Under the pieces are notes generated by a model. It ran no database searches. It had not been told where the DNA came from and was given only the letters and a program-made list of their open reading frames with translations. The position numbers and the translations under genes were made by a program. 64,000 nt of DNA from Pseudomonadota bacterium (GTDB lineage: Bacteria > Desulfobacterota > Desulfobulbia > Desulfobulbales > Desulfocapsaceae): NCBI GenBank assembly GCA_018821985.1, contig JAHJKP010000035.1, positions 1 through 64,000 on the forward strand, written 5' to 3'. This document shows, one piece after another, positions 1 through 64,000 of the stretch (position 1 is its first letter; each line of letters starts with the position of its first letter).

Positions 1-66
1 ATCTTCGGGTTTCTGGTAGTTGTAGTCAGCAAACAGACGATCCAGTAGTTCTTTTTCAATGGCCAT
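1..66 (-). CDS. IS256-family transposase, N-terminal 22 residues only
   Basis: The first residues are MAIEKELLDRLFADYN, followed by YQKPED, which resembles the N-terminus of IS256-type (mutator) DDE transposases. The start is ATG at 66, with GGAG at 72-75 on the minus strand five bases upstream. The catalytic domain lies outside the window, so activity cannot be judged. Family assignment rests on this short N-terminus plus the IS256-like terminal sequence just upstream. Confidence 0.6.
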   Translation of the reverse strand, partial: MAIEKELLDRLFADYNYQKPED

Positions 67-138
67 ATGAGCTCCTTTTAGAGGGTGGGGCTTGACGTAC
101 CCCTGATTGGCCATTTACACAAACTATTTTACACCCTC
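1..138 (-). mobile_element. Edge of an IS256-family insertion sequence (partial)
   Basis: The element runs off the left edge. It contains the transposase start (66 to 1) and an untranslated end. Read from position 138 inward on the minus strand, the end begins GAGGGTGTAAAATAG and continues to GTGTAAATGG, which resembles the terminal inverted repeats of IS256-family elements. To the right, the reading frame abruptly becomes a deaminase-like protein, consistent with insertion into that gene. The other end, the second inverted repeat and the target duplication cannot be seen, so the boundary at about 138 is an estimate. Confidence 0.6.
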
Positions 139-372
139 TTTACAACAGCTAGTCCATGTGAGCTTTGTGCAAAAAAGGCCTACCACCTTGGGATAAAAGA
201 TATTGTATATATTGACCCTTACCCCGGCATAGCAGAAGAACACATTTTAAATTGTGGTTCGAGCCCACCCTCTCTTACATTGTTCACAGGCGCAATTGGT
301 CGTGCATATACTCAACTTTATGAGCCAATACTTCCATTCAAAGATGAATTAACTATTATAACCAGAGAATAA
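139..372 (+). pseudogene. C-terminal remnant of a zinc-dependent deaminase-like protein, cut by an IS
   Basis: The open frame encodes TTASPCELCAKKA, matching the PCxxC zinc-ligand helix of the cytidine/deoxycytidylate deaminase fold, followed by GIKDIVYIDPYPG and a C-terminal segment with LFTGAIGRAY. The upstream HxE half of the active site is missing, because the sequence left of about 138 belongs to the IS end. A GTG at 85 keeps the frame open through the IS end, but that start is probably accidental. Some deaminases of this general class act in phage defence or nucleotide salvage; which one this was cannot be told from the remnant. Confidence 0.55.
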
Positions 373-441
373 CCCAACAAAATAATTAACCAGACGGCTA
401 GAACATCTGCGGCCCTACGGGAATAGCCACGAGGAGTAAAA

Positions 442-482
442 GGGGTCAGGAGTAAAATTAAATCTAATTTTACTCTGACCCC
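442..482. repeat. REP-like palindrome 1
   Basis: A long imperfect inverted repeat: GGGGTCAG(G)AGTAAAATTA, a short spacer, then TAATTTTACTCTGACCCC. The same arms recur at 1553-1590, and GGGGTCAG/CTGACCCC ends recur at 6942-6995. Such palindromes are often mobilised by RAYT (Y1 REP) transposases; none is in this window. Confidence 0.8.
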
Positions 483-498
483 GAATGTTTCGGTGTTT

Positions 499-516
499 CA
501 GAATCCGGGCGTTTAG
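499..516. repeat. 18-bp repeat cagaatccgggcgtttag, copy 1
   Basis: An exact 18-base match to 6900-6917. Here it overlaps the stop codon of the toxin gene at 513-515. Both copies lie next to a GGGGTCAG palindrome, so it is probably part of the same repeat unit. A 12-base portion (gaatccgggcgt) also occurs at 36975. Confidence 0.65.
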
Positions 517-908
517 AACGAGTACTTTGTCAATGGCAAGGGAGTTACTGCTACGGTGTTTTTTAGCCGCTCGAGATTTCCCATTGCAATTTTTGCGTCT
601 TTCTTCGGTGTCTTTCGAGTTTTCTTAATAAATCCATGCAAGAGCACAATGTCGTTGTCTGCTGTTTTGACAAACAGTACCCGGGCCGACTCTTTACCGC
701 AATCTACGCGAAGCTTATAAATGGTTCCCTTGTACCCCCATATCCTGGGGTTCAGAATTTTCAGGCTGTTGCAGCTGTAAATGTCATTCAGTTCAGCATA
801 CGCCTGCATTTTTTTACATATGGCCGCAGCGAGTTTGTCGGAAATCGTATTCAAAAAGACTTCGAACTCTGGTAAGTCATTATGCTCGTGTATATTTAGT
901 ATCTTCAT
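513..908 (-). CDS. RelE/Gp49-like (HigB-type) toxin-family protein, no partner seen
   Basis: 131 residues. The core contains WGYKGTIYKLRVDCG, RVLFVK and a VLLHGFIKKTRKTP stretch, which is characteristic of the phage-derived Gp49-like/HigB group of the RelE superfamily. These toxins are ribosome-dependent mRNA interferases neutralised by an HTH antitoxin, usually encoded immediately downstream. Here the gene is followed after 30 bases by a REP-like palindrome and no antitoxin frame. The last ~20 residues look atypical and the stop codon lies inside a repeat, so the 3' end may have been altered. Start ATG at 908 lacks a clear Shine-Dalgarno. Function is inferred from family only. Confidence 0.65.
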   Translation of the reverse strand: MKILNIHEHNDLPEFEVFLNTISDKLAAAICKKMQAYAELNDIYSCNSLKILNPRIWGYKGTIYKLRVDCGKESARVLFVKTADNDIVLLHGFIKKTRKTPKKDAKIAMGNLERLKNTVAVTPLPLTKYSF

Positions 909-1093
909 GTGGCAAATGGGTGTTAGTGTTGAGGTAACTAATCATATATCTTTATGTCGAATTGTTTCTTGTGTTTCGTACTAAAGAAGTAATTCAACGG
1001 GACCGCCTGATAGGCCGCCCATTCATTGGGCGTTGGCGCCTAAGTGGATTGCGTTTCAGTTTTGAGAAAATTTTGAATTTAAAGGATTTAAAC

Positions 1094-1495
1094 ATGAATT
1101 ATTTCAGATCTTCTATGTTTTTAATATTGTTGCTTTTATCTGGAGATGCTATGGCAACGGGGAGAAACTCCAGCGTTTCTTTCGTGAATAATTCTGAAAA
1201 ATTACTCACGTGCGGCACACACACCGATAATGATTATACACCTTTCATTAGACTGCAGCCTGGCAGTTCGAAACATTTTGAAAATTTCAAACTTGGTTCT
1301 CAAGTGCGATGCTCGACCGAGGTAGATAAGACTGCGCATTCATCAACAATGCTCACTTATTTTAGCGTAAACACAGAAGGAGTATATGAATTACTTCAAG
1401 AAAGAGTGGCTTGTGAAACATGCCCTTCAAAAATTAGATGGGCAACGATAGTCACCTTTCCAAATGGTGAGGCTCATTACACAAAATGGAAATAA
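1094..1495 (+). CDS. Small secreted Cys-containing protein of unknown function
   Basis: I do not recognise a family. Starting at ATG 1094 (preceded by AAAGGA at 1081-1086), the 133-residue product has an N-terminal signal peptide: a hydrophobic run FLILLLLSG, then DAMATG as a plausible cleavage region. The mature part has Cys in LLTCGTH, QVRCSTE and VACETCPS, suggesting disulfides and a periplasmic or extracellular location. The frame extends upstream to 962, but those residues would bury the signal peptide, so 1094 is preferred. It lies between repeats and a toxin-type gene and may be accessory DNA. Confidence 0.6.
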   Translation: MNYFRSSMFLILLLLSGDAMATGRNSSVSFVNNSEKLLTCGTHTDNDYTPFIRLQPGSSKHFENFKLGSQVRCSTEVDKTAHSSTMLTYFSVNTEGVYELLQERVACETCPSKIRWATIVTFPNGEAHYTKWK

Positions 1496-1552
1496 TCCTA
1501 AGATGTTAAAAGGTAACATCAAATGCTCCTGATAAGGTGTAGGATTAAAAGC

Positions 1553-1590
1553 GATCAGAGTAAAATTAAATATAATTTTACTCTGACCCC
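1553..1590. repeat. REP-like palindrome 2
   Basis: Inverted repeat GATCAGAGTAAAATTA / TAATTTTACTCTGACCCC, nearly identical to the palindrome at 442-482. The two copies bracket the toxin gene and the small secreted protein gene. Confidence 0.8.
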
Positions 1591-1718
1591 AAATATTTCA
1601 CATCTTATTACCTAAAATAAAATGTAATAATAGAGGTTCCCTATAATTACGCTATCAATAGCCAATATTTCAAACTATTGGGTATTGGTAACTTATTGAT
1701 ATTCCAAAGAGACATTTC

Positions 1719-2753
1719 TTGAAACAATCCTTTTACGATCTCAATCATTCTGATCTGGAAACGGTTCTCAATCAGAATGAGTTAAACTGCTCAGCAGCGG
1801 CGATTCTTTTTAACTGGCATTACAAGAAAAAAGAAGAGGCTCAATGCCATGAGAAAATTGCCAAAGGCTCATTGGCCTTTTTTCAGAATAATTTCGACTT
1901 TTCTCTCCCCGAAATCGAGACGGTTCATGAGTCAGAAGATCGGACCGTAAAATTCCTCTTCAAGCTTCAAGACAATCACACGATTGAAACCGTCCTTCTT
2001 CCCTTCCATAATAAATATTCGATCTGCCTGTCCTCACAGGTCGGCTGTGCCATGAATTGCTCTTTTTGTTCCACCGGAACCCAGGGATTTACCAGAAATC
2101 TGGCTACCAGTGAAATTGTCGGCCAGTTTCTCCAGGCCTGGCGCTGGCTTGCGAAAAACAGGCCGGGAGAAGAGCGAATTTTAAATATTGTTTTTATGGG
2201 ACAGGGTGAACCCTTACATAATTTTGATGCCGTCAAAAAAGCGTGCGAGATATTTTTATCACAACACGGAACTTCCATTGGTGTGCAAAAAATCACCATA
2301 TCAACGGCTGGCTATATTCCCGGACTCAAAAGATGGAGCCGGGAAATTCCCGGCGTGAACCTGGCGCTCTCTCTTCATTCACCCTTTGCAGAAAAGAGAA
2401 ATCAACTGATGCCCATCAATATGAAATATCCACTGGATGCAGTCCTGGCCCATATTGACCAGATACCTTTACATAAAAAACAATTTATCACCTATGAATA
2501 TATCCTGATAAAGGATTTTAATGATTCTGCGGATGATGCTCAAAAATTAGGAACGGTACTGGCCGGTAAAAGTGCTTATATTAACCTGATTCCTTTTAAC
2601 TCCTTCCCGGGATCACAGTATCAGCGTCCGGATCTGGATAAAGTTGAGAGGTTTAAAGAGGTTTTAGATACCTTTAAAATTCCGACCTTAATACGAAGTG
2701 CCAAAGGCGATGATGTATCAGCCGCATGCGGACAACTCAATTCCAAGAATTAA
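1719..2753 (+). CDS. rlmN: 23S rRNA (adenine-C2)-methyltransferase RlmN-type radical SAM protein
   Basis: 344 residues. The radical-SAM cluster motif CxxxCxxC is visible as CAMNCSFC followed by STGTQGF, and the C-terminal SAACGQL carries the Cys that resolves the methylated intermediate in RlmN/Cfr enzymes. RlmN methylates C2 of A2503 in 23S rRNA, and A37 of some tRNAs, using S-adenosylmethionine. The N-terminal helical RNA-binding segment is present, so length and domain order fit the family. The start is taken as TTG at 1719 with AAAGAGA just upstream; no better ATG exists before the conserved region. Confidence 0.9.
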   Translation: MKQSFYDLNHSDLETVLNQNELNCSAAAILFNWHYKKKEEAQCHEKIAKGSLAFFQNNFDFSLPEIETVHESEDRTVKFLFKLQDNHTIETVLLPFHNKYSICLSSQVGCAMNCSFCSTGTQGFTRNLATSEIVGQFLQAWRWLAKNRPGEERILNIVFMGQGEPLHNFDAVKKACEIFLSQHGTSIGVQKITISTAGYIPGLKRWSREIPGVNLALSLHSPFAEKRNQLMPINMKYPLDAVLAHIDQIPLHKKQFITYEYILIKDFNDSADDAQKLGTVLAGKSAYINLIPFNSFPGSQYQRPDLDKVERFKEVLDTFKIPTLIRSAKGDDVSAACGQLNSKN

Positions 2754-2808
2754 AGAGCCAGCCAGTGCAGGTGCATGCAGCCGGACCCAGTTCACAGATT
2801 AGAAGACA

Positions 2809-3456
2809 ATGAAAATAGCATTATTCAGCGATACCCATGCCTTACATGAGCAAATCAACATTCCGGACGCAGATATTTTAATTTTTGCCGGTGACATGAC
2901 CCATTGCAGAACCGCCAGGGATCTTGCGGACTTTAATCGTTTCCTGGGATCTCTGCCTCATAGGCATAAAATCGTGGTGGGCGGCAACCACGATCACAGG
3001 CTTGCCCATGATCCGGTAAAAGCCAGACTGCAACTCTCGGCAGCGATCTATCTTCTCGATGAATTTGTGGTCATCTCCGGGATTAAAATATACGGAGCAC
3101 CCTGGCAGCCCTTATTTAACGACCGGGCCTGTGATGCCTTTGCCCTACCGCGGGGAAAAGCGCTGAAAGAAAAATGGGATCTGATCCCGCCTGATGTCGA
3201 TATCTTGGTAACGCACACCCCTCCGGCCGGCATTCTCGATCAGGACGGTCCCGTCGCCCATGGCTGTTCGGACCTCACCGCCGCCGTGGCCGCAATCAAA
3301 CCCAGGTATCATATCTTCGGCCATATCCACAGCAATCACGGAATGATCAAATACGGCTCCACAACGTATATAAACTGCAACGTCCAGGGAGAAAACGGTG
3401 AGTTACGATCCGCACTCCTGCTTGATTATGAGTCAGGTGAACTCCTGAAGAGTTGA
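2809..3456 (+). CDS. Calcineurin-like metallophosphoesterase
   Basis: 215 residues with all the signature blocks of the metallophosphoesterase fold in order: FSDTH, FAGDMTH, GGNHDH, THTPP and FGHIH. These supply the two-metal site. The short compact form resembles the MPPED1/239FB-like group of small phosphodiesterases; the substrate cannot be read from sequence. It is 55 bases downstream of rlmN on the same strand and may be co-transcribed. ATG 2809 follows AGAAGACA, a modest ribosome-binding site. Confidence 0.85.
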   Translation: MKIALFSDTHALHEQINIPDADILIFAGDMTHCRTARDLADFNRFLGSLPHRHKIVVGGNHDHRLAHDPVKARLQLSAAIYLLDEFVVISGIKIYGAPWQPLFNDRACDAFALPRGKALKEKWDLIPPDVDILVTHTPPAGILDQDGPVAHGCSDLTAAVAAIKPRYHIFGHIHSNHGMIKYGSTTYINCNVQGENGELRSALLLDYESGELLKS

Positions 3457-3581
3457 AGTCTATGAAGAACACAATGAAGCGGCAACAATCGCATGGAAGG
3501 GGGCCGACCCCAGACTGTTTAATGAAGTGGGATATCCCTGATCAATGACAATGCAATTACCCTCATAAAAAAAGACAAACT

Positions 3582-5015
3582 ATGACTGATTCCAACTTCT
3601 CCAGCCTTCCTCTTTCCAAGGCGATGCTCCATAACCTCGATGAAATCGGGTTTAAAGCAATGACCCCTGTTCAGGCCGAAAGTCTTCCCCATATTTTAAA
3701 AAATTGTGATGTTATTGTCCAGGCCAAGACAGGTAGCGGGAAGACAGCCGCATTTGGACTTGGGGTACTGCACAAACTTCATGTTAAAAAATTCAGAGTC
3801 CAATCTCTTATTCTCTGCCCGACCCGAGAACTGGCGGATCAGGTAGCCAAAGAATTACGTCGTCTAGCCCAGGCTACCCATAATGTTAAGATACTGACTC
3901 TTTGCGGTGGGGCTGCCTTTGCCCCTCAATATGAATCGATACTGCATGGGGCTCATATCATTGTCGGAACTCCCGGGCGGGTGTTGCAGCATCTGGATAA
4001 AGAACATCTTTCTTTGAAAGATCTGGAGACACTGGTCCTTGACGAAGCTGACCGTATGCTCGATATGGGATTTATTGACGACATCAATAGAATTATTGCC
4101 CATGCGCCTGAAAATCGTCAGACCTTGCTCTTTTCAGCCACCTATCCTGAAAAGATCATGAAATTAAGTTCTGCCGTTCAAAAAGACGCCCTTAACATTC
4201 AAACCATTTCCGGGGAACAGGCGAATAAGATTACGGAATACTTCTACGAAGTGGCCCACGACAAGAAGACTTCAATGCTTATCAAGGCTATTGCCCATCA
4301 CAAACCCCAAAATATCCTGGTTTTCTGCAATACAAAAGCAGAGACACAAGATGTTGCTGATGCCTTATCTGCTGCCGGCATTGATGCCCTGGCTATTCAC
4401 GGCGACCTGGAGCAGTATCAACGAACCGATGTTCTTGTCCGCTTTGCCAACAAAAGTTGTTCCGTACTGGTGGCAACAGATGTGGCGGCCAGAGGGCTTG
4501 ATATTAAAGAACTTGAGATGGTGGTTAATTACGATATACCCCAGGATGAAGAGACGTATACCCACCGTATCGGCAGGACAGGACGTGCCGGCAAAGAGGG
4601 CTTGGCTATTACCCTCTTTACCGACCATCAAGCATTTGCAATGGGAAACTATCGCAATACAACGCGCAGATCTGATGATATTAACAAGCTGAATAAGGTT
4701 GAAGATGTCACCCTGACCCCACCAAATGTCACCATTGTTTTAGAGGGCGGGAAAAAGGACAAAATGCGGCCTGGCGATATTCTGGGAGCACTCACGGGTG
4801 AAGCTGGTATTGAAGGTAAATATGTGGGTAAAATAGATATCTATGATCGACAAAGCTATGTTGCAATTGAGCGCAGTATGGTTAAAAAAGCGTATTCTTA
4901 TCTGAAGAACGGCAAGATTAAAGGACGCACATTTCCAGTCTGGCTCTTTTCTGAAAAGAATTCAGGCACTGGTGACAAGAAAAAAAAGGTCAAGGCCCCC
5001 AGAAAGCAATATTAA
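3582..5015 (+). CDS. dbpA: ATP-dependent DEAD-box RNA helicase DbpA
   Basis: 477 residues. The N-terminal Q-motif region, Walker A AKTGSGKT (about residue 50), PTRELA, DEAD within VLDEADRMLDMGF, SAT, and the helicase C motifs GLDIKELE and HRIGRTGRAG are all present. The last ~75 residues (RPGDILGAL... to VWLF) form the DbpA C-terminal RNA-binding domain, which in E. coli recognises hairpin 92 of 23S rRNA during 50S assembly. A Lys-rich tail follows. With rlmN nearby this makes a small rRNA-maturation neighbourhood. Confidence 0.93.
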   Translation: MTDSNFSSLPLSKAMLHNLDEIGFKAMTPVQAESLPHILKNCDVIVQAKTGSGKTAAFGLGVLHKLHVKKFRVQSLILCPTRELADQVAKELRRLAQATHNVKILTLCGGAAFAPQYESILHGAHIIVGTPGRVLQHLDKEHLSLKDLETLVLDEADRMLDMGFIDDINRIIAHAPENRQTLLFSATYPEKIMKLSSAVQKDALNIQTISGEQANKITEYFYEVAHDKKTSMLIKAIAHHKPQNILVFCNTKAETQDVADALSAAGIDALAIHGDLEQYQRTDVLVRFANKSCSVLVATDVAARGLDIKELEMVVNYDIPQDEETYTHRIGRTGRAGKEGLAITLFTDHQAFAMGNYRNTTRRSDDINKLNKVEDVTLTPPNVTIVLEGGKKDKMRPGDILGALTGEAGIEGKYVGKIDIYDRQSYVAIERSMVKKAYSYLKNGKIKGRTFPVWLFSEKNSGTGDKKKKVKAPRKQY

Positions 5016-5277
5016 GTCAGGTATCATGGAGTTCACTTTCAATTTTCCTCCCCGACACGATACAAAGCTACAATCCAAGCCAGTTGGGGTCTGGACATGC
5101 TAACCGGTCACAAGTACACCATAGCAGGAAATCGCGATCTGTTTCAGCGTTCATTCTACAACAGTAAGCCGGGCTGTAAGACAAAAGTACAAGGTGTCGA
5201 TGCTTGATTGCAAGACCTGACCCCATTCATTTGAAAAAACTGTTAACATTTGGGTTTTAAATGGGATACTATTTCAC

Positions 5278-6150
5278 ATGGAAAAATTAAAATTAATAGC
5301 AATGAGTGGAGCCTCTGGTTTTGTCGGTTCCGACATGTGTCGCAAATTCAAAAATAACGGCTGGGAAATAATCGCCTTGGGCCGTAGGGAATTTGCCCTG
5401 CCAACAGAGGAACTTGCCAAACGTCTGCAGGGAGTGGACGTTATTGTGAACCTTGCCGGGGCACCGGTGATCAGTCGTTGGACCGAAGAGTATAAAAAAG
5501 TCATCTACGAGAGCAGGATACCCCTGACCAGAAAGCTGGTAACCGCCTGCAAATTATTGAATAATCCCCCTCGTCTGTTTCTCTCAACTTCTGCCATTGG
5601 TTGCTATTCTGCAACAGGTACCCACACCGAAGTGGACAACATTCTTGCTGATGATTTCCTGGGCCACCTGACCCGAGACTGGGAGCAGAAGGCATTGCGG
5701 GCAAAGGAGTTTGGTTGCCGTACAGTTGTTTTTCGTCTCGGGGTAGTTCTGGGACAGGGCGGAGGTGCCTTGGCGAAAATGCTTCTCCCTTTCAAGCTAG
5801 GGCTTGGAGGAACCATAGGTAATGGCAGTCAGCCTTTTTCCTGGGTGCATATAAAAGATCTGACCCGGGCTTTTGAGGCTGCAATTAATGACTCAACGTA
5901 TGAGGGGGTCTATAATCTGACCGCCCCCCATCCTACCACCAATCTCGGCTTGACCAAGGCGCTCGGCAGAGCCCTGTCAAGGCCCACTATTTTTCCAGTT
6001 CCTGAGTTTGCTCTCCGTTTGATGTACGGTGAGGGAGCGCAGGTACTCACCTCCGGGCAGACCGTGCTCCCCAAAAGGTTGCTGGACAGCGGCTTTCAGT
6101 TTGATTTCCCTTCTATCGAAGAAGCAGTTACTGACTGCTTGAAATCGTAG
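5278..6150 (+). CDS. TIGR01777 family NAD(P)-binding epimerase-like protein
   Basis: 290 residues. The N-terminal Rossmann motif GASGFVGS (residues ~11-18) and the LAGAPV, STSAIGCY, FRLGVVLG and FSWVHIKDL blocks are typical of the TIGR01777 (YfcH/SDR39U1-like) extended short-chain dehydrogenases. The C-terminal DUF1731 region with LPKRLLDSGFQFDFP is also present. The physiological substrate of this family is not established. The stop is 11 bases before the next gene, indicating an operon with the DNA repair fusion downstream. ATG 5278 was chosen because the Rossmann strand begins soon after. Confidence 0.88.
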   Translation: MEKLKLIAMSGASGFVGSDMCRKFKNNGWEIIALGRREFALPTEELAKRLQGVDVIVNLAGAPVISRWTEEYKKVIYESRIPLTRKLVTACKLLNNPPRLFLSTSAIGCYSATGTHTEVDNILADDFLGHLTRDWEQKALRAKEFGCRTVVFRLGVVLGQGGGALAKMLLPFKLGLGGTIGNGSQPFSWVHIKDLTRAFEAAINDSTYEGVYNLTAPHPTTNLGLTKALGRALSRPTIFPVPEFALRLMYGEGAQVLTSGQTVLPKRLLDSGFQFDFPSIEEAVTDCLKS

Positions 6151-6161
6151 TCACGACTTTT

Positions 6162-6875
6162 ATGCGGATTTGGGATATTGACCCAGGTTTTTTAAATGCC
6201 CAGAGTCTGTTGGGAGAACATCGCGAACTGCATGGTATTCATTCAATTATCAGCCAAGGAAAATCTGGCTATTCCCGCCATCCCGAAACACTGCGCTGGG
6301 TTTCTCATTTACCTGCTTTGGTAATTCGCCATGAGTTACTGGTTGAAGAGATGAAACTCAGGGGATTTAATCACCATAGTCCACTTGAGAGGATTGAGAG
6401 CAGTATAGATTGGCCACCTGTTTTTGTTGACCAGCCCGCGGCACAGTATAGGCTGTTGCATGGAAAGTATATTGAAAAAAAACAGGGGCGTATTTCTTTA
6501 CCCAAAAATATTCAGGAATTATGGGCTTCACATAAGTATTCGGTCATGGCCAGAGACCCTGCTACCTGTAAAAAGATCGGTCAGTTGGTTGCGTCTGGAG
6601 AGATTTCTTTCGGTAACTTATCGGAAAAATTAGTGCTGCTTATGCGTATTTCGCCTACCCCTGGACGTCTGGTAAATGCTGTCTCTCACATGTGGGGATA
6701 TGTGGCCCATCATTCGCAGGTTGATCCCCAGAAATTAACAACCAGTGAACTGCTCCAGGAAATTCAGGAGAAGTCGCAGACGTATAATGTCGACTATCTG
6801 CTTCGCTCCACTGCTCTTGGTGAATTAAAGTTGTGGTGTAACTCAACAGTTACAGTTTGGGAGTTAACTGAATAA
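6162..6875 (+). CDS. Pyrimidine dimer DNA glycosylase (T4 endonuclease V-like) fused to DUF1722
   Basis: 237 residues in two parts. Residues 1 to ~75 match the pyrimidine-dimer DNA glycosylase family (MRIWDIDPGFL, LLGEHRELHGI, GYSRHPETLRWV, HELLVEEM, HHSPL), enzymes that excise UV-induced dimers and nick the abasic site. From about residue 100, YRLLHGKYIEKKQGR and WASHKYSVMARDP resemble DUF1722, a domain often found near photolyase genes. The pairing suggests a UV-damage repair role in the cytoplasm. It is tightly coupled to the upstream TIGR01777 gene. The DUF1722 role is unknown. Confidence 0.8.
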   Translation: MRIWDIDPGFLNAQSLLGEHRELHGIHSIISQGKSGYSRHPETLRWVSHLPALVIRHELLVEEMKLRGFNHHSPLERIESSIDWPPVFVDQPAAQYRLLHGKYIEKKQGRISLPKNIQELWASHKYSVMARDPATCKKIGQLVASGEISFGNLSEKLVLLMRISPTPGRLVNAVSHMWGYVAHHSQVDPQKLTTSELLQEIQEKSQTYNVDYLLRSTALGELKLWCNSTVTVWELTE

Positions 6876-6899
6876 ATAGGGGGGAGCACGATAGAATGC

Positions 6900-6917
6900 C
6901 AGAATCCGGGCGTTTAG
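6900..6917. repeat. 18-bp repeat cagaatccgggcgtttag, copy 2
   Basis: Identical to 499-516. As at the first site it sits close to a GGGGTCAG-ended palindrome. Confidence 0.65.
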
Positions 6918-6941
6918 GAAGAGGGAAATAATCGGGGAAAT

Positions 6942-6995
6942 AATCGGGGTCAGACCACATTTTACTTTTCAGATAAACGTGGCCTGACCCCGATT
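6942..6995. repeat. REP-like palindrome 3
   Basis: Inverted repeat AATCGGGGTCAG-A-CCAC ... GTGG-C-CTGACCCCGATT with a central ~20-base loop. Its outer arms match the ends of palindromes 1 and 2, but its stem interior is different. It lies just after the stop of the DNA repair gene. Confidence 0.75.
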
Positions 6996-7402
6996 GTCAC
7001 AAGAAAAGGCAAAAGTCACTAGAACCAGAAAAGAACTACCAATCCGGGGTTTCGTTATGAACGAGGCTCCAGATTTTTATATTTAAAGCGATTTAACGAA
7101 GTTAAGGAATTTAAGGTGTCCCCCATTGTCCCCTTGGCCCTTGTCCTTATCCTACTTGATAATACTTATCATGGATATCCCCAGAGATCTCCACAAAAAG
7201 AAATTTCGAAGCCTACAAGTAGCCCCCTCCCCCTTTTCAAGTGTACTAAATGGTTATAGCATCAAACATTCAATGACAGCAGTGGCTACGAAGGCCGTTA
7301 AGTATGCCATGCTAGTATATTTATATTCATTTTCTGTAACGGCTCTCTCCCTTGAAGCAAGGACCAACCACATTTCAGGTAGAATAAGCAAGGAGGCAAA
7401 AC

Positions 7403-7921
7403 ATGCATACAAATCGTAGGACCAACAAACGACATGCTACTCCGGGGCTGATATCCAGTATCTGGAATGGAGAATCTGCCTGCATTGGCATTATTGAAGA
7501 TGTATCAGCCACCGGGATTCGAATATCTCAAATTCCGTCACATTTTATTGAGCAATCCAGAAAATGTTTCATCATCGTGCATGGTCCTCTCCAGGATTTC
7601 AAACTCATGTTGCAAGCCAGGTGGAAATCTGAAACTAAAAAAGAAACGGATCAAATGATAGGCTATAAAATTGTTAAACCGACACTCAACTGGAAGAATT
7701 TTCTAGCAGTAACCCTTGCGACAACAGAATTAAATGACAGTCTCCCTTTAGATAAATCAAGACCGATATTCAAAAGAAGAATCAATAATGAAGGACAAGA
7801 TCCTTATAGCATAGCTCTCTTCCTTGCAGCATTACTCACTGACAAAACTTTTTCTCAAGGGAAAAGAGGTGATGGAAAAAGTGGGGTCAGTCATCAATGT
7901 GGGACACCAAAGATTTTTTAA
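7403..7921 (+). CDS. PilZ-domain protein
   Basis: 172 residues. The N-terminus has RRTNKRHAT, the RxxxR c-di-GMP motif, and EDVSATGIRIS, which matches the [D/N]xSxxG motif, about 30 residues later; together these define PilZ domains. The protein therefore probably binds cyclic di-GMP. The C-terminal third has no recognised domain. A strong ribosome-binding site (AAGGAGG at ~7390) precedes ATG 7403. The next gene encodes a Cys-rich two-CW protein; the adjacency suggests, but does not prove, a shared role in surface or motility control. Confidence 0.82.
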   Translation: MHTNRRTNKRHATPGLISSIWNGESACIGIIEDVSATGIRISQIPSHFIEQSRKCFIIVHGPLQDFKLMLQARWKSETKKETDQMIGYKIVKPTLNWKNFLAVTLATTELNDSLPLDKSRPIFKRRINNEGQDPYSIALFLAALLTDKTFSQGKRGDGKSGVSHQCGTPKIF

Positions 7922-8052
7922 AATTCAACTGCTTCTGATCGGAAGAGAACAGACAGCTCTTGCTGGTGAAAGATTTTCTGGAGAATGGATTGGTGAAAAG
8001 GTGGTGAAGTTCGGTCAAATCTTTTATTCACGATGAATGGAGGGAAGAGTTC

Positions 8053-8328
8053 ATGTCTTTGCTAGCTGAATTACCATGTTGGGAAATAACCCAGTGTAAC
8101 AGAAAACAGAAGTGTCTCCTAGCTAGCGATCCAGAAAGGACTTGCTGGGAACTAGTCAAGGATGATAAAGCCAGCTCATTCCATATTTGCGTTGATTGCC
8201 TGGTCTATTTGGTAAAGCACAAGGATTCCCCTCTCAGTGAAGAGGAGTTTTCTTCTATCCTCAAGCAGCGAAGAGTAGAGGGGGGCAGAGAATATGAGTG
8301 CCGCCTTCTTGCCCATGGCATTCGTTGA
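8053..8328 (+). CDS. Small two-CW domain Cys protein
   Basis: 91 residues with CWEITQCNRKQKC, then TCWELV, then ICVDCLVYL: two Cys-Trp pairs and extra CxxC-like Cys, the pattern of the small two-CW proteins seen in Desulfobacterota. The Cys spacing suggests a metal or Fe-S site. Function is unknown in the literature I can recall. GGAGGGAAGAG at 8039-8049 gives a good ribosome-binding site for ATG 8053. It follows the PilZ gene by 131 bases. Confidence 0.7.
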   Translation: MSLLAELPCWEITQCNRKQKCLLASDPERTCWELVKDDKASSFHICVDCLVYLVKHKDSPLSEEEFSSILKQRRVEGGREYECRLLAHGIR

Positions 8329-8707
8329 ATACTCGTCTCCGGTCTCAGGTCACCTGAAATCTCTTCATGGATGGACAGATATTGATGAGAGTCTCCCTGG
8401 CCCTAATCTTATCTGGTTTGGTCTGTTAAAGCCCTGAGGGATGAGCAGGATTCAGGGTGTCAAATCTTGATTTATCAGCTTTCTTTGCCGTATTTATTCA
8501 CGATCTCCCCGATATGTTCATTAGTCCAAATAGTATCCTTGCCCTCGCCTATGGTGACGTTCTCCCGTTGCCTGTGGGTAAAAAAATTTGCCACCATGGG
8601 CAACATTCCGCACCCGGTGAGCCACTGGTCGTTCTTTTATTTTCCCTTGAATATCGGGTACGTTCTGAGCTATACCTATAAAAACAGGGCTCACGCCCTG
8701 CTCGCCA
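8329..8707. other. Intergenic stretch before the GspE-like gene
   Basis: About 380 bases with no convincing gene. It holds a degenerate copy of the mvhD 3'-end sequence on the minus strand (8475-8606). No tRNA or clear terminator was seen. Confidence 0.5.
8475..8606 (-). pseudogene. Short frame resembling the C-terminus of MvhD
   Basis: The minus strand can encode a 43-residue peptide ending TIWTNEHIGEIVNKYGKES before a TGA at 8477-8475. The segment is similar in DNA (about 38 of 45 bases around 8484-8528) to the 3' end of mvhD at ~13470-13530, where the protein reads IWTNEHISGIVN. Several differences fall at third codon positions. There is no ribosome-binding site, and the upstream half does not resemble MvhD. 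It is best read as a diverged fragment or relic; a genuine tiny gene is possible but unsupported. Confidence 0.4.
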
Positions 8708-11074
8708 ATGAGCAAATCAAGCGCCAACCTTTGCCAAAAAGCGCCCATGAACAATAACCTGCCAGACCCACCCAGCGAGTTGGAATTCGAGCAAAACTAC
8801 CTTAATCTGGTCAACGCCATCCATTCCGCGTCCAGCCCCAACGCGATCATGGTTGGTCTCCGTGACCAGATTCTTGACGTCTACCAGGTAGAGATGGCCA
8901 CCATCTTTCTGGTGGCTCCTTCCCCCAAGAAACAACTGGTCTCCTGGCTGGTCCTCCCCGGTGAATTCCTGAAAAAAATCTATCTCCCGATCGATCAGTC
9001 AAGCATTGCCGGCTATGTGGCCTTCAGCGGCGAGATCCTCTCAATTGCCGATGCCTACGATCAGGAGGAATTGCGGAGCATCAACCCGGCCCTCCGCTTT
9101 GACGCCAACTGGGACGAACAGGCGAACGCCCGGACCCGAGATGTCCTGGCCGCCCCCATTATCTACCGGAACACGCTCCTGGGTGTAGTCGAACTAATCA
9201 ACACCCGCCATGAAAGAGGGTTTGCCGAACGCGACCTTCAACGGATCCGCAACCTGGCGGAGACCCTGGCCATTGCCCTCTATAACAACTTGCGGATATC
9301 GCGCAAGGTCCCCCTCAAGTTTGACTGCCTGGTAAAAAAGCGACTCATCTCAGCCAAGGAGTTGGATAGGGCTCTGGCCATCGCCGCCCAAGAGAAGGTC
9401 GAGCTCGAGACCATCCTGATTCAAAATTTCCGGATCGCCAAATCTGATCTGGGCGAGGCCTTGGCCAGCTTCTATGACACGCGCTATGTGGATCTCAGCA
9501 AGATCGACTATTACCCGAAACAACTCTTCAAAAGCATCAACATCGACTACTTCCGGGCGGCCAGCCTGGCCCCTCTCGCCCTCACCGACAACACGGTAGT
9601 GGTGGCGGCCATGGATCCGGAGGAGCAGATCACCCTGATCCACGAAGTCAGGCAGGTGCTGCGGGCCGCCAAAGCAGAGGTACTTTTTGCCTTCCGCGAT
9701 GAGATCGAGGCCTTCTGGAAACGTATCAAAGAGACCTATTATCCGGACGAGGCAACCTCCTCCCTCAGCCCGGAAAAAAGCTCATTCGCCTCAATCATCG
9801 AGCGGATCGAGGTTGAAGAAAAAACACCTTCTTCCCGCGCGGCTAAGGACAGTTCGGACAAGGAGGAGGGGATCGTCGACAGGCCGGTCCTCCTGCTGGT
9901 CGATCAGATTATTGAAAAGGCTTACTACCGTAACGCCTCCGATATCCACATCGAACCCTACGGCACCGAACACGACGCCGAAGTGCGCTACCGGATTGAC
10001 GGGGCCTGCACCGATGTCCTGAAAATCCCCAAGAATTACGTCAGGCAGGTTATCGCCCGGTTAAAGATCCTGGCCGATCTGAACATTGCCGAACGGCGCA
10101 AACCCCAGGACGGCAAGATCAAATTCACTACCTCCCGCGGCAAGGAAATCGAACTGCGGGTGGCCACCATTCCCACCGCCAACAGCAATGAGGACATCGT
10201 TCTCCGGGTCTTGGCCGACTCCAAGCCCCTGCCCTTACAAGATATCCTCCCCCCCCGGATCCATGAGGCCTTTCAGGAGATGATCGTCAAGCCCTACGGG
10301 ATCGTCCTGGTCGTCGGCCCCACTGGTTCAGGAAAGACCACCACCCTCCACTCGGCCCTCAGCGCCATCAACACCCCGCAAAAGAAGATCTGGACCGCGG
10401 AGGATCCGGTGGAGATCACCCAGTACCGGCTCCGCCAGGTCCAGGTGAAGCCCACGATCGGCTTTACCTTTGCTGCTGCCATGCGCGCCTTCCTCCGGGC
10501 CGACCCTGACGTAATCATGATCGGCGAGATGCGCGACGAAGAGACAGCCAAGATGGCTATGGAGGCCTCCCTCACCGGCCACTTGGTCTTCAGCACTCTA
10601 CACACTAACTCCGCCCCGGAGACCATAGTCCGCCTCCTCGACATGGGGATCGACACCTTTAACTTCGCCGACTCGCTCCTCGGGGTGTTGGCCCAACGCT
10701 TGGTCCGCACCCTCTGCGACAAGTGCAAGGAGCCCTACCACCCGGATCGGGAGGAATACGACCATCTCCTCCACAATTACGGGGTTCTCTTTTTCGACCA
10801 TATTAATGTCTTCTATTCCGACAACCTGACTCTGTACCGGGCCAAGGGTTGTCCCGCCTGCAACAACTCCGGTTATCGGGGCAGACGGGGCATTTACGAG
10901 TTGATGGGCACCAGCCCTCGCCTGAAAAAGCTGATCATTAAGCGGGCCACAGTAAGCGAGCTGAAAGAGGAGGCGATCAGCAACGGTATGACCGTCCTCC
11001 TCCAGGAAGGCATCCACTTGGTCTTTGACGGAAAAACAGACTACAATCAGGTGATGAGCGTCTGCTCCCAGTAA
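8708..11074 (+). CDS. GAF-MshEN-GspE/PilB-type secretion ATPase
   Basis: 788 residues from ATG 8708; an alternative ATG at 8750 is equally plausible, and neither has a clear ribosome-binding site. Residues ~25-195 form a GAF sensory domain (VEMATIFLV, APIIYRNTLLGVVELIN), ~205-350 a GspE N-terminal/MshEN-type domain, a candidate c-di-GMP binder, and the rest a type II secretion/type IV pilus ATPase. It has Walker A GPTGSGKTTT (~536), Walker B with RADPDVIMIGEMRDEET, and the zinc tetracysteine CDKC...CPAC (~670, ~716). No other pilus or secretion gene is adjacent, and its base composition looks more GC-rich than its neighbours. It probably powers assembly or retraction of a pilus encoded elsewhere. 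Confidence 0.88.
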   Translation: MSKSSANLCQKAPMNNNLPDPPSELEFEQNYLNLVNAIHSASSPNAIMVGLRDQILDVYQVEMATIFLVAPSPKKQLVSWLVLPGEFLKKIYLPIDQSSIAGYVAFSGEILSIADAYDQEELRSINPALRFDANWDEQANARTRDVLAAPIIYRNTLLGVVELINTRHERGFAERDLQRIRNLAETLAIALYNNLRISRKVPLKFDCLVKKRLISAKELDRALAIAAQEKVELETILIQNFRIAKSDLGEALASFYDTRYVDLSKIDYYPKQLFKSINIDYFRAASLAPLALTDNTVVVAAMDPEEQITLIHEVRQVLRAAKAEVLFAFRDEIEAFWKRIKETYYPDEATSSLSPEKSSFASIIERIEVEEKTPSSRAAKDSSDKEEGIVDRPVLLLVDQIIEKAYYRNASDIHIEPYGTEHDAEVRYRIDGACTDVLKIPKNYVRQVIARLKILADLNIAERRKPQDGKIKFTTSRGKEIELRVATIPTANSNEDIVLRVLADSKPLPLQDILPPRIHEAFQEMIVKPYGIVLVVGPTGSGKTTTLHSALSAINTPQKKIWTAEDPVEITQYRLRQVQVKPTIGFTFAAAMRAFLRADPDVIMIGEMRDEETAKMAMEASLTGHLVFSTLHTNSAPETIVRLLDMGIDTFNFADSLLGVLAQRLVRTLCDKCKEPYHPDREEYDHLLHNYGVLFFDHINVFYSDNLTLYRAKGCPACNNSGYRGRRGIYELMGTSPRLKKLIIKRATVSELKEEAISNGMTVLLQEGIHLVFDGKTDYNQVMSVCSQ

Positions 11075-11266
11075 TTCCAATCCGAAATCGTTCGAAGGAA
11101 AAGGGGACACTCGCGAATGGCGCAAGTTTAAGCGGTTGCAGCTGATATGTGCTCCGATGTGGAATCTCTTTCCTTTCAAGGCTTGGCGAGGTCAGCCGCT
11201 GGTAATTTGTTGGTCGTCGCTTTAGGTAAAATGAGGGGGGCTTCCAAGTTAACACGTTGATACAAG

Positions 11267-11308
11267 AAAAAAGGCCCTGCTTCATTAAAGAAGCAGGGCC
11301 TTTTTTTT
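11267..11308 (-). terminator. Rho-independent terminator (duplicate copy)
   Basis: Perfect stem GGCCCTGCTTC / GAAGCAGGGCC with A-tract on one side and eight T on the other, loop ATTAAA. It can work in both directions, and is a near copy of the mvhD terminator at 13370-13406. It now ends the minus-strand secreted protein gene upstream and lies 190 bases beyond the GspE-like gene. Confidence 0.85.
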
Positions 11309-11330
11309 ACCAAAACTCTCTTAGAACGTA

Positions 11331-11478
11331 TCAGCCAAGGGCCGTGGTCAGAGACTTCTCCCTCTTCTCATTCACGATCCCGCTGATATGCTCATTGGTC
11401 CAGATAGCATCCTTGCGCGCCGCCTTGGTGGCGTTACCAAAGGCGATCCGCACCTTCTGATCGGAGACGGCTGCCAAG
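11331..11478 (-). pseudogene. C-terminal fragment of a duplicated mvhD
   Basis: The frame reads LAAVSDQKVRIAFGNATKAA, then RKDAIWTNEHISGIVNEK, and ends TTALG, as the real MvhD does at 13435. Only scattered substitutions separate them (for example KAARK versus KAVRK). There is no start codon or upstream part of MvhD: to the left of the junction near 11479 the sequence belongs to the secreted beta-helix locus. It is a remnant, not a gene. Confidence 0.8.
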
Positions 11479-11511
11479 AGGAGGTAGGAAAACTTGGGCG
11501 CAGATCGGTTT

Positions 11512-13182
11512 TTATCGTTTGGGGCGGGGAACAAACATTGGCCAGGGAAACATGGGTTTGGCCCAAAAAGACCTTTGAGCCCCATAGGCGGTTCCTGCGT
11601 TATTGCTTGCATAGGCTCTGACATAATATGTTGTTTTGTCAAAGAGGCCTGTCAGGGAGCTCACATAGATTCCGGTTCCGTTTCCATCGGTTGTGCAACT
11701 ATCCGTCAGGGTGGGATTGGTAAAGGTGCTCCAGCAGACCCCTCGGAGCGTCACCGGAGAATCTCCTCCCCCGATAACGTTTCCACCGCCCATTGCCGTG
11801 GGGGAATTAATATTTGAAATTGGGGTGGTGGTGACCGTCGGATACTCTGAGGGGATAAAGCTTTTTTGTTCCCCATACGAGGTCCCTTCACAGTTGGTTG
11901 CATAGGCCCGGACAGAATAACTTGTGTTGGCAGTTAAACCTGTCAAGGAGCTGACAAAGGAGCCTGGTCCGCTGCCATCGATTGTACAACTATCCGTCAG
12001 GGTGGGAGGGGGAGAGATGCTCCAACACGCCCCTCTGCTTGTCACCCCATGGCCGCCTTCATCACTAACATTACCTCCACTTGTTGCCGTGGTTGAGGTA
12101 ATGTTAAAAACTGTCGCAGTAGAAACAGTGGGAGGACTATAATACTCATCTGCTCCTATGTCTGGAAGGTTGTTTCCATCACAGTTTCCGTCCACGGCGC
12201 GCGGGTCTCCCTCAAAGTCTTGTGTGGAAAGCCAGGGGGCACCGGCCGTTCCTGCATCCAGGCACGGCGAGCTGGTATCCAGATGAAAGTCTGTTGAGAG
12301 AAGAGGGTCCAAGCTGATATTGTCTGCGAGTGTGAGATTGGTGCCGAAGTGGTAATCCAGCTGATTATAGTCATTGTTATACATGGAGACGGTAGCGGCT
12401 GTTCCCGTATTATCACCATCGTTTTCGATATAAAGATCCCCGTCACCGTGGGCATAACTGTTTCCCCACAGGATGTTATTGTAGATATGGGCAACTACGG
12501 AGTCAAAATAAAGACGAAGGTAGATACCGCCGCCGCCCTCTACAATGCCGGTCTTATTGTTATTGTTGAGGACACTGTTGTTCACAAAGGTCAGCATACC
12601 GTCACTTAAACTGAGGTAGAGCCCGCCACCAAGTCCCTTGGCAACATTACCGGCAATAATACAGTTACGGATGGACACATCCGCACCGAGTCCAGCGGTG
12701 ATGTAGGCGCCGCCGCCATGGTTGGTAAAATAGAAGGCCCCGGCAAAGCAGTTGATGATTTGACAATTGTCGAGGGTCAGTTTGCTCGCTGCAATGTTAA
12801 TGAAGAGACCCGCCCCATTATCTCCCTCTGGAGCATAGCCATTGGTCAAAATGATGTTGCTCAGGCTTATGTCGGCATTGTGGCCGGTGGTACGCATAAA
12901 AAGAATCCGATGGTTAATGTTTCCTCCGTCAAGAATGACCTCTCCCCCTACCCCCTGGAGGGAAATATCTTTGTCTTCATTGGTGGAATAAGTGTCGTAA
13001 CTCAAGGATGCCGTGAGATTATAGGTACCTGCCGCAATATTGATGAAATCATCTTCACCGTTCCCATTTGCTGTGGCTAAGGCGCCTTCCAGCTGAGAAA
13101 CAGTATTCACGGAAAAAATGGCGGCGTGGAGAAGTGATGGAAGCAGCAGAAAAAAGATGAAGAGCGTTGTCTTGTGCAGCAT
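11512..13182 (-). CDS. Secreted right-handed beta-helix protein with FN3-like repeats
   Basis: 556 residues from ATG 13182, chosen over a TTG at 13200 because AGGAAAG lies eight bases upstream and the signal peptide MLHKTTLFIFFLLLPSLLHA then starts correctly. Residues ~25-330 look like a parallel beta-helix of polymorphic-outer-membrane type (many NN, GGGxY and SxxN turns). A choice-of-anchor-Q-like element follows, with SSPCLDAG, FEGDPRA and PDIGADEY. Two ~90-residue repeats (SGGNVSDEGG.. and GGGNVIGGG.., each with LTDSCT and SSLTGL) resemble FN3-like modules. Probably exported to the surface; substrate unknown. The end FWAKPMFPWPMFVPRPKR lies 34 bases from a duplication junction, so the C-terminus may be truncated. 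Confidence 0.8.
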   Translation of the reverse strand: MLHKTTLFIFFLLLPSLLHAAIFSVNTVSQLEGALATANGNGEDDFINIAAGTYNLTASLSYDTYSTNEDKDISLQGVGGEVILDGGNINHRILFMRTTGHNADISLSNIILTNGYAPEGDNGAGLFINIAASKLTLDNCQIINCFAGAFYFTNHGGGAYITAGLGADVSIRNCIIAGNVAKGLGGGLYLSLSDGMLTFVNNSVLNNNNKTGIVEGGGGIYLRLYFDSVVAHIYNNILWGNSYAHGDGDLYIENDGDNTGTAATVSMYNNDYNQLDYHFGTNLTLADNISLDPLLSTDFHLDTSSPCLDAGTAGAPWLSTQDFEGDPRAVDGNCDGNNLPDIGADEYYSPPTVSTATVFNITSTTATSGGNVSDEGGHGVTSRGACWSISPPPTLTDSCTIDGSGPGSFVSSLTGLTANTSYSVRAYATNCEGTSYGEQKSFIPSEYPTVTTTPISNINSPTAMGGGNVIGGGDSPVTLRGVCWSTFTNPTLTDSCTTDGNGTGIYVSSLTGLFDKTTYYVRAYASNNAGTAYGAQRSFWAKPMFPWPMFVPRPKR

Positions 13183-13192
13183 GAGTGCTTTC

Positions 13193-13341
13193 CTATTCAA
13201 TTACCGATAAAGGGAGAGCTATTGAAAAGCGATTATTGATGTTGTGATAATCATAACGTTCGTCGCCTGCCACTGCATCGTTCACTGTCAACCCAGGATT
13301 TTGGTTCACAGCATTTTCCAGCTTAAAAACAGAGAGGGTCA
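13193..13341 (-). pseudogene. C-terminal remnant of another protein upstream of the beta-helix gene
   Basis: The minus strand has an open frame without start reading SVFKLENAVNQNPG, then DAVAGDERYDYHN and ending in ALPLSVIE and TAG at 13195-13193. It looks like the tail of a genuine protein (alternating polar/hydrophobic residues) and ends eight bases before the beta-helix ATG region. Its 5' part is lost at the junction with the mvhD terminator copy. This implies that the beta-helix gene arrived with a piece of its former upstream neighbour. Confidence 0.45.
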
Positions 13342-13582
13342 GGCTTCCAAGTTAACACGTTGAAACAAGAAAAAAGGCCCTGCTTCATTGAAGAAGCAGG
13401 GCCTTTCTTTTTAGCAAAAATCTCTTAGAACGTATCAGCCAAGGGCCGTGGTCAGAGACTTCTCCATCTTCTCATTCACGATCCCGCTGATATGCTCATT
13501 GGTCCAGATAGCATCCTTACGCACCGCCTTGGTGGCGTTGCCGAAGGCGATCCTGACCTTCTGATCGGATACGGCAGCCAGG
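13342..13582. repeat. mvhD 3'-end plus terminator, copy B (native)
   Basis: This is the copy attached to the intact mvhD gene. It matches 11239-11478 in the same orientation. Confidence 0.85.
13370..13406 (-). terminator. Rho-independent terminator of the mvhD operon
   Basis: Stem GGCCCTGCTTC / GAAGCAGGGCC with A- and T-tracts, 29 bases beyond the mvhD stop. It closes the long minus-strand Wood-Ljungdahl transcription unit. Confidence 0.88.
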
Positions 13583-14037
13583 GCCTTGTCGATCCGGGCC
13601 TTCAGCTCTTCTTTGGACAGTCCCTCGGCCTCGCCGATGGGGCCAAGCTCCTTGATCTGGTTCGTAAACTTGGTGATCAGCTGGACAAAGCGTGGCGCCT
13701 CGGCAGCAGAGGCCCATTGCAGACTGTAGCGCTCCTCGCGGATACCAACATCCTTCAAGACCTTCTTAATCAGCGCATCCACACCCATTGCATCGTAATT
13801 ACCAACCTGGTAATGGCATTCGCCAAGTTGTCAGCCGCCGCTGAAGATGCCGTCCGCGCCTTCCGCCAGTGCACGGAGGACAAAGGCAGGATCGATGCGC
13901 CCGGTACACATCACCCTGAGAGTCCGCATATTAGGCGGGTATTGAAACCGTGAAACACCGGCAGCGTCAGCCGCCGCGTAACAGCACCAGTTGCATAAAA
14001 AGCCAAGGATGCTGGGATTAAATTCCTGGTCAGCCAT
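13435..14037 (-). CDS. mvhD: MvhD/FlpD-type hydrogenase delta iron-sulfur subunit, selenocysteine-containing
   Basis: 200 residues read through TGA at 13833-13831 (residue 69). Upstream: LGFLCNWCCYAAADAAG and VMCTGRIDP, the MvhD N-terminal Cys pattern. At the TGA the frame gives GG-U-QLGECHYQVGNYDAM, matching the family motif GCxxGDCHY, in which Cys or Sec is a cluster ligand. The C-terminal half continues in the same frame without interruption. MvhD carries electrons between a partner oxidoreductase and HdrA. A hairpin with loop AGGTT lies 17 bases after TGA. Good ribosome-binding site (GAGGAG) before ATG 14037; it follows hdrA by 54 bases. Confidence 0.92.
13799..13813 (-). promoter_or_regulatory. 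Candidate bacterial SECIS hairpin in mvhD
   Basis: Minus-strand sequence TTACC-AGGTT-GGTAA forms a five-pair stem with a five-base loop, starting 17 bases after the in-frame TGA. Distance and loop (G-U rich) fit bacterial SECIS elements bound by SelB. Confidence 0.6.
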
Positions 14038-14091
14038 AAGACGTTCTCCTCAAATATAATAAACTTGGTCCATCATTATTTAGAATTGCAA

Positions 14092-17000
14092 TTATCTGTC
14101 GCCAGTGGCCCCGAAAGCCTCAATCTGAGAGATAAGCTGCTCATTGGTAAACCCGCCCATAGAGATGGCAAAGGTCGGACAATGGGCGGCGCAGATCCCG
14201 CAGGCCTTGCACGAGGCGGAAACAGTCTCCGCCTTGCGCTTGCCATCCACCTTCTGCATGACAATGGCCCCGTAAGGACAGAGGCTGGTACAGAGGCCGC
14301 AGCCGATGCACTTGTCCTGCTCGACGCTGGAGACGATCGGGTCAACCTTCACATAGCCCTTGACCAGCGGGATCGCAGCCTTGGCCGCGGCCGCCTGGGC
14401 CTGAACGATGGTCTCATCGACAGGCTTGGGACCATGGGCCAGTCCGCAGACATAGACGCCGGAGACTGACAGCTCCACGGGACGCAGTTTGACATGGGCC
14501 TCCAGGAAGAACTTATTGGCCGTCACCGGCAGCTTCAACAGCTTGGAGAGGGTATCGGTATCATCCGGCACGATCCCCACAGAGAGGGCCACCAGATCAG
14601 GCGCCATGACCACTTCTTCCTGCATGATGGAGTCGAAGAAACGGACCTGAACCTTGGCGCCTTTTTGCGTTACCTCAGGTTTGCGATCCACCTCATAGGG
14701 GATAAAGACCACCCCCATCTTACGGGCCTCAAGGTAGGCGTCTTCGGCAAAGCCATAGGTACGCATATCCCGGTAGAGGACGATGATCTGGGAGTCAGGG
14801 TTGATCTCCTTGACCTTCAGAATATTCTTCAGGGCGTGATTACAGCAGACCTTGGAGCAGTAATTAAGATCATCACCGCGCGAGCCTGCACACTGAATCA
14901 TGACGATGGAGCCGGGCGCCCGGCTCTTGGCCTTGCCTGCAAGTTGTTTCTCCAGCTCCTGCTGGGTGACAACCTTTTTGGACTTACCCAGAAGATACTT
15001 GTCAGGGCGATGCTCACGACCGCCGGTGGCGACAATGATGACGCCATGATCGACGGTCTGCTCAGCCTTGGTCTGTCCCTTGCCGCTGGCAATCACCGAG
15101 GCAAAGTTGCCGATAAATCCTGCGGTCTGTACCAGCTCCGCATTGCAGATTACATCTATGTGTTTGGATCCGTTAACCTTGGTGACCAGGCTCTTCAAGT
15201 GCGACTGCACCTCGTCGCCTGCCAGGGTATGGTGCAGATTCTTAAGATTACCACCGATACTATCCCCTTTTTCAATGAGGACAGAATCAAACCCTTGCTC
15301 GGCAAGGTTCAGGGCTGCGGTCATTCCCGCTACGCCCGCGCCTACAACCAGGGCCTTGGGGGTTACCGGCACCGTCTGCTCAGGCAGGGACTGGATATGA
15401 CGGGCCTTGGATACGGCCATGCGCACCAGATCCTTGGACTTGATGGTGGCAAGCTCCGGTTCACCGGCATGTACCCAGGAACATTGATCGCGGATATTGA
15501 CCATCTCAAAGAGGTTCCGGTTCAGACCGGCATCCCGCAGGGTCTCCTGAAAGAGAGGCTCATGGGTACGCGGCGAACAGGCTGCTATAACCACCCGGTT
15601 CAGCTTGTGCTCTTTGATCTTCTTCTTGATAACCTCCTGGGCATCCTGGGAACAGGAGTAGAGGTTCTCGGTATAATAAGTGACGTTCTTCATATCCCCG
15701 GCGTAGTTGGCAACCGAGGCCACATCCACCACCGAGCTGATATTAATGCCGCAATGACAGACAAAGACACCGATCCTGGCCTCATCGTCTTCCGCCACCA
15801 CCTGCTCCTCAGGATAGGTCTTGAGCTCCACGCCTTTGCCCCGCACCTTTTTAAGCGATGCGGCAGTCAGTGAGGCGGCAGCCGAAGACTGGGTCACCGA
15901 TTCCGGGATATCCTTGGGACCCTGGAAGGCACCGGCCACCACAATCCCTTCCTGACTGGTCTGCAGAGGGTTGAAGCCATTGGTGGCACAGAAATCATAT
16001 TTATTGAGGTCAACCTTGGTGATATCGGAAATCTTCCGGGCATCCTTTGGCGACTCAAGGCCCACGGAGAGCACCACCAGATCAAAGGGCTCAAACTTGT
16101 GCTGACCATCGAGTGTAGCATAGGTCAGTTGCAGGCGGTTCTCCCAGGGGGTGACATCCGCCACCTTGGCCCGGACAAATTTGATGCCGATGGCCTCGGC
16201 CCGCTCACGGGCGGCGTCGAAGTCCTTGCCCTGAGTGCGGATATCCATGTAGTAGATGGTGATATCCACTTCCGGGTCATGTTCCTTGGTAACGAGCGCC
16301 TCTTTGATGGCATACATGCAGCAGACCGAAGAACAGTAGCCGTTATTGCAGCCGATGTCGCGGGAGCCGACGCACTGGATAAAGGCCATCCGTTTGGGAT
16401 GCCTGCCATCGGAGAAACATTTGACCTCACCCATGAAAGGGCCGGAGGCGGTGGTCATCCGTTCAAATTCAAAGGCGGTAACCACATCCGGATGCTTGCC
16501 GTAACTGAACTTCTCCAGGGTCTGCGGATCAATCTTGCCGAAACCGGGCGAGAGGATCACTGCCCCTACATGCAGCTTCCGTTCTTCCGGCTGCTGCTTA
16601 AAATTAATGGCATGGCTCTGACAGACCGGCACACAGATCTGACAGGTCTCATGCTGCAAGAAGAGACAGGAGCTCGGATCGATGTAATAGGTGGCAGGCA
16701 CTGCCTGAGCGTAATCGATATGGATAGGCCGGGTAATGGCCAGTCCCTCATTATAGGGATCCACATGATGCTTGGGGCAATACTGGGTACAAAGTCCACA
16801 GGCAGTACAGGCATCGGCATCGATATAGCGTGGCCGCATATTGATGGTGGCTGTGAAATTTCCTGCTGTTCCTTCCAATGCCAGAAAATCAGCATTGGTC
16901 AACATTTCAATATTGGGAGACCGACCGGCCTCTACCAGCTTTGGCGCCAGGATTCAGAGTGAACAGTCATTGGTCGGAAAGGTTTTATCAAGCTGGGCCA

Positions 17001-17142
17001 TCACCCCGCCGACAGCTGGTGATTTCTCCACCAGATAGACATAAAAACCAAGATCCGTCAGATCAAGCGCGGCCTGGATTCCGGCGATACCACCGCCGAG
17101 AATCATAACTGCTCCTTCTCTGTTCTTCATTGCTTTACCCAT
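14092..17142 (-). CDS. hdrA: HdrA-type flavin iron-sulfur electron-bifurcating subunit, selenocysteine-containing
   Basis: 1016 residues read through TGA at 16956-16954 (residue 63). Before it: [13 protein letters not shown] (FAD site) and [12 protein letters not shown]; after it: [15 protein letters not shown]. HdrA proteins have Cys or Sec at exactly this place. Next come a ferredoxin motif [12 protein letters not shown] (~112), a second half with CHCGINIS and CSPRTHEP, a second FAD/NAD motif VVGAGVAGM (~550), and C-terminal clusters [12 protein letters not shown] and [12 protein letters not shown]. HdrA splits or merges electron pairs at FAD, linking ferredoxin to other carriers. With mvhD downstream and formate dehydrogenase upstream it probably serves that enzyme. 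CAGGAG precedes ATG 17142. Confidence 0.92.
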
Positions 17143-17184
17143 AATGTTACTCCTGAAAAATGATCGTTTGGGTCTTCTTTTATA

Positions 17185-20100
17185 TTATGCTTCGACCTTC
17201 GTGGCCTTAATCGAGCAAATTTTATACTGTGGACTGCGCGAAAGCCGGTCAAGACTGTTTAAAGTCAGGTTATTCACAGGAACCTCTGCGAAGTGATACG
17301 GTATGGCAATAGTGCCGACCTGCGAGCGGTCGGTTATTTTTACACGTAACTGCACCGTTCCCCGTCGTGAACTGATCTCAATCTGATCCAGATCTACTAC
17401 GCCGAGGCGAAGGGCATCCTCCGGATTGATCTCAGCCAGGGCCTCAGGACAAAGGGCCTCTATCTCCGGGGTCTTGCGGGTCATGGAACCAAAATTGTAC
17501 TGAGCCGTCTCCCTGATGGTGGTCAGGATCAGCGGATACTCGGCATCAGGCATCTCGGTGGGAGGCGTATAATCCTCAGGAATAAACAGCCCCTTCCCTT
17601 TGGTGAATTTCCCGACATGGAGAACCGGTGTTCCGGGATGCTCCTGATTGGGCACCGGCCATTGCAGTCCCGCCTTCTCAATACGCTCATAGGTGATCCC
17701 GGCATATTGAGGCAAGAGCAGGGCTATCTCTTTAAAGATATCTTCAGGTTGCGAATAGGGCATATCATAGCCCATGCGATGCGACAGCTCACAGAAGATC
17801 TGCCAGTCAGGCTTGGCCTCACCTGGTGGTTCGACTGCCTTGCGCACGCGCTGGACGCGTCGTTCGGTACAAGTGAAGGTACCATCTTTTTCAGCATAGC
17901 AGGCCGCCGGAAAAACAATATCAGCCATCTTGGCGGTATCAGTGAGGAAGATATCCTGAACGATGAGAAAATCGAGTTTTTCCAGTGCCCGAACGGCATG
18001 CAGGGCATTGGGATCGGCAAGCACCGGATCTTCACCAAAGACATAAATCCCTTTAATTTCATCCTCAAGAATAGCATCCCAGACCTCGGTGGCCGCCTTG
18101 CCCTTACGACGAGGCAGCTTCACCTGCCATAACTTCTCATAGCGATCAAAGACATCATTATTTTCCAGCCCGGTGTATCCCGGCAGGGTCGTATAGAGAG
18201 CACCCATGTCACAGGCACCCTGGACATTATTCTGCCCACGCAGGGGATTGACCCCGCCGCCTGCAACCCCTAACTTGCCGCAGAGCATGGCCAGATTGGC
18301 AATGGACTTGACATTATCGGTGCCGCTGGCATGATGGGCAAGACCCATCCCGTAATAAATGGCACATTTCTTTCCAGGAGATGCATAAAGACGAGCGGCG
18401 GCACGGAGCTGATCCTCAGAAATGCCGGTGATCTTCTCAACATAGTCCGGAGTGTACTTGGCGGTGACGATCTCCAGTTCTTCAAGATTCTCGGTACGCT
18501 CTTCAACAAAGGTCTTATCCCAAATCCCCTCTTCAAGGATAACATGAACCATCCCATTCAACAGAGCAACATCACTACCGGGATTCGAACACAGCCAGAT
18601 ATCGGCTTCATCGGCAAAAGCTGTACGCCGAGGGTCAACCACCAGTAGTTTGGTCCCGTTCTTTTTGGCCTGATGAATCCGCAGTCCAATGGTGGGATGG
18701 CTGGTGTCGGCATTGGAGCCGATTACCATGATCACATCTGATTCCTTGACGTCACCAATAGAGTTGGTCATCGCGCCGCTACCGAATGAAAGGGCCAAAC
18801 TGGCCACAGTGGGAGCGTGTCAGAGACGGGCGCAATGATCGATATTATTCGTACCGATCGAGGTGCGCATGAACTTCTGCATGAGGAAGTTTTCCTCATT
18901 GGTGGCCCGGGCGCAAGAAAATCCGGCAATGGAATCAGGACCATACATGGCCTTGAGGTCAAAGAGTTTCTTGGCCGTGTAATCGAGGGCCTCATCCCAA
19001 CTGGTCTCAACCAGCATGCCGTTCTTGCGGATCAGCGGTTTGGTCAGCCTTTCCTTATGCTGGATAAACTCATGACCGAAACGCCCCTTAACGCATAAGG
19101 CCCCATAATTGGGCGCCTGCTCTGGATCGGCTGTGACCTCAATCACAGTCCCGCCTTTTACCCGAAGAATGATCTGACATCCTGCCCCGCAATAAGGACA
19201 GGTACTGCGCACCTCTTTCACCGGTTCCGAATGGATGGGAATGGTCTGCGCCTTCTTGTTCAGGGCGCCGGTGGAACAGTTGTCAACACACTTGCCGCAG
19301 GAGACACAATTGTCCTTAAAATTTAGAACGAGGCCAACAGGCCGTCCCTTTGCATCAAAGGACTGGGCACCAAGCTCCAAGGCGTCATATTCACAGGCCC
19401 GCTCGCAACGCCCGCAGAAGATACATTTGTTTTTATCAACAATAATGGCAGGATGAGAAAAATCCTTGGCATAATGAGGCATCGTTCCCATGCCGGTCTT
19501 GTTGATATTCAGATTATGACTGATGGAAAGATCCTTGAGATCACAGCGATCAAAAGCAGTACAGCCGCAGGAAAGGCATCTCTCGGCCTCATGTTGAGCC
19601 ATCTTCTCGGAAAATCCCAGTTTCACCTCATCAAAATCCTGACTGCAGATCTCAGGTGGGCGGGTCGGCATCTTTTCCCGAAGCTTGACATTGATCCCGT
19701 CAAAATTCCTCAGATCCACGTCATCAAAACCCTTGCCGCGGGTGAAGTTGAAACGACTTTCAGCCTCTTCTTTGGGTGTACCCATGACAAAGGAATGAAT
19801 ATTGTCAGCGGCACGACGAGCAGAAACAACGGCCTGGATCACCGAACGTGGTCCACTGACCGCATCGCCACCGGCAAAGACCCCTTCGATATTGATCTGC
19901 GAGGAGCGTACATTGGCATCCAGGGTCTTATTGGCAGAAAGGGCAATGGATTCCTCCAAAGCACCACCAGTGAATTTGTCAGCAACAGCGGTCTGCCCCA
20001 GAGAAGAGACAATAGAATCGACCTGCAGGGTATTAGTAGAACCGGCAATGGGCTCCGGCTGCCTGACCCCTTTGGCATCGGGCTCACCCAACTTCATCCG

Positions 20101-21309
20101 GATTAATTCAAGATTCAGTCTGGCACCTTGTTCAACGGAATCACTGATCGTAACCGGTGAGGCCATGAGCAGAAACTGCACTCCTTCCTTCTCGGCCTCT
20201 CTGATATTCCGTTGGTGCGCAGGCATCTCAGTACGGGAACGGGGATAAATGACAGTCACGTCTGCCACTCCCTGCCTGATCAAGGTACGCGCCACTTCCA
20301 TGGCAATATTATTACCGCCGATCACTGCGGCTCGACGACCCATATTGGGGTTTTTTCCTTCAGCAACCTGGCGCAAATATTTAATCGCCGAATAGGCATG
20401 AGGATTGACTGCACCCGGGATCTCCAAGGGAATATCGACTCCTGTTCCGGTGGCAATAAAGATCGCATCATATCCCTGATCTTTCAGAGATTGCAGGGTG
20501 AAATCCTTTCCCCATTGCTGGCTGAGCTTGACAGATATGCCCAGACGCAGGATGGTATTGATCTCATAATTGAGAACATCTTTGGGAATTCGATACTCAA
20601 GGAGTCCATAACGCAAGGCTCCACCAAGCTTGGGCGAAGACTCGAATATGGTCACATCATGCCCTTTTCTCGTGAGAAAATGAGCAGCAGTAAGGCCTGC
20701 CGGTCCACCACCAATCACTGCGATCCGTTTACCGGTAGGAGCATCTTTGGGAATTTTCAGCTCGATCTCATGACGCATGCACCAATCAGCCACAAAACGC
20801 TTCAGGTGGTTAATGGAGACCGGTTCATCCACCAGAATACGACGGCACCTTGTTTCACAAAAACGGGGACAGACCCGGCCCACTGAGAAAGGAAGCGGGT
20901 TGCGTTCCATGACCAGACGCAGTGCCTCTTCATACTGTCCCTTGGCCACATGGGCGATATAGCCCTGAACATTGATCTGTCCCGGACAGGTAAGATTACA
21001 GGGTGCCTTGCAATCACCGAAATGAGTCTCAGCCAGGATGGCCAGACGCTCCAGACGGTGCGCGGCAATAGTGGCGGAATCGGTGGAGATAACCATCCCA
21101 TCCCGTGCCAGTCCCACACAGGAATGAATCAATCCTTCCTGACCTTCTATCTCCACCACACACATCTGGCAGGGGGTCTCTGCAGGTTTTCCCTGCACAT
21201 GACACAGTGTGGGGATATTGATATCCGATCGTCTGGCAACCTCAAGAATGGTAAGACCAGCCTCAGCAATTATCTCTGCGCCATTAATGGTAAGTGTTAC
21301 AGTTGTCAT
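17185..21309 (-). CDS. fdhA: Formate dehydrogenase fused to NuoG-like and GltD-like modules, selenocysteine-containing
   Basis: 1374 residues read through TGA at 18822-18820 (residue 830). The frame gives IDHCARL-U-HAPTVASLALSF, the classic active-site context of selenium-dependent formate dehydrogenases. Module order: 2Fe-2S ferredoxin (Cys ~36-65, CHVQGK and CQMC), GltD N-terminal Cys domain (CKAPCNLTCPG), FAD/NAD(P)H oxidoreductase (GGGPAGLTAAHFL and AVIGGNNIAMEVA), two 4Fe-4S motifs (CIFCGRCERAC, CVSCGKCVDNC), then the Mo/W-bis-PGD catalytic part from CPYCGAGC (~705). It should interconvert formate and CO2 and pass electrons to a nicotinamide and to HdrA-MvhD. The GltD insertion makes it longer than ordinary FdhA. 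Confidence 0.92.
18793..18805 (-). promoter_or_regulatory. Candidate bacterial SECIS hairpin in fdhA
   Basis: GGCC-AGTTT-GGCC on the minus strand starts 14 bases after the in-frame TGA. The loop resembles the AGGTT loop of the mvhD hairpin. Confidence 0.55.
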
Positions 21310-21416
21310 ACTCTGATTATATGGTGGAGTCGGTTTTTTTTAACCCAGTCTACAGTGCCGCTTGATAGAATGTAGAGCGAGTGCGGGTCGGGCTTAAGCC
21401 CGACTATCGTTCTTTA

Positions 21417-22772
21417 CTATTTTGATGGTCTCCATTCCTTCAAAAAGACAGGAAGATGACCAGCCTCTCTCGGCCCGATAATAATATTCCAGGTAGGAAG
21501 TTCTTCTTCAAGCTCACCCTTGAGGGAGGCAAGATAGCCGGGAATGATCAGGTCGCGATGTTTTACCTTCTCTTCAATCCCGCTCTTTTTCACAAACTGG
21601 GCGATCATATCAGCGCCGAATTTTCCGGCAGCCCAGGCCGTAAGCACGGAGAGGCCTTCTGTGTCTTTAATGAGAAGCCAGGTTGGTACCTTGGAGCCCT
21701 CGATCTCACCGGAGACAATAAAATAGGTAAGCGAGAAGTTACAGGTAATAACCACAGGAGAGTCTTCACCAGGTCCTGTCAGCGGATAGACATCCTCGGT
21801 CACCACCATTGGCCGCTGAGGATCGGTAAAGATATTCATCCGTTCCAAGAGCAGTGGAAAGAGGATATCCCCCTGCAGATCGGAGAGAACAATGATGCCG
21901 GCATACTTGGCAATCAAAACAGAAGCAATCATCGCCTCCATCATGGGATCATCACTCATCTCACAGGGAAAGGTCAGCGTCGGGAATCCCAAAGGCTTGA
22001 ATTTAACCTTGACCGCAGATCTTCTGGCCACGACATTATCTTCAAAGGCAGCACGTAAGGTCCGGGCACCGGTATCAATGGCCAGATCCTTCAGGCCTGC
22101 AGCCAGCAGGGTATTGGTCACATCAATACAATTATCAATGCTTGACCCCTTGACTGCCAGGGGTGCGGAACAATCCTTGGCAACCTGAATCATGGCATCG
22201 GCATTCTCAGCGGTGGCACCGTAGAGCAGCGGGATTCGCGTACCACAGAGCTTGGCAGCAGCAGCAAGATGGGCAGGTGTATCACTGATCAGGATCAGGC
22301 TGGCTCGGGCAGAGCCATCGAGCACCTTCTGCACCAGGGCGGTGAAAGAAGCCTCGTCATTCTTACTGTCTTTGACGGCAATGAGATCGGCCTTCATGAT
22401 CACACCGACACGTTCATATTCTAAGGCGTTGAAACGTTCAATCCGGCCACTGACAGCAGCCTCATCCATCTCAGTTGTCACCAGTACGGCAATACCGGTG
22501 GGATTGACAAAACGTTTTTCATGCCTGTACATGCAGGTCTCGCCGCCCACGGTAAAGGCATCATCACCGCAGCCCAGCTTTAAGGTACGGATTGGGGGAG
22601 CGGAAGCCTCACCGATGGTGGCCTTGGCCTCATCACTGACGTAGGGACAGGTATCAATTTCAACCTGACCAGCCGCAACTTTCATGGCAAAAGCCAGACA
22701 GGTGGGGATGCTGCATTCGCCGCAGTTCTTTTTAGGCAGCATCTTGAGAATTTGAATACCGGTTAAAGCCAT
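21417..22772 (-). CDS. acsC: Corrinoid iron-sulfur protein large subunit (CO dehydrogenase/ACS complex gamma)
   Basis: 451 residues. The N-terminal 4Fe-4S motif is visible as CGECSIPTCLAFAMKVA followed by DTCPYVS, and the rest is the TIM-barrel plus C-terminal cobalamin-binding region (GPREAGHLP). AcsC/CdhE accepts the methyl group from methyltetrahydrofolate on cobalt and passes it to the A-cluster of acetyl-CoA synthase, with AcsD as its partner subunit. GGAGG precedes ATG 22772. It sits 222 bases after acsB and 107 bases before fdhA. Confidence 0.92.
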   Translation of the reverse strand: MALTGIQILKMLPKKNCGECSIPTCLAFAMKVAAGQVEIDTCPYVSDEAKATIGEASAPPIRTLKLGCGDDAFTVGGETCMYRHEKRFVNPTGIAVLVTTEMDEAAVSGRIERFNALEYERVGVIMKADLIAVKDSKNDEASFTALVQKVLDGSARASLILISDTPAHLAAAAKLCGTRIPLLYGATAENADAMIQVAKDCSAPLAVKGSSIDNCIDVTNTLLAAGLKDLAIDTGARTLRAAFEDNVVARRSAVKVKFKPLGFPTLTFPCEMSDDPMMEAMIASVLIAKYAGIIVLSDLQGDILFPLLLERMNIFTDPQRPMVVTEDVYPLTGPGEDSPVVITCNFSLTYFIVSGEIEGSKVPTWLLIKDTEGLSVLTAWAAGKFGADMIAQFVKKSGIEEKVKHRDLIIPGYLASLKGELEEELPTWNIIIGPREAGHLPVFLKEWRPSK

Positions 22773-22994
22773 GATAATATCCTCCAGTTGTATCTACAAA
22801 AATGAGTCATAGTAAGCTGTTCAACACAATACACTCGCAGCTCACTAATAAAAATTCAGTAATGGGTCCTTGCATGGTATCTGCCAGACGCCACTCAAAG
22901 AAACAGCAGGAAAAGATTAGCTGTTCCTTTGGAGCGGCATAAGACTCCGTAAAATAAATGGGCAAAAAAAGCTTTCCTCATTTATTAACGGCTT

Positions 22995-25199
22995 CTAAAC
23001 AGCAGACTCCATCTCCAGCGCCGGGTGCCCTTTTTCCTTGAGGAATTTAAGAATCTCCTCTTCGGTGGTCCCCTGCTCTTCAGTGGCAATCATGTCATAC
23101 AACTCAGGCATACCAATATTCTTACAGACCTCTTTCAACTTCTCGCTGATCTCTTCCTTCAGCATCTTGGGCAGCCAGACCACACGTTTGAGTCCGCCCT
23201 CGGCCTTGAACAGCTTATTACTGGTCATATAGTGCTTGCTGACGCCCATGAAACCGGGAGTCTGATTACCACCACCGGCCATACCGGCAAGACTGGTAAA
23301 CTTCATTCCGGATGGGGTCATGCCGAGGAAATCACGATTAACCACCATGATTCCGTTACAGGTTGGCAGCATGGCAGCAATGGCCTCAAAACAACCACAG
23401 GCTGTCATGGGGTTGTTCATCAGGGAATAGCAGCTGACCTCAGGGACAGCGCCCCGGGAGGCCTGATTAACAAACTCATTGATACCAACGTAATAGCCAT
23501 TGTCAGGATCAGTACATTCACCCTTTTCAATGGGCTGGTTGGGGCCGGTTGGGTTAATCTGATAAGAGGCCTTACCATCCAGCCAGTTATAGGCACCACA
23601 CATCCCGATACGCTCAGGGGTGATAACACAGACATGGCTCGGGGCAAAGGACTGACAGAGGGTACAGGAATAGAACACATCCTCAGTCTCATCGGTCATG
23701 GCTCCCAGACGGAGATCACGCTCGGTATAGACAGAGGTCGCCAGGGCCATGACTTCCCGCACCTTATCCTCAACGGTGTAGAGCTTCACTTGAATCTTAT
23801 CGACAATGGCGCCAAACTCCTGATGCAGCTTGCCATGGAGAACAACACCGATATGTTTGAAGGATAAACCCTTTTCAACAGCAGCCTTGCCGATCCTCAC
23901 CCACATGATATTCCGCTGGCCCATGTGCATGATGCCCTGAATATAGTTGATCAGATGATGGAACTGACGTTCAAGGATAGGTTCAAAATCAGACTGCATC
24001 TGACGGCCAGCCACCTCGACCAGAATGCCCAGAGGCAGGTTCTGCCCCTGGACGATATCACAGATATCCGGTCCTTCGAGGGTGACCAGACCATCCTCGA
24101 TCTCGTCCATATTTTTGGAGATAAGCACTTCCACGCCAGGTGTCCGACCGCCGCCGCACTCCATGAACAGCTCATCCTTGCGTACACGCTCACCCTCAAA
24201 GGCAGGCCCAAAGGCCATGGGGATGTCGATCTTGGTGACATTCACCTTCAGACCGCGTACTTCAATGGCCTTCTGAACGATCTCGTTATGGGGGATATTG
24301 GAGACAACATGCTCGTAGGTGCAGATACCGGTAGGCAGCACCTCGGGGATATCATAATCAGAAATAGTCGGAAAGCCCCAGTTGATAGCGCCGGCGGCAT
24401 TAGCATACCACTCATCACTTACCGGGCCAAAGGCCATAACGAAGGCAAAGGTCCGATCTTTATTGTAGAGCAGATTACCTTTATAGTCACCAGGCTTTAT
24501 CCCACCAAAGGCCATGGCCACACGACAGGCAAACCCGATGGCAAAAACCGCCGTGGTATAGCTCTGACCAAAAGGAACCAGACGGGTATTCCAGCCCACC
24601 TGAACATTATTCTTAGTCAGCAGGTCAGGCATAGTCAGACCGTTCGTCTGATCATGCATGAAGATATAGAGATTTTTTTCCTGAAGCTCGAGGGCAATCC
24701 TGGAGGCCACTTCCGGATCGGCAGGGGTTCCCATGATTGCGGCAAAGCCGGGGGCCGTGCCGTCGACAAACTCAACCCCGCGTTTACGGAAGATGACATC
24801 ATCCGCCGCACCGAGCCAGATGCTATCAGCAGTAGGATCCTCGGTCTTGGTATAATAATTGGGAGTATTCAGATAACGGACAGCCTCATACATTTCCTCA
24901 GCAAAAAAGGTGGCCATACCGGCATCAAGTGCCGGTGCCAGATATGGCAGCCAGATATCGCCGGTCACCACAGGCGGCATCAGCTTGTGGCACTCCTGAA
25001 AGATATCCTTCATATCACCTAATTTTTCCACCTTCGCTCCCAGCATACTGTAGATAACTGGCAGATAGTAAGCGGTATTAGGAAAGGAAACCTCATGATC
25101 GGCGCCATATTTCTTCAGCGCCTCTTCATAACTCTCCTCGGCCATATCTATAATTTTCCGGGCCCCACGAATGGCAGCGGAACAGATGATCTTCGACAT
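22995..25199 (-). CDS. acsB: Acetyl-CoA synthase (CO-methylating), ACS beta-type subunit
   Basis: 734 residues, the full length of bacterial AcsB including the N-terminal CODH-contacting domain that archaeal CdhC lacks. The A-cluster ligands are present with the expected spacing: C-x2-C-x8-C-x9-C in SCTLCQSFAPSHVC...GMCGAYNW (~510-535), and the Cys-Gly-Cys of ACGCFEA further on, which binds the distal nickel. The enzyme joins CO, methyl-corrinoid and CoA into acetyl-CoA, or runs in reverse during acetate oxidation. GGGAG precedes ATG 25199. It lies between the MetF/AcsD fusion and acsC in the operon. Confidence 0.95.
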   Translation of the reverse strand: MSKIICSAAIRGARKIIDMAEESYEEALKKYGADHEVSFPNTAYYLPVIYSMLGAKVEKLGDMKDIFQECHKLMPPVVTGDIWLPYLAPALDAGMATFFAEEMYEAVRYLNTPNYYTKTEDPTADSIWLGAADDVIFRKRGVEFVDGTAPGFAAIMGTPADPEVASRIALELQEKNLYIFMHDQTNGLTMPDLLTKNNVQVGWNTRLVPFGQSYTTAVFAIGFACRVAMAFGGIKPGDYKGNLLYNKDRTFAFVMAFGPVSDEWYANAAGAINWGFPTISDYDIPEVLPTGICTYEHVVSNIPHNEIVQKAIEVRGLKVNVTKIDIPMAFGPAFEGERVRKDELFMECGGGRTPGVEVLISKNMDEIEDGLVTLEGPDICDIVQGQNLPLGILVEVAGRQMQSDFEPILERQFHHLINYIQGIMHMGQRNIMWVRIGKAAVEKGLSFKHIGVVLHGKLHQEFGAIVDKIQVKLYTVEDKVREVMALATSVYTERDLRLGAMTDETEDVFYSCTLCQSFAPSHVCVITPERIGMCGAYNWLDGKASYQINPTGPNQPIEKGECTDPDNGYYVGINEFVNQASRGAVPEVSCYSLMNNPMTACGCFEAIAAMLPTCNGIMVVNRDFLGMTPSGMKFTSLAGMAGGGNQTPGFMGVSKHYMTSNKLFKAEGGLKRVVWLPKMLKEEISEKLKEVCKNIGMPELYDMIATEEQGTTEEEILKFLKEKGHPALEMESAV

Positions 25200-25237
25200 A
25201 ATATAAACTCCCTTTATTGTATGGCTATTTCCTGAAA

Positions 25238-27931
25238 TCAGCCCATCAAACCATTGATCAATGCCTTAGTCATGGCCACCGCCTTGGGATGACGCATGAT
25301 CAAAACCTCACCACCAGCCATAAGCATACAGCTTGCAGTCAGGGCCTCCATCATGATTCCCCGCTTCTCCTGATCACCAATCATGGCATCTGTGGGCAGC
25401 TTGGTCTCTTTAGCCTTCCACACCTCACGGCCAAGATTACAGATAATGGGAACCTGCAGCTTCTCATCCTGTTGAATCAGGGCAGCCATACGGATACGCT
25501 CCATGACCGAATAGGTGTACTCAATACCGTAGCCCAGGGCACCAACGGATGGATCCATCAGCACCGTTTCGAGCGAAACACCAAGGTTCTGCAGGAGGAT
25601 ATTCAACTGTTTGGCCAGATTCACGTCAATGGGAGAGGCTGCGACAATGGCGTGCTGGAAGGCCATGGCCGTAGCGCCAATGGCACGATAATTGGCATCC
25701 TCAAGGGGAGCTAGGCACACTTTCTTGTTTCCGATAACTGAGGTCAGATCGCGCAAGGTCTCTGTATCCTTTTCATTATTACCGCATCCCCAGACGATGA
25801 TCGGTACCTCAACCGCCTCAATTATCTGAGCGGCAATCTTCGATGCATCAGCGGCAGAACGATTCATGCCGTTAGGGTCAGTGGAAACAAGCGAGATATT
25901 AATAGCCTCGGCGCCGTACTCCTTGATACATTTCTGGGCCCAGGCAACCGGATTATCCATGACATCGGTAAAGTGCTGAGCCAGAGTCTCTGGCCAGTCT
26001 TCAGGTCTTGCATCGAGCACATCCATGGCAATCAAAGCTTTGTGCGGTTGATTGCCTTCAAAGAGATGGAAGGGCATGGATGCACCACCACCGACAGTAA
26101 TGGTATGATCCCCATTACCAAGAACGGTCTCGCGGATGACTCCGGTATATTTTTCTTTATAGGATTTTTCATCAACCTTGCTTGCGCGTTCGGCGAGAGT
26201 CGTCTTCTCAAGGGCCAATGAGGAAACTCCGAAATCAGAAGCAGTTGTTGGAGCTGTAGCCTGAGCTGCAGCCTCGGCAGCGGCTTTTGCCTTTGCCTCT
26301 TCTTCGGCCTTGGCCTTGGCTTCTGCAGCAGCTTTTGCCTCAGCATCAGCCTTCATTTTTGCTTCTGCTGCGGCCTTTTCCTGGGCTGCCTGTTGAGCCG
26401 CTTCCTGGGCCTTGGCCTGTCCAGCAGCCTCTGCTGCTGCCTTGGCTTCAGCATCCGCCTTTACTTTTGCCTCAGCTGCAGCCTTGGCAGCATCTTCAGC
26501 CGCCGTATCAACTTTCGCGGTAGGTGCTGCTGCAGGACCAGGTGCAGTTACAGGAGCTACAGGAGCTGCTGGCGCGGAAGCCACAACCGCCTTTTGCGGT
26601 TCACGATTAAGAATGGCATGAGCGCCTGCAAAATTAGTAATGGCCTCAAACTGCTCGTCGGACAGGCCATAGGCCTTTTTCAAGGCGGATAGTCCATGGT
26701 TCATGGCCTCCAAGGCCATGATACGCTCTTTTTCATTCATCTCATGCTCTCCTGCGTCATCTATTTCGCCCGTGGGCACACTTGTTCCAATCGTATTCGT
26801 ATCAGCCGCAACCACCTGAGCACCAGCTATGCCAAGCGTTGCCGCCTGAGCCTTCACCATAAGCGATTCAGCCTCTCTGCGGGCAGTTGCAACGATCTCT
26901 TCTGCCTCAGCTCTGGCCTTCTCCAAGACCTTATCCATATCCACAGCCTGAATCTGGATGGATTCCTGAATTTCTTTTTCAGGCGTAACACCTTCGGCAA
27001 CAGCCTCGCCGAAGATGGATGGTCGTGGCAGCAGACCGGCCCGTTTAAGGATCTCCGGCACCGCGCTTTCCCATTCAATGGCCATTACATGGACACCGGC
27101 CACACCCTTGATCTCCTTCACCTGCTTAATGATATCAACACAGATGTTGATCCCTTCTTCCTGCTTGTCCTTGGCATCCTGCATCCGCCTGATCACATCA
27201 TCGGTCACATCCATGCCGGGAACAGAACTCTTCATATAGCGAGCCATGCCCAAGGATTTAGGGGGAGTAACACCAGCCAGGATATAGACCTTTTCATCAA
27301 GCCCGAGGTCACGAACCATCTCCATGAACTTGGCAAATCTTTCCACATTATAAATGATCTGGGTCTGGATAAAATCAGCGCCTGCGGCCACCTTTTTCCC
27401 CAGGCGTACCGCCCGGTATTCAAAGGGATTGGCAAAGGGATTGGCGGCAGCTCCAAGGAAGAGCCTAGGCTCATTGTTCTTAATCTCCTCACCGCACTGA
27501 AATTGTTTCTCATCCCGCATGGCCTTGACCATGCCGAGCATCTGAATGGAGTCCATGTCAAAGACCCCTTTTGAGCCGGGATGGTTACCGAATTTCTGAT
27601 GATCACCAGTCAGACAGAGAAGGTTCTTCAAACCTAAAGCCTGCGCACCCAGAATATCAGACTGCATGCCGATACGATTCCGGTCGCGGCAGGTCATCTG
27701 GATCACAGGTTCAAGCCCTTCGTTCTGGGTAATCAGACCCGCAGCAATTGATGACATGCGGACAATTGCCGTCTGGCAATCGGTGATATTCACCGCATCC
27801 ACATGCCCTTTCAAGAGGCGCGCTTTTTCCCGCACCACTTCAGGGTTCCCATTTTTAGGAGGCCCCAGTTCACCTGTTACCGCGAACTCTCCCGCCCTCA
27901 ACACCCTTTCAAGATTACTCCCCGATTTCAT
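25238..27931 (-). CDS. Fusion of methylenetetrahydrofolate reductase (MetF) with corrinoid protein small subunit (AcsD)
   Basis: 897 residues in one frame. Residues 1-~300 are MetF (FAVTGELGPPKNG, VNITDCQTA, DFIQTQIIYN, ILAGVTPPKS), the FAD enzyme of the methyl branch. About 320-365 is a charged helix. A small segment from MNEKERIMALEAMNHGL (398) is followed by an Ala/Pro stretch and an Ala/Lys/Glu-rich repeat (~477-562, KAAAEAKAKAEEE-like), probably a long single helix. From ~585 it is AcsD/CdhD (VGGGASMPFHLFEG, GNNEKDTETL), partner of AcsC. An in-frame ATG with a strong ribosome-binding site at codon 398 could yield AcsD alone. A natural fusion or a lost stop between two genes are both possible. 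GGAGGAG precedes ATG 27931. Confidence 0.88.
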   Translation of the reverse strand: MKSGSNLERVLRAGEFAVTGELGPPKNGNPEVVREKARLLKGHVDAVNITDCQTAIVRMSSIAAGLITQNEGLEPVIQMTCRDRNRIGMQSDILGAQALGLKNLLCLTGDHQKFGNHPGSKGVFDMDSIQMLGMVKAMRDEKQFQCGEEIKNNEPRLFLGAAANPFANPFEYRAVRLGKKVAAGADFIQTQIIYNVERFAKFMEMVRDLGLDEKVYILAGVTPPKSLGMARYMKSSVPGMDVTDDVIRRMQDAKDKQEEGINICVDIIKQVKEIKGVAGVHVMAIEWESAVPEILKRAGLLPRPSIFGEAVAEGVTPEKEIQESIQIQAVDMDKVLEKARAEAEEIVATARREAESLMVKAQAATLGIAGAQVVAADTNTIGTSVPTGEIDDAGEHEMNEKERIMALEAMNHGLSALKKAYGLSDEQFEAITNFAGAHAILNREPQKAVVASAPAAPVAPVTAPGPAAAPTAKVDTAAEDAAKAAAEAKVKADAEAKAAAEAAGQAKAQEAAQQAAQEKAAAEAKMKADAEAKAAAEAKAKAEEEAKAKAAAEAAAQATAPTTASDFGVSSLALEKTTLAERASKVDEKSYKEKYTGVIRETVLGNGDHTITVGGGASMPFHLFEGNQPHKALIAMDVLDARPEDWPETLAQHFTDVMDNPVAWAQKCIKEYGAEAINISLVSTDPNGMNRSAADASKIAAQIIEAVEVPIIVWGCGNNEKDTETLRDLTSVIGNKKVCLAPLEDANYRAIGATAMAFQHAIVAASPIDVNLAKQLNILLQNLGVSLETVLMDPSVGALGYGIEYTYSVMERIRMAALIQQDEKLQVPIICNLGREVWKAKETKLPTDAMIGDQEKRGIMMEALTASCMLMAGGEVLIMRHPKAVAMTKALINGLMG
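26738..26752 (-). promoter_or_regulatory. Internal ribosome-binding site and ATG inside the MetF/AcsD fusion
   Basis: On the minus strand GGAG (26752-26749) is followed after eight bases by ATG (26740-26738), in frame with the fusion at codon 398. This is where a separate acsD gene would be expected to start, giving a ~500-residue product. Confidence 0.5.
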
Positions 27932-28017
27932 CGGACGCGCTCCTCCATCAAAAAAACTCGCTAAATTCGTAACGACTCAGTTGCAGGGTACGCACGGCGC
28001 ACCCTGCATTCAGCTTT

Positions 28018-30006
28018 TTATTTTTGCCCGCATCCAACGCCGGGAATACCATGACCACTGGTCAGATCGCGGCGCATCTCCATATCAAAGAGGACACGAT
28101 CCTGTTTCTTGTTGATTCCTAAGGCCTCACGCTTGCCATCAATGGCCTTGATCATCTTATGGGCCAGTTTGATCGGATCTTCTTCGTAATCCCAGCAGGC
28201 GCCATACTCTTCCTTCATTCCCTCAAGGATGTATTTATTAAAGGCCTTGGCACCGGTAACTGGAAGATTCTGAAAAACGACATGAGCGCCGCTGGCCACA
28301 AAATACTGGCCGATGGCCACTGCCTTTTCACTCATCCACAAGGGGGCTGTGCCACAAGCCGGAAGATCGGCAATAGATTCACCCAGACCACCCTCTTTCA
28401 CCATCTCGGTGAGGGCGATGAGCAGGCGGCTGTTATCAACGCAGGAACCGACATGGAGAACAGGTGGCATACCAACGGTCTCACACACCTCGGCTAATCC
28501 TGCTCCACAGTACTCAGCCGCAGCCTCTGGCCGCATCAAGCCCATCCTGCCAAGAGCCTGAGCCGCACATCCGGTAGCCAGAATCAGAACATTATTCTTC
28601 AGCAGTTCAACGGCAATCTTGAAGTGGACGTCATCGGCATATTTATAATGTTCACATCCAACTATCGCCGCCACACCCTTGATCCGGCCATTAATAATAT
28701 TATCATTGAGAGGCCGGTAGCTCTGGCGGAAACGTCCGCCCAGCATGTAGTTGATGGTTTCATGGCTGAAGCCTACGACCACGTCAAACTTCTTATCAGT
28801 AGGGATATAATACTCGCCCCGTTTTTTAAAGTTATTTATGGCATGGATCAGTATTTTCTTGGCCGATCCCATGGCATCATGTTCTTCAAACTGGATATGG
28901 ATAGCATCAGGCATCTTGGCCCGATAATTGGTGGTGATAATATCAGTGTGTTTATTTTTAACGACCTGAGCCACTGACTGCATAACACACTGAACATCAA
29001 CCACCATGGCCTCAACAGCGCCTGTGGCCAGTACCATCTCCTGCTGGATAAAGCTGCCGGCCACGGGAATCCCGCGACGCATGAGGATCTCATTGCCGGT
29101 ACAACAGACCCCGGCCAGATTGAGCCCCTTGGCACCCACTTTTTTAACCAGAGCCAATATTTCCGGGTCTTCGGCTGCCAGACAAAGCGATTCGGCCAGC
29201 AGCGGTTCATGACCATGGACCGTAACATTCACATGATCGCCCTTCAACACCCCGAGATCAACAACGGCACGCCGGGGAACAGGGGTGCCGAACATGATGT
29301 CGGTCAGCTCGGTGGAGAGCATGGAAGCCCCCCAGCCATCTGCCAGGGCGCAACGGGATCCCTGAAGCATGATGTTATGGAATTCCTGATCAACACCCAT
29401 ATGGGTCCGATGCATGGTTTCCACCACCTCCCGGTCAATGCCGCGCGGCTCAATACCCAGTTTTTTCCAGTTTGCCTGCTGTTTCTTCGGGGCCCGTTTG
29501 AGCATGGTGAGCGTTCCGTCCTGCTGACCAAACTCGGCCAGGGCCTTATTGCCAAGCTCAAGAGCGATCTCGTTTTTGTCACGTCCTTCCGTGGCAATAC
29601 CAAAGACCTCGGCCATGGCATGCAGCTTCTGCACGTCCTTTATCTCATGAGGCGTTTCGCCTTTGGCGGTGGCGATAAAGCCACGCACCATTTCCCGGGC
29701 ATGATCGGTATGAGCGGCCGTGCCTGCCGCAATAGTCCGGGCGAAATTTCTGGCGGCCACAGTATCAGCCGTTGCCCCGCAGACACCTATCATGGATTCA
29801 ACACCATCAATAATCTGACATGGCCCCATATTACAGTTTTTACAACAGGTGCCGCTGGAACCAAAAAGACAGGATGACATGCCCCGACTGTCAATGCGAT
29901 CATAGGCCGTGCGTACCTGTTTGGCCAGATCCTGATTCAACAGATCCTTTGTTGACGCAAGGCTAATCGTATTACAGGAGCTGCATCCGTTTCTCTCATC
30001 ACTCAT
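28018..30006 (-). CDS. acsA: Anaerobic Ni-Fe carbon monoxide dehydrogenase catalytic subunit
   Basis: 662 residues. The N-terminal Cys clusters for the D- and B-clusters appear as GCSSCNT and SSCLFGSSGTCCKNC, and the later conserved blocks with Cys and His (GVCCTGNE, VGCEHYKYADD, ATGCAAQALG, HVGSCVDNSR) supply C-cluster ligands. The enzyme interconverts CO and CO2 and feeds CO to AcsB through an internal tunnel. It lies directly upstream of the MetF/AcsD fusion, with GGAGGAAACACT before ATG 30006. No cooC nickel-insertion gene is next to it. Confidence 0.95.
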   Translation of the reverse strand: MSDERNGCSSCNTISLASTKDLLNQDLAKQVRTAYDRIDSRGMSSCLFGSSGTCCKNCNMGPCQIIDGVESMIGVCGATADTVAARNFARTIAAGTAAHTDHAREMVRGFIATAKGETPHEIKDVQKLHAMAEVFGIATEGRDKNEIALELGNKALAEFGQQDGTLTMLKRAPKKQQANWKKLGIEPRGIDREVVETMHRTHMGVDQEFHNIMLQGSRCALADGWGASMLSTELTDIMFGTPVPRRAVVDLGVLKGDHVNVTVHGHEPLLAESLCLAAEDPEILALVKKVGAKGLNLAGVCCTGNEILMRRGIPVAGSFIQQEMVLATGAVEAMVVDVQCVMQSVAQVVKNKHTDIITTNYRAKMPDAIHIQFEEHDAMGSAKKILIHAINNFKKRGEYYIPTDKKFDVVVGFSHETINYMLGGRFRQSYRPLNDNIINGRIKGVAAIVGCEHYKYADDVHFKIAVELLKNNVLILATGCAAQALGRMGLMRPEAAAEYCGAGLAEVCETVGMPPVLHVGSCVDNSRLLIALTEMVKEGGLGESIADLPACGTAPLWMSEKAVAIGQYFVASGAHVVFQNLPVTGAKAFNKYILEGMKEEYGACWDYEEDPIKLAHKMIKAIDGKREALGINKKQDRVLFDMEMRRDLTSGHGIPGVGCGQK

Positions 30007-30064
30007 AGTGTTTCCTCCAGGATAAATCGTATGAAAACGATAACTCGTAGTGTAACTTTTTGTA

Positions 30065-30952
30065 TCAGATCAGCTTTCCAGCTATTTTTGCCGCCTGCAC
30101 AGTATTCTTCATCAGCATGGTAATCGTCATGGGACCGACGCCACCAGGAACGGGGGTGATACAGGAGGCCTTCTCTTTCACTGCCTCGAAATCAACATCA
30201 CCGGCCAGGATCGCCTTGCCGGACTCGCTCATACCGATACGATTGACCCCGACATCGATGATCGCAACCCCGTCTTTTACCATATCAGCAGTGACCATCT
30301 TGGGTACCCCAACCGCCGCAATCAGGATATCGGCACGCCGGCAATGGGCCGCCATATCCTTGGTCCGGGTATGACAGAGGGTGACCGTGGCATTGCCGCC
30401 GGGACGTTTCTGCAGCATCAGATTGGCAATGGGCTTGCCGACAATATTACTGCGGCCAATCACCACCACCTCGGCACCGCTGGTCTGTACACCGCTGCGC
30501 ACCAGCAGCTCAAGTATACCATGAGGGGTGCAGGGAAGAAAACACTGCTCGCCCAACACCATCTTGCCCACATTCACGGGATGAAAGCCATCCACATCTT
30601 TATCTGGACTGATAGCATAAAGGACATTGGCCTCGTTGATGTGCTTAGGCAGGGGGAGCTGTACCAAAATCCCGTGGATCTTGGAATCATTATTGTATTT
30701 ATCAACCAGCGCCAGCAGGTCCGCCTCACTGGTATCGGCAGCCAGGGTCACCTGTTCAGAATGAATTCCGAGAGCATGGGCCGTCTTGTTTTTGGCCGCC
30801 ACATAAGATTGTGAAGCAGGATCCTCGCCAACAAGAATAGTCACCAGACCGGGAGTGATCCCATGTTTCTCGATCAGATCGGTAACTTCCACCTTCAACT
30901 CTTCACGGATTGCCTTTGCCACTTCAGTACCGCTTATGATCTTTGCTGTCAT
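30065..30952 (-). CDS. folD: Bifunctional methylenetetrahydrofolate dehydrogenase/cyclohydrolase FolD
   Basis: 295 residues. Conserved blocks include GEDPASQSYVAAKNK (with the catalytic Lys), VQLPLPKHI, KDVDGFHPVN, IGRSNIVGKP and PVPGGVGPMT. FolD converts methenyl-, methylene- and formyl-tetrahydrofolate forms in the methyl branch. It is the first gene of the minus-strand operon, 58 bases before the CO dehydrogenase gene. TGAGGAATTAAA precedes ATG 30952. Confidence 0.95.
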   Translation of the reverse strand: MTAKIISGTEVAKAIREELKVEVTDLIEKHGITPGLVTILVGEDPASQSYVAAKNKTAHALGIHSEQVTLAADTSEADLLALVDKYNNDSKIHGILVQLPLPKHINEANVLYAISPDKDVDGFHPVNVGKMVLGEQCFLPCTPHGILELLVRSGVQTSGAEVVVIGRSNIVGKPIANLMLQKRPGGNATVTLCHTRTKDMAAHCRRADILIAAVGVPKMVTADMVKDGVAIIDVGVNRIGMSESGKAILAGDVDFEAVKEKASCITPVPGGVGPMTITMLMKNTVQAAKIAGKLI

Positions 30953-31403
30953 TTTAATTCCTCATTGCTTAAAACATATCATTGTTGAAAAACCGTTATA
31001 AAATAACCATTACATTTCTTACCATTTCGTCACGGCACCTTATGCCGTTCACGGTAGTTCAATGTTCCAGTTATCTTATGACCACGGCTTAATATTTTCA
31101 GCGTACTTACTTATCTTCCTGCGCCCGCCCGCGAAGGCTATCCTTAAAGCGCCACTATACTTATCCTATTGATTACAAAAGTGTCAAAACTAACTGGTTT
31201 TATCTTTTTTTTCAAGAAGGCAATCGCCTATTATTCATTTTTTTTTATCTATTTATCAATTTTTTTGAATCTAAGACAGAATCTCCCTCATTTTTCCCTT
31301 GAAGATCAGCGCCAAAACAGCGATACTCTGCTTGAAACATCATTTTCATGGAGACCCGTTCTTCTTCCGATCGTAAAAAAACTCCCACCCACTCACCCGA
31401 GCC
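30953..31403. other. Divergent intergenic region upstream of the Wood-Ljungdahl operon
   Basis: About 450 mostly AT-rich bases separate folD (minus) from the permease gene (plus). It must contain the promoters of both units. I see imperfect inverted repeats (for example around 31026-31052, cacggcac..gccg..cacgg) but no motif I can name, and no RNA gene or credible coding region. Confidence 0.5.
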
Positions 31404-32549
31404 ATGACCTCTCCCAAAATTGCCAGCAAAGCCGTCCTGCTCCTCTTTGTCATGGGCATCTCCGCCATTTTTCTGTCCATGATGCATCAGTTCCTCATGA
31501 CTATTTTCATGGCTGCCATTTTTTCAGCACTGCTCAGCCCTCTCTATCACCGACTTCTCATTTCGCTCAAAGGTCGGGAAAACGCGGCCTCCCTTTTGAC
31601 CATCCTCATTATAGTATGCCTTGTCCTTCTACCCATGTCCGCACTCATTGGTGTTGTAGTGGCACAGGCCTTCCACGTCAGTCAATCCGTCACCCCCTGG
31701 GTTCAGAAGTTTATTGAACAACCAACCATAATCTCTGATTTCCTACATAAAAGTCCCTACTACGATCAAGTTCTGCCCCACCGAGACATGATTCTCCAAA
31801 AATTGGGAAACCTTGTAGGTAACACCTCAACCCTGCTCATCGATTCGCTTTCCTCCATCACCAAAGTGACGGTGAACGCGGCCATCATGTCTATCATCAT
31901 GCTCTACACTATGTTCTATTTTCTCATCGATGGCAAAAAGCTTCTGTATAAGATCCTCTACTACATCCCTCTTGAGAACAAAGACGAACAGCACCTGCTG
32001 CAACGTTTCACTTCGGTTGCCAGGGCCACGATCAAGGGGACTCTCATCATCGGCATTATCCAGGGCACCCTGTGCGGATTAGGATTTGCCCTGGCCGGTA
32101 TTCCCAGCCCGGTGTTCTGGGGCTGCCTTATGGCGGTCCTCTCGATTGTCCCCAGTGTCGGAACCGCTATTGTCTGGGGCCCTGCTCTCCTTATCCTGAT
32201 CCTCAGCAAGGACATTGCCGGGTCCATCACCATAGGAATCTTCTGCGGTCTGATCGCCGGCAACGCCGACAACCTTCTCCGCCCCCGCCTGGTGGGAAAA
32301 GACACCGAGATGCATGATCTTTTCATCCTCTTTTCCACCTTCGGCGGCATCTCCATGTTTGGCATCATCGGCATTGTCGTCGGACCGATCATCGCTGCCC
32401 TTTTTGTCTCCATTTGGGAGATCTACGGTGAATCCTTTCAGGATTTCCTCCCCGCTGTCTGTTTCACCATGAAAACAGATAAACAGTCAACAGCCCCTGA
32501 GGAGAAATCCAGCAATGCACCTGACACCAGCTCGGAACAGGAGGAATAA
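31404..32549 (+). CDS. AI-2E family permease-like membrane protein
   Basis: 381 residues with about eight hydrophobic segments: a helix pair at the N-terminus (LLFVMGISAIFLSMMHQFLM), a soluble middle, then closely spaced helices including GIIQGTLCGLGFALAGIPSP and MAVLSIVPSVGTAIVWGPAL. The GxPxPxFW and PxVGTAxVW motifs are typical of the AI-2E/PerM family, whose members export various substrates; the substrate here is unknown. The C-terminal ~35 residues are hydrophilic (Ser/Glu-rich). The gene is divergent from folD. Confidence 0.85.
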   Translation: MTSPKIASKAVLLLFVMGISAIFLSMMHQFLMTIFMAAIFSALLSPLYHRLLISLKGRENAASLLTILIIVCLVLLPMSALIGVVVAQAFHVSQSVTPWVQKFIEQPTIISDFLHKSPYYDQVLPHRDMILQKLGNLVGNTSTLLIDSLSSITKVTVNAAIMSIIMLYTMFYFLIDGKKLLYKILYYIPLENKDEQHLLQRFTSVARATIKGTLIIGIIQGTLCGLGFALAGIPSPVFWGCLMAVLSIVPSVGTAIVWGPALLILILSKDIAGSITIGIFCGLIAGNADNLLRPRLVGKDTEMHDLFILFSTFGGISMFGIIGIVVGPIIAALFVSIWEIYGESFQDFLPAVCFTMKTDKQSTAPEEKSSNAPDTSSEQEE

Positions 32550-32799
32550 TTACAGTTTGCATTCACACTGACTCATGTTTAAATTAATATATTATGCTTG
32601 AATGCCGTACACGGATTTTATTTATTCACTTGAAAAAAAGGTTACAGACGGGTAGTTCAATCGAGAACGAGAGTTAATAGTGCCTCAGACTATTTGCAGG
32701 GAAGCCTCCCCCCCCCTTTTTTGACTGGTCTACGGCAACAGCTGTACTAACGATACTGAATTTCGTTAGGCCATAGCTTTGAAATAACCACAAAAATAT

Positions 32800-33594
32800 A
32801 TGGCTAATAACCTCTCAATACCCCCTACTACCGCATACGGCATACAGGCCTACGCCTTGGCTGGAACCAGACTCCAGGGACAGGATAAAGCTGCGCTCGT
32901 CGACCCGACCTCGTCAACTCCTGCCGGCGAACAATCAGAAGATCAAGTTTCTTTATCAAAAGAAGGAAAAATTTTAAGCTCCCGCCAAGAAACACCCGGA
33001 GCTTCTCAACAGGACAACAAAAAAACAGCAGACACTCGACAAGCAGGTACCAATGGGAGCGACCAGCAACTTCTCGATGAGGCAGAGCTCCGTCAGGTTC
33101 AACAACTTCAGCAACGGGATGCCGAGGTACGGACCCACGAACAGGCACACCTGTCCGCCGCAGGACAATATGCGTCAGGCGGCCCCTCCTTTTCCTACCA
33201 AACCGGACCTAACGGTAAACGCTACGCCGTGGGTGGCAGTGTCCCCATTGACATCGGAAAAGAATCAACGCCAACAGCCACGATCATGAAGATGCGCACA
33301 GTCAAACGGGCGGCCCTTGCCCCTGCCAACCCATCGGCTGCTGACCGCCAGATTGCGGCCAGGGCAAGCATGCAAGAAATGGAGGCCATGCAGGAATTGC
33401 AGACAACGCAACTGACAGAAAATCAGGATACCGCCTCTGGAGCAATAGGCAAAAGCAATAACGAATCCCCTGAAAATCTTCCTAAAAAAAATACCAAGAT
33501 CGCTCCCACTTCAGCATCGGACATTAAAGAATCATCGAACTCCACACGGGCAATAATGAGTGCGGCGTACAAGGCCATGGCCTCTTTGGCCTGA
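32800..33594 (+). CDS. SprA-related (CJM1_0395-type) putative metalloprotease
   Basis: 264 residues. The central block VRTHEQAHLSAAGQYASGG, followed by PSFSYQTGPNGKRYAVGG and VPIDIG, is diagnostic of the SprA-related family. HEQAH resembles a zinc-protease HExxH-type motif, and the name 'putative metalloprotease' rests on that only. The N-terminal ~90 and C-terminal ~60 residues are low-complexity, rich in Gln, Ser and Asn, and likely disordered. No signal peptide is evident. It precedes the aminopeptidase gene by 44 bases. Confidence 0.8.
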   Translation: MANNLSIPPTTAYGIQAYALAGTRLQGQDKAALVDPTSSTPAGEQSEDQVSLSKEGKILSSRQETPGASQQDNKKTADTRQAGTNGSDQQLLDEAELRQVQQLQQRDAEVRTHEQAHLSAAGQYASGGPSFSYQTGPNGKRYAVGGSVPIDIGKESTPTATIMKMRTVKRAALAPANPSAADRQIAARASMQEMEAMQELQTTQLTENQDTASGAIGKSNNESPENLPKKNTKIAPTSASDIKESSNSTRAIMSAAYKAMASLA

Positions 33595-33638
33595 TCAAAA
33601 CAGGCTGAAATCTGACAAACCATCGAGATAATAAAAAC

Positions 33639-34961
33639 ATGCAGGAAGACCGCTTCAACCAGAATTTTTTCCAGTTCCTCCAGGCATCCCCCACTCCTTT
33701 TCACGCAGTCTCATTCATGGCCGCCAAATTACGCGACGTCGGCTTCCAACAGCTTTTTGAGACCGACGCATGGCAGCTTGCGCCTGGTAATTCCTATTTC
33801 ATTATCAGAGATAACGGGGCACTTGCCGCCTTCACCCTGGCCTCAACGAATATTCAAGATCAAGGTTTCAGGCTTATGGGCAGCCATACAGACAGCCCGG
33901 CACTCCAGATAAAGCCGCTGGCCGGCAAGACATCACACTCTTTTTTCCAGCTCGGTGTCGAGGTGTATGGCGGACCGCTGCTGACCACCTGGTTTGACCG
34001 CGAGCTCTCCATTGCCGGGCGAGTGGTCTGCACAACAACAGAGGGTGCTTTGCTAACCCTGCTTATCGATTTCCAACGCCCGGTGGCAATCATCCCCAGC
34101 CTAGCCATCCACTTTGACCGCGAGGCCAATAAAGGCCACGCCATCAACAAGCAAAACGAACTGATCCCCATTCTCTCCCAGATAACAGAAGATGATTCGC
34201 TAAACCTTTCATCGATTCTTGCCGAACAGATCAGAAAGGAACACTCGGACAAACAGGTTGAAGCCATCGTAAGTTTTGACCTGTTTTGCTACGACTGTCA
34301 GCCCCCCTCTTTTCTTGGGATTGGCAATGAGTTTATCACCGCCAGCCGCCTTGACAATCTGCTCAGTTGTTTTGTAGGATTCTCCGCCATGATCGAAACT
34401 CTAAAGGACACAAACGCGGACAATAATCGCCTGCTGATCTGCAACAATCATGAAGAGATCGGCTCACTCACTGCCGCCGGTGCCAAGGGCTCCTTTCTCC
34501 ACTCAATGCTGGGACGAATCATGCCGGATCCAGTCACCAGAGATCGCACCCTGCGCGGATCTTTTTTTATCTCCATGGACAACGCCCACGGCGTCCACCC
34601 GAACTTCAGTGACAAGTCGGAGCCGGAGCACAGCCCACTGCTGAACCATGGCCCGGTGATCAAGAGCAATGCCAATCAGAGCTACGCGACCACCAGCATC
34701 AGCGGGGCCATCTACAAAACAATTGCCACCGAGGCTGGAGTTGCCACCCAGGATTTTGTCATGCGCAGCGACATGGCCTGTGGCAGTACCATCGGCCCCC
34801 ATACCTCATCCCTCCTCGGAATCCCCACGATCGACATTGGTGCCCCGACACTGGCCATGCACTCCATCCGGGAGATGACCGGTAGCCACGATCCCTTCCT
34901 GCTGTCCAAAACGATCGACCGTTTTCTCACCAGGGAGCGCCTCCCCCAGTGCAAAGGATAA
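33639..34961 (+). CDS. apeB: M18 family aminopeptidase (aspartyl-type)
   Basis: 440 residues, the usual length. Metal ligands and catalytic blocks are visible: GSHTDSPALQIKP, NNHEEIGS, and SDMACGSTIGPHTSS leading to PTIDIGAPTLAMHSIREM. M18 enzymes are cytosolic, binuclear-zinc, often dodecameric aminopeptidases preferring acidic or hydrophobic N-terminal residues. The stop is three bases before the next ATG, so it is translationally close to the lytic transglycosylase gene. Confidence 0.92.
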   Translation: MQEDRFNQNFFQFLQASPTPFHAVSFMAAKLRDVGFQQLFETDAWQLAPGNSYFIIRDNGALAAFTLASTNIQDQGFRLMGSHTDSPALQIKPLAGKTSHSFFQLGVEVYGGPLLTTWFDRELSIAGRVVCTTTEGALLTLLIDFQRPVAIIPSLAIHFDREANKGHAINKQNELIPILSQITEDDSLNLSSILAEQIRKEHSDKQVEAIVSFDLFCYDCQPPSFLGIGNEFITASRLDNLLSCFVGFSAMIETLKDTNADNNRLLICNNHEEIGSLTAAGAKGSFLHSMLGRIMPDPVTRDRTLRGSFFISMDNAHGVHPNFSDKSEPEHSPLLNHGPVIKSNANQSYATTSISGAIYKTIATEAGVATQDFVMRSDMACGSTIGPHTSSLLGIPTIDIGAPTLAMHSIREMTGSHDPFLLSKTIDRFLTRERLPQCKG

Positions 34962-34964
34962 ACA

Positions 34965-35612
34965 ATGGCGAAACGTTCCCTGAACACTTTTGCCCACCTG
35001 TTCATTGCCTGCGCCCTGCTGCTCATCCCAGTATCCGGACACAGTGAGCTTTTAAGCTCTATCAACAAGTACAAGGATGTCAATCTTTCCACCGAACGCC
35101 TCAACAAAATAAGCCGTTACCATGGTCTCATTGAATATTTTGCCGGATTCACCTTTTTTCAACCCCGACACAAAGTCAGTCCTGATTTCATTCGCGCGCT
35201 GATTCTGGCAGAATCCGATGCCAACCCCAGAGCCATCTCCAGCAAAAACGCCAGGGGACTGGGTCAGATTATCCCCAACACAGGGATAGAAGCAGGCCTG
35301 GAGCTCTCAAAAGGCACCGTCGATTTCCATAATGTCAGCCGGTCCAGACTGAGCAATCTTAGCGAAGAAGATCTTTATGATCCGGAAGTAAATATTTTGC
35401 TCACCTGTTACCTGATCGCCAAATACAATTATAAATTTAAGGGCCATCTTGCCCTTGTACTCTCTGCTTGGAATGCCGGGGAGAACATCAAAGAGTTGAA
35501 GCAGGGTCAATACGCTCCCTACCAGGAAACTCATGAGCTCATCGGTAAAGTCAACGGCTACTATCTCTGCCTGCTCCAGCAGAAGAAAACACGAATGGCT
35601 TACAACAGGTAG
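34965..35612 (+). CDS. Lytic transglycosylase (SLT domain)
   Basis: 215 residues. A signal peptide (FAHLFIACALLLIPVSGHS) is followed by an SLT domain: LILAESDANPRAIS contains the catalytic Glu, then ARGLGQIIPNTG, LYDPEVNILLTCYLIA and LSAWNAGE. Such enzymes cleave the MurNAc-GlcNAc bond of peptidoglycan in the periplasm, forming 1,6-anhydro ends. It begins three bases after the aminopeptidase stop, so the two are probably one operon. Confidence 0.9.
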   Translation: MAKRSLNTFAHLFIACALLLIPVSGHSELLSSINKYKDVNLSTERLNKISRYHGLIEYFAGFTFFQPRHKVSPDFIRALILAESDANPRAISSKNARGLGQIIPNTGIEAGLELSKGTVDFHNVSRSRLSNLSEEDLYDPEVNILLTCYLIAKYNYKFKGHLALVLSAWNAGENIKELKQGQYAPYQETHELIGKVNGYYLCLLQQKKTRMAYNR

Positions 35613-35690
35613 GATTGATAAAAAAATTCACCTGCCAAATCACAGACAAGATTCAGCCATCTCCATACTTCCTCCATAGAACATAATTCC

Positions 35691-36086
35691 ATGCCAACTG
35701 ATACACATCACTTTTCTCTCCTGCTTCACACCGTGCGCTCTCTGCTAGGCCCTGACGGATGCCCCTGGGACCAGAAGCAATCAACCCTCAGCCTGAAAAA
35801 ATATTTCACAGAAGAATTTGCCGAAATTATCACCGCCATCGACAACAATGACCCGGAAAATCTCTGTGAAGAGCTTGGTGACATGCTCTTTCTTGTAATT
35901 CTCATGGCCGAGATTAACCAAAAAATTGGCACGTTCACCCTCCAAGATATCCTCAGAAACATCAATGAAAAAATGATCCGAAGGCACCCCCATGTCTTTG
36001 CCGATGGCGAGAAAGGCACAGAAGAAGAGCTTGAAAAACAGTGGCGAGCCATCAAATCTCAGGAAAAAGAGAAAAAAACAAATTGA
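35691..36086 (+). CDS. mazG: MazG nucleotide pyrophosphohydrolase domain protein
   Basis: 131 residues, a single MazG domain rather than the tandem form of E. coli. CPWDQKQS and the metal-binding EEFAEI...EELGDMLF motifs are present, followed by RRHPHVF. MazG enzymes hydrolyse NTPs to NMP and pyrophosphate, removing damaged or signalling nucleotides. The C-terminus is very charged (KSQEKEKKTN). No clear Shine-Dalgarno before ATG 35691. Confidence 0.88.
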   Translation: MPTDTHHFSLLLHTVRSLLGPDGCPWDQKQSTLSLKKYFTEEFAEIITAIDNNDPENLCEELGDMLFLVILMAEINQKIGTFTLQDILRNINEKMIRRHPHVFADGEKGTEEELEKQWRAIKSQEKEKKTN

Positions 36087-36264
36087 CACGGCTGAAGAGC
36101 CGATGTATTTATACTTATTTTTCTATCGGGTGTTGAAGTATTGATACCCCCTGTCCGACAATGGTGCCAGACAGATACCTCTTCGCTCTCTTCTATAATT
36201 TTGAAGAGAGCCGAAAATCAGGGATAACAGATCCCGACAATCATGGGTCCACGAGGAGGAACAC

Positions 36265-36678
36265 ATGCGCAGGTACGAAACGATCTATATTCTTCGACCA
36301 AATCTTGGAGAAGAAGAGATCAACACGATTATTGACAATGCAAATGGTATTATTCAGAGCGAAGGCGGAACCATTATTCACCTTGACCGCTGGGGATTGC
36401 GGAAATTCGCATATCTGATCAAAAAAGAAACCCAAGGTACATATATCTATTGTGATTATGCGACTGAACCAGCTGCTGTCTTGGAGATGGAGCGGAAATT
36501 CAGGATTAATGACGCCATCCTCAAATATATGACCGTCAAACTAGCAAAAGATATCACGGCAGAAAAGATCGAACAGGCCAAGGTTGAAATAGCAACACGC
36601 CAGGCCGCTAAAGAATCTGGGGAATCTGAAGAGAATGAGAATTCTGACGATGATGACACAAACGATTCTGACGAATAA
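36265..36678 (+). CDS. rpsF: Small ribosomal subunit protein bS6
   Basis: 137 residues. MRRYETIYILRPNLGEEEI and RWGLRKFAYLIKK are the bS6 core; the C-terminal ~30 residues are an acidic extension (ESEENENSDDDD). It binds 16S rRNA with bS18. GAGGAGG precedes ATG 36265. It starts the rpsF-rpsR-rplI group; no ssb gene lies between rpsF and rpsR. Confidence 0.95.
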   Translation: MRRYETIYILRPNLGEEEINTIIDNANGIIQSEGGTIIHLDRWGLRKFAYLIKKETQGTYIYCDYATEPAAVLEMERKFRINDAILKYMTVKLAKDITAEKIEQAKVEIATRQAAKESGESEENENSDDDDTNDSDE

Positions 36679-36728
36679 AAAAATGATCTCATCCTATTCA
36701 TAACCAAATAAATATACAGGAAACTCAA

Positions 36729-36971
36729 ATGCCTCCTATAAAACGCGTTTTTGCACGAAAAAAGGTCTGCAGGTTCTGCACCACCGACCAGGAAACGGTT
36801 ATTGACTATAAAGACCTGAAAACAATACGTTATTTCATTTCAGAGCGTGGCAAAATCATGCCTCGCCGCATTTCCGGCACCTGCGCCACCCATCAGCGAC
36901 AGTTGTGTGAAGCTATAAAAAGAGCACGCCAGATTGCACTGTTACCCTATACCGGTTCAATTCCGAGATAA
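36729..36971 (+). CDS. rpsR: Small ribosomal subunit protein bS18
   Basis: 80 residues. [28 protein letters not shown] and [15 protein letters not shown] are the bS18 signatures; the Cys pairs may bind zinc. It is 50 bases after rpsF, with CAGGAAACTC before ATG 36729. It forms a heterodimer with bS6 on the 30S platform. Confidence 0.96.
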
Positions 36972-36995
36972 AAGGAATCCGGGCGTATTAAAACC

Positions 36996-37970
36996 GTGAG
37001 CCAGGTGCCCGAAATCCCTGAGGTGATAAAGATATTCAAACATATCTTCATCGTAACAGGGGTTTTTCTGTTACCCGCTCTACAGAGCACTATTTTTGGT
37101 TGGATGTATTGTTTAGTACCGTTACTTGTTTTTTACTATCTCAACAGATACGGTAGAAATAGAGGCGGCAAATATCTCCTCCACGGACTACTTGTCGCTC
37201 TTGTAATAGGAGTGTTACTGCAGGTGGCAAGCCAGATTATGCTTGCCTTGACCCTGATTCCCACCGGTTTGATATTGGCTCGTTCAGCTTTTCAAGCGGA
37301 AACGCCGGCCGTTAGCGGTCTCAAGGGATTTATTGTTTTAAGCCTGTCATGGTTTCTTTTTTCCGGCATCATTGCCATTATAGAAGGAAGCCATCCCTAT
37401 TCCACGCTTCTGCTGTCAATGAATCAGGGAATGGATGAGGCCTTGAAGCTGTATCAAGAGAATGAAAAAATCCCGGCAGACTCTTTTTATCTATTGAGCC
37501 AGAGCTTCTCACAGATAAAAGAGAGGATGACCCAATTCATGCCGGCGATCTTGAGCAGTATTGCCTTATTTACAGTATGGTTGGCCATGGTACTAGGCAA
37601 CAGGTTAATCAGTAGACATACCGGACATAGCCCTTGGCCTGACTATCAATACTGGCATCTGCCGGAGAAGCTTATATGGACGGTCATCGCAGCAGCAATC
37701 ATGGCTCTGCTGCCTTTACCAATGGTCAGAACCATTGGTTTTAATCTGTTATTGATTACAAGTGTAATTTATTGTTTCCAGGGACTTTCCATTGCCCTCT
37801 TTTTTTTAAATAAATGGAAGGTCCCTTTAATCATACGTTCCCTTCTCTATGTGATTATTATTTTTCAATCATTGGGAACCATTTTTTTATCAGTGATCGG
37901 GCTCGCTGATGTCTGGTTTGATTTACGGCATTTAAGCAGTCAGGATTCGAATCAGGAAGATACTTTATAA
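36996..37970 (+). CDS. DUF2232/YybS-like multi-spanning membrane protein
   Basis: 324 residues with about eight transmembrane segments (for example FIVTGVFLLPAL, LLVALVIGVLLQVASQIML, IVLSLSWFLFSGIIAI, SIALFTVWLAMVLGNRL). Position between rpsR and rplI and the hydrophobic pattern fit the DUF2232 (YybS) family, which is often encoded in this ribosomal locus. Function is unknown. The start is GTG 36996; AAAGGA is about 20 bases upstream, farther than usual, so the start is uncertain. Confidence 0.75.
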   Translation: MSQVPEIPEVIKIFKHIFIVTGVFLLPALQSTIFGWMYCLVPLLVFYYLNRYGRNRGGKYLLHGLLVALVIGVLLQVASQIMLALTLIPTGLILARSAFQAETPAVSGLKGFIVLSLSWFLFSGIIAIIEGSHPYSTLLLSMNQGMDEALKLYQENEKIPADSFYLLSQSFSQIKERMTQFMPAILSSIALFTVWLAMVLGNRLISRHTGHSPWPDYQYWHLPEKLIWTVIAAAIMALLPLPMVRTIGFNLLLITSVIYCFQGLSIALFFLNKWKVPLIIRSLLYVIIIFQSLGTIFLSVIGLADVWFDLRHLSSQDSNQEDTL

Positions 37971-38017
37971 AGGCATTTCTGCGAATCAGAACGCAAACAC
38001 CATTAAGGAGCAACACC

Positions 38018-38473
38018 ATGGAACTTATATTGAAAGAAACCATAAGCACCCTCGGCCAGGAAGGCGCTATTGTGAACGTAAAATCAGGATATGGACGCAA
38101 CTACTTGCTGCCACAGGGAAAGGCGGTTCTGGCCAACGCCCAGAACAAGTCAATTTTAGACCGTAATCTTGCCACCATCAAGGCAAAACTTGAACAGCAA
38201 CGTCAGCAGGCAGAGTCTCTCTCCAAAAAACTGGCTGGAATCACTATCACCATTGCTCAGCTCTCAGGAGATGATTCCAGGCTGTTTGGTTCCATCACCA
38301 GCACCGACATTCACCAGAAATTGGCAGAGATGGACATTGTTATCGACAAGAAGCAGATTGTTCTTGCCGATCCCATCAAGACCCTCGGTGAGTTTACCGT
38401 CCCTGTCAAGGTTGGTTTTCAAATGTCCACTGATATCATTGTTAAGATAGTGCCAACTATTGAAACGGCATAA
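38018..38473 (+). CDS. rplI: Large ribosomal subunit protein bL9
   Basis: 151 residues. The N-terminal MELILKETISTLGQEGAIV and VKSGYGRNYLLPQGKA are the rRNA-binding domain, followed by the long connecting helix (AKLEQQRQQAESLSKKL) and a C-terminal domain (FGSITSTDI). GGAGCAACACC precedes ATG 38018. Confidence 0.96.
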   Translation: MELILKETISTLGQEGAIVNVKSGYGRNYLLPQGKAVLANAQNKSILDRNLATIKAKLEQQRQQAESLSKKLAGITITIAQLSGDDSRLFGSITSTDIHQKLAEMDIVIDKKQIVLADPIKTLGEFTVPVKVGFQMSTDIIVKIVPTIETA

Positions 38474-38705
38474 GAGAGTGGCAGTTTTAAAATAACCCTT
38501 GCCATATCATAAGATCTGCATCTGGATGGTAATATCAGTATGATGAGCCGTAACGAATGATCATGGGATTCATGCTTGTTTCACCACGGCTCATTATCAA
38601 TATTTTGCTGTGTTCCATTGCTTAACCATAGGATGTGCCTTTTATTTTAATGTTACACTTTTTTGAACGACGGCCTAGACCCATCGGACACTATGCGTTG
38701 CCAAC

Positions 38706-38745
38706 CAACACACCGTTAAGGAAGCACTTCCTCTTCGGTGTGTTG
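38706..38745. terminator. Hairpin between rplI and dnaB, possible terminator
   Basis: CAACACACCG / CGGTGTGTTG form a perfect ten-pair stem; an inner GAAG/CTTC stem sits in the loop. It is followed by TCATTTTATA rather than a strong T-run, so it may be a weak terminator or a regulatory structure ahead of dnaB. Confidence 0.5.
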
Positions 38746-38768
38746 TCATTTTATACCCTCTTTCCTTC

Positions 38769-40169
38769 ATGGTCAGAATCAAGATGAGTGAGTTCTATTC
38801 AATGACCGCACCTGCCGCCGCAACCCCTGAGGGCCGAGTTCCCCCTCAGAACCTTGAGGCTGAACAATCTGTGCTCGGCACGATCCTTCTCAAGGATCAG
38901 TCACTCGGCACAGTTCTTGAGATCCTGCAACCAGCAAATTTTTATCGTCCGGCCCATAAACAGATCTTTGAGGCCATGATCCAGCTCTTTGAAAAAAATG
39001 AGCCCCAGGATCTGATCACTGTTACCAATCAGCTGAAAAACAGCAACAAGCTCGATGAAGTAGGCGGCGCAGCCTACCTTGCCATGCTGACCTCCATGGT
39101 TCCCGTTACCTCCAATCTCGCTCATTACGCCAGGATTATTCGTCAGAAGGCCATTCTGAGAAACCTGATCCAGGTAAACACCGAAATCGCCTCCCGCTGT
39201 TATGACGAACAAGGCGACATCGACACTCTGGTGGATGAAGCTGAGCAGGCCATCTTTGAAATTGCCAGTTCCAAAAGCAGCCAAGGTTTTACCTCAATGG
39301 GCCAGGCAATCCCTGCCGCCTTTAAAACCATTGAAAAGCTTTATGAAAGAAAAGAGCTGATCACCGGCGCGGCAACCGGATATCTGGAGATGGACAAGAT
39401 GACCGCAGGTCTCCAGCCTTCTGATCTCATTATCCTGGCCGGTCGTCCTTCCATGGGCAAGACCGCTTTTGCCATGAATATTGCCCAGCATGTTGCGCTG
39501 GTCGATAATGTCGGGGTTGGCATCTTCAGTCTGGAGATGTCCCATGAGCAACTGGTCATGCGCCTGCTCTGTTCTGTCGGCCGCATTGATTCCCAGCGAG
39601 TTCGTACCGGTAAGCTGCTCCCCGAAGACTGGCCCAAACTGACACGAGCCGTCGGCATGCTTGAAAATGCGCCCATCTATATCGATGACACGCCGGCCAT
39701 TTCAGTTCTTGAGATGCGGGCCAAGGTCCGCAGGCTCGCAGCCCAGCATAATATCGGTTTGATCCTCGTTGACTATCTGCAGCTCATGCGCGGCCGCAAC
39801 TCCATTGAAAATCGGACCCAGGAGATCAGTGAAATATCCCGGTCACTCAAGGCCATGGCCAAGGAACTTAAAATCCCGGTTCTGGCCCTGTCGCAGCTCA
39901 ACCGTGGCCTGGAAAGCCGCACCGACAAACGGCCGATGATGTCAGATCTCCGCGAGTCAGGAGCCATTGAGCAGGATGCCGATGTAATCTGCTTTATTTA
40001 CCGTGACGAGGTGTACAATAAGGGTGAGGATAATCCGGATAAAGGCAGCGCTGAGATCATTATCGGTAAGCAGCGAAACGGTCCAACCGGTACCTTCAAG
40101 CTGACCTTCCTCAAGGAATTCACTCTCTTTGAGAACATGAGTCACTACGATGATCCCCATAGCTATTAA
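38769..40169 (+). CDS. dnaB: Replicative DNA helicase DnaB
   Basis: 466 residues. The N-terminal domain starts at PPQNLEAEQSVLG; the RecA-like C-terminal domain has Walker A GRPSMGKTAFA (~228), GIFSLEMS, LILVDYLQLM and LSQLNRGLESR. DnaB is the hexameric fork helicase. The start may be ATG 38769 or ATG 38784; neither has a clear ribosome-binding site. There is no intein. Confidence 0.95.
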   Translation: MVRIKMSEFYSMTAPAAATPEGRVPPQNLEAEQSVLGTILLKDQSLGTVLEILQPANFYRPAHKQIFEAMIQLFEKNEPQDLITVTNQLKNSNKLDEVGGAAYLAMLTSMVPVTSNLAHYARIIRQKAILRNLIQVNTEIASRCYDEQGDIDTLVDEAEQAIFEIASSKSSQGFTSMGQAIPAAFKTIEKLYERKELITGAATGYLEMDKMTAGLQPSDLIILAGRPSMGKTAFAMNIAQHVALVDNVGVGIFSLEMSHEQLVMRLLCSVGRIDSQRVRTGKLLPEDWPKLTRAVGMLENAPIYIDDTPAISVLEMRAKVRRLAAQHNIGLILVDYLQLMRGRNSIENRTQEISEISRSLKAMAKELKIPVLALSQLNRGLESRTDKRPMMSDLRESGAIEQDADVICFIYRDEVYNKGEDNPDKGSAEIIIGKQRNGPTGTFKLTFLKEFTLFENMSHYDDPHSY

Positions 40170-40270
40170 TCCCCGACTTCGACAAAGATCTTGTATAACA
40201 GCCGTTTTCAACGATAAAAGTCTTATCACAAGTCCTATATCTTTCAGTTTTTCTACACCGAGGCCCAAGC

Positions 40271-42778
40271 ATGTCCACTACTGCAGACTCAGACAACAGA
40301 TATGATTTCAAAACAATAGAGGCCAGCTGGCAGGAGTTCTGGCAGAAGAATGGGAGTTACAAGGTCTCTGAAGACGATCCTCGCGAAAAGTATTACGCCC
40401 TGGAGATGTTTCCCTATCCTTCCGGCCGCATTCACATGGGTCATGTCCGTAACTATTCCATAGGGGACGTCATCGCCCGCTATAAGCGGCTGCGGGGCTT
40501 CAATGTCCTGCATCCCATGGGCTGGGACGCCTTTGGCCTGCCCGCAGAAAATGCCGCCCAGAAGAACAATACCCACCCGGCACGCTGGACCTATGACAAT
40601 ATTGATTACATGCGCAACCAGCTGCGCAAACTTGGCCTCTCCTATGACTGGGACCGCGAGATCGCCACCTGCAACCCCGGCTATTACCGCTGGGAGCAGC
40701 TCCTTTTCCTGCAGATGTACGAAAAAGGACTTGCCTATCAGAAGAATACCACGGTCAACTGGTGCACATCCTGCCAGACCGTACTCGCCAATGAACAGGT
40801 TATTGACGGCACCTGCTGGCGCTGCGATGAGCCCGTGACTCCCCGCCAGATGAATGGCTGGTTTTTCAAGATCACCGATTACGCTGAGGAACTTCTCCGT
40901 GATCTTGACAAACTAAGCGGCTGGCCGGACAAGGTTGTGACCATGCAGCGCAACTGGATTGGCAAATCAGAGGGCCTCACCTGTGATTTCAAGATTGAAG
41001 GCAGCGGGGAGCTCCTCTCCATTTTCACCACCCGCCCCGACACCATCTTTGGTGTGACCTTCATGTCCATTGCCGCTGAACATCCACTGGTGGAGACCCT
41101 GATCAAGGGATCAGAGCGAGAAAAAGAGATCCGTGACTTTATCGACGCCATTATCCAGGAAAAACAGCAACAGAAGCCTGATGATGAACAGGAGAAAAAA
41201 GGGATCTTTACCGGAAGATACTGCATCAATCCCTTTAACGGCGACAAGATCCCGGTCTATGTGGCCAATTTTGTCCTCATGGGTTATGGCACTGGGGCAG
41301 TCATGGCAGTGCCCGCCCATGACCAGCGGGATTTTGAATTTGCCCGCAGATATGACCTTCCCATCAAGGTGGTTGTGATTCCTGAGGGTACACCCCTCTC
41401 TGCAGAGGAGATGGAGGCGGCCTCCATTGATCCAGGTCTGCTGGCAGACTCAGGAAGATTCAGCACCATGGCCTCAACAGAGGCCAGACAGGCCATTATC
41501 GAGCATGCCATAGCGGAGGGTTTTGGCGCAGCCCATACCACCTATCGGTTGCGCGACTGGGGGATTTCCCGGCAGCGGTACTGGGGGGCGCCGATCCCCA
41601 TGATCTACTGTGATAAATGCGGTGTCCAACCCGTACCTGTGGAGCAGTTGCCCCTGATCCTGCCGGAAGACACCGAAACAGCTGAGAATACCTGCGCACC
41701 TCTGCATCAGCGCGACTCCTTCCTGAAGACCAGCTGCCCTGCTTGTGGCGGCGCGGCACGGCGTGAGACCGATACCATGGACACCTTTGTGGAATCCTCC
41801 TGGTATTTTGCCCGTTATACCTGCCCGCGTCATACCGAAGCGCCCATAGACCGGGCCAAGGCCTTGCACTGGCTGCCGGTGGATCAGTATATCGGAGGAG
41901 TGGAACATGCCATCCTCCACCTGCTCTACTCCCGTTTTTTCACGAAAGTCCTCCGCGATCTGGGCTACCTCGACATTGACGAACCCTTCACCAAACTTTT
42001 GACCCAGGGAATGGTGATCAAGGATGGTTCCAAGATGTCAAAATCAAAGGGAAACGTGGTTGACCCCAATGATCTGATCAACGAATATGGGGCGGATACA
42101 GTGCGACTCTTCAGTCTTTTTGCCGCCCCACCGGAAAAAGATCTGGAATGGAATGCCAAGGGCGTAGAAGGTTCCTTTCGTTTTCTCAACCGGGTCTATC
42201 GCTATGTTATGGGCCACAAGGAGCTCCTGGCCCGGACAACAAAAAGGGAAATCGAGATCCGCTGTGAGGCGGATCAAGCCCTTCATCGCAAGACCCACCA
42301 GACTATCCATAGGGTGACCTTGAACATCGAGAACAACTTCCATTTTAACACCGCCATCAGCGGCATCATGGAACTGTTCAACACCTTGACCACCCTTGCT
42401 CCTTTGGAAATCGACAAGAGCCGGGAGACTGTGACACCCGGCTTGATCCATGAGGCGGTGCAAACGATTCTCCTTCTGCTCTCCCCCATGGTTCCCCATT
42501 TCTGTGCAGAACTGTGGCAACAGATTGGTAACTCCCGTCCCATAGACCAGGAACAGTGGCCCGAGCTGGACATCGAGGCGGCCAAAGAAGAGGAGCTGAC
42601 CCTCGTCCTTCAGGTCAACGGCAAGGTTCGTTCCCGTCTTCTGGTTCCTGCGGATATCAGTGATGAGGAGATTAAAGAAAAGGCGTTGAACGACGAGAAT
42701 GTCCTGAAGATTATTGCGGCCAAGCCTGTCAAAAAGATTATTATCGTGCAGAAGAAGCTTGTGAATATTGTTATTTAA
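40271..42778 (+). CDS. leuS: Leucyl-tRNA synthetase
   Basis: 835 residues, class I synthetase. The HIGH-type motif is HMGHVRNY (~55), the CP1 editing domain carries TTRPDTIFGVTF, and the KMSKS loop is KMSKSKG (~588). A zinc-type CxxC pair (CTSCQ, CWRC) and the C-terminal domain (LQVNGKVRSRL) are also present. It lies 101 bases after dnaB on the same strand. Confidence 0.96.
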   Translation: MSTTADSDNRYDFKTIEASWQEFWQKNGSYKVSEDDPREKYYALEMFPYPSGRIHMGHVRNYSIGDVIARYKRLRGFNVLHPMGWDAFGLPAENAAQKNNTHPARWTYDNIDYMRNQLRKLGLSYDWDREIATCNPGYYRWEQLLFLQMYEKGLAYQKNTTVNWCTSCQTVLANEQVIDGTCWRCDEPVTPRQMNGWFFKITDYAEELLRDLDKLSGWPDKVVTMQRNWIGKSEGLTCDFKIEGSGELLSIFTTRPDTIFGVTFMSIAAEHPLVETLIKGSEREKEIRDFIDAIIQEKQQQKPDDEQEKKGIFTGRYCINPFNGDKIPVYVANFVLMGYGTGAVMAVPAHDQRDFEFARRYDLPIKVVVIPEGTPLSAEEMEAASIDPGLLADSGRFSTMASTEARQAIIEHAIAEGFGAAHTTYRLRDWGISRQRYWGAPIPMIYCDKCGVQPVPVEQLPLILPEDTETAENTCAPLHQRDSFLKTSCPACGGAARRETDTMDTFVESSWYFARYTCPRHTEAPIDRAKALHWLPVDQYIGGVEHAILHLLYSRFFTKVLRDLGYLDIDEPFTKLLTQGMVIKDGSKMSKSKGNVVDPNDLINEYGADTVRLFSLFAAPPEKDLEWNAKGVEGSFRFLNRVYRYVMGHKELLARTTKREIEIRCEADQALHRKTHQTIHRVTLNIENNFHFNTAISGIMELFNTLTTLAPLEIDKSRETVTPGLIHEAVQTILLLLSPMVPHFCAELWQQIGNSRPIDQEQWPELDIEAAKEEELTLVLQVNGKVRSRLLVPADISDEEIKEKALNDENVLKIIAAKPVKKIIIVQKKLVNIVI

Positions 42779-42901
42779 GGATATTTTAATTAGGGTTTTG
42801 TAATAACATAACTGTAATATTGAAATAGCGTAAACAGCATAAGATGCTGGTCGCTCCTGCACCGTCCATGGCACCCGCGACACTGGGCCATCCTTGGCCT
42901 G

Positions 42902-42942
42902 CGTAACGAAAAAGTTAAAGATGTAATGATTATTTCGTTACG
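42902..42942. repeat. Inverted repeat before lptE
   Basis: CGTAACGAAA / TTTCGTTACG, ten perfect pairs separated by 21 bases, 30 bases upstream of the lptE start. Could be an attenuator or an operator; no T-run follows. Confidence 0.4.
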
Positions 42943-42972
42943 GCTTCTAAACTTATATATTGGAGTAAACTG

Positions 42973-43500
42973 TTGAAAACAACACTTCGTCTCAGTTCGC
43001 TTTTTCTCCTTACCGCTCTCTGTCTTGCTGCCTGTGGGTACCATAGTCCTTATGTCTATAGCGGCCCTGAAAAATCCATCTATGTTACCCATTGGAAGAA
43101 CAGAACAAATGCCCTGCAACTTGACACCAAAATCTATCAGTCATTAACCCACTGGTTCCAAAAATCCAATTCTCTGAAAGTAACGAATGAAAAGACAGGA
43201 GCCGATCTTATCCTTGCCGGCGAGATCCTCTCCATTCAGCTGCCAAGCCTCTCGTATGGTGCCGGTAACAACACTACTGCAGTAAAGGTCATTCTCGTTG
43301 TCCGCTACATTCTCAAAGATATCAAAACTGACAAAGTGCTGTTGGAGGTTCCTGGCGAAACATGGACACAGGATTCCCGCATAGCAAGCAGCTCAACAGC
43401 GAGCTCAGACAATGAAGAAAAAGCCCTGGCATCCATTATTGACGATCTTTCAGAAAAGATTTACATGAAGGCACTGGACAGATTATCACAGATACAATAA
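42973..43500 (+). CDS. lptE: LPS-assembly lipoprotein LptE
   Basis: 175 residues. A signal peptide with lipobox LAAC (LFLLTALCLAAC-GYHS) predicts an outer-membrane lipoprotein. The body is an LptE/RlpB-like fold: TKIYQSLTHWF, ADLILAGEILS, ALASIIDDLSEKIY. LptE plugs the LptD barrel that inserts lipopolysaccharide, and the gene commonly follows leuS. The start is TTG 42973 with GGAG at 42962-42965. Confidence 0.85.
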   Translation: MKTTLRLSSLFLLTALCLAACGYHSPYVYSGPEKSIYVTHWKNRTNALQLDTKIYQSLTHWFQKSNSLKVTNEKTGADLILAGEILSIQLPSLSYGAGNNTTAVKVILVVRYILKDIKTDKVLLEVPGETWTQDSRIASSSTASSDNEEKALASIIDDLSEKIYMKALDRLSQIQ

Positions 43501-43637
43501 TCGATGGGGAATATTTTTTTATTTTCTGCTTTCTTTTAGCGCGGATTCAAAACCCCATTTGAGGTGTTTTTTTTGGTAAGACGACGCGCCATAGTGCATC
43601 GTCATTGGGAGTTGCACTTCGAAGTTGAATCCGCCAT

Positions 43638-43675
43638 GCAAAAAGGCCATCCCTGAACCGGGATGGCCTTTTTGC
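43638..43675. terminator. Bidirectional rho-independent terminator between lptE and tkt
   Basis: GCAAAAAGGCCATCCC / GGGATGGCCTTTTTGC form a perfect stem with loop TGAACC; A- and T-tracts allow termination from both converging genes. Confidence 0.9.
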
Positions 43676-43701
43676 TTTCCTCATTTATAATACAACTTAT
43701 T

Positions 43702-45633
43702 TCATAACAAGCCTTTCACCGTCGCAGCGATTGAGCCGGCATCAAGTCCCTGCCTGGCGTACAACTCTGCCGGTTGCCCAGACCCACCATAAAATTGAAC
43801 CCCGCATCTCTTAAAGGCGACCGCCTTCCCCGCCTCGGCAAGCACTAAGGCCACCATAGCCCCAAGTCCGGTGTCGACATGATGATCTTCAACTGTGACC
43901 ACTGGCCCATTATCTGCGGCCTCAAGAACGGCATCCTTATCAAGAGGCACCAGAGAGGCCATATTCAACACCGCCACTGATTTTCCGTCTCTCACAAGCA
44001 GGGCCCATGCCTCCATGACCGTTGGGGTCAGCGCCCCATAGGTAATAATAGTGGCCTCAGAGCCCCGACGCAGCCAATCTGCCTTCCCTGCCTGAAAGGT
44101 GTAAGCTGCATCATAGAAGGGGCTTCCATCTTCCTTCAGGATCACCGGGGTAATCGAACGCCCCATGCCCACAAAGACATTGCCGGCATGGGCGGCAGCA
44201 TAACGGATAATGCGGTCGGTCTGATTGGGATCGGCAGGCATGAATACGGAAAATCGGAAGAAGTTGCGCGTAAGTCCCAGATAATCAATACACTGATGCG
44301 TCGGACCATCCTCCCCCACATCCAGCCCCACATGAGTGGCGACCACCTTCACGTTGGTATGATTAAAATCATTGATGCGGGTCTGATTATAGACCTCAGA
44401 GAGGGCAAAGACGCCAAAGGTGCTGAAGAAAGGCACCATGCCCACAGAACTCATACCACCGGCCATACTGGCGGCATGATGCTCCTGAATACCTGCCTCA
44501 ATATAAGCGCCTGGTGAATGTTTGCGAAAGCCTCCCATCTTTACCGATCCTTCCAGATCACAGGAGATACCGCTGATCCTGATTGTTCCTTCAACATTGT
44601 TGGCCTCGGCCAGTCCCTGCAGGGCATTTCCATAGGCGGAACGGTTATCGGTCTTGGCATCAGCACCATACAGAAGAGGCGCACCTGTAGAGAGTTCCGG
44701 CGCATTGGATACATATTTACGAATGCTATGGGTGGCTACAGGCAGGGCGCGCAAGGCCTCCCATTTTTCCACATCATTTTCAACTCCCAGCTCCTTCAGC
44801 GCATCAGCCAGCAAGGTGCGGTTCAAAGGTGAGCCATGATACTTGGCCAGGTTCTCCATAAAGGAAATCCCCTTACCCATGGTGGTACGGGCCACAATCA
44901 CTGTCGGTTTCCCGCATGGTTTGGTGTAGGCGTCGGCCAAGGCGCGAAAGTAGCTATTGTAGTCATGCCCGTCTTCCAGATATTTAACGTCCCAGTTATT
45001 GGTGGAGTACATGGCCCGGACCGACTGAGGCATGATATCCTCGGTGGCACCGCAGATCTGCAGATGATTGCGGTCAATAACCACAATTAGGTTATCGAGC
45101 TTGTATTTATTGGCAAAACGAATGGCCTCACAAATCTGCCCCTTCTGCTGTTCCCCATCACCCATAAAGACAATAACTTTGTTCGGACGCCCTTGGATCT
45201 TGAAGGCCTGGGCAATACCAACGGCGGTGGAGAGGCCCTGGCCCAGATTGCCGGTATCCCACTCAACCCCCGGGACAATGCGCTCCACATGACCGGGAAA
45301 TCCGGAACCAGTCCGGCGAAATCCGCTCAGGAAATCCTCCTGATTGAAGTATCCATATTCAGACAGCGTCGAATAGACGCCTGGAGAGATATGGCCCATG
45401 CTGACGATAACCCGATCCCTCTCTTCCATGTCCGGATTCTTGGGGTCATGGTTAATACAGCCATAGGTGACAAGCAGCATGTCGAGGGAGGAAAGAGAGC
45501 CGCCTGGATGTCCGGAGGCGGCAAGGCTGGTGCAAAGCAGGATATTTTTGGCACAACGAACGCGCATCTCGCGCAATCCCTGCAATTCTTGACTGGACAA
45601 TTCACTTGATTGCATATTTAATTGCAGTGGCAT
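43702..45633 (-). CDS. tkt: Transketolase
   Basis: 643 residues from ATG 45633, preferred over a TTG at 45645 because GGAG then ends six bases before it. ThDP-binding motif FMGDGEQQKGQICEAIRFAN, HPGGSLSS, and the pyrimidine-domain GVFALSEV and HVGLDVGEDGPTHQ are present. Transketolase transfers two-carbon units in the pentose phosphate network. Both halves are in a single chain. It converges with lptE. Confidence 0.9.
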   Translation of the reverse strand: MPLQLNMQSSELSSQELQGLREMRVRCAKNILLCTSLAASGHPGGSLSSLDMLLVTYGCINHDPKNPDMEERDRVIVSMGHISPGVYSTLSEYGYFNQEDFLSGFRRTGSGFPGHVERIVPGVEWDTGNLGQGLSTAVGIAQAFKIQGRPNKVIVFMGDGEQQKGQICEAIRFANKYKLDNLIVVIDRNHLQICGATEDIMPQSVRAMYSTNNWDVKYLEDGHDYNSYFRALADAYTKPCGKPTVIVARTTMGKGISFMENLAKYHGSPLNRTLLADALKELGVENDVEKWEALRALPVATHSIRKYVSNAPELSTGAPLLYGADAKTDNRSAYGNALQGLAEANNVEGTIRISGISCDLEGSVKMGGFRKHSPGAYIEAGIQEHHAASMAGGMSSVGMVPFFSTFGVFALSEVYNQTRINDFNHTNVKVVATHVGLDVGEDGPTHQCIDYLGLTRNFFRFSVFMPADPNQTDRIIRYAAAHAGNVFVGMGRSITPVILKEDGSPFYDAAYTFQAGKADWLRRGSEATIITYGALTPTVMEAWALLVRDGKSVAVLNMASLVPLDKDAVLEAADNGPVVTVEDHHVDTGLGAMVALVLAEAGKAVAFKRCGVQFYGGSGQPAELYARQGLDAGSIAATVKGLL

Positions 45634-45882
45634 ATGGTTCTCCAATTATGGTAATAAAGAAACTTATAAAGAGTTCGTCTCTCAGCCAGACTGTCATGGA
45701 CGTATAAAACTGACCTGAAGAAGACAAAAATCGGCATGAGGGCCTGATTGAGAAATACGCTGAAAAGCATTTTCCCAAATGGCCCCTGATTCCTTTCTCA
45801 ATCACGATGAAAACAGAAACGGAATAAATGAACTAAAAAAATTAAATTACTCTGTTTGTAAAAAAATATCAGCAATAAAAAT

Positions 45883-46842
45883 ATGCTTCACATCGCTAAC
45901 CTGACTCTCGACTCGCCCTTTCTCCTTGCCCCCTTGGCCGGATACACCGACCTCCCTTTTCGCCAACTTTGCCGGGAGTTCGGGGCCGGAATGGTTGTCT
46001 CCGAGATGATCAGCTGCCATGGTCTGGTCTATGGACAGGCCAAAACAAGAGCCATGCTCGCCTCAAATCCTGCAGAGCGACCTGTGGCTTTTCAACTTTT
46101 TGGAGCAGATCCTGCCATAATGGGCGAGGCCGCGGCCCTGCTCAGCACCTTTCATCCTGATTGTATTGATATCAATATGGGCTGCCCGGTCAAAAAAGTA
46201 ACCAAGCGGGGGGCAGGCGCCGCCCTGATGCAGGAGCCGCAACTGGCAAAATCAATCCTGACCAGCGTCATCAACAACAGCACGGTCCCGGTCACCGTAA
46301 AAACCAGGATCGGGGTGGACAGCCGGAATATCTCAGCAATCTCCTTTGCCAGAATGGTAGAAGATGCCGGGGCTGCCGCCATCACTGTGCATGGCCGCAC
46401 CTGGGCCCAAGGGTTCACCGGCACTGCGGACTGGGATGTCATTGCCCAGGTGAAACAGGCAGTGTCTCTTCCGGTCATTGGTAACGGTGACATCCACTCC
46501 CATGCCCAGGGTCTGGAGATGATGCACCGGAGTGGCTGTGACGGGATCATGATTGGCCGGGCAGCGTTAGGCAACCCCTGGGTCTTTTCTCCGGGCGGCA
46601 AACCAACCGACTTGGCAAGCCTGATGGATGGTGTCTTTCGCCATCTGGAGCTGATCGAGGAATCACTGACGACAGATCACATGCCAGGCGATATCAAAAA
46701 TCATCTTGGCCGTTATTTCAAGGCACTGCCTGAAAGCGCACGATACCGGAAAATGATCTATGACTGCAAAGACCTTCCTGGCCTGCGCCAAGCCCTTGAA
46801 TCCATCAGGGCAGGCACAACAGGCAACAACAATTGGGAATAA
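45883..46842 (+). CDS. dusB: tRNA-dihydrouridine synthase, DusB-like
   Basis: 319 residues. FMN-binding TIM barrel: LAPLAGYTDLPFR, then INMGCPVKKVTKRGAGAAL with the catalytic Cys, VKTRIG, TVHGRTWAQGF and IGNGDIHS, then GIMIGRAALGNPW. Dus enzymes reduce uridines in the tRNA D-loop with NADPH. The stop is 12 bases before the rarA ATG, so they are probably co-transcribed. Confidence 0.92.
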   Translation: MLHIANLTLDSPFLLAPLAGYTDLPFRQLCREFGAGMVVSEMISCHGLVYGQAKTRAMLASNPAERPVAFQLFGADPAIMGEAAALLSTFHPDCIDINMGCPVKKVTKRGAGAALMQEPQLAKSILTSVINNSTVPVTVKTRIGVDSRNISAISFARMVEDAGAAAITVHGRTWAQGFTGTADWDVIAQVKQAVSLPVIGNGDIHSHAQGLEMMHRSGCDGIMIGRAALGNPWVFSPGGKPTDLASLMDGVFRHLELIEESLTTDHMPGDIKNHLGRYFKALPESARYRKMIYDCKDLPGLRQALESIRAGTTGNNNWE

Positions 46843-46853
46843 ATTCCTCCACA

Positions 46854-48215
46854 ATGACCACAGACAAATCGCCACTTCATAGTTCATCCCCCCTGGCTGA
46901 ACGGATGCGCCCCCATACCCTTGAAGGATTCGCCGGCCAGGAATCTCTGCTGGGGCCAGGAAAGATGCTGAGTACCGTGATCAGCTCCGGTGCCCTCCCC
47001 TCCCTGATCCTCTGGGGGCCACCTGGAACCGGCAAAACCACCCTTGCCAAGATCTTGGCAGAATCCACCTCTGCCTATTTTGTCTTTTTTTCAGCCGTCC
47101 TCTCCGGGGTAAAAGAAGTCCGCCAAATCGTGGAAAAGGCCCAGGAACTTCTGAAGACAGAAAACAGGGCCACCGTTTTTTTTATCGATGAGATCCACCG
47201 TTTCAACAAAAGCCAGCAGGACGCCTTCCTTCCCCATGTGGAATCCGGCCTTTTCACCCTCATTGGGGCCACCACCGAGAATCCCTCTTTTCACGTCACG
47301 GCCCCACTACTCTCCCGTTGCCGGGTCCTTGTTCTCCATGCCCTTGAACGGGAACACCTGCAGACCATCTTCCTTCGCGCCCTGAATGATCCTGACAAGG
47401 GTCTGGGACATTATCATCTCCATTTTACCGATGAGTCTCTGGCCCAATTGATCACTCTTGCAGACGGCGATGCCAGGATGGGCCTCAATGTCCTGGAAAT
47501 CGCAGCCACCCTTGCCCTGCACCGTTTTCAAAATACGCCGGACTCAGAGTCCCCAACCATCACCAGCGACGATATCGCAGAGGCGGGGCAACATAAATCG
47601 CTGCGCTACGACAAGGATGGCGAGGAGCATTATAATCTGATATCGGCCCTGCACAAGTCCCTGCGCGACTCAGATCCAGACGGTGCCCTTTACTGGCTCT
47701 ACCGGATGCTGGAGGCTGGAGAAGAACCGCTCTATATCTGCCGCCGCCTGATCCGCTTCGCCTCAGAGGATATAGGGGTTGCCGATCCGCAGGCCCTCAG
47801 CCAGACCATCAGTTGCCAACAGGCCTTTCAGACCCTCGGCCTCCCGGAAGGGACCCTGGCTATGGCCCAGGCCGTAGTCTATCTGGCCACGGCCCCCAAG
47901 AGCAATGCCCTCTACACGGCGGAGTCAGCTGTTCGTCACCATATAGCCCGCACCGGTTCGCTGCCCGTGCCCATGCACCTGCGCAATGCCGCAACCAGCC
48001 TCATGAAGAAACTGGGCTATGGCAAGGGATATCAGTATGCCCACGACCAAACCCAAGGCTTAGTGGAACAGAATCACCTCCCACCAGAACTTGCAGGCAC
48101 CAATTTTTATTCTCCCACCGCCAGAGGCTATGAAGCGGTGATCAAAGACAGACTCAACAAATGGCGCCAGATCCTTCAACAGCGTAAACAGGAACAGAAT
48201 GAATCCAGAAAATAA
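46854..48215 (+). CDS. rarA: Replication-associated recombination protein RarA (MgsA)
   Basis: 453 residues from ATG 46854; a TTG at 46833 would overlap dusB and is less likely. AAA+ motifs: Walker [13 protein letters not shown], Walker [15 protein letters not shown], sensor GATTENPSF; the C-terminal tetramerisation region with [17 protein letters not shown] and SEDIGVADP is also present. RarA acts at stalled replication forks. The 3' end overlaps the next gene start by 17 bases. Confidence 0.92.
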
Positions 48216-49516
48216 TTCCACTTGCCATAAACACAGGCCCGTCAGCAATGTCCTATTCTCCATCCTCTTGCTCACAATCTTGCTGGTGCCAGCCACACGA
48301 CTCCACGCTGCTCCCCTGCAATCGTTTCTTCTCTTTTACTCAAACAATATCCAGGGAAAAACCGAGCCCTGCGGCTGACACTCCAATCAACTGGGCGGGC
48401 TGTCCAGAAAGGCATTGCAGATCAAGAAGATCACCACCAAACAACAGAAACCTTACCTCTTCCTTGACTCCGGCAACCTGCTCTTCCAGCAAGCTCAGAT
48501 TGCCGGAGGACCTTCCCAGGAACAACTGACTGCCGAGGGAATCATCAAGATCTACACCGCAATGAAGGTGGATGCAGTGGCGGTTGCCCCCCTGGACCTG
48601 GCATCTGGGCTTGCTTTGCTGAAGACAACTCAGCAACAGGGTTTTCCCTGGCTGTCCGCCAATCTTCTTGACCAGAAGGGACGCCCTCAGTTTCAGCCGG
48701 TGCGCATCAAACAAATCGGCAAAATAAAAGCTGGGATCATTGGCCTGACCGGTGCTCTTTCCTCGCTGCCCCCAGGCATCACTCGTGCAGAGTGGCAGAC
48801 AGTACTCCCTGCCTTGATTGAAAAAAACAGCCATCAATGCGACATTCTGATCCTACTTTCCAGCCTGTCTCCTGCCGAGAATCAGGAGATCGCCCAGCGA
48901 TTTCCGGCCCTCCAACTCATTCTTGCGGCTGATCTGGGCAATGGCAACATGAGCCCGCAGCAAGTCAACAACACCTTGATCACCCAGACCGAACGCCAGG
49001 GGAAATATCTAGGTCTTCTAAACATTGACTGGAATAAAAGCGGCCGATGGGGCAAGGCAAGAGAGGAAGAACTCAACAATCTACGGAATAAACTTGGTGC
49101 GCTCGACTGGCAACTCGAGAGGATGCGGACGAGAAAGGATCTTCAACAGCCAGAGTACAGTGAAAAGATCAAACAAGTTGAGAGAGATCGGGAAACGGTG
49201 GCCCAGCAGATCAAGACATGGGAACAAAGCCCGACCACTGCGGCTGCAGACGGACAGAACCCACTCTGCAGCTTCACCTATAATTTCATGGCCCTGCAGA
49301 AATCAATGGCTGAGGCCCCCGAGATCAAGGCTCTCGTCACCGATATCAAACGACAGATCAATGTCTTACACCAGAACAAGACCAGCACGGACTAGACGCG
49401 CCCCTTTCTTGGTCATGATGGCTGCAAAACCTGCCATCCAGTGCAGACCGAATTCTGGCAGTCAACACGCCATGCCACGGCCTATCAGAGCATGAAGGGA
49501 ATGGGACAGATAAGCA
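48199..49516 (+). pseudogene. UshA-like selenoprotein with multihaem cytochrome tail, broken by TAG and truncated
   Basis: From ATG 48199 (GGAACAG upstream) the frame has a signal peptide (SILLLTILLVPATRLHA), then LLFYSNNIQGKTEPCG, an in-frame TGA at 48376-48378 (codon 60), and HSNQLGGLSRKALQ. Cys normally follows PCG in these proteins, so TGA is likely Sec. A hairpin starts 12 bases later. The metallophosphatase-like domain continues to TAG at 49393-49395. In the same frame beyond TAG, LGHDGCKTCHPVQTEFW and RHATAYQSM show a haem CxxCH motif, then similarity stops near 49516. So the gene once extended into a cytochrome domain and is now inactive, or yields a 398-residue protein without haem. 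Confidence 0.7.
48391..48407 (+). promoter_or_regulatory. Candidate bacterial SECIS hairpin in the UshA-like gene
   Basis: CTGGGC-GGGCT-GTCCAG forms a six-pair stem (one G-T) with a five-base loop, beginning 12 bases after the in-frame TGA. Confidence 0.55.
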
Positions 49517-49770
49517 TAATCTGTCCAAAAAGTTGGATATATTTGATAGCATCAAGGGAGAGGCTTGGAACGGTTGACGCGTCTCAGGGGAACACATTTG
49601 ATAATCAGCTCTGGTCAAATCTGGACTGGATGGTCATTGTTGTTGAGGAGGGCATTCTCGATGTCTTTATCCAGCAGATGAGCACCAGCCGCTCATGGTG
49701 GCAGATGATAGATTCCGAGGATTGCAATCGACCTGATCTCTCTCTTGATGTGACTCGTGAAAAGTGAGTG
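49517..49770 (+). pseudogene. Possible fragment of a Cache-type sensor domain
   Basis: The plus strand reads ...DNQLWSNLDWMVIVVEEGILD and then VFIQQMSTSR in an open frame to 49767. The LDWMVIVVEE part recalls the final strand of dCache sensor domains (LDWLIVVVVPE-like). It has no start, and the frame is continuous with the cytochrome remnant only by chance. This is a weak assignment to a decayed piece of another gene. Confidence 0.25.
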
Positions 49771-49834
49771 AAAAGAGAAAACGTAGCCATCAAAGGCTCT
49801 TCATCATTTTTAATTTGATCTGCAGGAGGTAAAA

Positions 49835-49939
49835 ATGAGACAATCTACTCATACTTGGGTACTAATCGTGACCATGGGTGTGGCCATCGCGAGGCGTGGT
49901 GACGGTGAAGACGAGGTGCGCAGCAAGGTGACAAGGTAA
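49835..49939 (+). CDS. 34-residue open frame with strong ribosome-binding site, possibly a truncated gene
   Basis: AGGAGGTAAAA directly precedes ATG 49835. The product begins MRQSTHTWVLIVTMGVAIA, which looks like the start of a signal peptide or membrane anchor, then turns into a charged tail and stops at 49937-49939. It may be the 5' end of a lost exported protein. Confidence 0.3.
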   Translation: MRQSTHTWVLIVTMGVAIARRGDGEDEVRSKVTR

Positions 49940-50048
49940 GCACGGGTAGCAGATCATAGAGCTGCAAAAAGCCCTGGATAAGGATTGAAACAAAAAACAT
50001 TCAGCCTTTTGTTTTTTTTCTTCAATAAATTCCTTTTGAGGTGCGGGT

Positions 50049-51854
50049 ATGGAAGAGTCAGTGGATTCAAAGGATTCTAAAAACTGGTGTTCACTCTGCA
50101 TGCCTTTCTTGAAGTGGTGGCCTCGGGTGACGCCCACGACCGTGCGGGCCGACCTGATTGCCGGCCTGACCGGTGCTGTTCTTGCCCTGCCCCAAGGGGT
50201 TGCCTTTGCCACCATCGCCGGCATGCCTCCCCAGTACGGCCTCTATGCCGGCATGGTCCCGGCCATTATTGCGGCCCTGTTCGGTTCCTCCTGGCAACTG
50301 GTATCCGGGCCGACAACCGCCGCGTCCCTGGTCCTCTTTTCAAGCCTCAGTAAATATGCGCTGCCCGGCAGTGCTGAATATGTCCAGCTGGCGCTGACCC
50401 TGACCATGATGGTGGGGTTGATTGAATTGATCATGGGACTGGCCCGTTTAGGCGCCCTGGTCAATTTTATCTCCCATTCCGTGGTCGTTGGTTTTACCGC
50501 CGGTGCAGCCCTGCTGATTGCCTCCAGTCAGTTGAAACATTTCTTCGGCATCGAGATGCCCAGAGGCGGCCATTTCCATCAGACGGTGTACGGGGTGGTC
50601 AGCAGGTGGGGTGATTTTAATCCCCATGTGGTTGCGGTCGGGCTGGCGGCCATGATCACCGGGCTTCTGATCCGCCGTTTTCTGCCGAAGGTCCCCTATA
50701 TGATTGTTGCCATGCTGGCTGGGTGTGCAGTCTCCTTTGGCCTTTCCCGATATGCAGGGGTGGCTGACATCCCGATGGTAGGCGCCCTGCCATCTTCCCT
50801 GCCACCCTTGTCTTCTCCCCATTTTACCCTGAATAGCTTCCGGGATCTGGTCCCTGTGGCCCTGGCAATGACCCTTTTTGCCTTGACCGAGGCGGTTTCC
50901 ATTGCCCGTGCGCTGGCGGTCAAGACCGGGCAGGATCTTGACGGAAATCAGGAGTTTATAGGTCAGGGACTCTCCAATATGGTCGGCAGCTTTTTTTCAG
51001 GATATGTGTCCACCGGTTCGTTCAACCGCAGTGGTCTGAACTTTCAGGCCGGGGCCAGGACCCCGCTTGCCGCCATCTTTGCGGGATCCTTGTTGATGGT
51101 GGTGGTGCTGCTTGTCGCCCCCTATGCCAGCTATCTTCCCAATGGTGCCATGGCCGGAATCCTCTTTCTTGTGGCCTGGGGACTCATTGATTTCCATCAT
51201 ATCAAACGGATCCTGAAGACGAGCCGGGCGGACAGTGTTATCCTGGTGGTCACCTTCCTGGCCACCCTCTTTCTCGAACTTGAATTTGCCATCTTCTTTG
51301 GGGTCCTGCTCTCCCTGATGCTCTATCTGAACCAGACCTCCCATCCCCGGGTGCTGAGCCGGGTTCCCGATCCCCATCATCCCCTGCGGACCTTCGTCAC
51401 CGATCCCTCTCTGCCAGAGTGCCCGCAACTGAAGATCATCAGGATCGACGGATCTCTGTTTTTCGGGGCGATCAACCATGTGCAGGAACAGCTGCGCCAA
51501 TTGTTTCGTGGATCTTCCGAGCAGAAGAATTTCCTCTTGATCTTTGCCGGCATTAATTTTGTGGATATGGCCGGGGCCGATTTTATTGTCGATCTGATTA
51601 AAAAAGAGCAGGAAAAAGGGGAAAAGCTCTACTTCTGTGAGATCAAAAAACCGGTGCTTGATGCCCTGCACAAGGACGGGAATGGGGAAATCCTGCAGGC
51701 CGATACCATCTTTGAACTGAAGAATGAGGCGGTTGCCGCCATATGCCAGCGGCTCGATCCGGATATCTGTGCCCGCTGTCAGGCCCGGATTTTTTGGGAG
51801 TGCAAGGCGCTGCCGCCATTTTCAGGTCAGCAGGACAAGGCGGCCTCAGCCTAA
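50049..51854 (+). CDS. SulP family anion (sulfate-type) transporter with STAS domain
   Basis: 601 residues. The N-terminal transport domain has about 12 hydrophobic segments with the SulP signature (DLIAGLTGAVLALPQGVAFA, MPPQYGLYAGMVPAIIAALF, FSGYVSTGSFNRSGLN). Residues ~460-560 form a STAS domain (LKIIRIDGSLFFGAINHVQE and FVDMAGADFI). SulP proteins move sulfate, bicarbonate or other anions; which one is unclear, though sulfate would fit the organism type. The C-terminus has an extra Cys motif DICARCQ. It is inserted between two decayed cytochrome-tail segments, and its composition is more GC-rich than its surroundings. Confidence 0.88.
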   Translation: MEESVDSKDSKNWCSLCMPFLKWWPRVTPTTVRADLIAGLTGAVLALPQGVAFATIAGMPPQYGLYAGMVPAIIAALFGSSWQLVSGPTTAASLVLFSSLSKYALPGSAEYVQLALTLTMMVGLIELIMGLARLGALVNFISHSVVVGFTAGAALLIASSQLKHFFGIEMPRGGHFHQTVYGVVSRWGDFNPHVVAVGLAAMITGLLIRRFLPKVPYMIVAMLAGCAVSFGLSRYAGVADIPMVGALPSSLPPLSSPHFTLNSFRDLVPVALAMTLFALTEAVSIARALAVKTGQDLDGNQEFIGQGLSNMVGSFFSGYVSTGSFNRSGLNFQAGARTPLAAIFAGSLLMVVVLLVAPYASYLPNGAMAGILFLVAWGLIDFHHIKRILKTSRADSVILVVTFLATLFLELEFAIFFGVLLSLMLYLNQTSHPRVLSRVPDPHHPLRTFVTDPSLPECPQLKIIRIDGSLFFGAINHVQEQLRQLFRGSSEQKNFLLIFAGINFVDMAGADFIVDLIKKEQEKGEKLYFCEIKKPVLDALHKDGNGEILQADTIFELKNEAVAAICQRLDPDICARCQARIFWECKALPPFSGQQDKAASA

Positions 51855-51868
51855 GGCCAGATCAATGA

Positions 51869-52339
51869 CAAGACCTTGATCACCGATATCAAACGACAGA
51901 TCAGTGAGATGCACCGCAACGCCAGTAGCAGGGGTAGAGAGAAGAACAGGAGGCCGCAACTCCTTTGTCATAATGGTTGCGAGAGTTGCCACCCAATCCA
52001 GACCAGAATCTGAAAAAAAACCCGCCATCCAGGCCTATCAGACCCTAGAAGGGCATGGTCAGGCTCACAATCTGGAGTGCCTCCCCTGCCACGTCAGCTT
52101 CAGCCCCGGGATTGTCTTAAGCAAAGAGCAGCTTCTCGCCCTGCCTTCCACCCAGCAGACAGCGGGGCTGTGAAAACTGTCATGCTGGCCCTGGCAGCTC
52201 CCATGCCGGCAACCTTGGACAATTCCCGATGACCAAACAGGTGAATGAGAGGATATGTCTCTCCTGCCATACCAAGGAGAGAGACAAGAAATTTGACTAT
52301 CAGAGAAAAAGAGAGCTGATCCGTTGCCCTGCCGGATAA
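51869..52339 (+). pseudogene. Decayed C-terminal multihaem cytochrome tail of a UshA-like gene (second copy)
   Basis: The segment opens with LITDIKRQISEMHRNA, closely resembling VTDIKRQINVLHQNK at 49340-49380, and continues through GCESCHPIQTRI to a TGA (TGG expected). In a second frame it reads RHPAIQAYQTLEG and LECLPCHVSF; after another shift near 52165 it reads GCENCHAGPGSSHAG and RICLSCHTKERD to TAA at 52339. Four CxxCH haem motifs can thus be followed across at least two frameshifts. It has no start or N-terminal domain. It shows what the complete tail of the gene at 48199 looked like. Confidence 0.75.
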
Positions 52340-52412
52340 TGTTCGAACCTTTTCTTATAACTGCAGAACAAGAAAAAGCCATATAAGAAAATCCCTTTTT
52401 ACACCTCAAAAC

Positions 52413-52450
52413 AAAAAATCCTGCACCAGTAAACTGGAGCAGGATTTTTT
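52413..52450 (-). terminator. Rho-independent terminator of ppaC
   Basis: AAAAAATCCTGC-CCAGT / ACTGG-GCAGGATTTTTT hairpin with flanking A and T tracts, 60 bases beyond the ppaC stop on the minus strand. It could also stop transcription entering from the left. Confidence 0.88.
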
Positions 52451-52509
52451 ATTAACCAAAACTTTCTTAGGTCTGAGACCTTAATGAAAGTTTCTTTCTT
52501 TTTTCAGTA

Positions 52510-53439
52510 TTAGCAACCGAAGACCTTCTGCAATGGTGGAACGGTCTGTTTTTTGCGGCTCATCATACCGCCTACCCACATAACACCACCATCGATCTTG
52601 CCACCGAAGGCCTGCTCAATCATGGCTGGATCGTCGGAAAGCACAATCAGCTCGGTCCCTTCCTTGACAACATCGGTGAGCATGAACAGAACGGAATGAC
52701 GACCGTCTTTCTTGACATCCTCCAGAGCCTTCAGCAGGTCAGCACGGATACCGGCAACCTGATCGAGAGCGGCAAGCTCCAGCTGACCGATACCGACTTT
52801 CTTGCCGTTCATATCAAAATCCTTGTAGTCACGGAAGACCAGATCTTTCATGGCATAGCCGTCAATGGAAGATTTGGCGCGGAGCATCTCCATGAACAGA
52901 GCATCAGTATCCTCAACTCCTGCAACTTTCTTCAACTCAGCTACTGCAGCCTTGTCATCAGGGGTGCAGGTTGGGGATTTGAAATTCACGGTATCACTGA
53001 GAATGGCTGACAGCATTCCGCCGGCAATATCTTTAGGAATGGCGACGCCTGCATCCTTGAACATCTTGTTCAGGACAGTGCCACTACAGCCCACAGGCTC
53101 GGCACGGAACAGGATAGGCTGATTTGTGGTGATGTCACCAACTTTATGATGATCAACAATGGCAACCACCTCGGCAGAACCGATGTTGGCTGGAGCCTGA
53201 CCGATATCGCTGAAATCCACCAGGGCAACTTTCAGGCCGGCTGCATCCATCATGGTCTCAGGGGCAGCGAGACCAAAGCGCTTCAGAACCACTGTGGACT
53301 CTGGGTTGAGCTTGTCAGCTTCGATCTGCATGCAGGCCTTTGCGGGTTGACCCTGGGCATTGAGAAGCGCTGCAAAGGCAATAGCTGCGGTTACGGAATC
53401 GGTATCTGGGTTAGAGTGTCCTACTACACAAATTGTCAT
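52510..53439 (-). CDS. ppaC: Manganese-dependent inorganic pyrophosphatase (family II)
   Basis: 309 residues, DHH superfamily. VGHSNPDTDSV, VDFSD, the DHH signature in AIVDHHKVGD, and SRKKQTVPPL at the C-terminus are the conserved blocks of family II pyrophosphatases. It hydrolyses pyrophosphate; in sulfate reducers this pulls sulfate activation by ATP sulfurylase forward. GGAGG precedes ATG 53439. There are no CBS domains. Confidence 0.95.
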   Translation of the reverse strand: MTICVVGHSNPDTDSVTAAIAFAALLNAQGQPAKACMQIEADKLNPESTVVLKRFGLAAPETMMDAAGLKVALVDFSDIGQAPANIGSAEVVAIVDHHKVGDITTNQPILFRAEPVGCSGTVLNKMFKDAGVAIPKDIAGGMLSAILSDTVNFKSPTCTPDDKAAVAELKKVAGVEDTDALFMEMLRAKSSIDGYAMKDLVFRDYKDFDMNGKKVGIGQLELAALDQVAGIRADLLKALEDVKKDGRHSVLFMLTDVVKEGTELIVLSDDPAMIEQAFGGKIDGGVMWVGGMMSRKKQTVPPLQKVFGC

Positions 53440-53895
53440 CGGGGTATTCCTCCATACATAATGAGTTATTTAAATCGACCAGCACGGACGATTTCCTATA
53501 CTGCCTATTATCTACATATACAAAATTCATATTCTCTTCATTTCCAATATTTTTTCGCCACAATAGTGCCTTCACCAGAGGGAGTCAAGCAGAAAAAAGA
53601 AGCCAAAAAAACTCTCATACAATGCCACCTAACTCTCATCCTGTCAACAAAAGCTTCGTGACTTTACTCTGCCCCTCAAGTATATTTAGGTCATAATGAA
53701 ATAATAATTATCATCCTGATCAGTTCGTTACAATGGATATGAATGCACGAGTCTCGCTCGGCTCCATGAACGGATAATAAGCAACCGAGTCCTATACTGG
53801 TCACAGTATTCCAAAGTTACACTTGTTTATAAACGAGAGTTTAAGTTATAGAACTAAGCCCTCAGCCCTTTTTCCCTCAAAGCAAAGGTTCCGTT
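53440..53895. other. Divergent intergenic region ppaC / unknown membrane-anchored gene
   Basis: About 456 AT-rich bases with no coding region or RNA gene that I can support. It should hold the ppaC promoter on the minus strand. Confidence 0.5.
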
Positions 53896-54822
53896 ATGAA
53901 ATCACCATCCAAGCGGCCCCGGTCTCTCCTTTTTCCTGCCTTTGTCTTAATACTCCTGGCAACAGCTACACTCTGGTTTCTCTTTAACCGAAGGACCCCA
54001 CCTCCTCCAGAGCCATCTGCTGTTTCTGAAAGATTACAGCCAGAGCTGTCAACCGCCCTAACTCCCGACCATCCAGAGTCAATCAAAGCAACAGCACCAT
54101 CAATGCCTCTGAACCAAGAAGGACTCCCTCATGGAGTGCCGGACAACCTGACAGAAGGAACTGACTCCACCCCACTTCCCACTCTGCCGACCAAAGAACA
54201 GCTTCCCTTGGCAACAGAGAAAATCAATGCATTTTACCAAACTCTTGACCAGCAGGAATACATCAAGGCCCATCATCTGGAAGCCCCAAGCCGCATCTAT
54301 ATTACCAGCCTGCTACAGAAAATACTTGATAACCCACCGGTTGTCACTCGTGAGACGGATGACCTGTTAACCATTCTTAAGAACAGTGCCCATTTCTTTC
54401 GAATTTTAGGCAAAGACAACATCATTCTCATTAAAGAGATCCTGAATCAAGATAAAGACAAGATTGAAGAGGTGATGGCCAACTACTCCCTCATCCTGAC
54501 CGAGAAACCCGACTCCCTTGGCAACGACTTGTCTCTCAAGATCCCTGAAAACGCCCTGTATGAATACGCCTGTTTCTTTCTTAACACCATGGGCGGAAAA
54601 CTGTATCTGGCAAGACGGGATTCTCTTTCACGGATGCTTGTCACCTACTATGCCATTCAGGTTGTCCATCACGCGAACATAGAAGAAAAGAACAAATACG
54701 GCGTTCAACTGCAACCAGCAATCGACCTGTTAACTTCAGAGATCGAGATAGGCGGTAATCCATTACACTATAAAGAAGCATACCTCGACACACTGTATGA
54801 TCTGAAAGAGAAATATCAATAA
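53896..54822 (+). CDS. Membrane-anchored protein of unknown function
   Basis: 308 residues; I do not recognise a family. One N-terminal membrane segment ([20 protein letters not shown]) follows a basic stretch, so the rest probably faces the periplasm. Residues ~35-105 are Pro/Ser/Thr-rich and likely unstructured. The C-terminal ~200 residues are predicted helical ([48 protein letters not shown]). It precedes the GYF-AIM24 gene by 28 bases and is probably co-transcribed with it. No clear ribosome-binding site was found before ATG 53896. Confidence 0.65.
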
Positions 54823-54850
54823 ACTGCCTTTAAGACAAGGAATCAAGAAT

Positions 54851-55858
54851 ATGGATACCTGGTATATTGCACTGAACGGTCAACAACAGGGCCCTTTTAA
54901 TCAAGCCCATATCCAACAAGGAATGGCCACGGGAACATACACAAAAGAGACGTTGGTCTGGCGTCAAGGTTTTGCCAACTGGCTTACAATTGGACAAGTG
55001 CCGGAACTGCAGCAGCAAACATTTGTTTCACCAAATCCATCCATGAACCGTGGGGCCATGCAGGCCCATGAAATCGATTACAAGATTTATGGCAATGAGA
55101 TGCAATTCGTGGAGATTGAACTTGACCCACGAGAAAGCGTCGTCGCCGAGGCTGGGGCCATGATGTACATGTCAGACGGCATCCAGATGGAGACGGTCTT
55201 TGGCGATGGAAGCCAAAGCTCTGAGAGTGGCGGTTTTATGGACAAGATGCTGGGAGCCGGCAAGCGACTTATTACCGGCGAAAGTCTATTCACCACTATT
55301 TTTACCTTTATGGGTCAGGGCAAAGGCAAGGTTGCCTTTGCCGCCCCTTATCCAGGGAAAATCATCCCCCTGGATCTGAAAGACTATAACGGCAAGCTCA
55401 TCTGTCAAAAATCCGCCTTTCTCTGCGCAGCCAAAGGAGTCTCCTTAGGGATCGCCTTCCAGAAGAAAATCGGTGTCGCCCTGTTTGGCGGGGAAGGGTT
55501 TATCATGCAGAAGCTTGAGGGAAACGGTCTCACCTTTGTCCATGCAGGAGGCACAATCATTGAAAAAGAGTTGCAGGCAGGAGAGACCCTGCGGGTAGAC
55601 ACCGGTTGCATGGTCGCCCTTACCCAGACAGTGCAGTATGATATCGAATTTGTTGGCGGCGTAAAATCCGCAATCTTCGGCGGGGAAGGATTTTTCTTTG
55701 CAACCTTGCGGGGGCCAGGGCATGTCTGGCTGCAATCCCTGCCATTCTCACGGCTGGCTGGCCGTATCCATGAGGCAGCACCTCAAAATAACAGCGGTTT
55801 TTCAACCCAGGGAGAAGGGTCTGTACTTGGGGCTCTGGGTAATCTTCTGCAAAAATGA
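54851..55858 (+). CDS. GYF_2 domain plus AIM24/TIGR00266 family protein
   Basis: 335 residues. Residues 1-~55 are a GYF_2-type domain ([15 protein letters not shown], then [14 protein letters not shown]). From ~75 the TIGR00266/AIM24 beta-sandwich follows ([44 protein letters not shown]-like [25 protein letters not shown]). The C-terminal GxG-type loops are repeated. AIM24 homologues have no agreed bacterial function. GYF_2 is a candidate protein-interaction module. Confidence 0.82.
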
Positions 55859-56004
55859 TAAAAAAATCAAAAAATGCTCAGTTTTCAACGGCGAACATCT
55901 TGTCAAAATTATGACAGGACATTCACATTGAAAATTCTATCAGAGCCGCTGATCAATAAAAATCATGCAACACCGCAATATAACAGTTAGTTCGTAATGG
56001 CTCC

Positions 56005-56700
56005 TTAACCTTCCGCCTCAATAAAACGGCGCATTCCCTCACTAATGGATAGGGCTGTGGCCAATTTATCCAACCATACCCTCTCCTCTGCCGTATCCAC
56101 AACAACTGCTGATACGGCAAGGCTGTACATGGTCTGGGCGACACGCGGATCAGAAATACCAACCACCAGCTGTTCAATGGACTTGGGGTCATCCATCTCA
56201 GTCAGGATAAGACGCCGTTCTTCCTGACTGATCCCCTGTCCCTGCAATTTTTCCAGTATCTTTCCCTCTTCCTCACTGTCCATTCTGCCATCCGCATGGG
56301 AGGCCGCAATCATCACCTGAATCAGACGCAAAGCAAGATCCTCATTCCGCCAGGATGCGACCTGATCTTTGAGAGGATTCACCGCACCCCCCGGCAGTGG
56401 AGGAAGAACTAATACACTATGAGCAGCAGAAGATGTAGCGGCACATGCCATAGCAGCTGGAGGTGTAAGCGGCATGGAAGAAACAGGAGGTGGCGGAGGT
56501 GGCTCCTGCTTGGCCGTTAATATCTCATAAGCACCGACACCGAGTCCAATTGCCGTCATAAGCCCTTTCCCTGACAACAGCATTGTGCTCAAAGAATGCA
56601 CCATGCTGTCGCCCTTATGTTTTTTCTGTTTTTTATAATTAGTACCAGAGCCAACCATCTCTGCCATTATCTTTCCTAACAACTGCTCCGCATTAAACAT
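56005..56700 (-). CDS. DUF533/TerB-like tellurite-resistance-type protein
   Basis: 231 residues from ATG 56700, for which GAGGAG is placed eight bases upstream; a GTG at 56709 is the alternative. The C-terminal half matches DUF533 (YebE): LALRLIQVMIAASHADGRMDSEE, then EMDDPKSIEQLV and YSLAVSAVVVDTAEERVWLDKLA. The middle is a Pro-rich linker (PPPPPPVSS). A hydrophobic Gly-rich segment (LLSGKGLMTAIGLGVGAYEIL) may contact the membrane. The role of DUF533 proteins is not established. Confidence 0.8.
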   Translation of the reverse strand: MFNAEQLLGKIMAEMVGSGTNYKKQKKHKGDSMVHSLSTMLLSGKGLMTAIGLGVGAYEILTAKQEPPPPPPVSSMPLTPPAAMACAATSSAAHSVLVLPPLPGGAVNPLKDQVASWRNEDLALRLIQVMIAASHADGRMDSEEEGKILEKLQGQGISQEERRLILTEMDDPKSIEQLVVGISDPRVAQTMYSLAVSAVVVDTAEERVWLDKLATALSISEGMRRFIEAEG

Positions 56701-56783
56701 AACAGCCACTCCTCTGATCGGCCAAAAAGCCGGATGGACTTTTTCTTTTTCTGAATTCGCCGTGGATACAAAGCGCTTTTTAC

Positions 56784-57338
56784 CTACTTATGACTCTGTT
56801 TCCATTTCCACGGAGGAACGGGATTGTTATCTTGCCATAACCCACGTCTGGCCAATCTGGCCTCTTTCTCCAACTGCCGCCACTCACGGCAAATCGGTTC
56901 CTTACAATAATAGATATGCACCCAGGCCAGCCCCTCCATGAGTAAATCCTCATTGAGGGAGCGCCCTCCAACCTCAACCATCGCCACCAGACGACCATAT
57001 TTATCCCATGCCTTTGGCTGTAATTCTACCTGCCGTCCTTGAACATGATGACGGGTGAACTCCCGGGCTTTATGGGAAAATTGCTGCTGCCACTCAGGAG
57101 TATCAATCCCCCACAAGCGGACACGAAGTTTTTTTCCAAGGTGTTTCACTTCAATAGTATCACCATCAATGATCTTGACGACAGAGGCAGAGAAGAGTGT
57201 ATTATGGTCGGAACTTGCCCGGCATGACTCATATCCTTGAAAAAAGAAGACACAGGATATCAGGAGAAGAAGGCCTGGAGTCCATAATCGAAAACGTGGA
57301 AGACAACACTCTCCCTCAGGCACACTCTCACACACCAT
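56784..57338 (-). CDS. Thermonuclease (SNase-like) family protein
   Basis: 184 residues. N-terminal hydrophobic segment (LLLLISCVFFFQG) suggests export or membrane anchoring. The SNase OB-fold follows: VVKIIDGDTIEV, VRLWGIDTPEWQQ, and DKYGRLVAMV, giving the Arg and Glu residues used for phosphodiester hydrolysis. It ends in a Trp-rich tail. GGAGGGAACT gives a strong ribosome-binding site for ATG 57338. Function beyond a general nuclease is not shown. Confidence 0.88.
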   Translation of the reverse strand: MVCESVPEGECCLPRFRLWTPGLLLLISCVFFFQGYESCRASSDHNTLFSASVVKIIDGDTIEVKHLGKKLRVRLWGIDTPEWQQQFSHKAREFTRHHVQGRQVELQPKAWDKYGRLVAMVEVGGRSLNEDLLMEGLAWVHIYYCKEPICREWRQLEKEARLARRGLWQDNNPVPPWKWKQSHK

Positions 57339-57606
57339 AGTTCCCTCCTCTTTCCCAATGAAGAGATCGTTCCCGGCAACAATGTACCACTTTCATTGAC
57401 ATCCTCTTCAGATCGTTATAATTACAGAAGAAAGGTGGCATCTTATTTTTCTTTTTGATATGATATCAATATTCATTGACCATCTGTTCAGAATAATGGG
57501 TTCCAACCATAATCCCGACTGTCGCTTTTCTCATTTTCACCCTCCAGTCTGGAAATAATATAGAAATATATAATGACTCTGCCTCTTATCGCAACAACAT
57601 AAAAAC

Positions 57607-59082
57607 ATGCAAGCTCCCTTCACCATACTTCTTGCGGACAATGATCTCGAAAAGACAGACATTCTCAGCGAACAGGTTAAAAATAACAAGGCCTTTGATT
57701 GCAGACAATACAAGACGGAAAAAGAACTTTTTTCAATTCTGAGCCATTCTTTACCCCAATTACTCATCTACGATCTTACCCTGCCGGGGATAGAGAGCAG
57801 ACTCACACTACTCCAAAAGATCCACCAAGACTATCCGGAGCTGCTGATCATCGCCGTTATTCCAGATGGTGCGGAAGATCTTATCGAATTGATTCTTCAG
57901 CTTGACCTCTTCTTTTATATCCATAAGCCCTATGATCCGGCCGAGATCCGTATCGCTTTAAAACGGGCTCAATCGATACTCAGCCGACGTACCCCAAACT
58001 CTGCTCCCATCACAAGAGGAAAACAAGCGGAATCTTTCTATGGCTTGATTGGTCAAAATGAGCGTATGCAACTACTCTTTGAGCTCATCACCAAAGTGGC
58101 CGAAGACGAATTCGCCACGGTTCTGATCAGAGGCGAGTCCGGAACAGGGAAAGAACTGGTGGCCAAGGCCATTCACACCCACAGTAAACGGAACAAAAAG
58201 CATTTTGTCCCGGTTAACTGTGCCGCCATCCCTGACGATCTTCTCGAAAGCGAGCTTTTCGGGTACACCAAAGGCGCCTTTACCGGTGCCACGCAAAACA
58301 AAATAGGAAGGATAGAGTACGCCAATGGCGGCACCCTCTTTCTCGATGAGATCGGTGATATGAAGCCCTCTCTCCAGGCAAAGCTGTTACGCGTCCTGCA
58401 GGAGAAGGAGTTTGAGCCGGTGGGCGGACTCAAGGCCTGTCCGGTGGACACCCGGATCGTCGCCGCCACCCATTGTGATCTGGAACAGCTGGTCAGCGAA
58501 GGGAGATTCAGAGAAGACCTCTATTACCGCCTCAGTGTCATTCCGCTGTCCATCCCTCCGCTCAAAGAAAGACGGGATGACATCCCCCTGCTTCTTGAAT
58601 CCTTTATTCAGACATACTCAACGAAGCGTGGACGTGCACCTCTTACCTTTGAGCCTATGGTCATAAAGGCTTTGATGAATTATGAGTGGCGTGGGAATGT
58701 GCGCGAACTCGAAAATCTGGTTCAACACATGTCTATTCTCTTCAGTGGTAAGAATGTACGCCTCGAAGATCTGCCAGAAAAATTCACAGTGGATTTTGAT
58801 CCATCTTCTACTGTAGATCCGCTGCCATCATCTGCAACTGTTACTCCACAGCAGACAGAAGATGAAGCCATGATACAACCCACACCTGATTCTGATATCA
58901 GTTGGGAGAGCGGACAAGTGGATTTTAATGAACTGATCAATGATTTTGAGAGACAATTGATCATCCGGGCCATGAAGATTTCCAGCGGCAATAAAAAAGA
59001 AGCGGCAAGACTCCTCAATTTGAAGCGAACAACCTTGCTGGAAAAAATAAAGAAGAAAGAAATAGAGGACAGCTGGGAGTAA
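57607..59082 (+). CDS. Sigma-54-dependent response regulator (NtrC type)
   Basis: 491 residues. Receiver domain 1-~120 with phospho-Asp in LLIYDLTLPG and Lys in YIHKPYD; AAA+ domain with Walker A GESGTGKE, the sigma-54-contact loop GAFTGA (within YTKGAFTGAT, ~223-232), Walker B LFLDEIGD, and RFREDLYYRLSV; a linker of about 70 residues rich in Ser/Thr/Pro; and a C-terminal Fis-type HTH (KKEAARLLNLKRTTLLEKI). No histidine kinase is adjacent. Its targets are unknown; the neighbouring CheC/CheX/CheY operon converges from the other strand. Confidence 0.92.
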   Translation: MQAPFTILLADNDLEKTDILSEQVKNNKAFDCRQYKTEKELFSILSHSLPQLLIYDLTLPGIESRLTLLQKIHQDYPELLIIAVIPDGAEDLIELILQLDLFFYIHKPYDPAEIRIALKRAQSILSRRTPNSAPITRGKQAESFYGLIGQNERMQLLFELITKVAEDEFATVLIRGESGTGKELVAKAIHTHSKRNKKHFVPVNCAAIPDDLLESELFGYTKGAFTGATQNKIGRIEYANGGTLFLDEIGDMKPSLQAKLLRVLQEKEFEPVGGLKACPVDTRIVAATHCDLEQLVSEGRFREDLYYRLSVIPLSIPPLKERRDDIPLLLESFIQTYSTKRGRAPLTFEPMVIKALMNYEWRGNVRELENLVQHMSILFSGKNVRLEDLPEKFTVDFDPSSTVDPLPSSATVTPQQTEDEAMIQPTPDSDISWESGQVDFNELINDFERQLIIRAMKISSGNKKEAARLLNLKRTTLLEKIKKKEIEDSWE

Positions 59083-59102
59083 TCGGGAGAGATAGAAGGA
59101 GC

Positions 59103-60866
59103 TTACGCGGCAAGCTTGATCGAAATATTTTCAATTTTCTCGGCAATATCATCAGTGGACGCAGGGGTCAAAAGGATATCATCCACACCATACTTCACCG
59201 CAGTTATCACCTTGCTGCGCGTCCATCCCGGCCCGGCCGCAATGAGTGGCAGTGAACAAGCGGCACTTATCTTGATGGCCACGGAAAAGGCCTTTTCATT
59301 CACATTGGTCATCACCAGAAAAACAGCCTTCACCTCGCCCGGTAGATAATCCGTCACACTTTCCTTAAAGGAAAGAACCTTCGTTCTCAGGTGACGCTGT
59401 TCCAGAACATCAGTAATTTTCCCCGCCTCCTGCGTATCATCGCTCACCACCAGGACGTCAATGGCCCGGCCCATCGCTTCCGTCGATTCCTGAACTCTAC
59501 CGGCAGAAGAAACAGGTTTGCTCTCTTGTGCTTGCGGGGCAACAGCTTGCTCTGCCCCTTTTTTCACAAGTCCCTCAAGCTGCAACATGGCTGCCGGGAA
59601 AAGCATCTGGATCTTCCCCAGTGCCTTGCCGCCAATAGTCAAAGAGCTGCTGCTCATATAATAAAACTGATTGGGCAGAGGGGTCTCAGATTCAGTCTCA
59701 ACTTTCAACGGTAAGACTTTTTCAAGACCGGTCTTCAGAAAACGAATCTTCTTGCTATACTGCTCTTCAAAAATCGAGGTGTAAACCCCTGATATGATAT
59801 TGGCAATCTCACCATAAGCATCTTCCGTGTCTTCGCCAAACTCCTCATCCAGGACCGCTCTCTCAAGTTCGACCGGCGGCAGCATAATAAGAGTGCCGCC
59901 AATGTAGATGGCATCTTTCAGACCAACGAAGAGATAACTTTTATCCTGTATCTCACCGACAACATCCATATGCGCAAGGATCTGCTTACCTGAGGCCTCA
60001 TCCAGAAAATAATCCTCTTTACTGACCAACCGACACTCGGGAGCACTTAATACAACTTCAAGTCCAAGCAGAGCGCCTACCTCGCCCCCCATTTTCTGAT
60101 GACACAAACCCAGTAGGGTATCGACACGCTTCCGTTGTTTCTGGACATCAAACTCAGGCACCGCCTCTTTGACGAGCTGCGGCTCAGAGACCACGGAAGA
60201 TTCTACCGGCTCGCTGCCGATACCCTCCTCTGCAATGTCGTTTTCCTGTTTCGGTGGTCCAACCGTGGGCGCAGCTTCAACCGTTGGTTCTTCCTCCTCC
60301 AATCCAAAGGTTGCTGCCGGCAGAAGCATGACAAGATTACCCATCTGCCGGTTATTGAGGTTCATAGCGGTAACGACCTGATAATAAAGCTGGTCGGGTA
60401 CAGGTTCATCAGAGCCGATATCCACTTTAACAGGAATAATGAGTTCCTGGGTCTTTCTGACAAAGCGGCAGTTTTGAGGATACATCTCCTCAAAGACCTT
60501 GGTGTACGACCCGGCAATAATATTGGCTATTTCACCATATGAATCTTCAGCATCTTCATTGTATTCTCCAGCGCTGACCATCTCTTCCAGAGCATCATCG
60601 GGCAGCATAATCAAGGTGCCGCCAAGACGAATGGCATCTTTCAGTTCAATCAGGAGACAGCCCAGCCCCTGGACATCACCAGTGACATCCATCTTGGCCA
60701 CTACCTGCTTGCCCGAAATCTGCTCAAAGGAATCTTCTTTGGAAATCAACTGGCTGCGAGGGGCGGAAAGGGTAAAAGTCGCACCCATAAGTCCACTGAC
60801 CTCATCCTGAATCCGCTTACTGACAGACTCCAGTATCTTATCAAATTTTTGTTGCGCTTTTTTCAT
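59103..60866 (-). CDS. Tandem CheC/CheX-type phosphatase protein with a degenerate C-terminal receiver
   Basis: 587 residues from ATG 60866; a TTG at 60887 is less likely. Two homologous CheC-type domains (~1-200 and ~240-440) each carry the DxxxExxN active-site motif, DSYGEIAN and DAYGEIAN, of aspartyl-phosphate phosphatases that act on CheY-P. A variable Glu/Pro linker separates them. The last ~115 residues resemble a receiver (VLVVSDDTQEAGKITDVL, ITAVKYGVDDILLTPAS), but the strand that should end in phospho-Asp reads AVFLVMTN, so it is probably a pseudo-receiver. It is the last gene of a cheY-cheX-cheX operon. Confidence 0.8.
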   Translation of the reverse strand: MKKAQQKFDKILESVSKRIQDEVSGLMGATFTLSAPRSQLISKEDSFEQISGKQVVAKMDVTGDVQGLGCLLIELKDAIRLGGTLIMLPDDALEEMVSAGEYNEDAEDSYGEIANIIAGSYTKVFEEMYPQNCRFVRKTQELIIPVKVDIGSDEPVPDQLYYQVVTAMNLNNRQMGNLVMLLPAATFGLEEEEPTVEAAPTVGPPKQENDIAEEGIGSEPVESSVVSEPQLVKEAVPEFDVQKQRKRVDTLLGLCHQKMGGEVGALLGLEVVLSAPECRLVSKEDYFLDEASGKQILAHMDVVGEIQDKSYLFVGLKDAIYIGGTLIMLPPVELERAVLDEEFGEDTEDAYGEIANIISGVYTSIFEEQYSKKIRFLKTGLEKVLPLKVETESETPLPNQFYYMSSSSLTIGGKALGKIQMLFPAAMLQLEGLVKKGAEQAVAPQAQESKPVSSAGRVQESTEAMGRAIDVLVVSDDTQEAGKITDVLEQRHLRTKVLSFKESVTDYLPGEVKAVFLVMTNVNEKAFSVAIKISAACSLPLIAAGPGWTRSKVITAVKYGVDDILLTPASTDDIAEKIENISIKLAA

Positions 60867-61003
60867 AAGAAATAAAAATTGAAGCAATAGAAAGGCATTA
60901 AGAGAAGCAGAACATTTCCTTTATTATTATTCTTATCGGCAAACAAATAAAATAATTAATCAACAGAGTGCTCTATAATAGATTTACCTGCGACATATTC
61001 TTG

Positions 61004-61465
61004 TTAACTGTTCACAATATATTTGAGCTCCACCAGAAACTGACCACCCTCCATATCAAAAGGTACTGCAACCCGTCGTGCCCCTTGCATCCCGGCAACT
61101 CTAAATGATTCGCCAACAACTGATGAAGGGATCGCGAGTTCGATTTTCATATCATATCCGGCAAAGGCAACCTTCAAATTTCCAGCCACCATGTTGGCAA
61201 TCTCACCAATAGCATCTTTAACATCTTCATTTAATTCATCAACATCCATACCAAGAAAGCCACTAGTAATGGCCATGGCCACGGCTGCAGGACAATGTAC
61301 CGCCAGCATCCCCCGGATATCACCACCCAGACCCAGCATGGAGGTAATATTTGACAAAACCTCCCCCCCTGCTCCTTCCAGAGGATCTCCGACACCAAGA
61401 TCCATCATCAGCATGGTGGAAAATATATCTGTAGTAGCCCCAATAATATCCTGCCCTATATTCAT
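61004..61465 (-). CDS. cheX: CheX-like chemotaxis phosphatase
   Basis: 153 residues. The motif DAIGEIAN followed by MVAGNLK is the CheX/CheC phosphatase signature. The N-terminal TTDIFSTMLMMD and the GMLAVHCP strand fit CheX. It should dephosphorylate CheY-type receivers. AAGAAGGATG precedes ATG 61465. A paralogue lies 95 bases upstream, sharing FLGMDV and the overall layout, so the pair arose by duplication. Confidence 0.85.
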   Translation of the reverse strand: MNIGQDIIGATTDIFSTMLMMDLGVGDPLEGAGGEVLSNITSMLGLGGDIRGMLAVHCPAAVAMAITSGFLGMDVDELNEDVKDAIGEIANMVAGNLKVAFAGYDMKIELAIPSSVVGESFRVAGMQGARRVAVPFDMEGGQFLVELKYIVNS

Positions 61466-61560
61466 TTTTACATCCTTCTTTACCTAAAATTCACAAGCCC
61501 ACTAACAGAAAAAACAACAATCCAAGACGGGCAAGCGACTAGTAACTTTTGGCAAAATCA

Positions 61561-62016
61561 TTATTTTTCAAGCTGCAACTCGACCAGAAAACTACCCGCC
61601 TCTGTCTTAAACGGTAAAACAACCAGATCAACATCAGTGGCAGCCTTAAAACCATATTCATGGCCAGCAATGGTTGAAGGAAGGGAGAGATCAATGTCTC
61701 TTCCATTTTCCGAGAGGATGGTCTTCACATTACCACCAAGCATGTTGGCAAGCTCCCCCACCGCATCGCGGACATCATCGTCTATTTCCGCAACATCCAT
61801 CCCCAGAAAACTACTGGTAATGGCAATGGCCACATGATTGGGAATATGGATCGCCAGCACCCCTTTATGGGTTCCTGCCAGACCAATCATACCGGTAATG
61901 GAATCCGTCAGGGCTCCACTCGTTTGCAATGGAGGCCCATCAACAGTGACATCCATCATCACCATAGTTGTAAAAATTTCTATGGTTGTCTCAATGATCT
62001 TTTCATTAATATCCAC
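61561..62016 (-). CDS. cheX: CheX-like chemotaxis phosphatase, paralogue
   Basis: 151 residues starting with GTG 62016 (AAAGGTGC upstream). Motif DAVGELANMLGGN is the phosphatase active site. TTIEIFTTMVMMDVTVDG and SSFLGMDVAEID match the neighbouring CheX. It begins 15 bases after the cheY stop, so the two are co-transcribed. Confidence 0.85.
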   Translation of the reverse strand: MDINEKIIETTIEIFTTMVMMDVTVDGPPLQTSGALTDSITGMIGLAGTHKGVLAIHIPNHVAIAITSSFLGMDVAEIDDDVRDAVGELANMLGGNVKTILSENGRDIDLSLPSTIAGHEYGFKAATDVDLVVLPFKTEAGSFLVELQLEK

Positions 62017-62031
62017 AGTGCACCTTTTTAT

Positions 62032-62406
62032 TTATTTAAGAAATGGCCCAAGGATCTCATTTACCATATCCGGGGTGAATGGTTTTTTAATCGCCCCTTT
62101 TGCCCCCAAAGCTTTTGCCTCACCAATAATATCCTCTCCTGTCTCGGTCGAAATCATAAATACCGGAATATCTTTCATATTGGCACGGTTAGCCTTTTCT
62201 CTGAGGAAGGCGATTCCATCCATATTCGGCATATTGATATCACTGAGCACGATATCCACAGACTCCTTTTCCAGTACCTCTAAGGCCAGTAATCCATCAG
62301 CCGCTTCAAAAATATTATCAAAATCCAAGCCAGCCTGACGCAGAGACCTGCCTACAATTTTCCGCATGGTGCTTGAGTCATCCACCAATAAAACATTATG
62401 TCCCAT
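62032..62406 (-). CDS. cheY: CheY-type single-domain response regulator
   Basis: 124 residues from ATG 62406, with GGAGG five to eight bases upstream; the in-frame ATG at 62418 would overlap that site. Acidic pair in LLVDDSSTMRK, phospho-Asp in IVLSDINMPNMDG, Thr/Ser in MISTE and Lys in IKKPF. A receiver-only protein, first gene of this operon, and a likely substrate of the CheX/CheC phosphatases downstream. No CheA, CheW or MCP gene is in the window. Confidence 0.93.
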   Translation of the reverse strand: MGHNVLLVDDSSTMRKIVGRSLRQAGLDFDNIFEAADGLLALEVLEKESVDIVLSDINMPNMDGIAFLREKANRANMKDIPVFMISTETGEDIIGEAKALGAKGAIKKPFTPDMVNEILGPFLK

Positions 62407-62631
62407 TGTAACCTCCATAAAAAAATATTTTAACCCCTGACAATATCGATCTCACAATCTTATATTGATGCCAATAATTATTTTTTTCGTCAATGCTAAT
62501 CATGAGCGAGAATGCAAAAAATCTCTTTTCAAGACCTCGTCCCACTTCCCACCACAATAAACACTAAAAGTGCATAACCATGGAACAGAATTTGCATTAC
62601 AATAAATAAAATTTATCTTATAAAAAATATT

Positions 62632-64000
62632 ATGAAAAACACATTCCTTTTCCTTCTTCCAATCATCCTGATGACCATAGCCGGACAGGCATTGGCACAG
62701 CCGATTATTACACAGATCAGTAAGAGCTACAGCTACAATAGTGTGCAGCTCTTTTTCTCCTTCACTTCTCCCCCTAAATATACCATCAACAACAAGGGAA
62801 AACGAATAGATCTGACGCTGGAAAACACCATTTCCGCCGACAAGCTGGTACTCCCTGAAACGGATGGCAAGATAGTCAAAGTTTTGTCACTACTAAAAGA
62901 TAAGACAACCACCATTTCGTTCTTTTTCCGTTATCCGCCCCAAAAAATCAAGGTAGCTCCCGGACAAGAAGCGAACAAGCTGATCCTTGATATCTTGCTG
63001 GGAAACGAGTTCACAACTACACACCCATTGTCTGCAGACCGGCTGCAAGGCATGTCCGTTTTACAACGTAAAACCGAGGACTTTTCAAACCCGGTCAAGG
63101 CATCTCCCTACCCTGGAAATTGGCAGAAGTTTCTAAAAGAGTATGAGACAGAGCTCAAGATTGAACCAGCCGTACAATTTTCCATGGTACCCTTTCCTGC
63201 CATCACCCTTCTTCCCCCTGATATGGAAGAGAACATCGCTCTCCTGCCCTCTGAAATCACCGAAGGTGCAGGACTGAAGTCCTGGAACGACCTGATCCCC
63301 TTGATCATTGAACAGCTCAGCAATGAAAAAGACCCTGAAAATAAGAAGAAACTGACCCTCACCTACGGTGATATCCTCCTGCGCGCCGGAAACTTTCAAG
63401 AAGCATATAAACAATTCTACCTCTTATCAATTCAATACACCACAGAACCTGTCGGCATCCTGGCAAAATATCTTCTTTTACGCCTGCAGGCAGAATACGC
63501 AAACCCCTATCTTGCCAATATTGAGTTGAGAAACCTCGAATCAGGAATGGATAAGAACAACCCGGCATTCCCTTATCTTATTCTGACCCAGATCGAGACC
63601 GCTCTGGCAAGCAAGCAATTTGAACAGATGGGTACACTGCTGGAAAGAGATGACGTCGCCTTGCCTGCAAGGATTGCACCGATGAAGGCCTTGCGCCAGG
63701 CAGACTATTGGCTGGCGCAAGGCGACACCGTCAAGGCCCATGCCGGCTATCAACTACTGGATGGGACAGGCATTTTCACTGAGCACAATGCTTCACTTAA
63801 TGGTTACTGCAGCGTCCTCTATCGTCACGAACGATTCAAAGAAGCTGCTGACTGCTATGATCGCCTGGCTAAACAATCCTCAACCGGCACCCAGCAGCAG
63901 CTGGACATGATCAGTTTCCGCAAGGCCATGGCAAAACTCCATGGCACGCCAGGAGCCTCACATGAGTCCGATATGATCAATGATTTTGCCCAGATTGAAT
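62632..64000 (+). CDS. Exported TPR-like protein with AMIN-like N-terminus (partial, runs off the window)
   Basis: At least 456 codons, from ATG 62632 to the right edge. Signal peptide FLFLLPIILMTIAGQALA; then a ~90-residue beta-rich region (SYSYNSVQLFFSFTSPP, KRIDLTLENTI) resembling an AMIN-type domain. From ~220 there are TPR-like helical repeats (LTYGDILLRAGNFQEAYKQF, SVLYRHERFKEAADCYDRL). Such proteins sit in the periplasm and bind peptidoglycan or assembly partners. The C-terminal part and the family cannot be determined here. No obvious ribosome-binding site was found. Confidence 0.65.
   Translation, partial: MKNTFLFLLPIILMTIAGQALAQPIITQISKSYSYNSVQLFFSFTSPPKYTINNKGKRIDLTLENTISADKLVLPETDGKIVKVLSLLKDKTTTISFFFRYPPQKIKVAPGQEANKLILDILLGNEFTTTHPLSADRLQGMSVLQRKTEDFSNPVKASPYPGNWQKFLKEYETELKIEPAVQFSMVPFPAITLLPPDMEENIALLPSEITEGAGLKSWNDLIPLIIEQLSNEKDPENKKKLTLTYGDILLRAGNFQEAYKQFYLLSIQYTTEPVGILAKYLLLRLQAEYANPYLANIELRNLESGMDKNNPAFPYLILTQIETALASKQFEQMGTLLERDDVALPARIAPMKALRQADYWLAQGDTVKAHAGYQLLDGTGIFTEHNASLNGYCSVLYRHERFKEAADCYDRLAKQSSTGTQQQLDMISFRKAMAKLHGTPGASHESDMINDFAQIE

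Follow-up and report, generated by a model that had tools for sequence, protein, structure and literature searches.

The locus

The window, as we call the whole stretch of 64,000 nucleotides that was analysed (G000:C40:1-64000, from the window genome G000), contains a Sec-containing head gene closed by a TAG, followed by two remnants of a tetrahaem tail that are separated by a segment carrying a sulfate permease gene. The features and their strands are as follows.

46833..48215, forward: rarA (MgsA-type AAA+; PF12002, E 4.3e-67), its last 17 bases overlapping the head gene
48199..49392, forward: Sec-containing UshA_like_PCGU head gene, starting at ATG 48199, 398 residues if the TGA is read as Sec
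residues about 1-38 of the head, forward: signal peptide, judged by eye
48367..48378, forward: PCG-U motif, with the Sec codon TGA at 48376-48378 (residue 60) within PCG-U-HSNQLGGL
48391..48407, forward: SECIS-like hairpin of six pairs with the loop GGGCU, beginning 12 bases past the TGA
49393..49395, forward: in-frame TAG closing the head frame, read directly in the sequence
49396..49500, forward: first remnant of the tetrahaem tail, with one CxxCH motif (CKTCH, 49423-49437)
49501..51869, forward: segment separating the tail remnants, containing the sulfate permease gene
50049..51854, forward: SulP-family sulfate permease of 601 residues (PF00916, E 6.7e-98; TIGR00815 over cut-off)
51870..52339, forward: second tail remnant, in three frames, with CESCH (51978-51992), CLPCH (52078-52092), CENCH (52169-52183) and CLSCH (52256-52270)
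52510..53439, reverse: convergent neighbour resembling inorganic pyrophosphatase

The head frame is intact except for the conserved Sec TGA. An earlier, sequence-only reading of this DNA had described a signal peptide, an in-frame TGA at 48376 and a hairpin 12 bases further on, all of which are present (the signal peptide by eye), and also a break at TAG 49393 followed by CKTCH and truncation, which can likewise be read in the sequence. Downstream of the TAG the same frame continues with TRPFLGHDGCKTCHPVQTEFW. The tail sequence at 51870-52339, beyond the permease gene, had been overlooked.

At the level of gene order, rarA lies upstream of the gene in 66 of 80 loci and the pyrophosphatase-like gene, which we take to be ppaC, lies downstream in 45 of 80, some loci being too short to show these genes. 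In four tail-less loci of other genera inspected by eye, the downstream gene is kept in all four and rarA in two. These conserved neighbours suggest no substrate.

An already named selenoprotein family

By profile score and motif, the window gene belongs to an exported selenoprotein family that has already been named. NCBIfam NF041198, 'UshA-like (seleno)protein', gives 406.8 bits for the frame 48199-49392 (cut-off 275, E 1.2e-121), over model positions 4-386 of 519, and the frame carries the PCG-U/C motif of the family near its N-terminus (TGA 48376). The idea of an unrecognised family has accordingly been dropped. NF041198 (COG0737 'UshA-like', CxU) shares the PCG-U site with the window protein, but its 519 positions include a C-terminal haem stretch (about 387-519), whereas the intact window frame stops at model position 386 and only remnants of that stretch follow. 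The haem stretch is not needed for membership, since the proteins of two other genomes of the genus, G006 and G009, score over the cut-off and are nevertheless tail-less. To the model NF049981, UshA-like (seleno)protein family 2, the window protein shows a weak match of 51.5 bits, below the cut-off of 140; this second family is entered as CxxU in a 2026 review (PMC13188914). No Pfam domain exceeded the cut-off in the head.

The UshA-like selenoprotein, assigned to COG0737 with a CxU motif, has been in print since the 2008 GOS survey (PMC2398784). In the sections of that survey dealing with the family, UshA-like is placed among families lacking conserved Cys-based redox motifs, although its table gives CxU (PMC2398784). 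The family is also covered, in the parts that treat it, by a 2022 review (PMC9312934) and the 2026 review (PMC13188914). In the papers searched, no account of a function or of tail loss of the UshA-like family was found.

Conservation of the Sec codon and its machinery

The features by which a bacterial selenoprotein is recognised were found here: an in-frame TGA that homologues keep or exchange for Cys, a SECIS-like hairpin just 3' of the TGA (whose single-sequence energy is not significant) and Sec machinery encoded in the window genome. Among 106 loci fetched out of 128 match rows (every row at E 6.3e-36 or better, the window locus included), the codon at the Sec site is TGA in 102 and Cys in four; the 22 weaker rows lie outside this Sec/Cys classification, and seven such places were read as paralogues. 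A second collection of 80 loci, retained from 251 relatives, comprises 76 Sec loci, three Cys loci and one unclassed locus (L126). Within the genus, the TGA is retained in all 16 genomes that carry the gene. As a side observation, the motif reads G-G-U or G-S-U in the tail-less L030, L040, L043, L066, L072, L088, L090 and L103; the spacing in these members is C-x-x-U where Cys is present, and L030 and L043 are without that Cys.

The energy of the hairpin in the window sequence alone is no better than that of shuffles (z 0.70). Among relatives, 79 of the 102 Sec loci have all six pairs and 100 have five or more, and the loop is GGUCU in 74 of 97 distinct sequences. Over the 102 Sec loci, 95.4% of the hairpin cells pair, compared with 25-58% when the partner is slid. 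Covariation adds little to this, because letters shuffled within columns pair nearly as often as the real ones (mean 92.4%, maximum 93.8%), and the codons for QLGGLS explain part of the conservation. Rfam at gathering thresholds gave no match in the 64,000-nt window, nor did ARAGORN call any tRNA there.

In the window genome selA (628.5 bits), selB (391.5) and selD (380) all exceed their cut-offs. The best tRNA-Sec match of this genome scores 58.7 bits, which passes the Rfam gathering threshold, and its alignment shows a UCA anticodon; ARAGORN makes no call on it. G016, another genome of the genus, holds both a gene of this 58.7-bit type and a 70.6-bit tRNA-Sec gene, the latter called by ARAGORN. 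Of the 17 genus genomes, 13 have a tRNA-Sec gene of 68-70 bits among their matches, and none of about 70 bits is among those of G000, where scoring covered only 139 of the 305 first-look candidates. Over-cut-off selB is present in 14 of the 17 genomes, and the same count holds for tRNA-Sec. Separately, a second tRNA-Sec-like gene of 99 bases and 58-62 bits was observed in G000, G016, G012, G009 and G006; in the two loci checked (L219, at C6:147365-147463 of the window genome, and L221 of G016) it has a UCA anticodon and ARAGORN is silent.

A phosphoesterase fold with an eroded metal site

The AlphaFold model of head residues 36-398 has a mean pLDDT of 89.3, the loop of the Sec site being less sure (58 for residues 21-30), and the model of a tailed relative (L107) reaches 89.1. 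The head model resembles the N-terminal fold of the 5'-nucleotidases E. coli UshA and CD73 with Z scores of 31-32 (UshA: Z 31.9 over 272 residues at 2.1 A), and that of the thiosulfohydrolase SoxB with a Z of 30.4 (274 residues, 3.6 A). The proposal of an exported UshA-like fold with Sec near its N-terminus is borne out. At the sequence level, TIGR04486, the SoxB model, picks up 52 of 53 heads at E 0.001 or better, but the window protein scores 39.3 bits against the cut-off of 550 and is not assigned to it. The second domain of UshA binds nucleotide, and this domain is missing from the window frame.

In the window protein, the N-terminal metallophosphoesterase fold of UshA and CD73 is found without the dimetal ligands and the catalytic His-Asp. 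In an alignment with the UshA-type relatives L204, L205 and L207, its nine metal and catalytic positions are occupied by N, Q, N, P, L, A, S, D and G. With the columns named after what we take to be the corresponding UshA residues, retention among 98 Sec loci is 29 for D41, 15 for H43, 2 for D84, 1 for N116, 6 for H117, 1 for D120, 0 for H217, 1 for H252 and 10 for H254. Given the figures for D41 and H43, some Sec heads may bind a single metal. Seven Cys forms (L053, L057, L061, L094, L161, L171 and L182) were also inspected: Asp stands at the first metal-ligand position, D41, in all seven, compared with the 29 of 98 Sec forms, and D84 is kept in three. Judged from the models and alignments, the head is an exported protein that has the fold of UshA and SoxB but has lost most of the aligned metal and catalytic residues. 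What it conserves is the Cys-Gly-Sec, which follows the first strand in the loop where two metal ligands used to lie. The earlier description as metallophosphatase-like therefore survives for the fold and fails for the residues.

The haem tail among relatives

Homologues were compared, as the sequence-only reading had proposed, for Cys or Sec at the site and for their number of CxxCH motifs. Of 98 Sec loci classified by their tail, 58 have four CxxCH motifs and 40 have none; L102 and L104 (short), L047 (two motifs) and L064 (one motif, at a contig end) were left out. In 39 of the 40 tail-less loci no more than two CxxCH motifs occur in any frame within the next 750 bases, and the fortieth, L080, ends at a contig edge. 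The fusion to a multihaem c-type tail that had been read from the window is borne out by the tailed relatives; all 65 that were scanned match Cytochrome_C554 (PF13435) at E up to 0.1. On the other hand, homologues lacking any cytochrome extension, which had been named as evidence against such a coupling, do exist, so that the claim holds for the 58 and not for the 40.

A profile search with the tail found cytochrome c554 (PDB 1bvb), of which the window retains remnants only. MccSep, a multiheme cytochrome c selenoprotein (PDB 9wt8), combines Sec with multiple haems, going by its PDB name, but only the first haem stretch of the tail matches it, weakly (E 0.049), and the head is unmatched, which is too weak for kinship; a literature search on MccSep gave no related paper, as judged by title.

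Tail-less orthologues are present in other genera too. Beside tail-less heads (39 loci, 0.8-1.6 kb downstream) a haem-rich ORF, the candidate for a partner in trans, was found only in G008, a genome of the genus, and it is the debris of that gene's own tail. No replacement haem protein stood out, since tailed and tail-less species of the genus both have PF13435 proteins at other loci. Two side observations concern the tail on its own. Several genomes of the order (e.g. G086:C64, G073:C11 and G090:C46) contain short frames, about 130-205 residues long, that stand alone and match NF041198 in its tail part only, and in another genus a region near the tail-less head L060 (G043:C14:4765-4947) matches the model at its tail end.

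Repeated loss of the tail within the genus

The gene is present in 16 of the 17 genus genomes, the seventeenth being 55% complete; seven have the four haem motifs and nine have none in frame. Remnants of the tail persist in three genomes (the window genome, G002 and G008), and the six remaining tail-less members have lost most of it. The remnant of G002 is frameshifted (70.0%), and that of G008 (90.9%) has an internal deletion. One tail deletion is common to G006 and G012, only a short stub is left in G009 and G004, both showing a 5-base gap that G008 lacks, and no tail sequence was found 3' of the heads of G013 and G007. The G008 stretch differs from G016 at 7, 7 and 9 sites by codon position; these are small numbers that include the end of the head, and their near-even spread is as expected for a sequence that may have escaped selection.

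In a neighbouring-gene tree built without the head, which has four open forks, the tail label requires three changes, and a single tail-less clade is rejected (AU p 1.38e-06, for eight tail-less rows, G007 left out). These changes are read as tail losses, a direction that rests on the remnants and the tailed outgroups. By these sequence comparisons, members of the genus have lost the tail on at least three occasions, with the Sec head staying intact.

In the window genome, 49279-49500 is 82.9% identical at the DNA level to G016, the first 114 bases of this stretch being head frame, and similarity to the intact tail fades out near 49500. The second remnant is 75.6% identical to G016 over 51973-52339, and both remnants combined show all four haem motifs. 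SulP-like DNA of 74-88% occurs at other places in G016, G004, G008, G009, G010 and G011, and in G009 a piece resembling window 49534-49753 also adjoins its SulP-like DNA; hence the segment seems to have moved into the window tail, and the sulfate permease looks like a newcomer at this locus. Apart from this, the remnants at 49396-49500 and 51870-52060 represent an overlapping part of the tail; about a third of the aligned sites differ, and a fresh duplication of the tail remnants is accordingly unsupported.

Selection on the Sec head

Selection was estimated from pairwise NG86 dN/dS values. Tail-less heads gave 0.11-0.25, apart from a value of 0.33 for G013-G007 and the pair G002-G007, for which no estimate could be computed; tail-bearing heads gave 0.13-0.26. 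G006 and G012 have been tail-less since before their split, as follows from their clear common deletion, and their heads show a dN/dS of 0.113 at a dS of 0.55. The G009-G004 pair (0.183) is a weak one, because both trees join G004 with G008 (100/99), which lacks the 5-base gap. The window head differs from G016 by 0.14, 0.12 and 0.35 at the three codon positions, a divergence that may be mostly older than the tail loss. The Sec head thus appears, from these substitution patterns, to be kept by selection, the main evidence being the G006-G012 pair and not the window's own last branch.

Interpretation

The window gene is probably a functional, tail-less member of NF041198, a reading into which we infer a redox mechanism and an optional relay. 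According to this mechanism, the Cys/Sec pair would form a redox-active site in the periplasm, perhaps acting on a sulfur-containing substrate, as its residues and architecture suggest. The four-haem tail of Cytochrome_C554 type would serve as an electron relay replaceable by a separate partner, and in the window genome this tail has been broken by the TAG, frameshifts and the sulfate-permease segment. Tail-less orthologues elsewhere suggest a stable stand-alone enzyme served by another electron carrier. The absence of the neighbouring Cys from the tail-less homologues L030 and L043 counts against the redox reading, as does the place given to UshA-like in the 2008 survey. The broader proposition, that a phosphoesterase fold without metal chemistry works as a selenol redox enzyme whose fused four-haem relay is dispensable and was dropped three or more times within one genus, is held tentatively, the chances for and against it being nearly balanced.

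It might be argued that the whole gene is a young pseudogene here, the tail having been lost first and the head being unselected but not yet decayed. The TAG, frameshifts and large inserted segment in the window tail would fit, as would the tail debris in other species, but the head frame is intact apart from its conserved Sec TGA, the heads of G006 and G012 were constrained after their common deletion, and third codon positions diverge most from G016, though the greater part of this may predate the tail loss; we regard such a pseudogene as rather unlikely. The earlier picture of a gene caught while decaying consequently applies to the tail and not to the whole gene, whose head is intact and whose tail-less orthologues look constrained. 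A metal-dependent hydrolase of UshA/SoxB type, with Sec as an extra ligand or nucleophile, would be in keeping with the fold similarity to both enzymes, with the widespread TIGR04486 matches and with D41 and H43 in part of the loci. The score far below the SoxB cut-off and the substitution of most ligand and catalytic positions make this quite improbable.

The two stop codons invite further alternatives. Were the TGA a real stop, a shorter Sec-free protein could be made from a downstream start, and an ORF from TTG 48415, the first one listed, is indeed present; this is hardly credible in view of the 102 TGA and four Cys codons among 106 loci, the conserved upstream sequence and hairpin, and the occurrence of selA, selB, selD and a tRNA-Sec match in the genome. 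Conversely, if the TAG were read through (e.g. as pyrrolysine), a longer cytochrome would still be produced from the frame that runs on with one CKTCH. We give next to no credence to this, as no PylS match exceeded the cut-off in the window genome (three weak matches lie below it), and tail similarity stops after about 35 codons with a single haem motif in that frame.

The loss of the phosphoesterase metal site speaks against taking the name UshA-like as a statement of hydrolase function. Closely related species with and without the haem tail constitute a natural experiment that separates the needs of the Sec head from the contribution of the haems.
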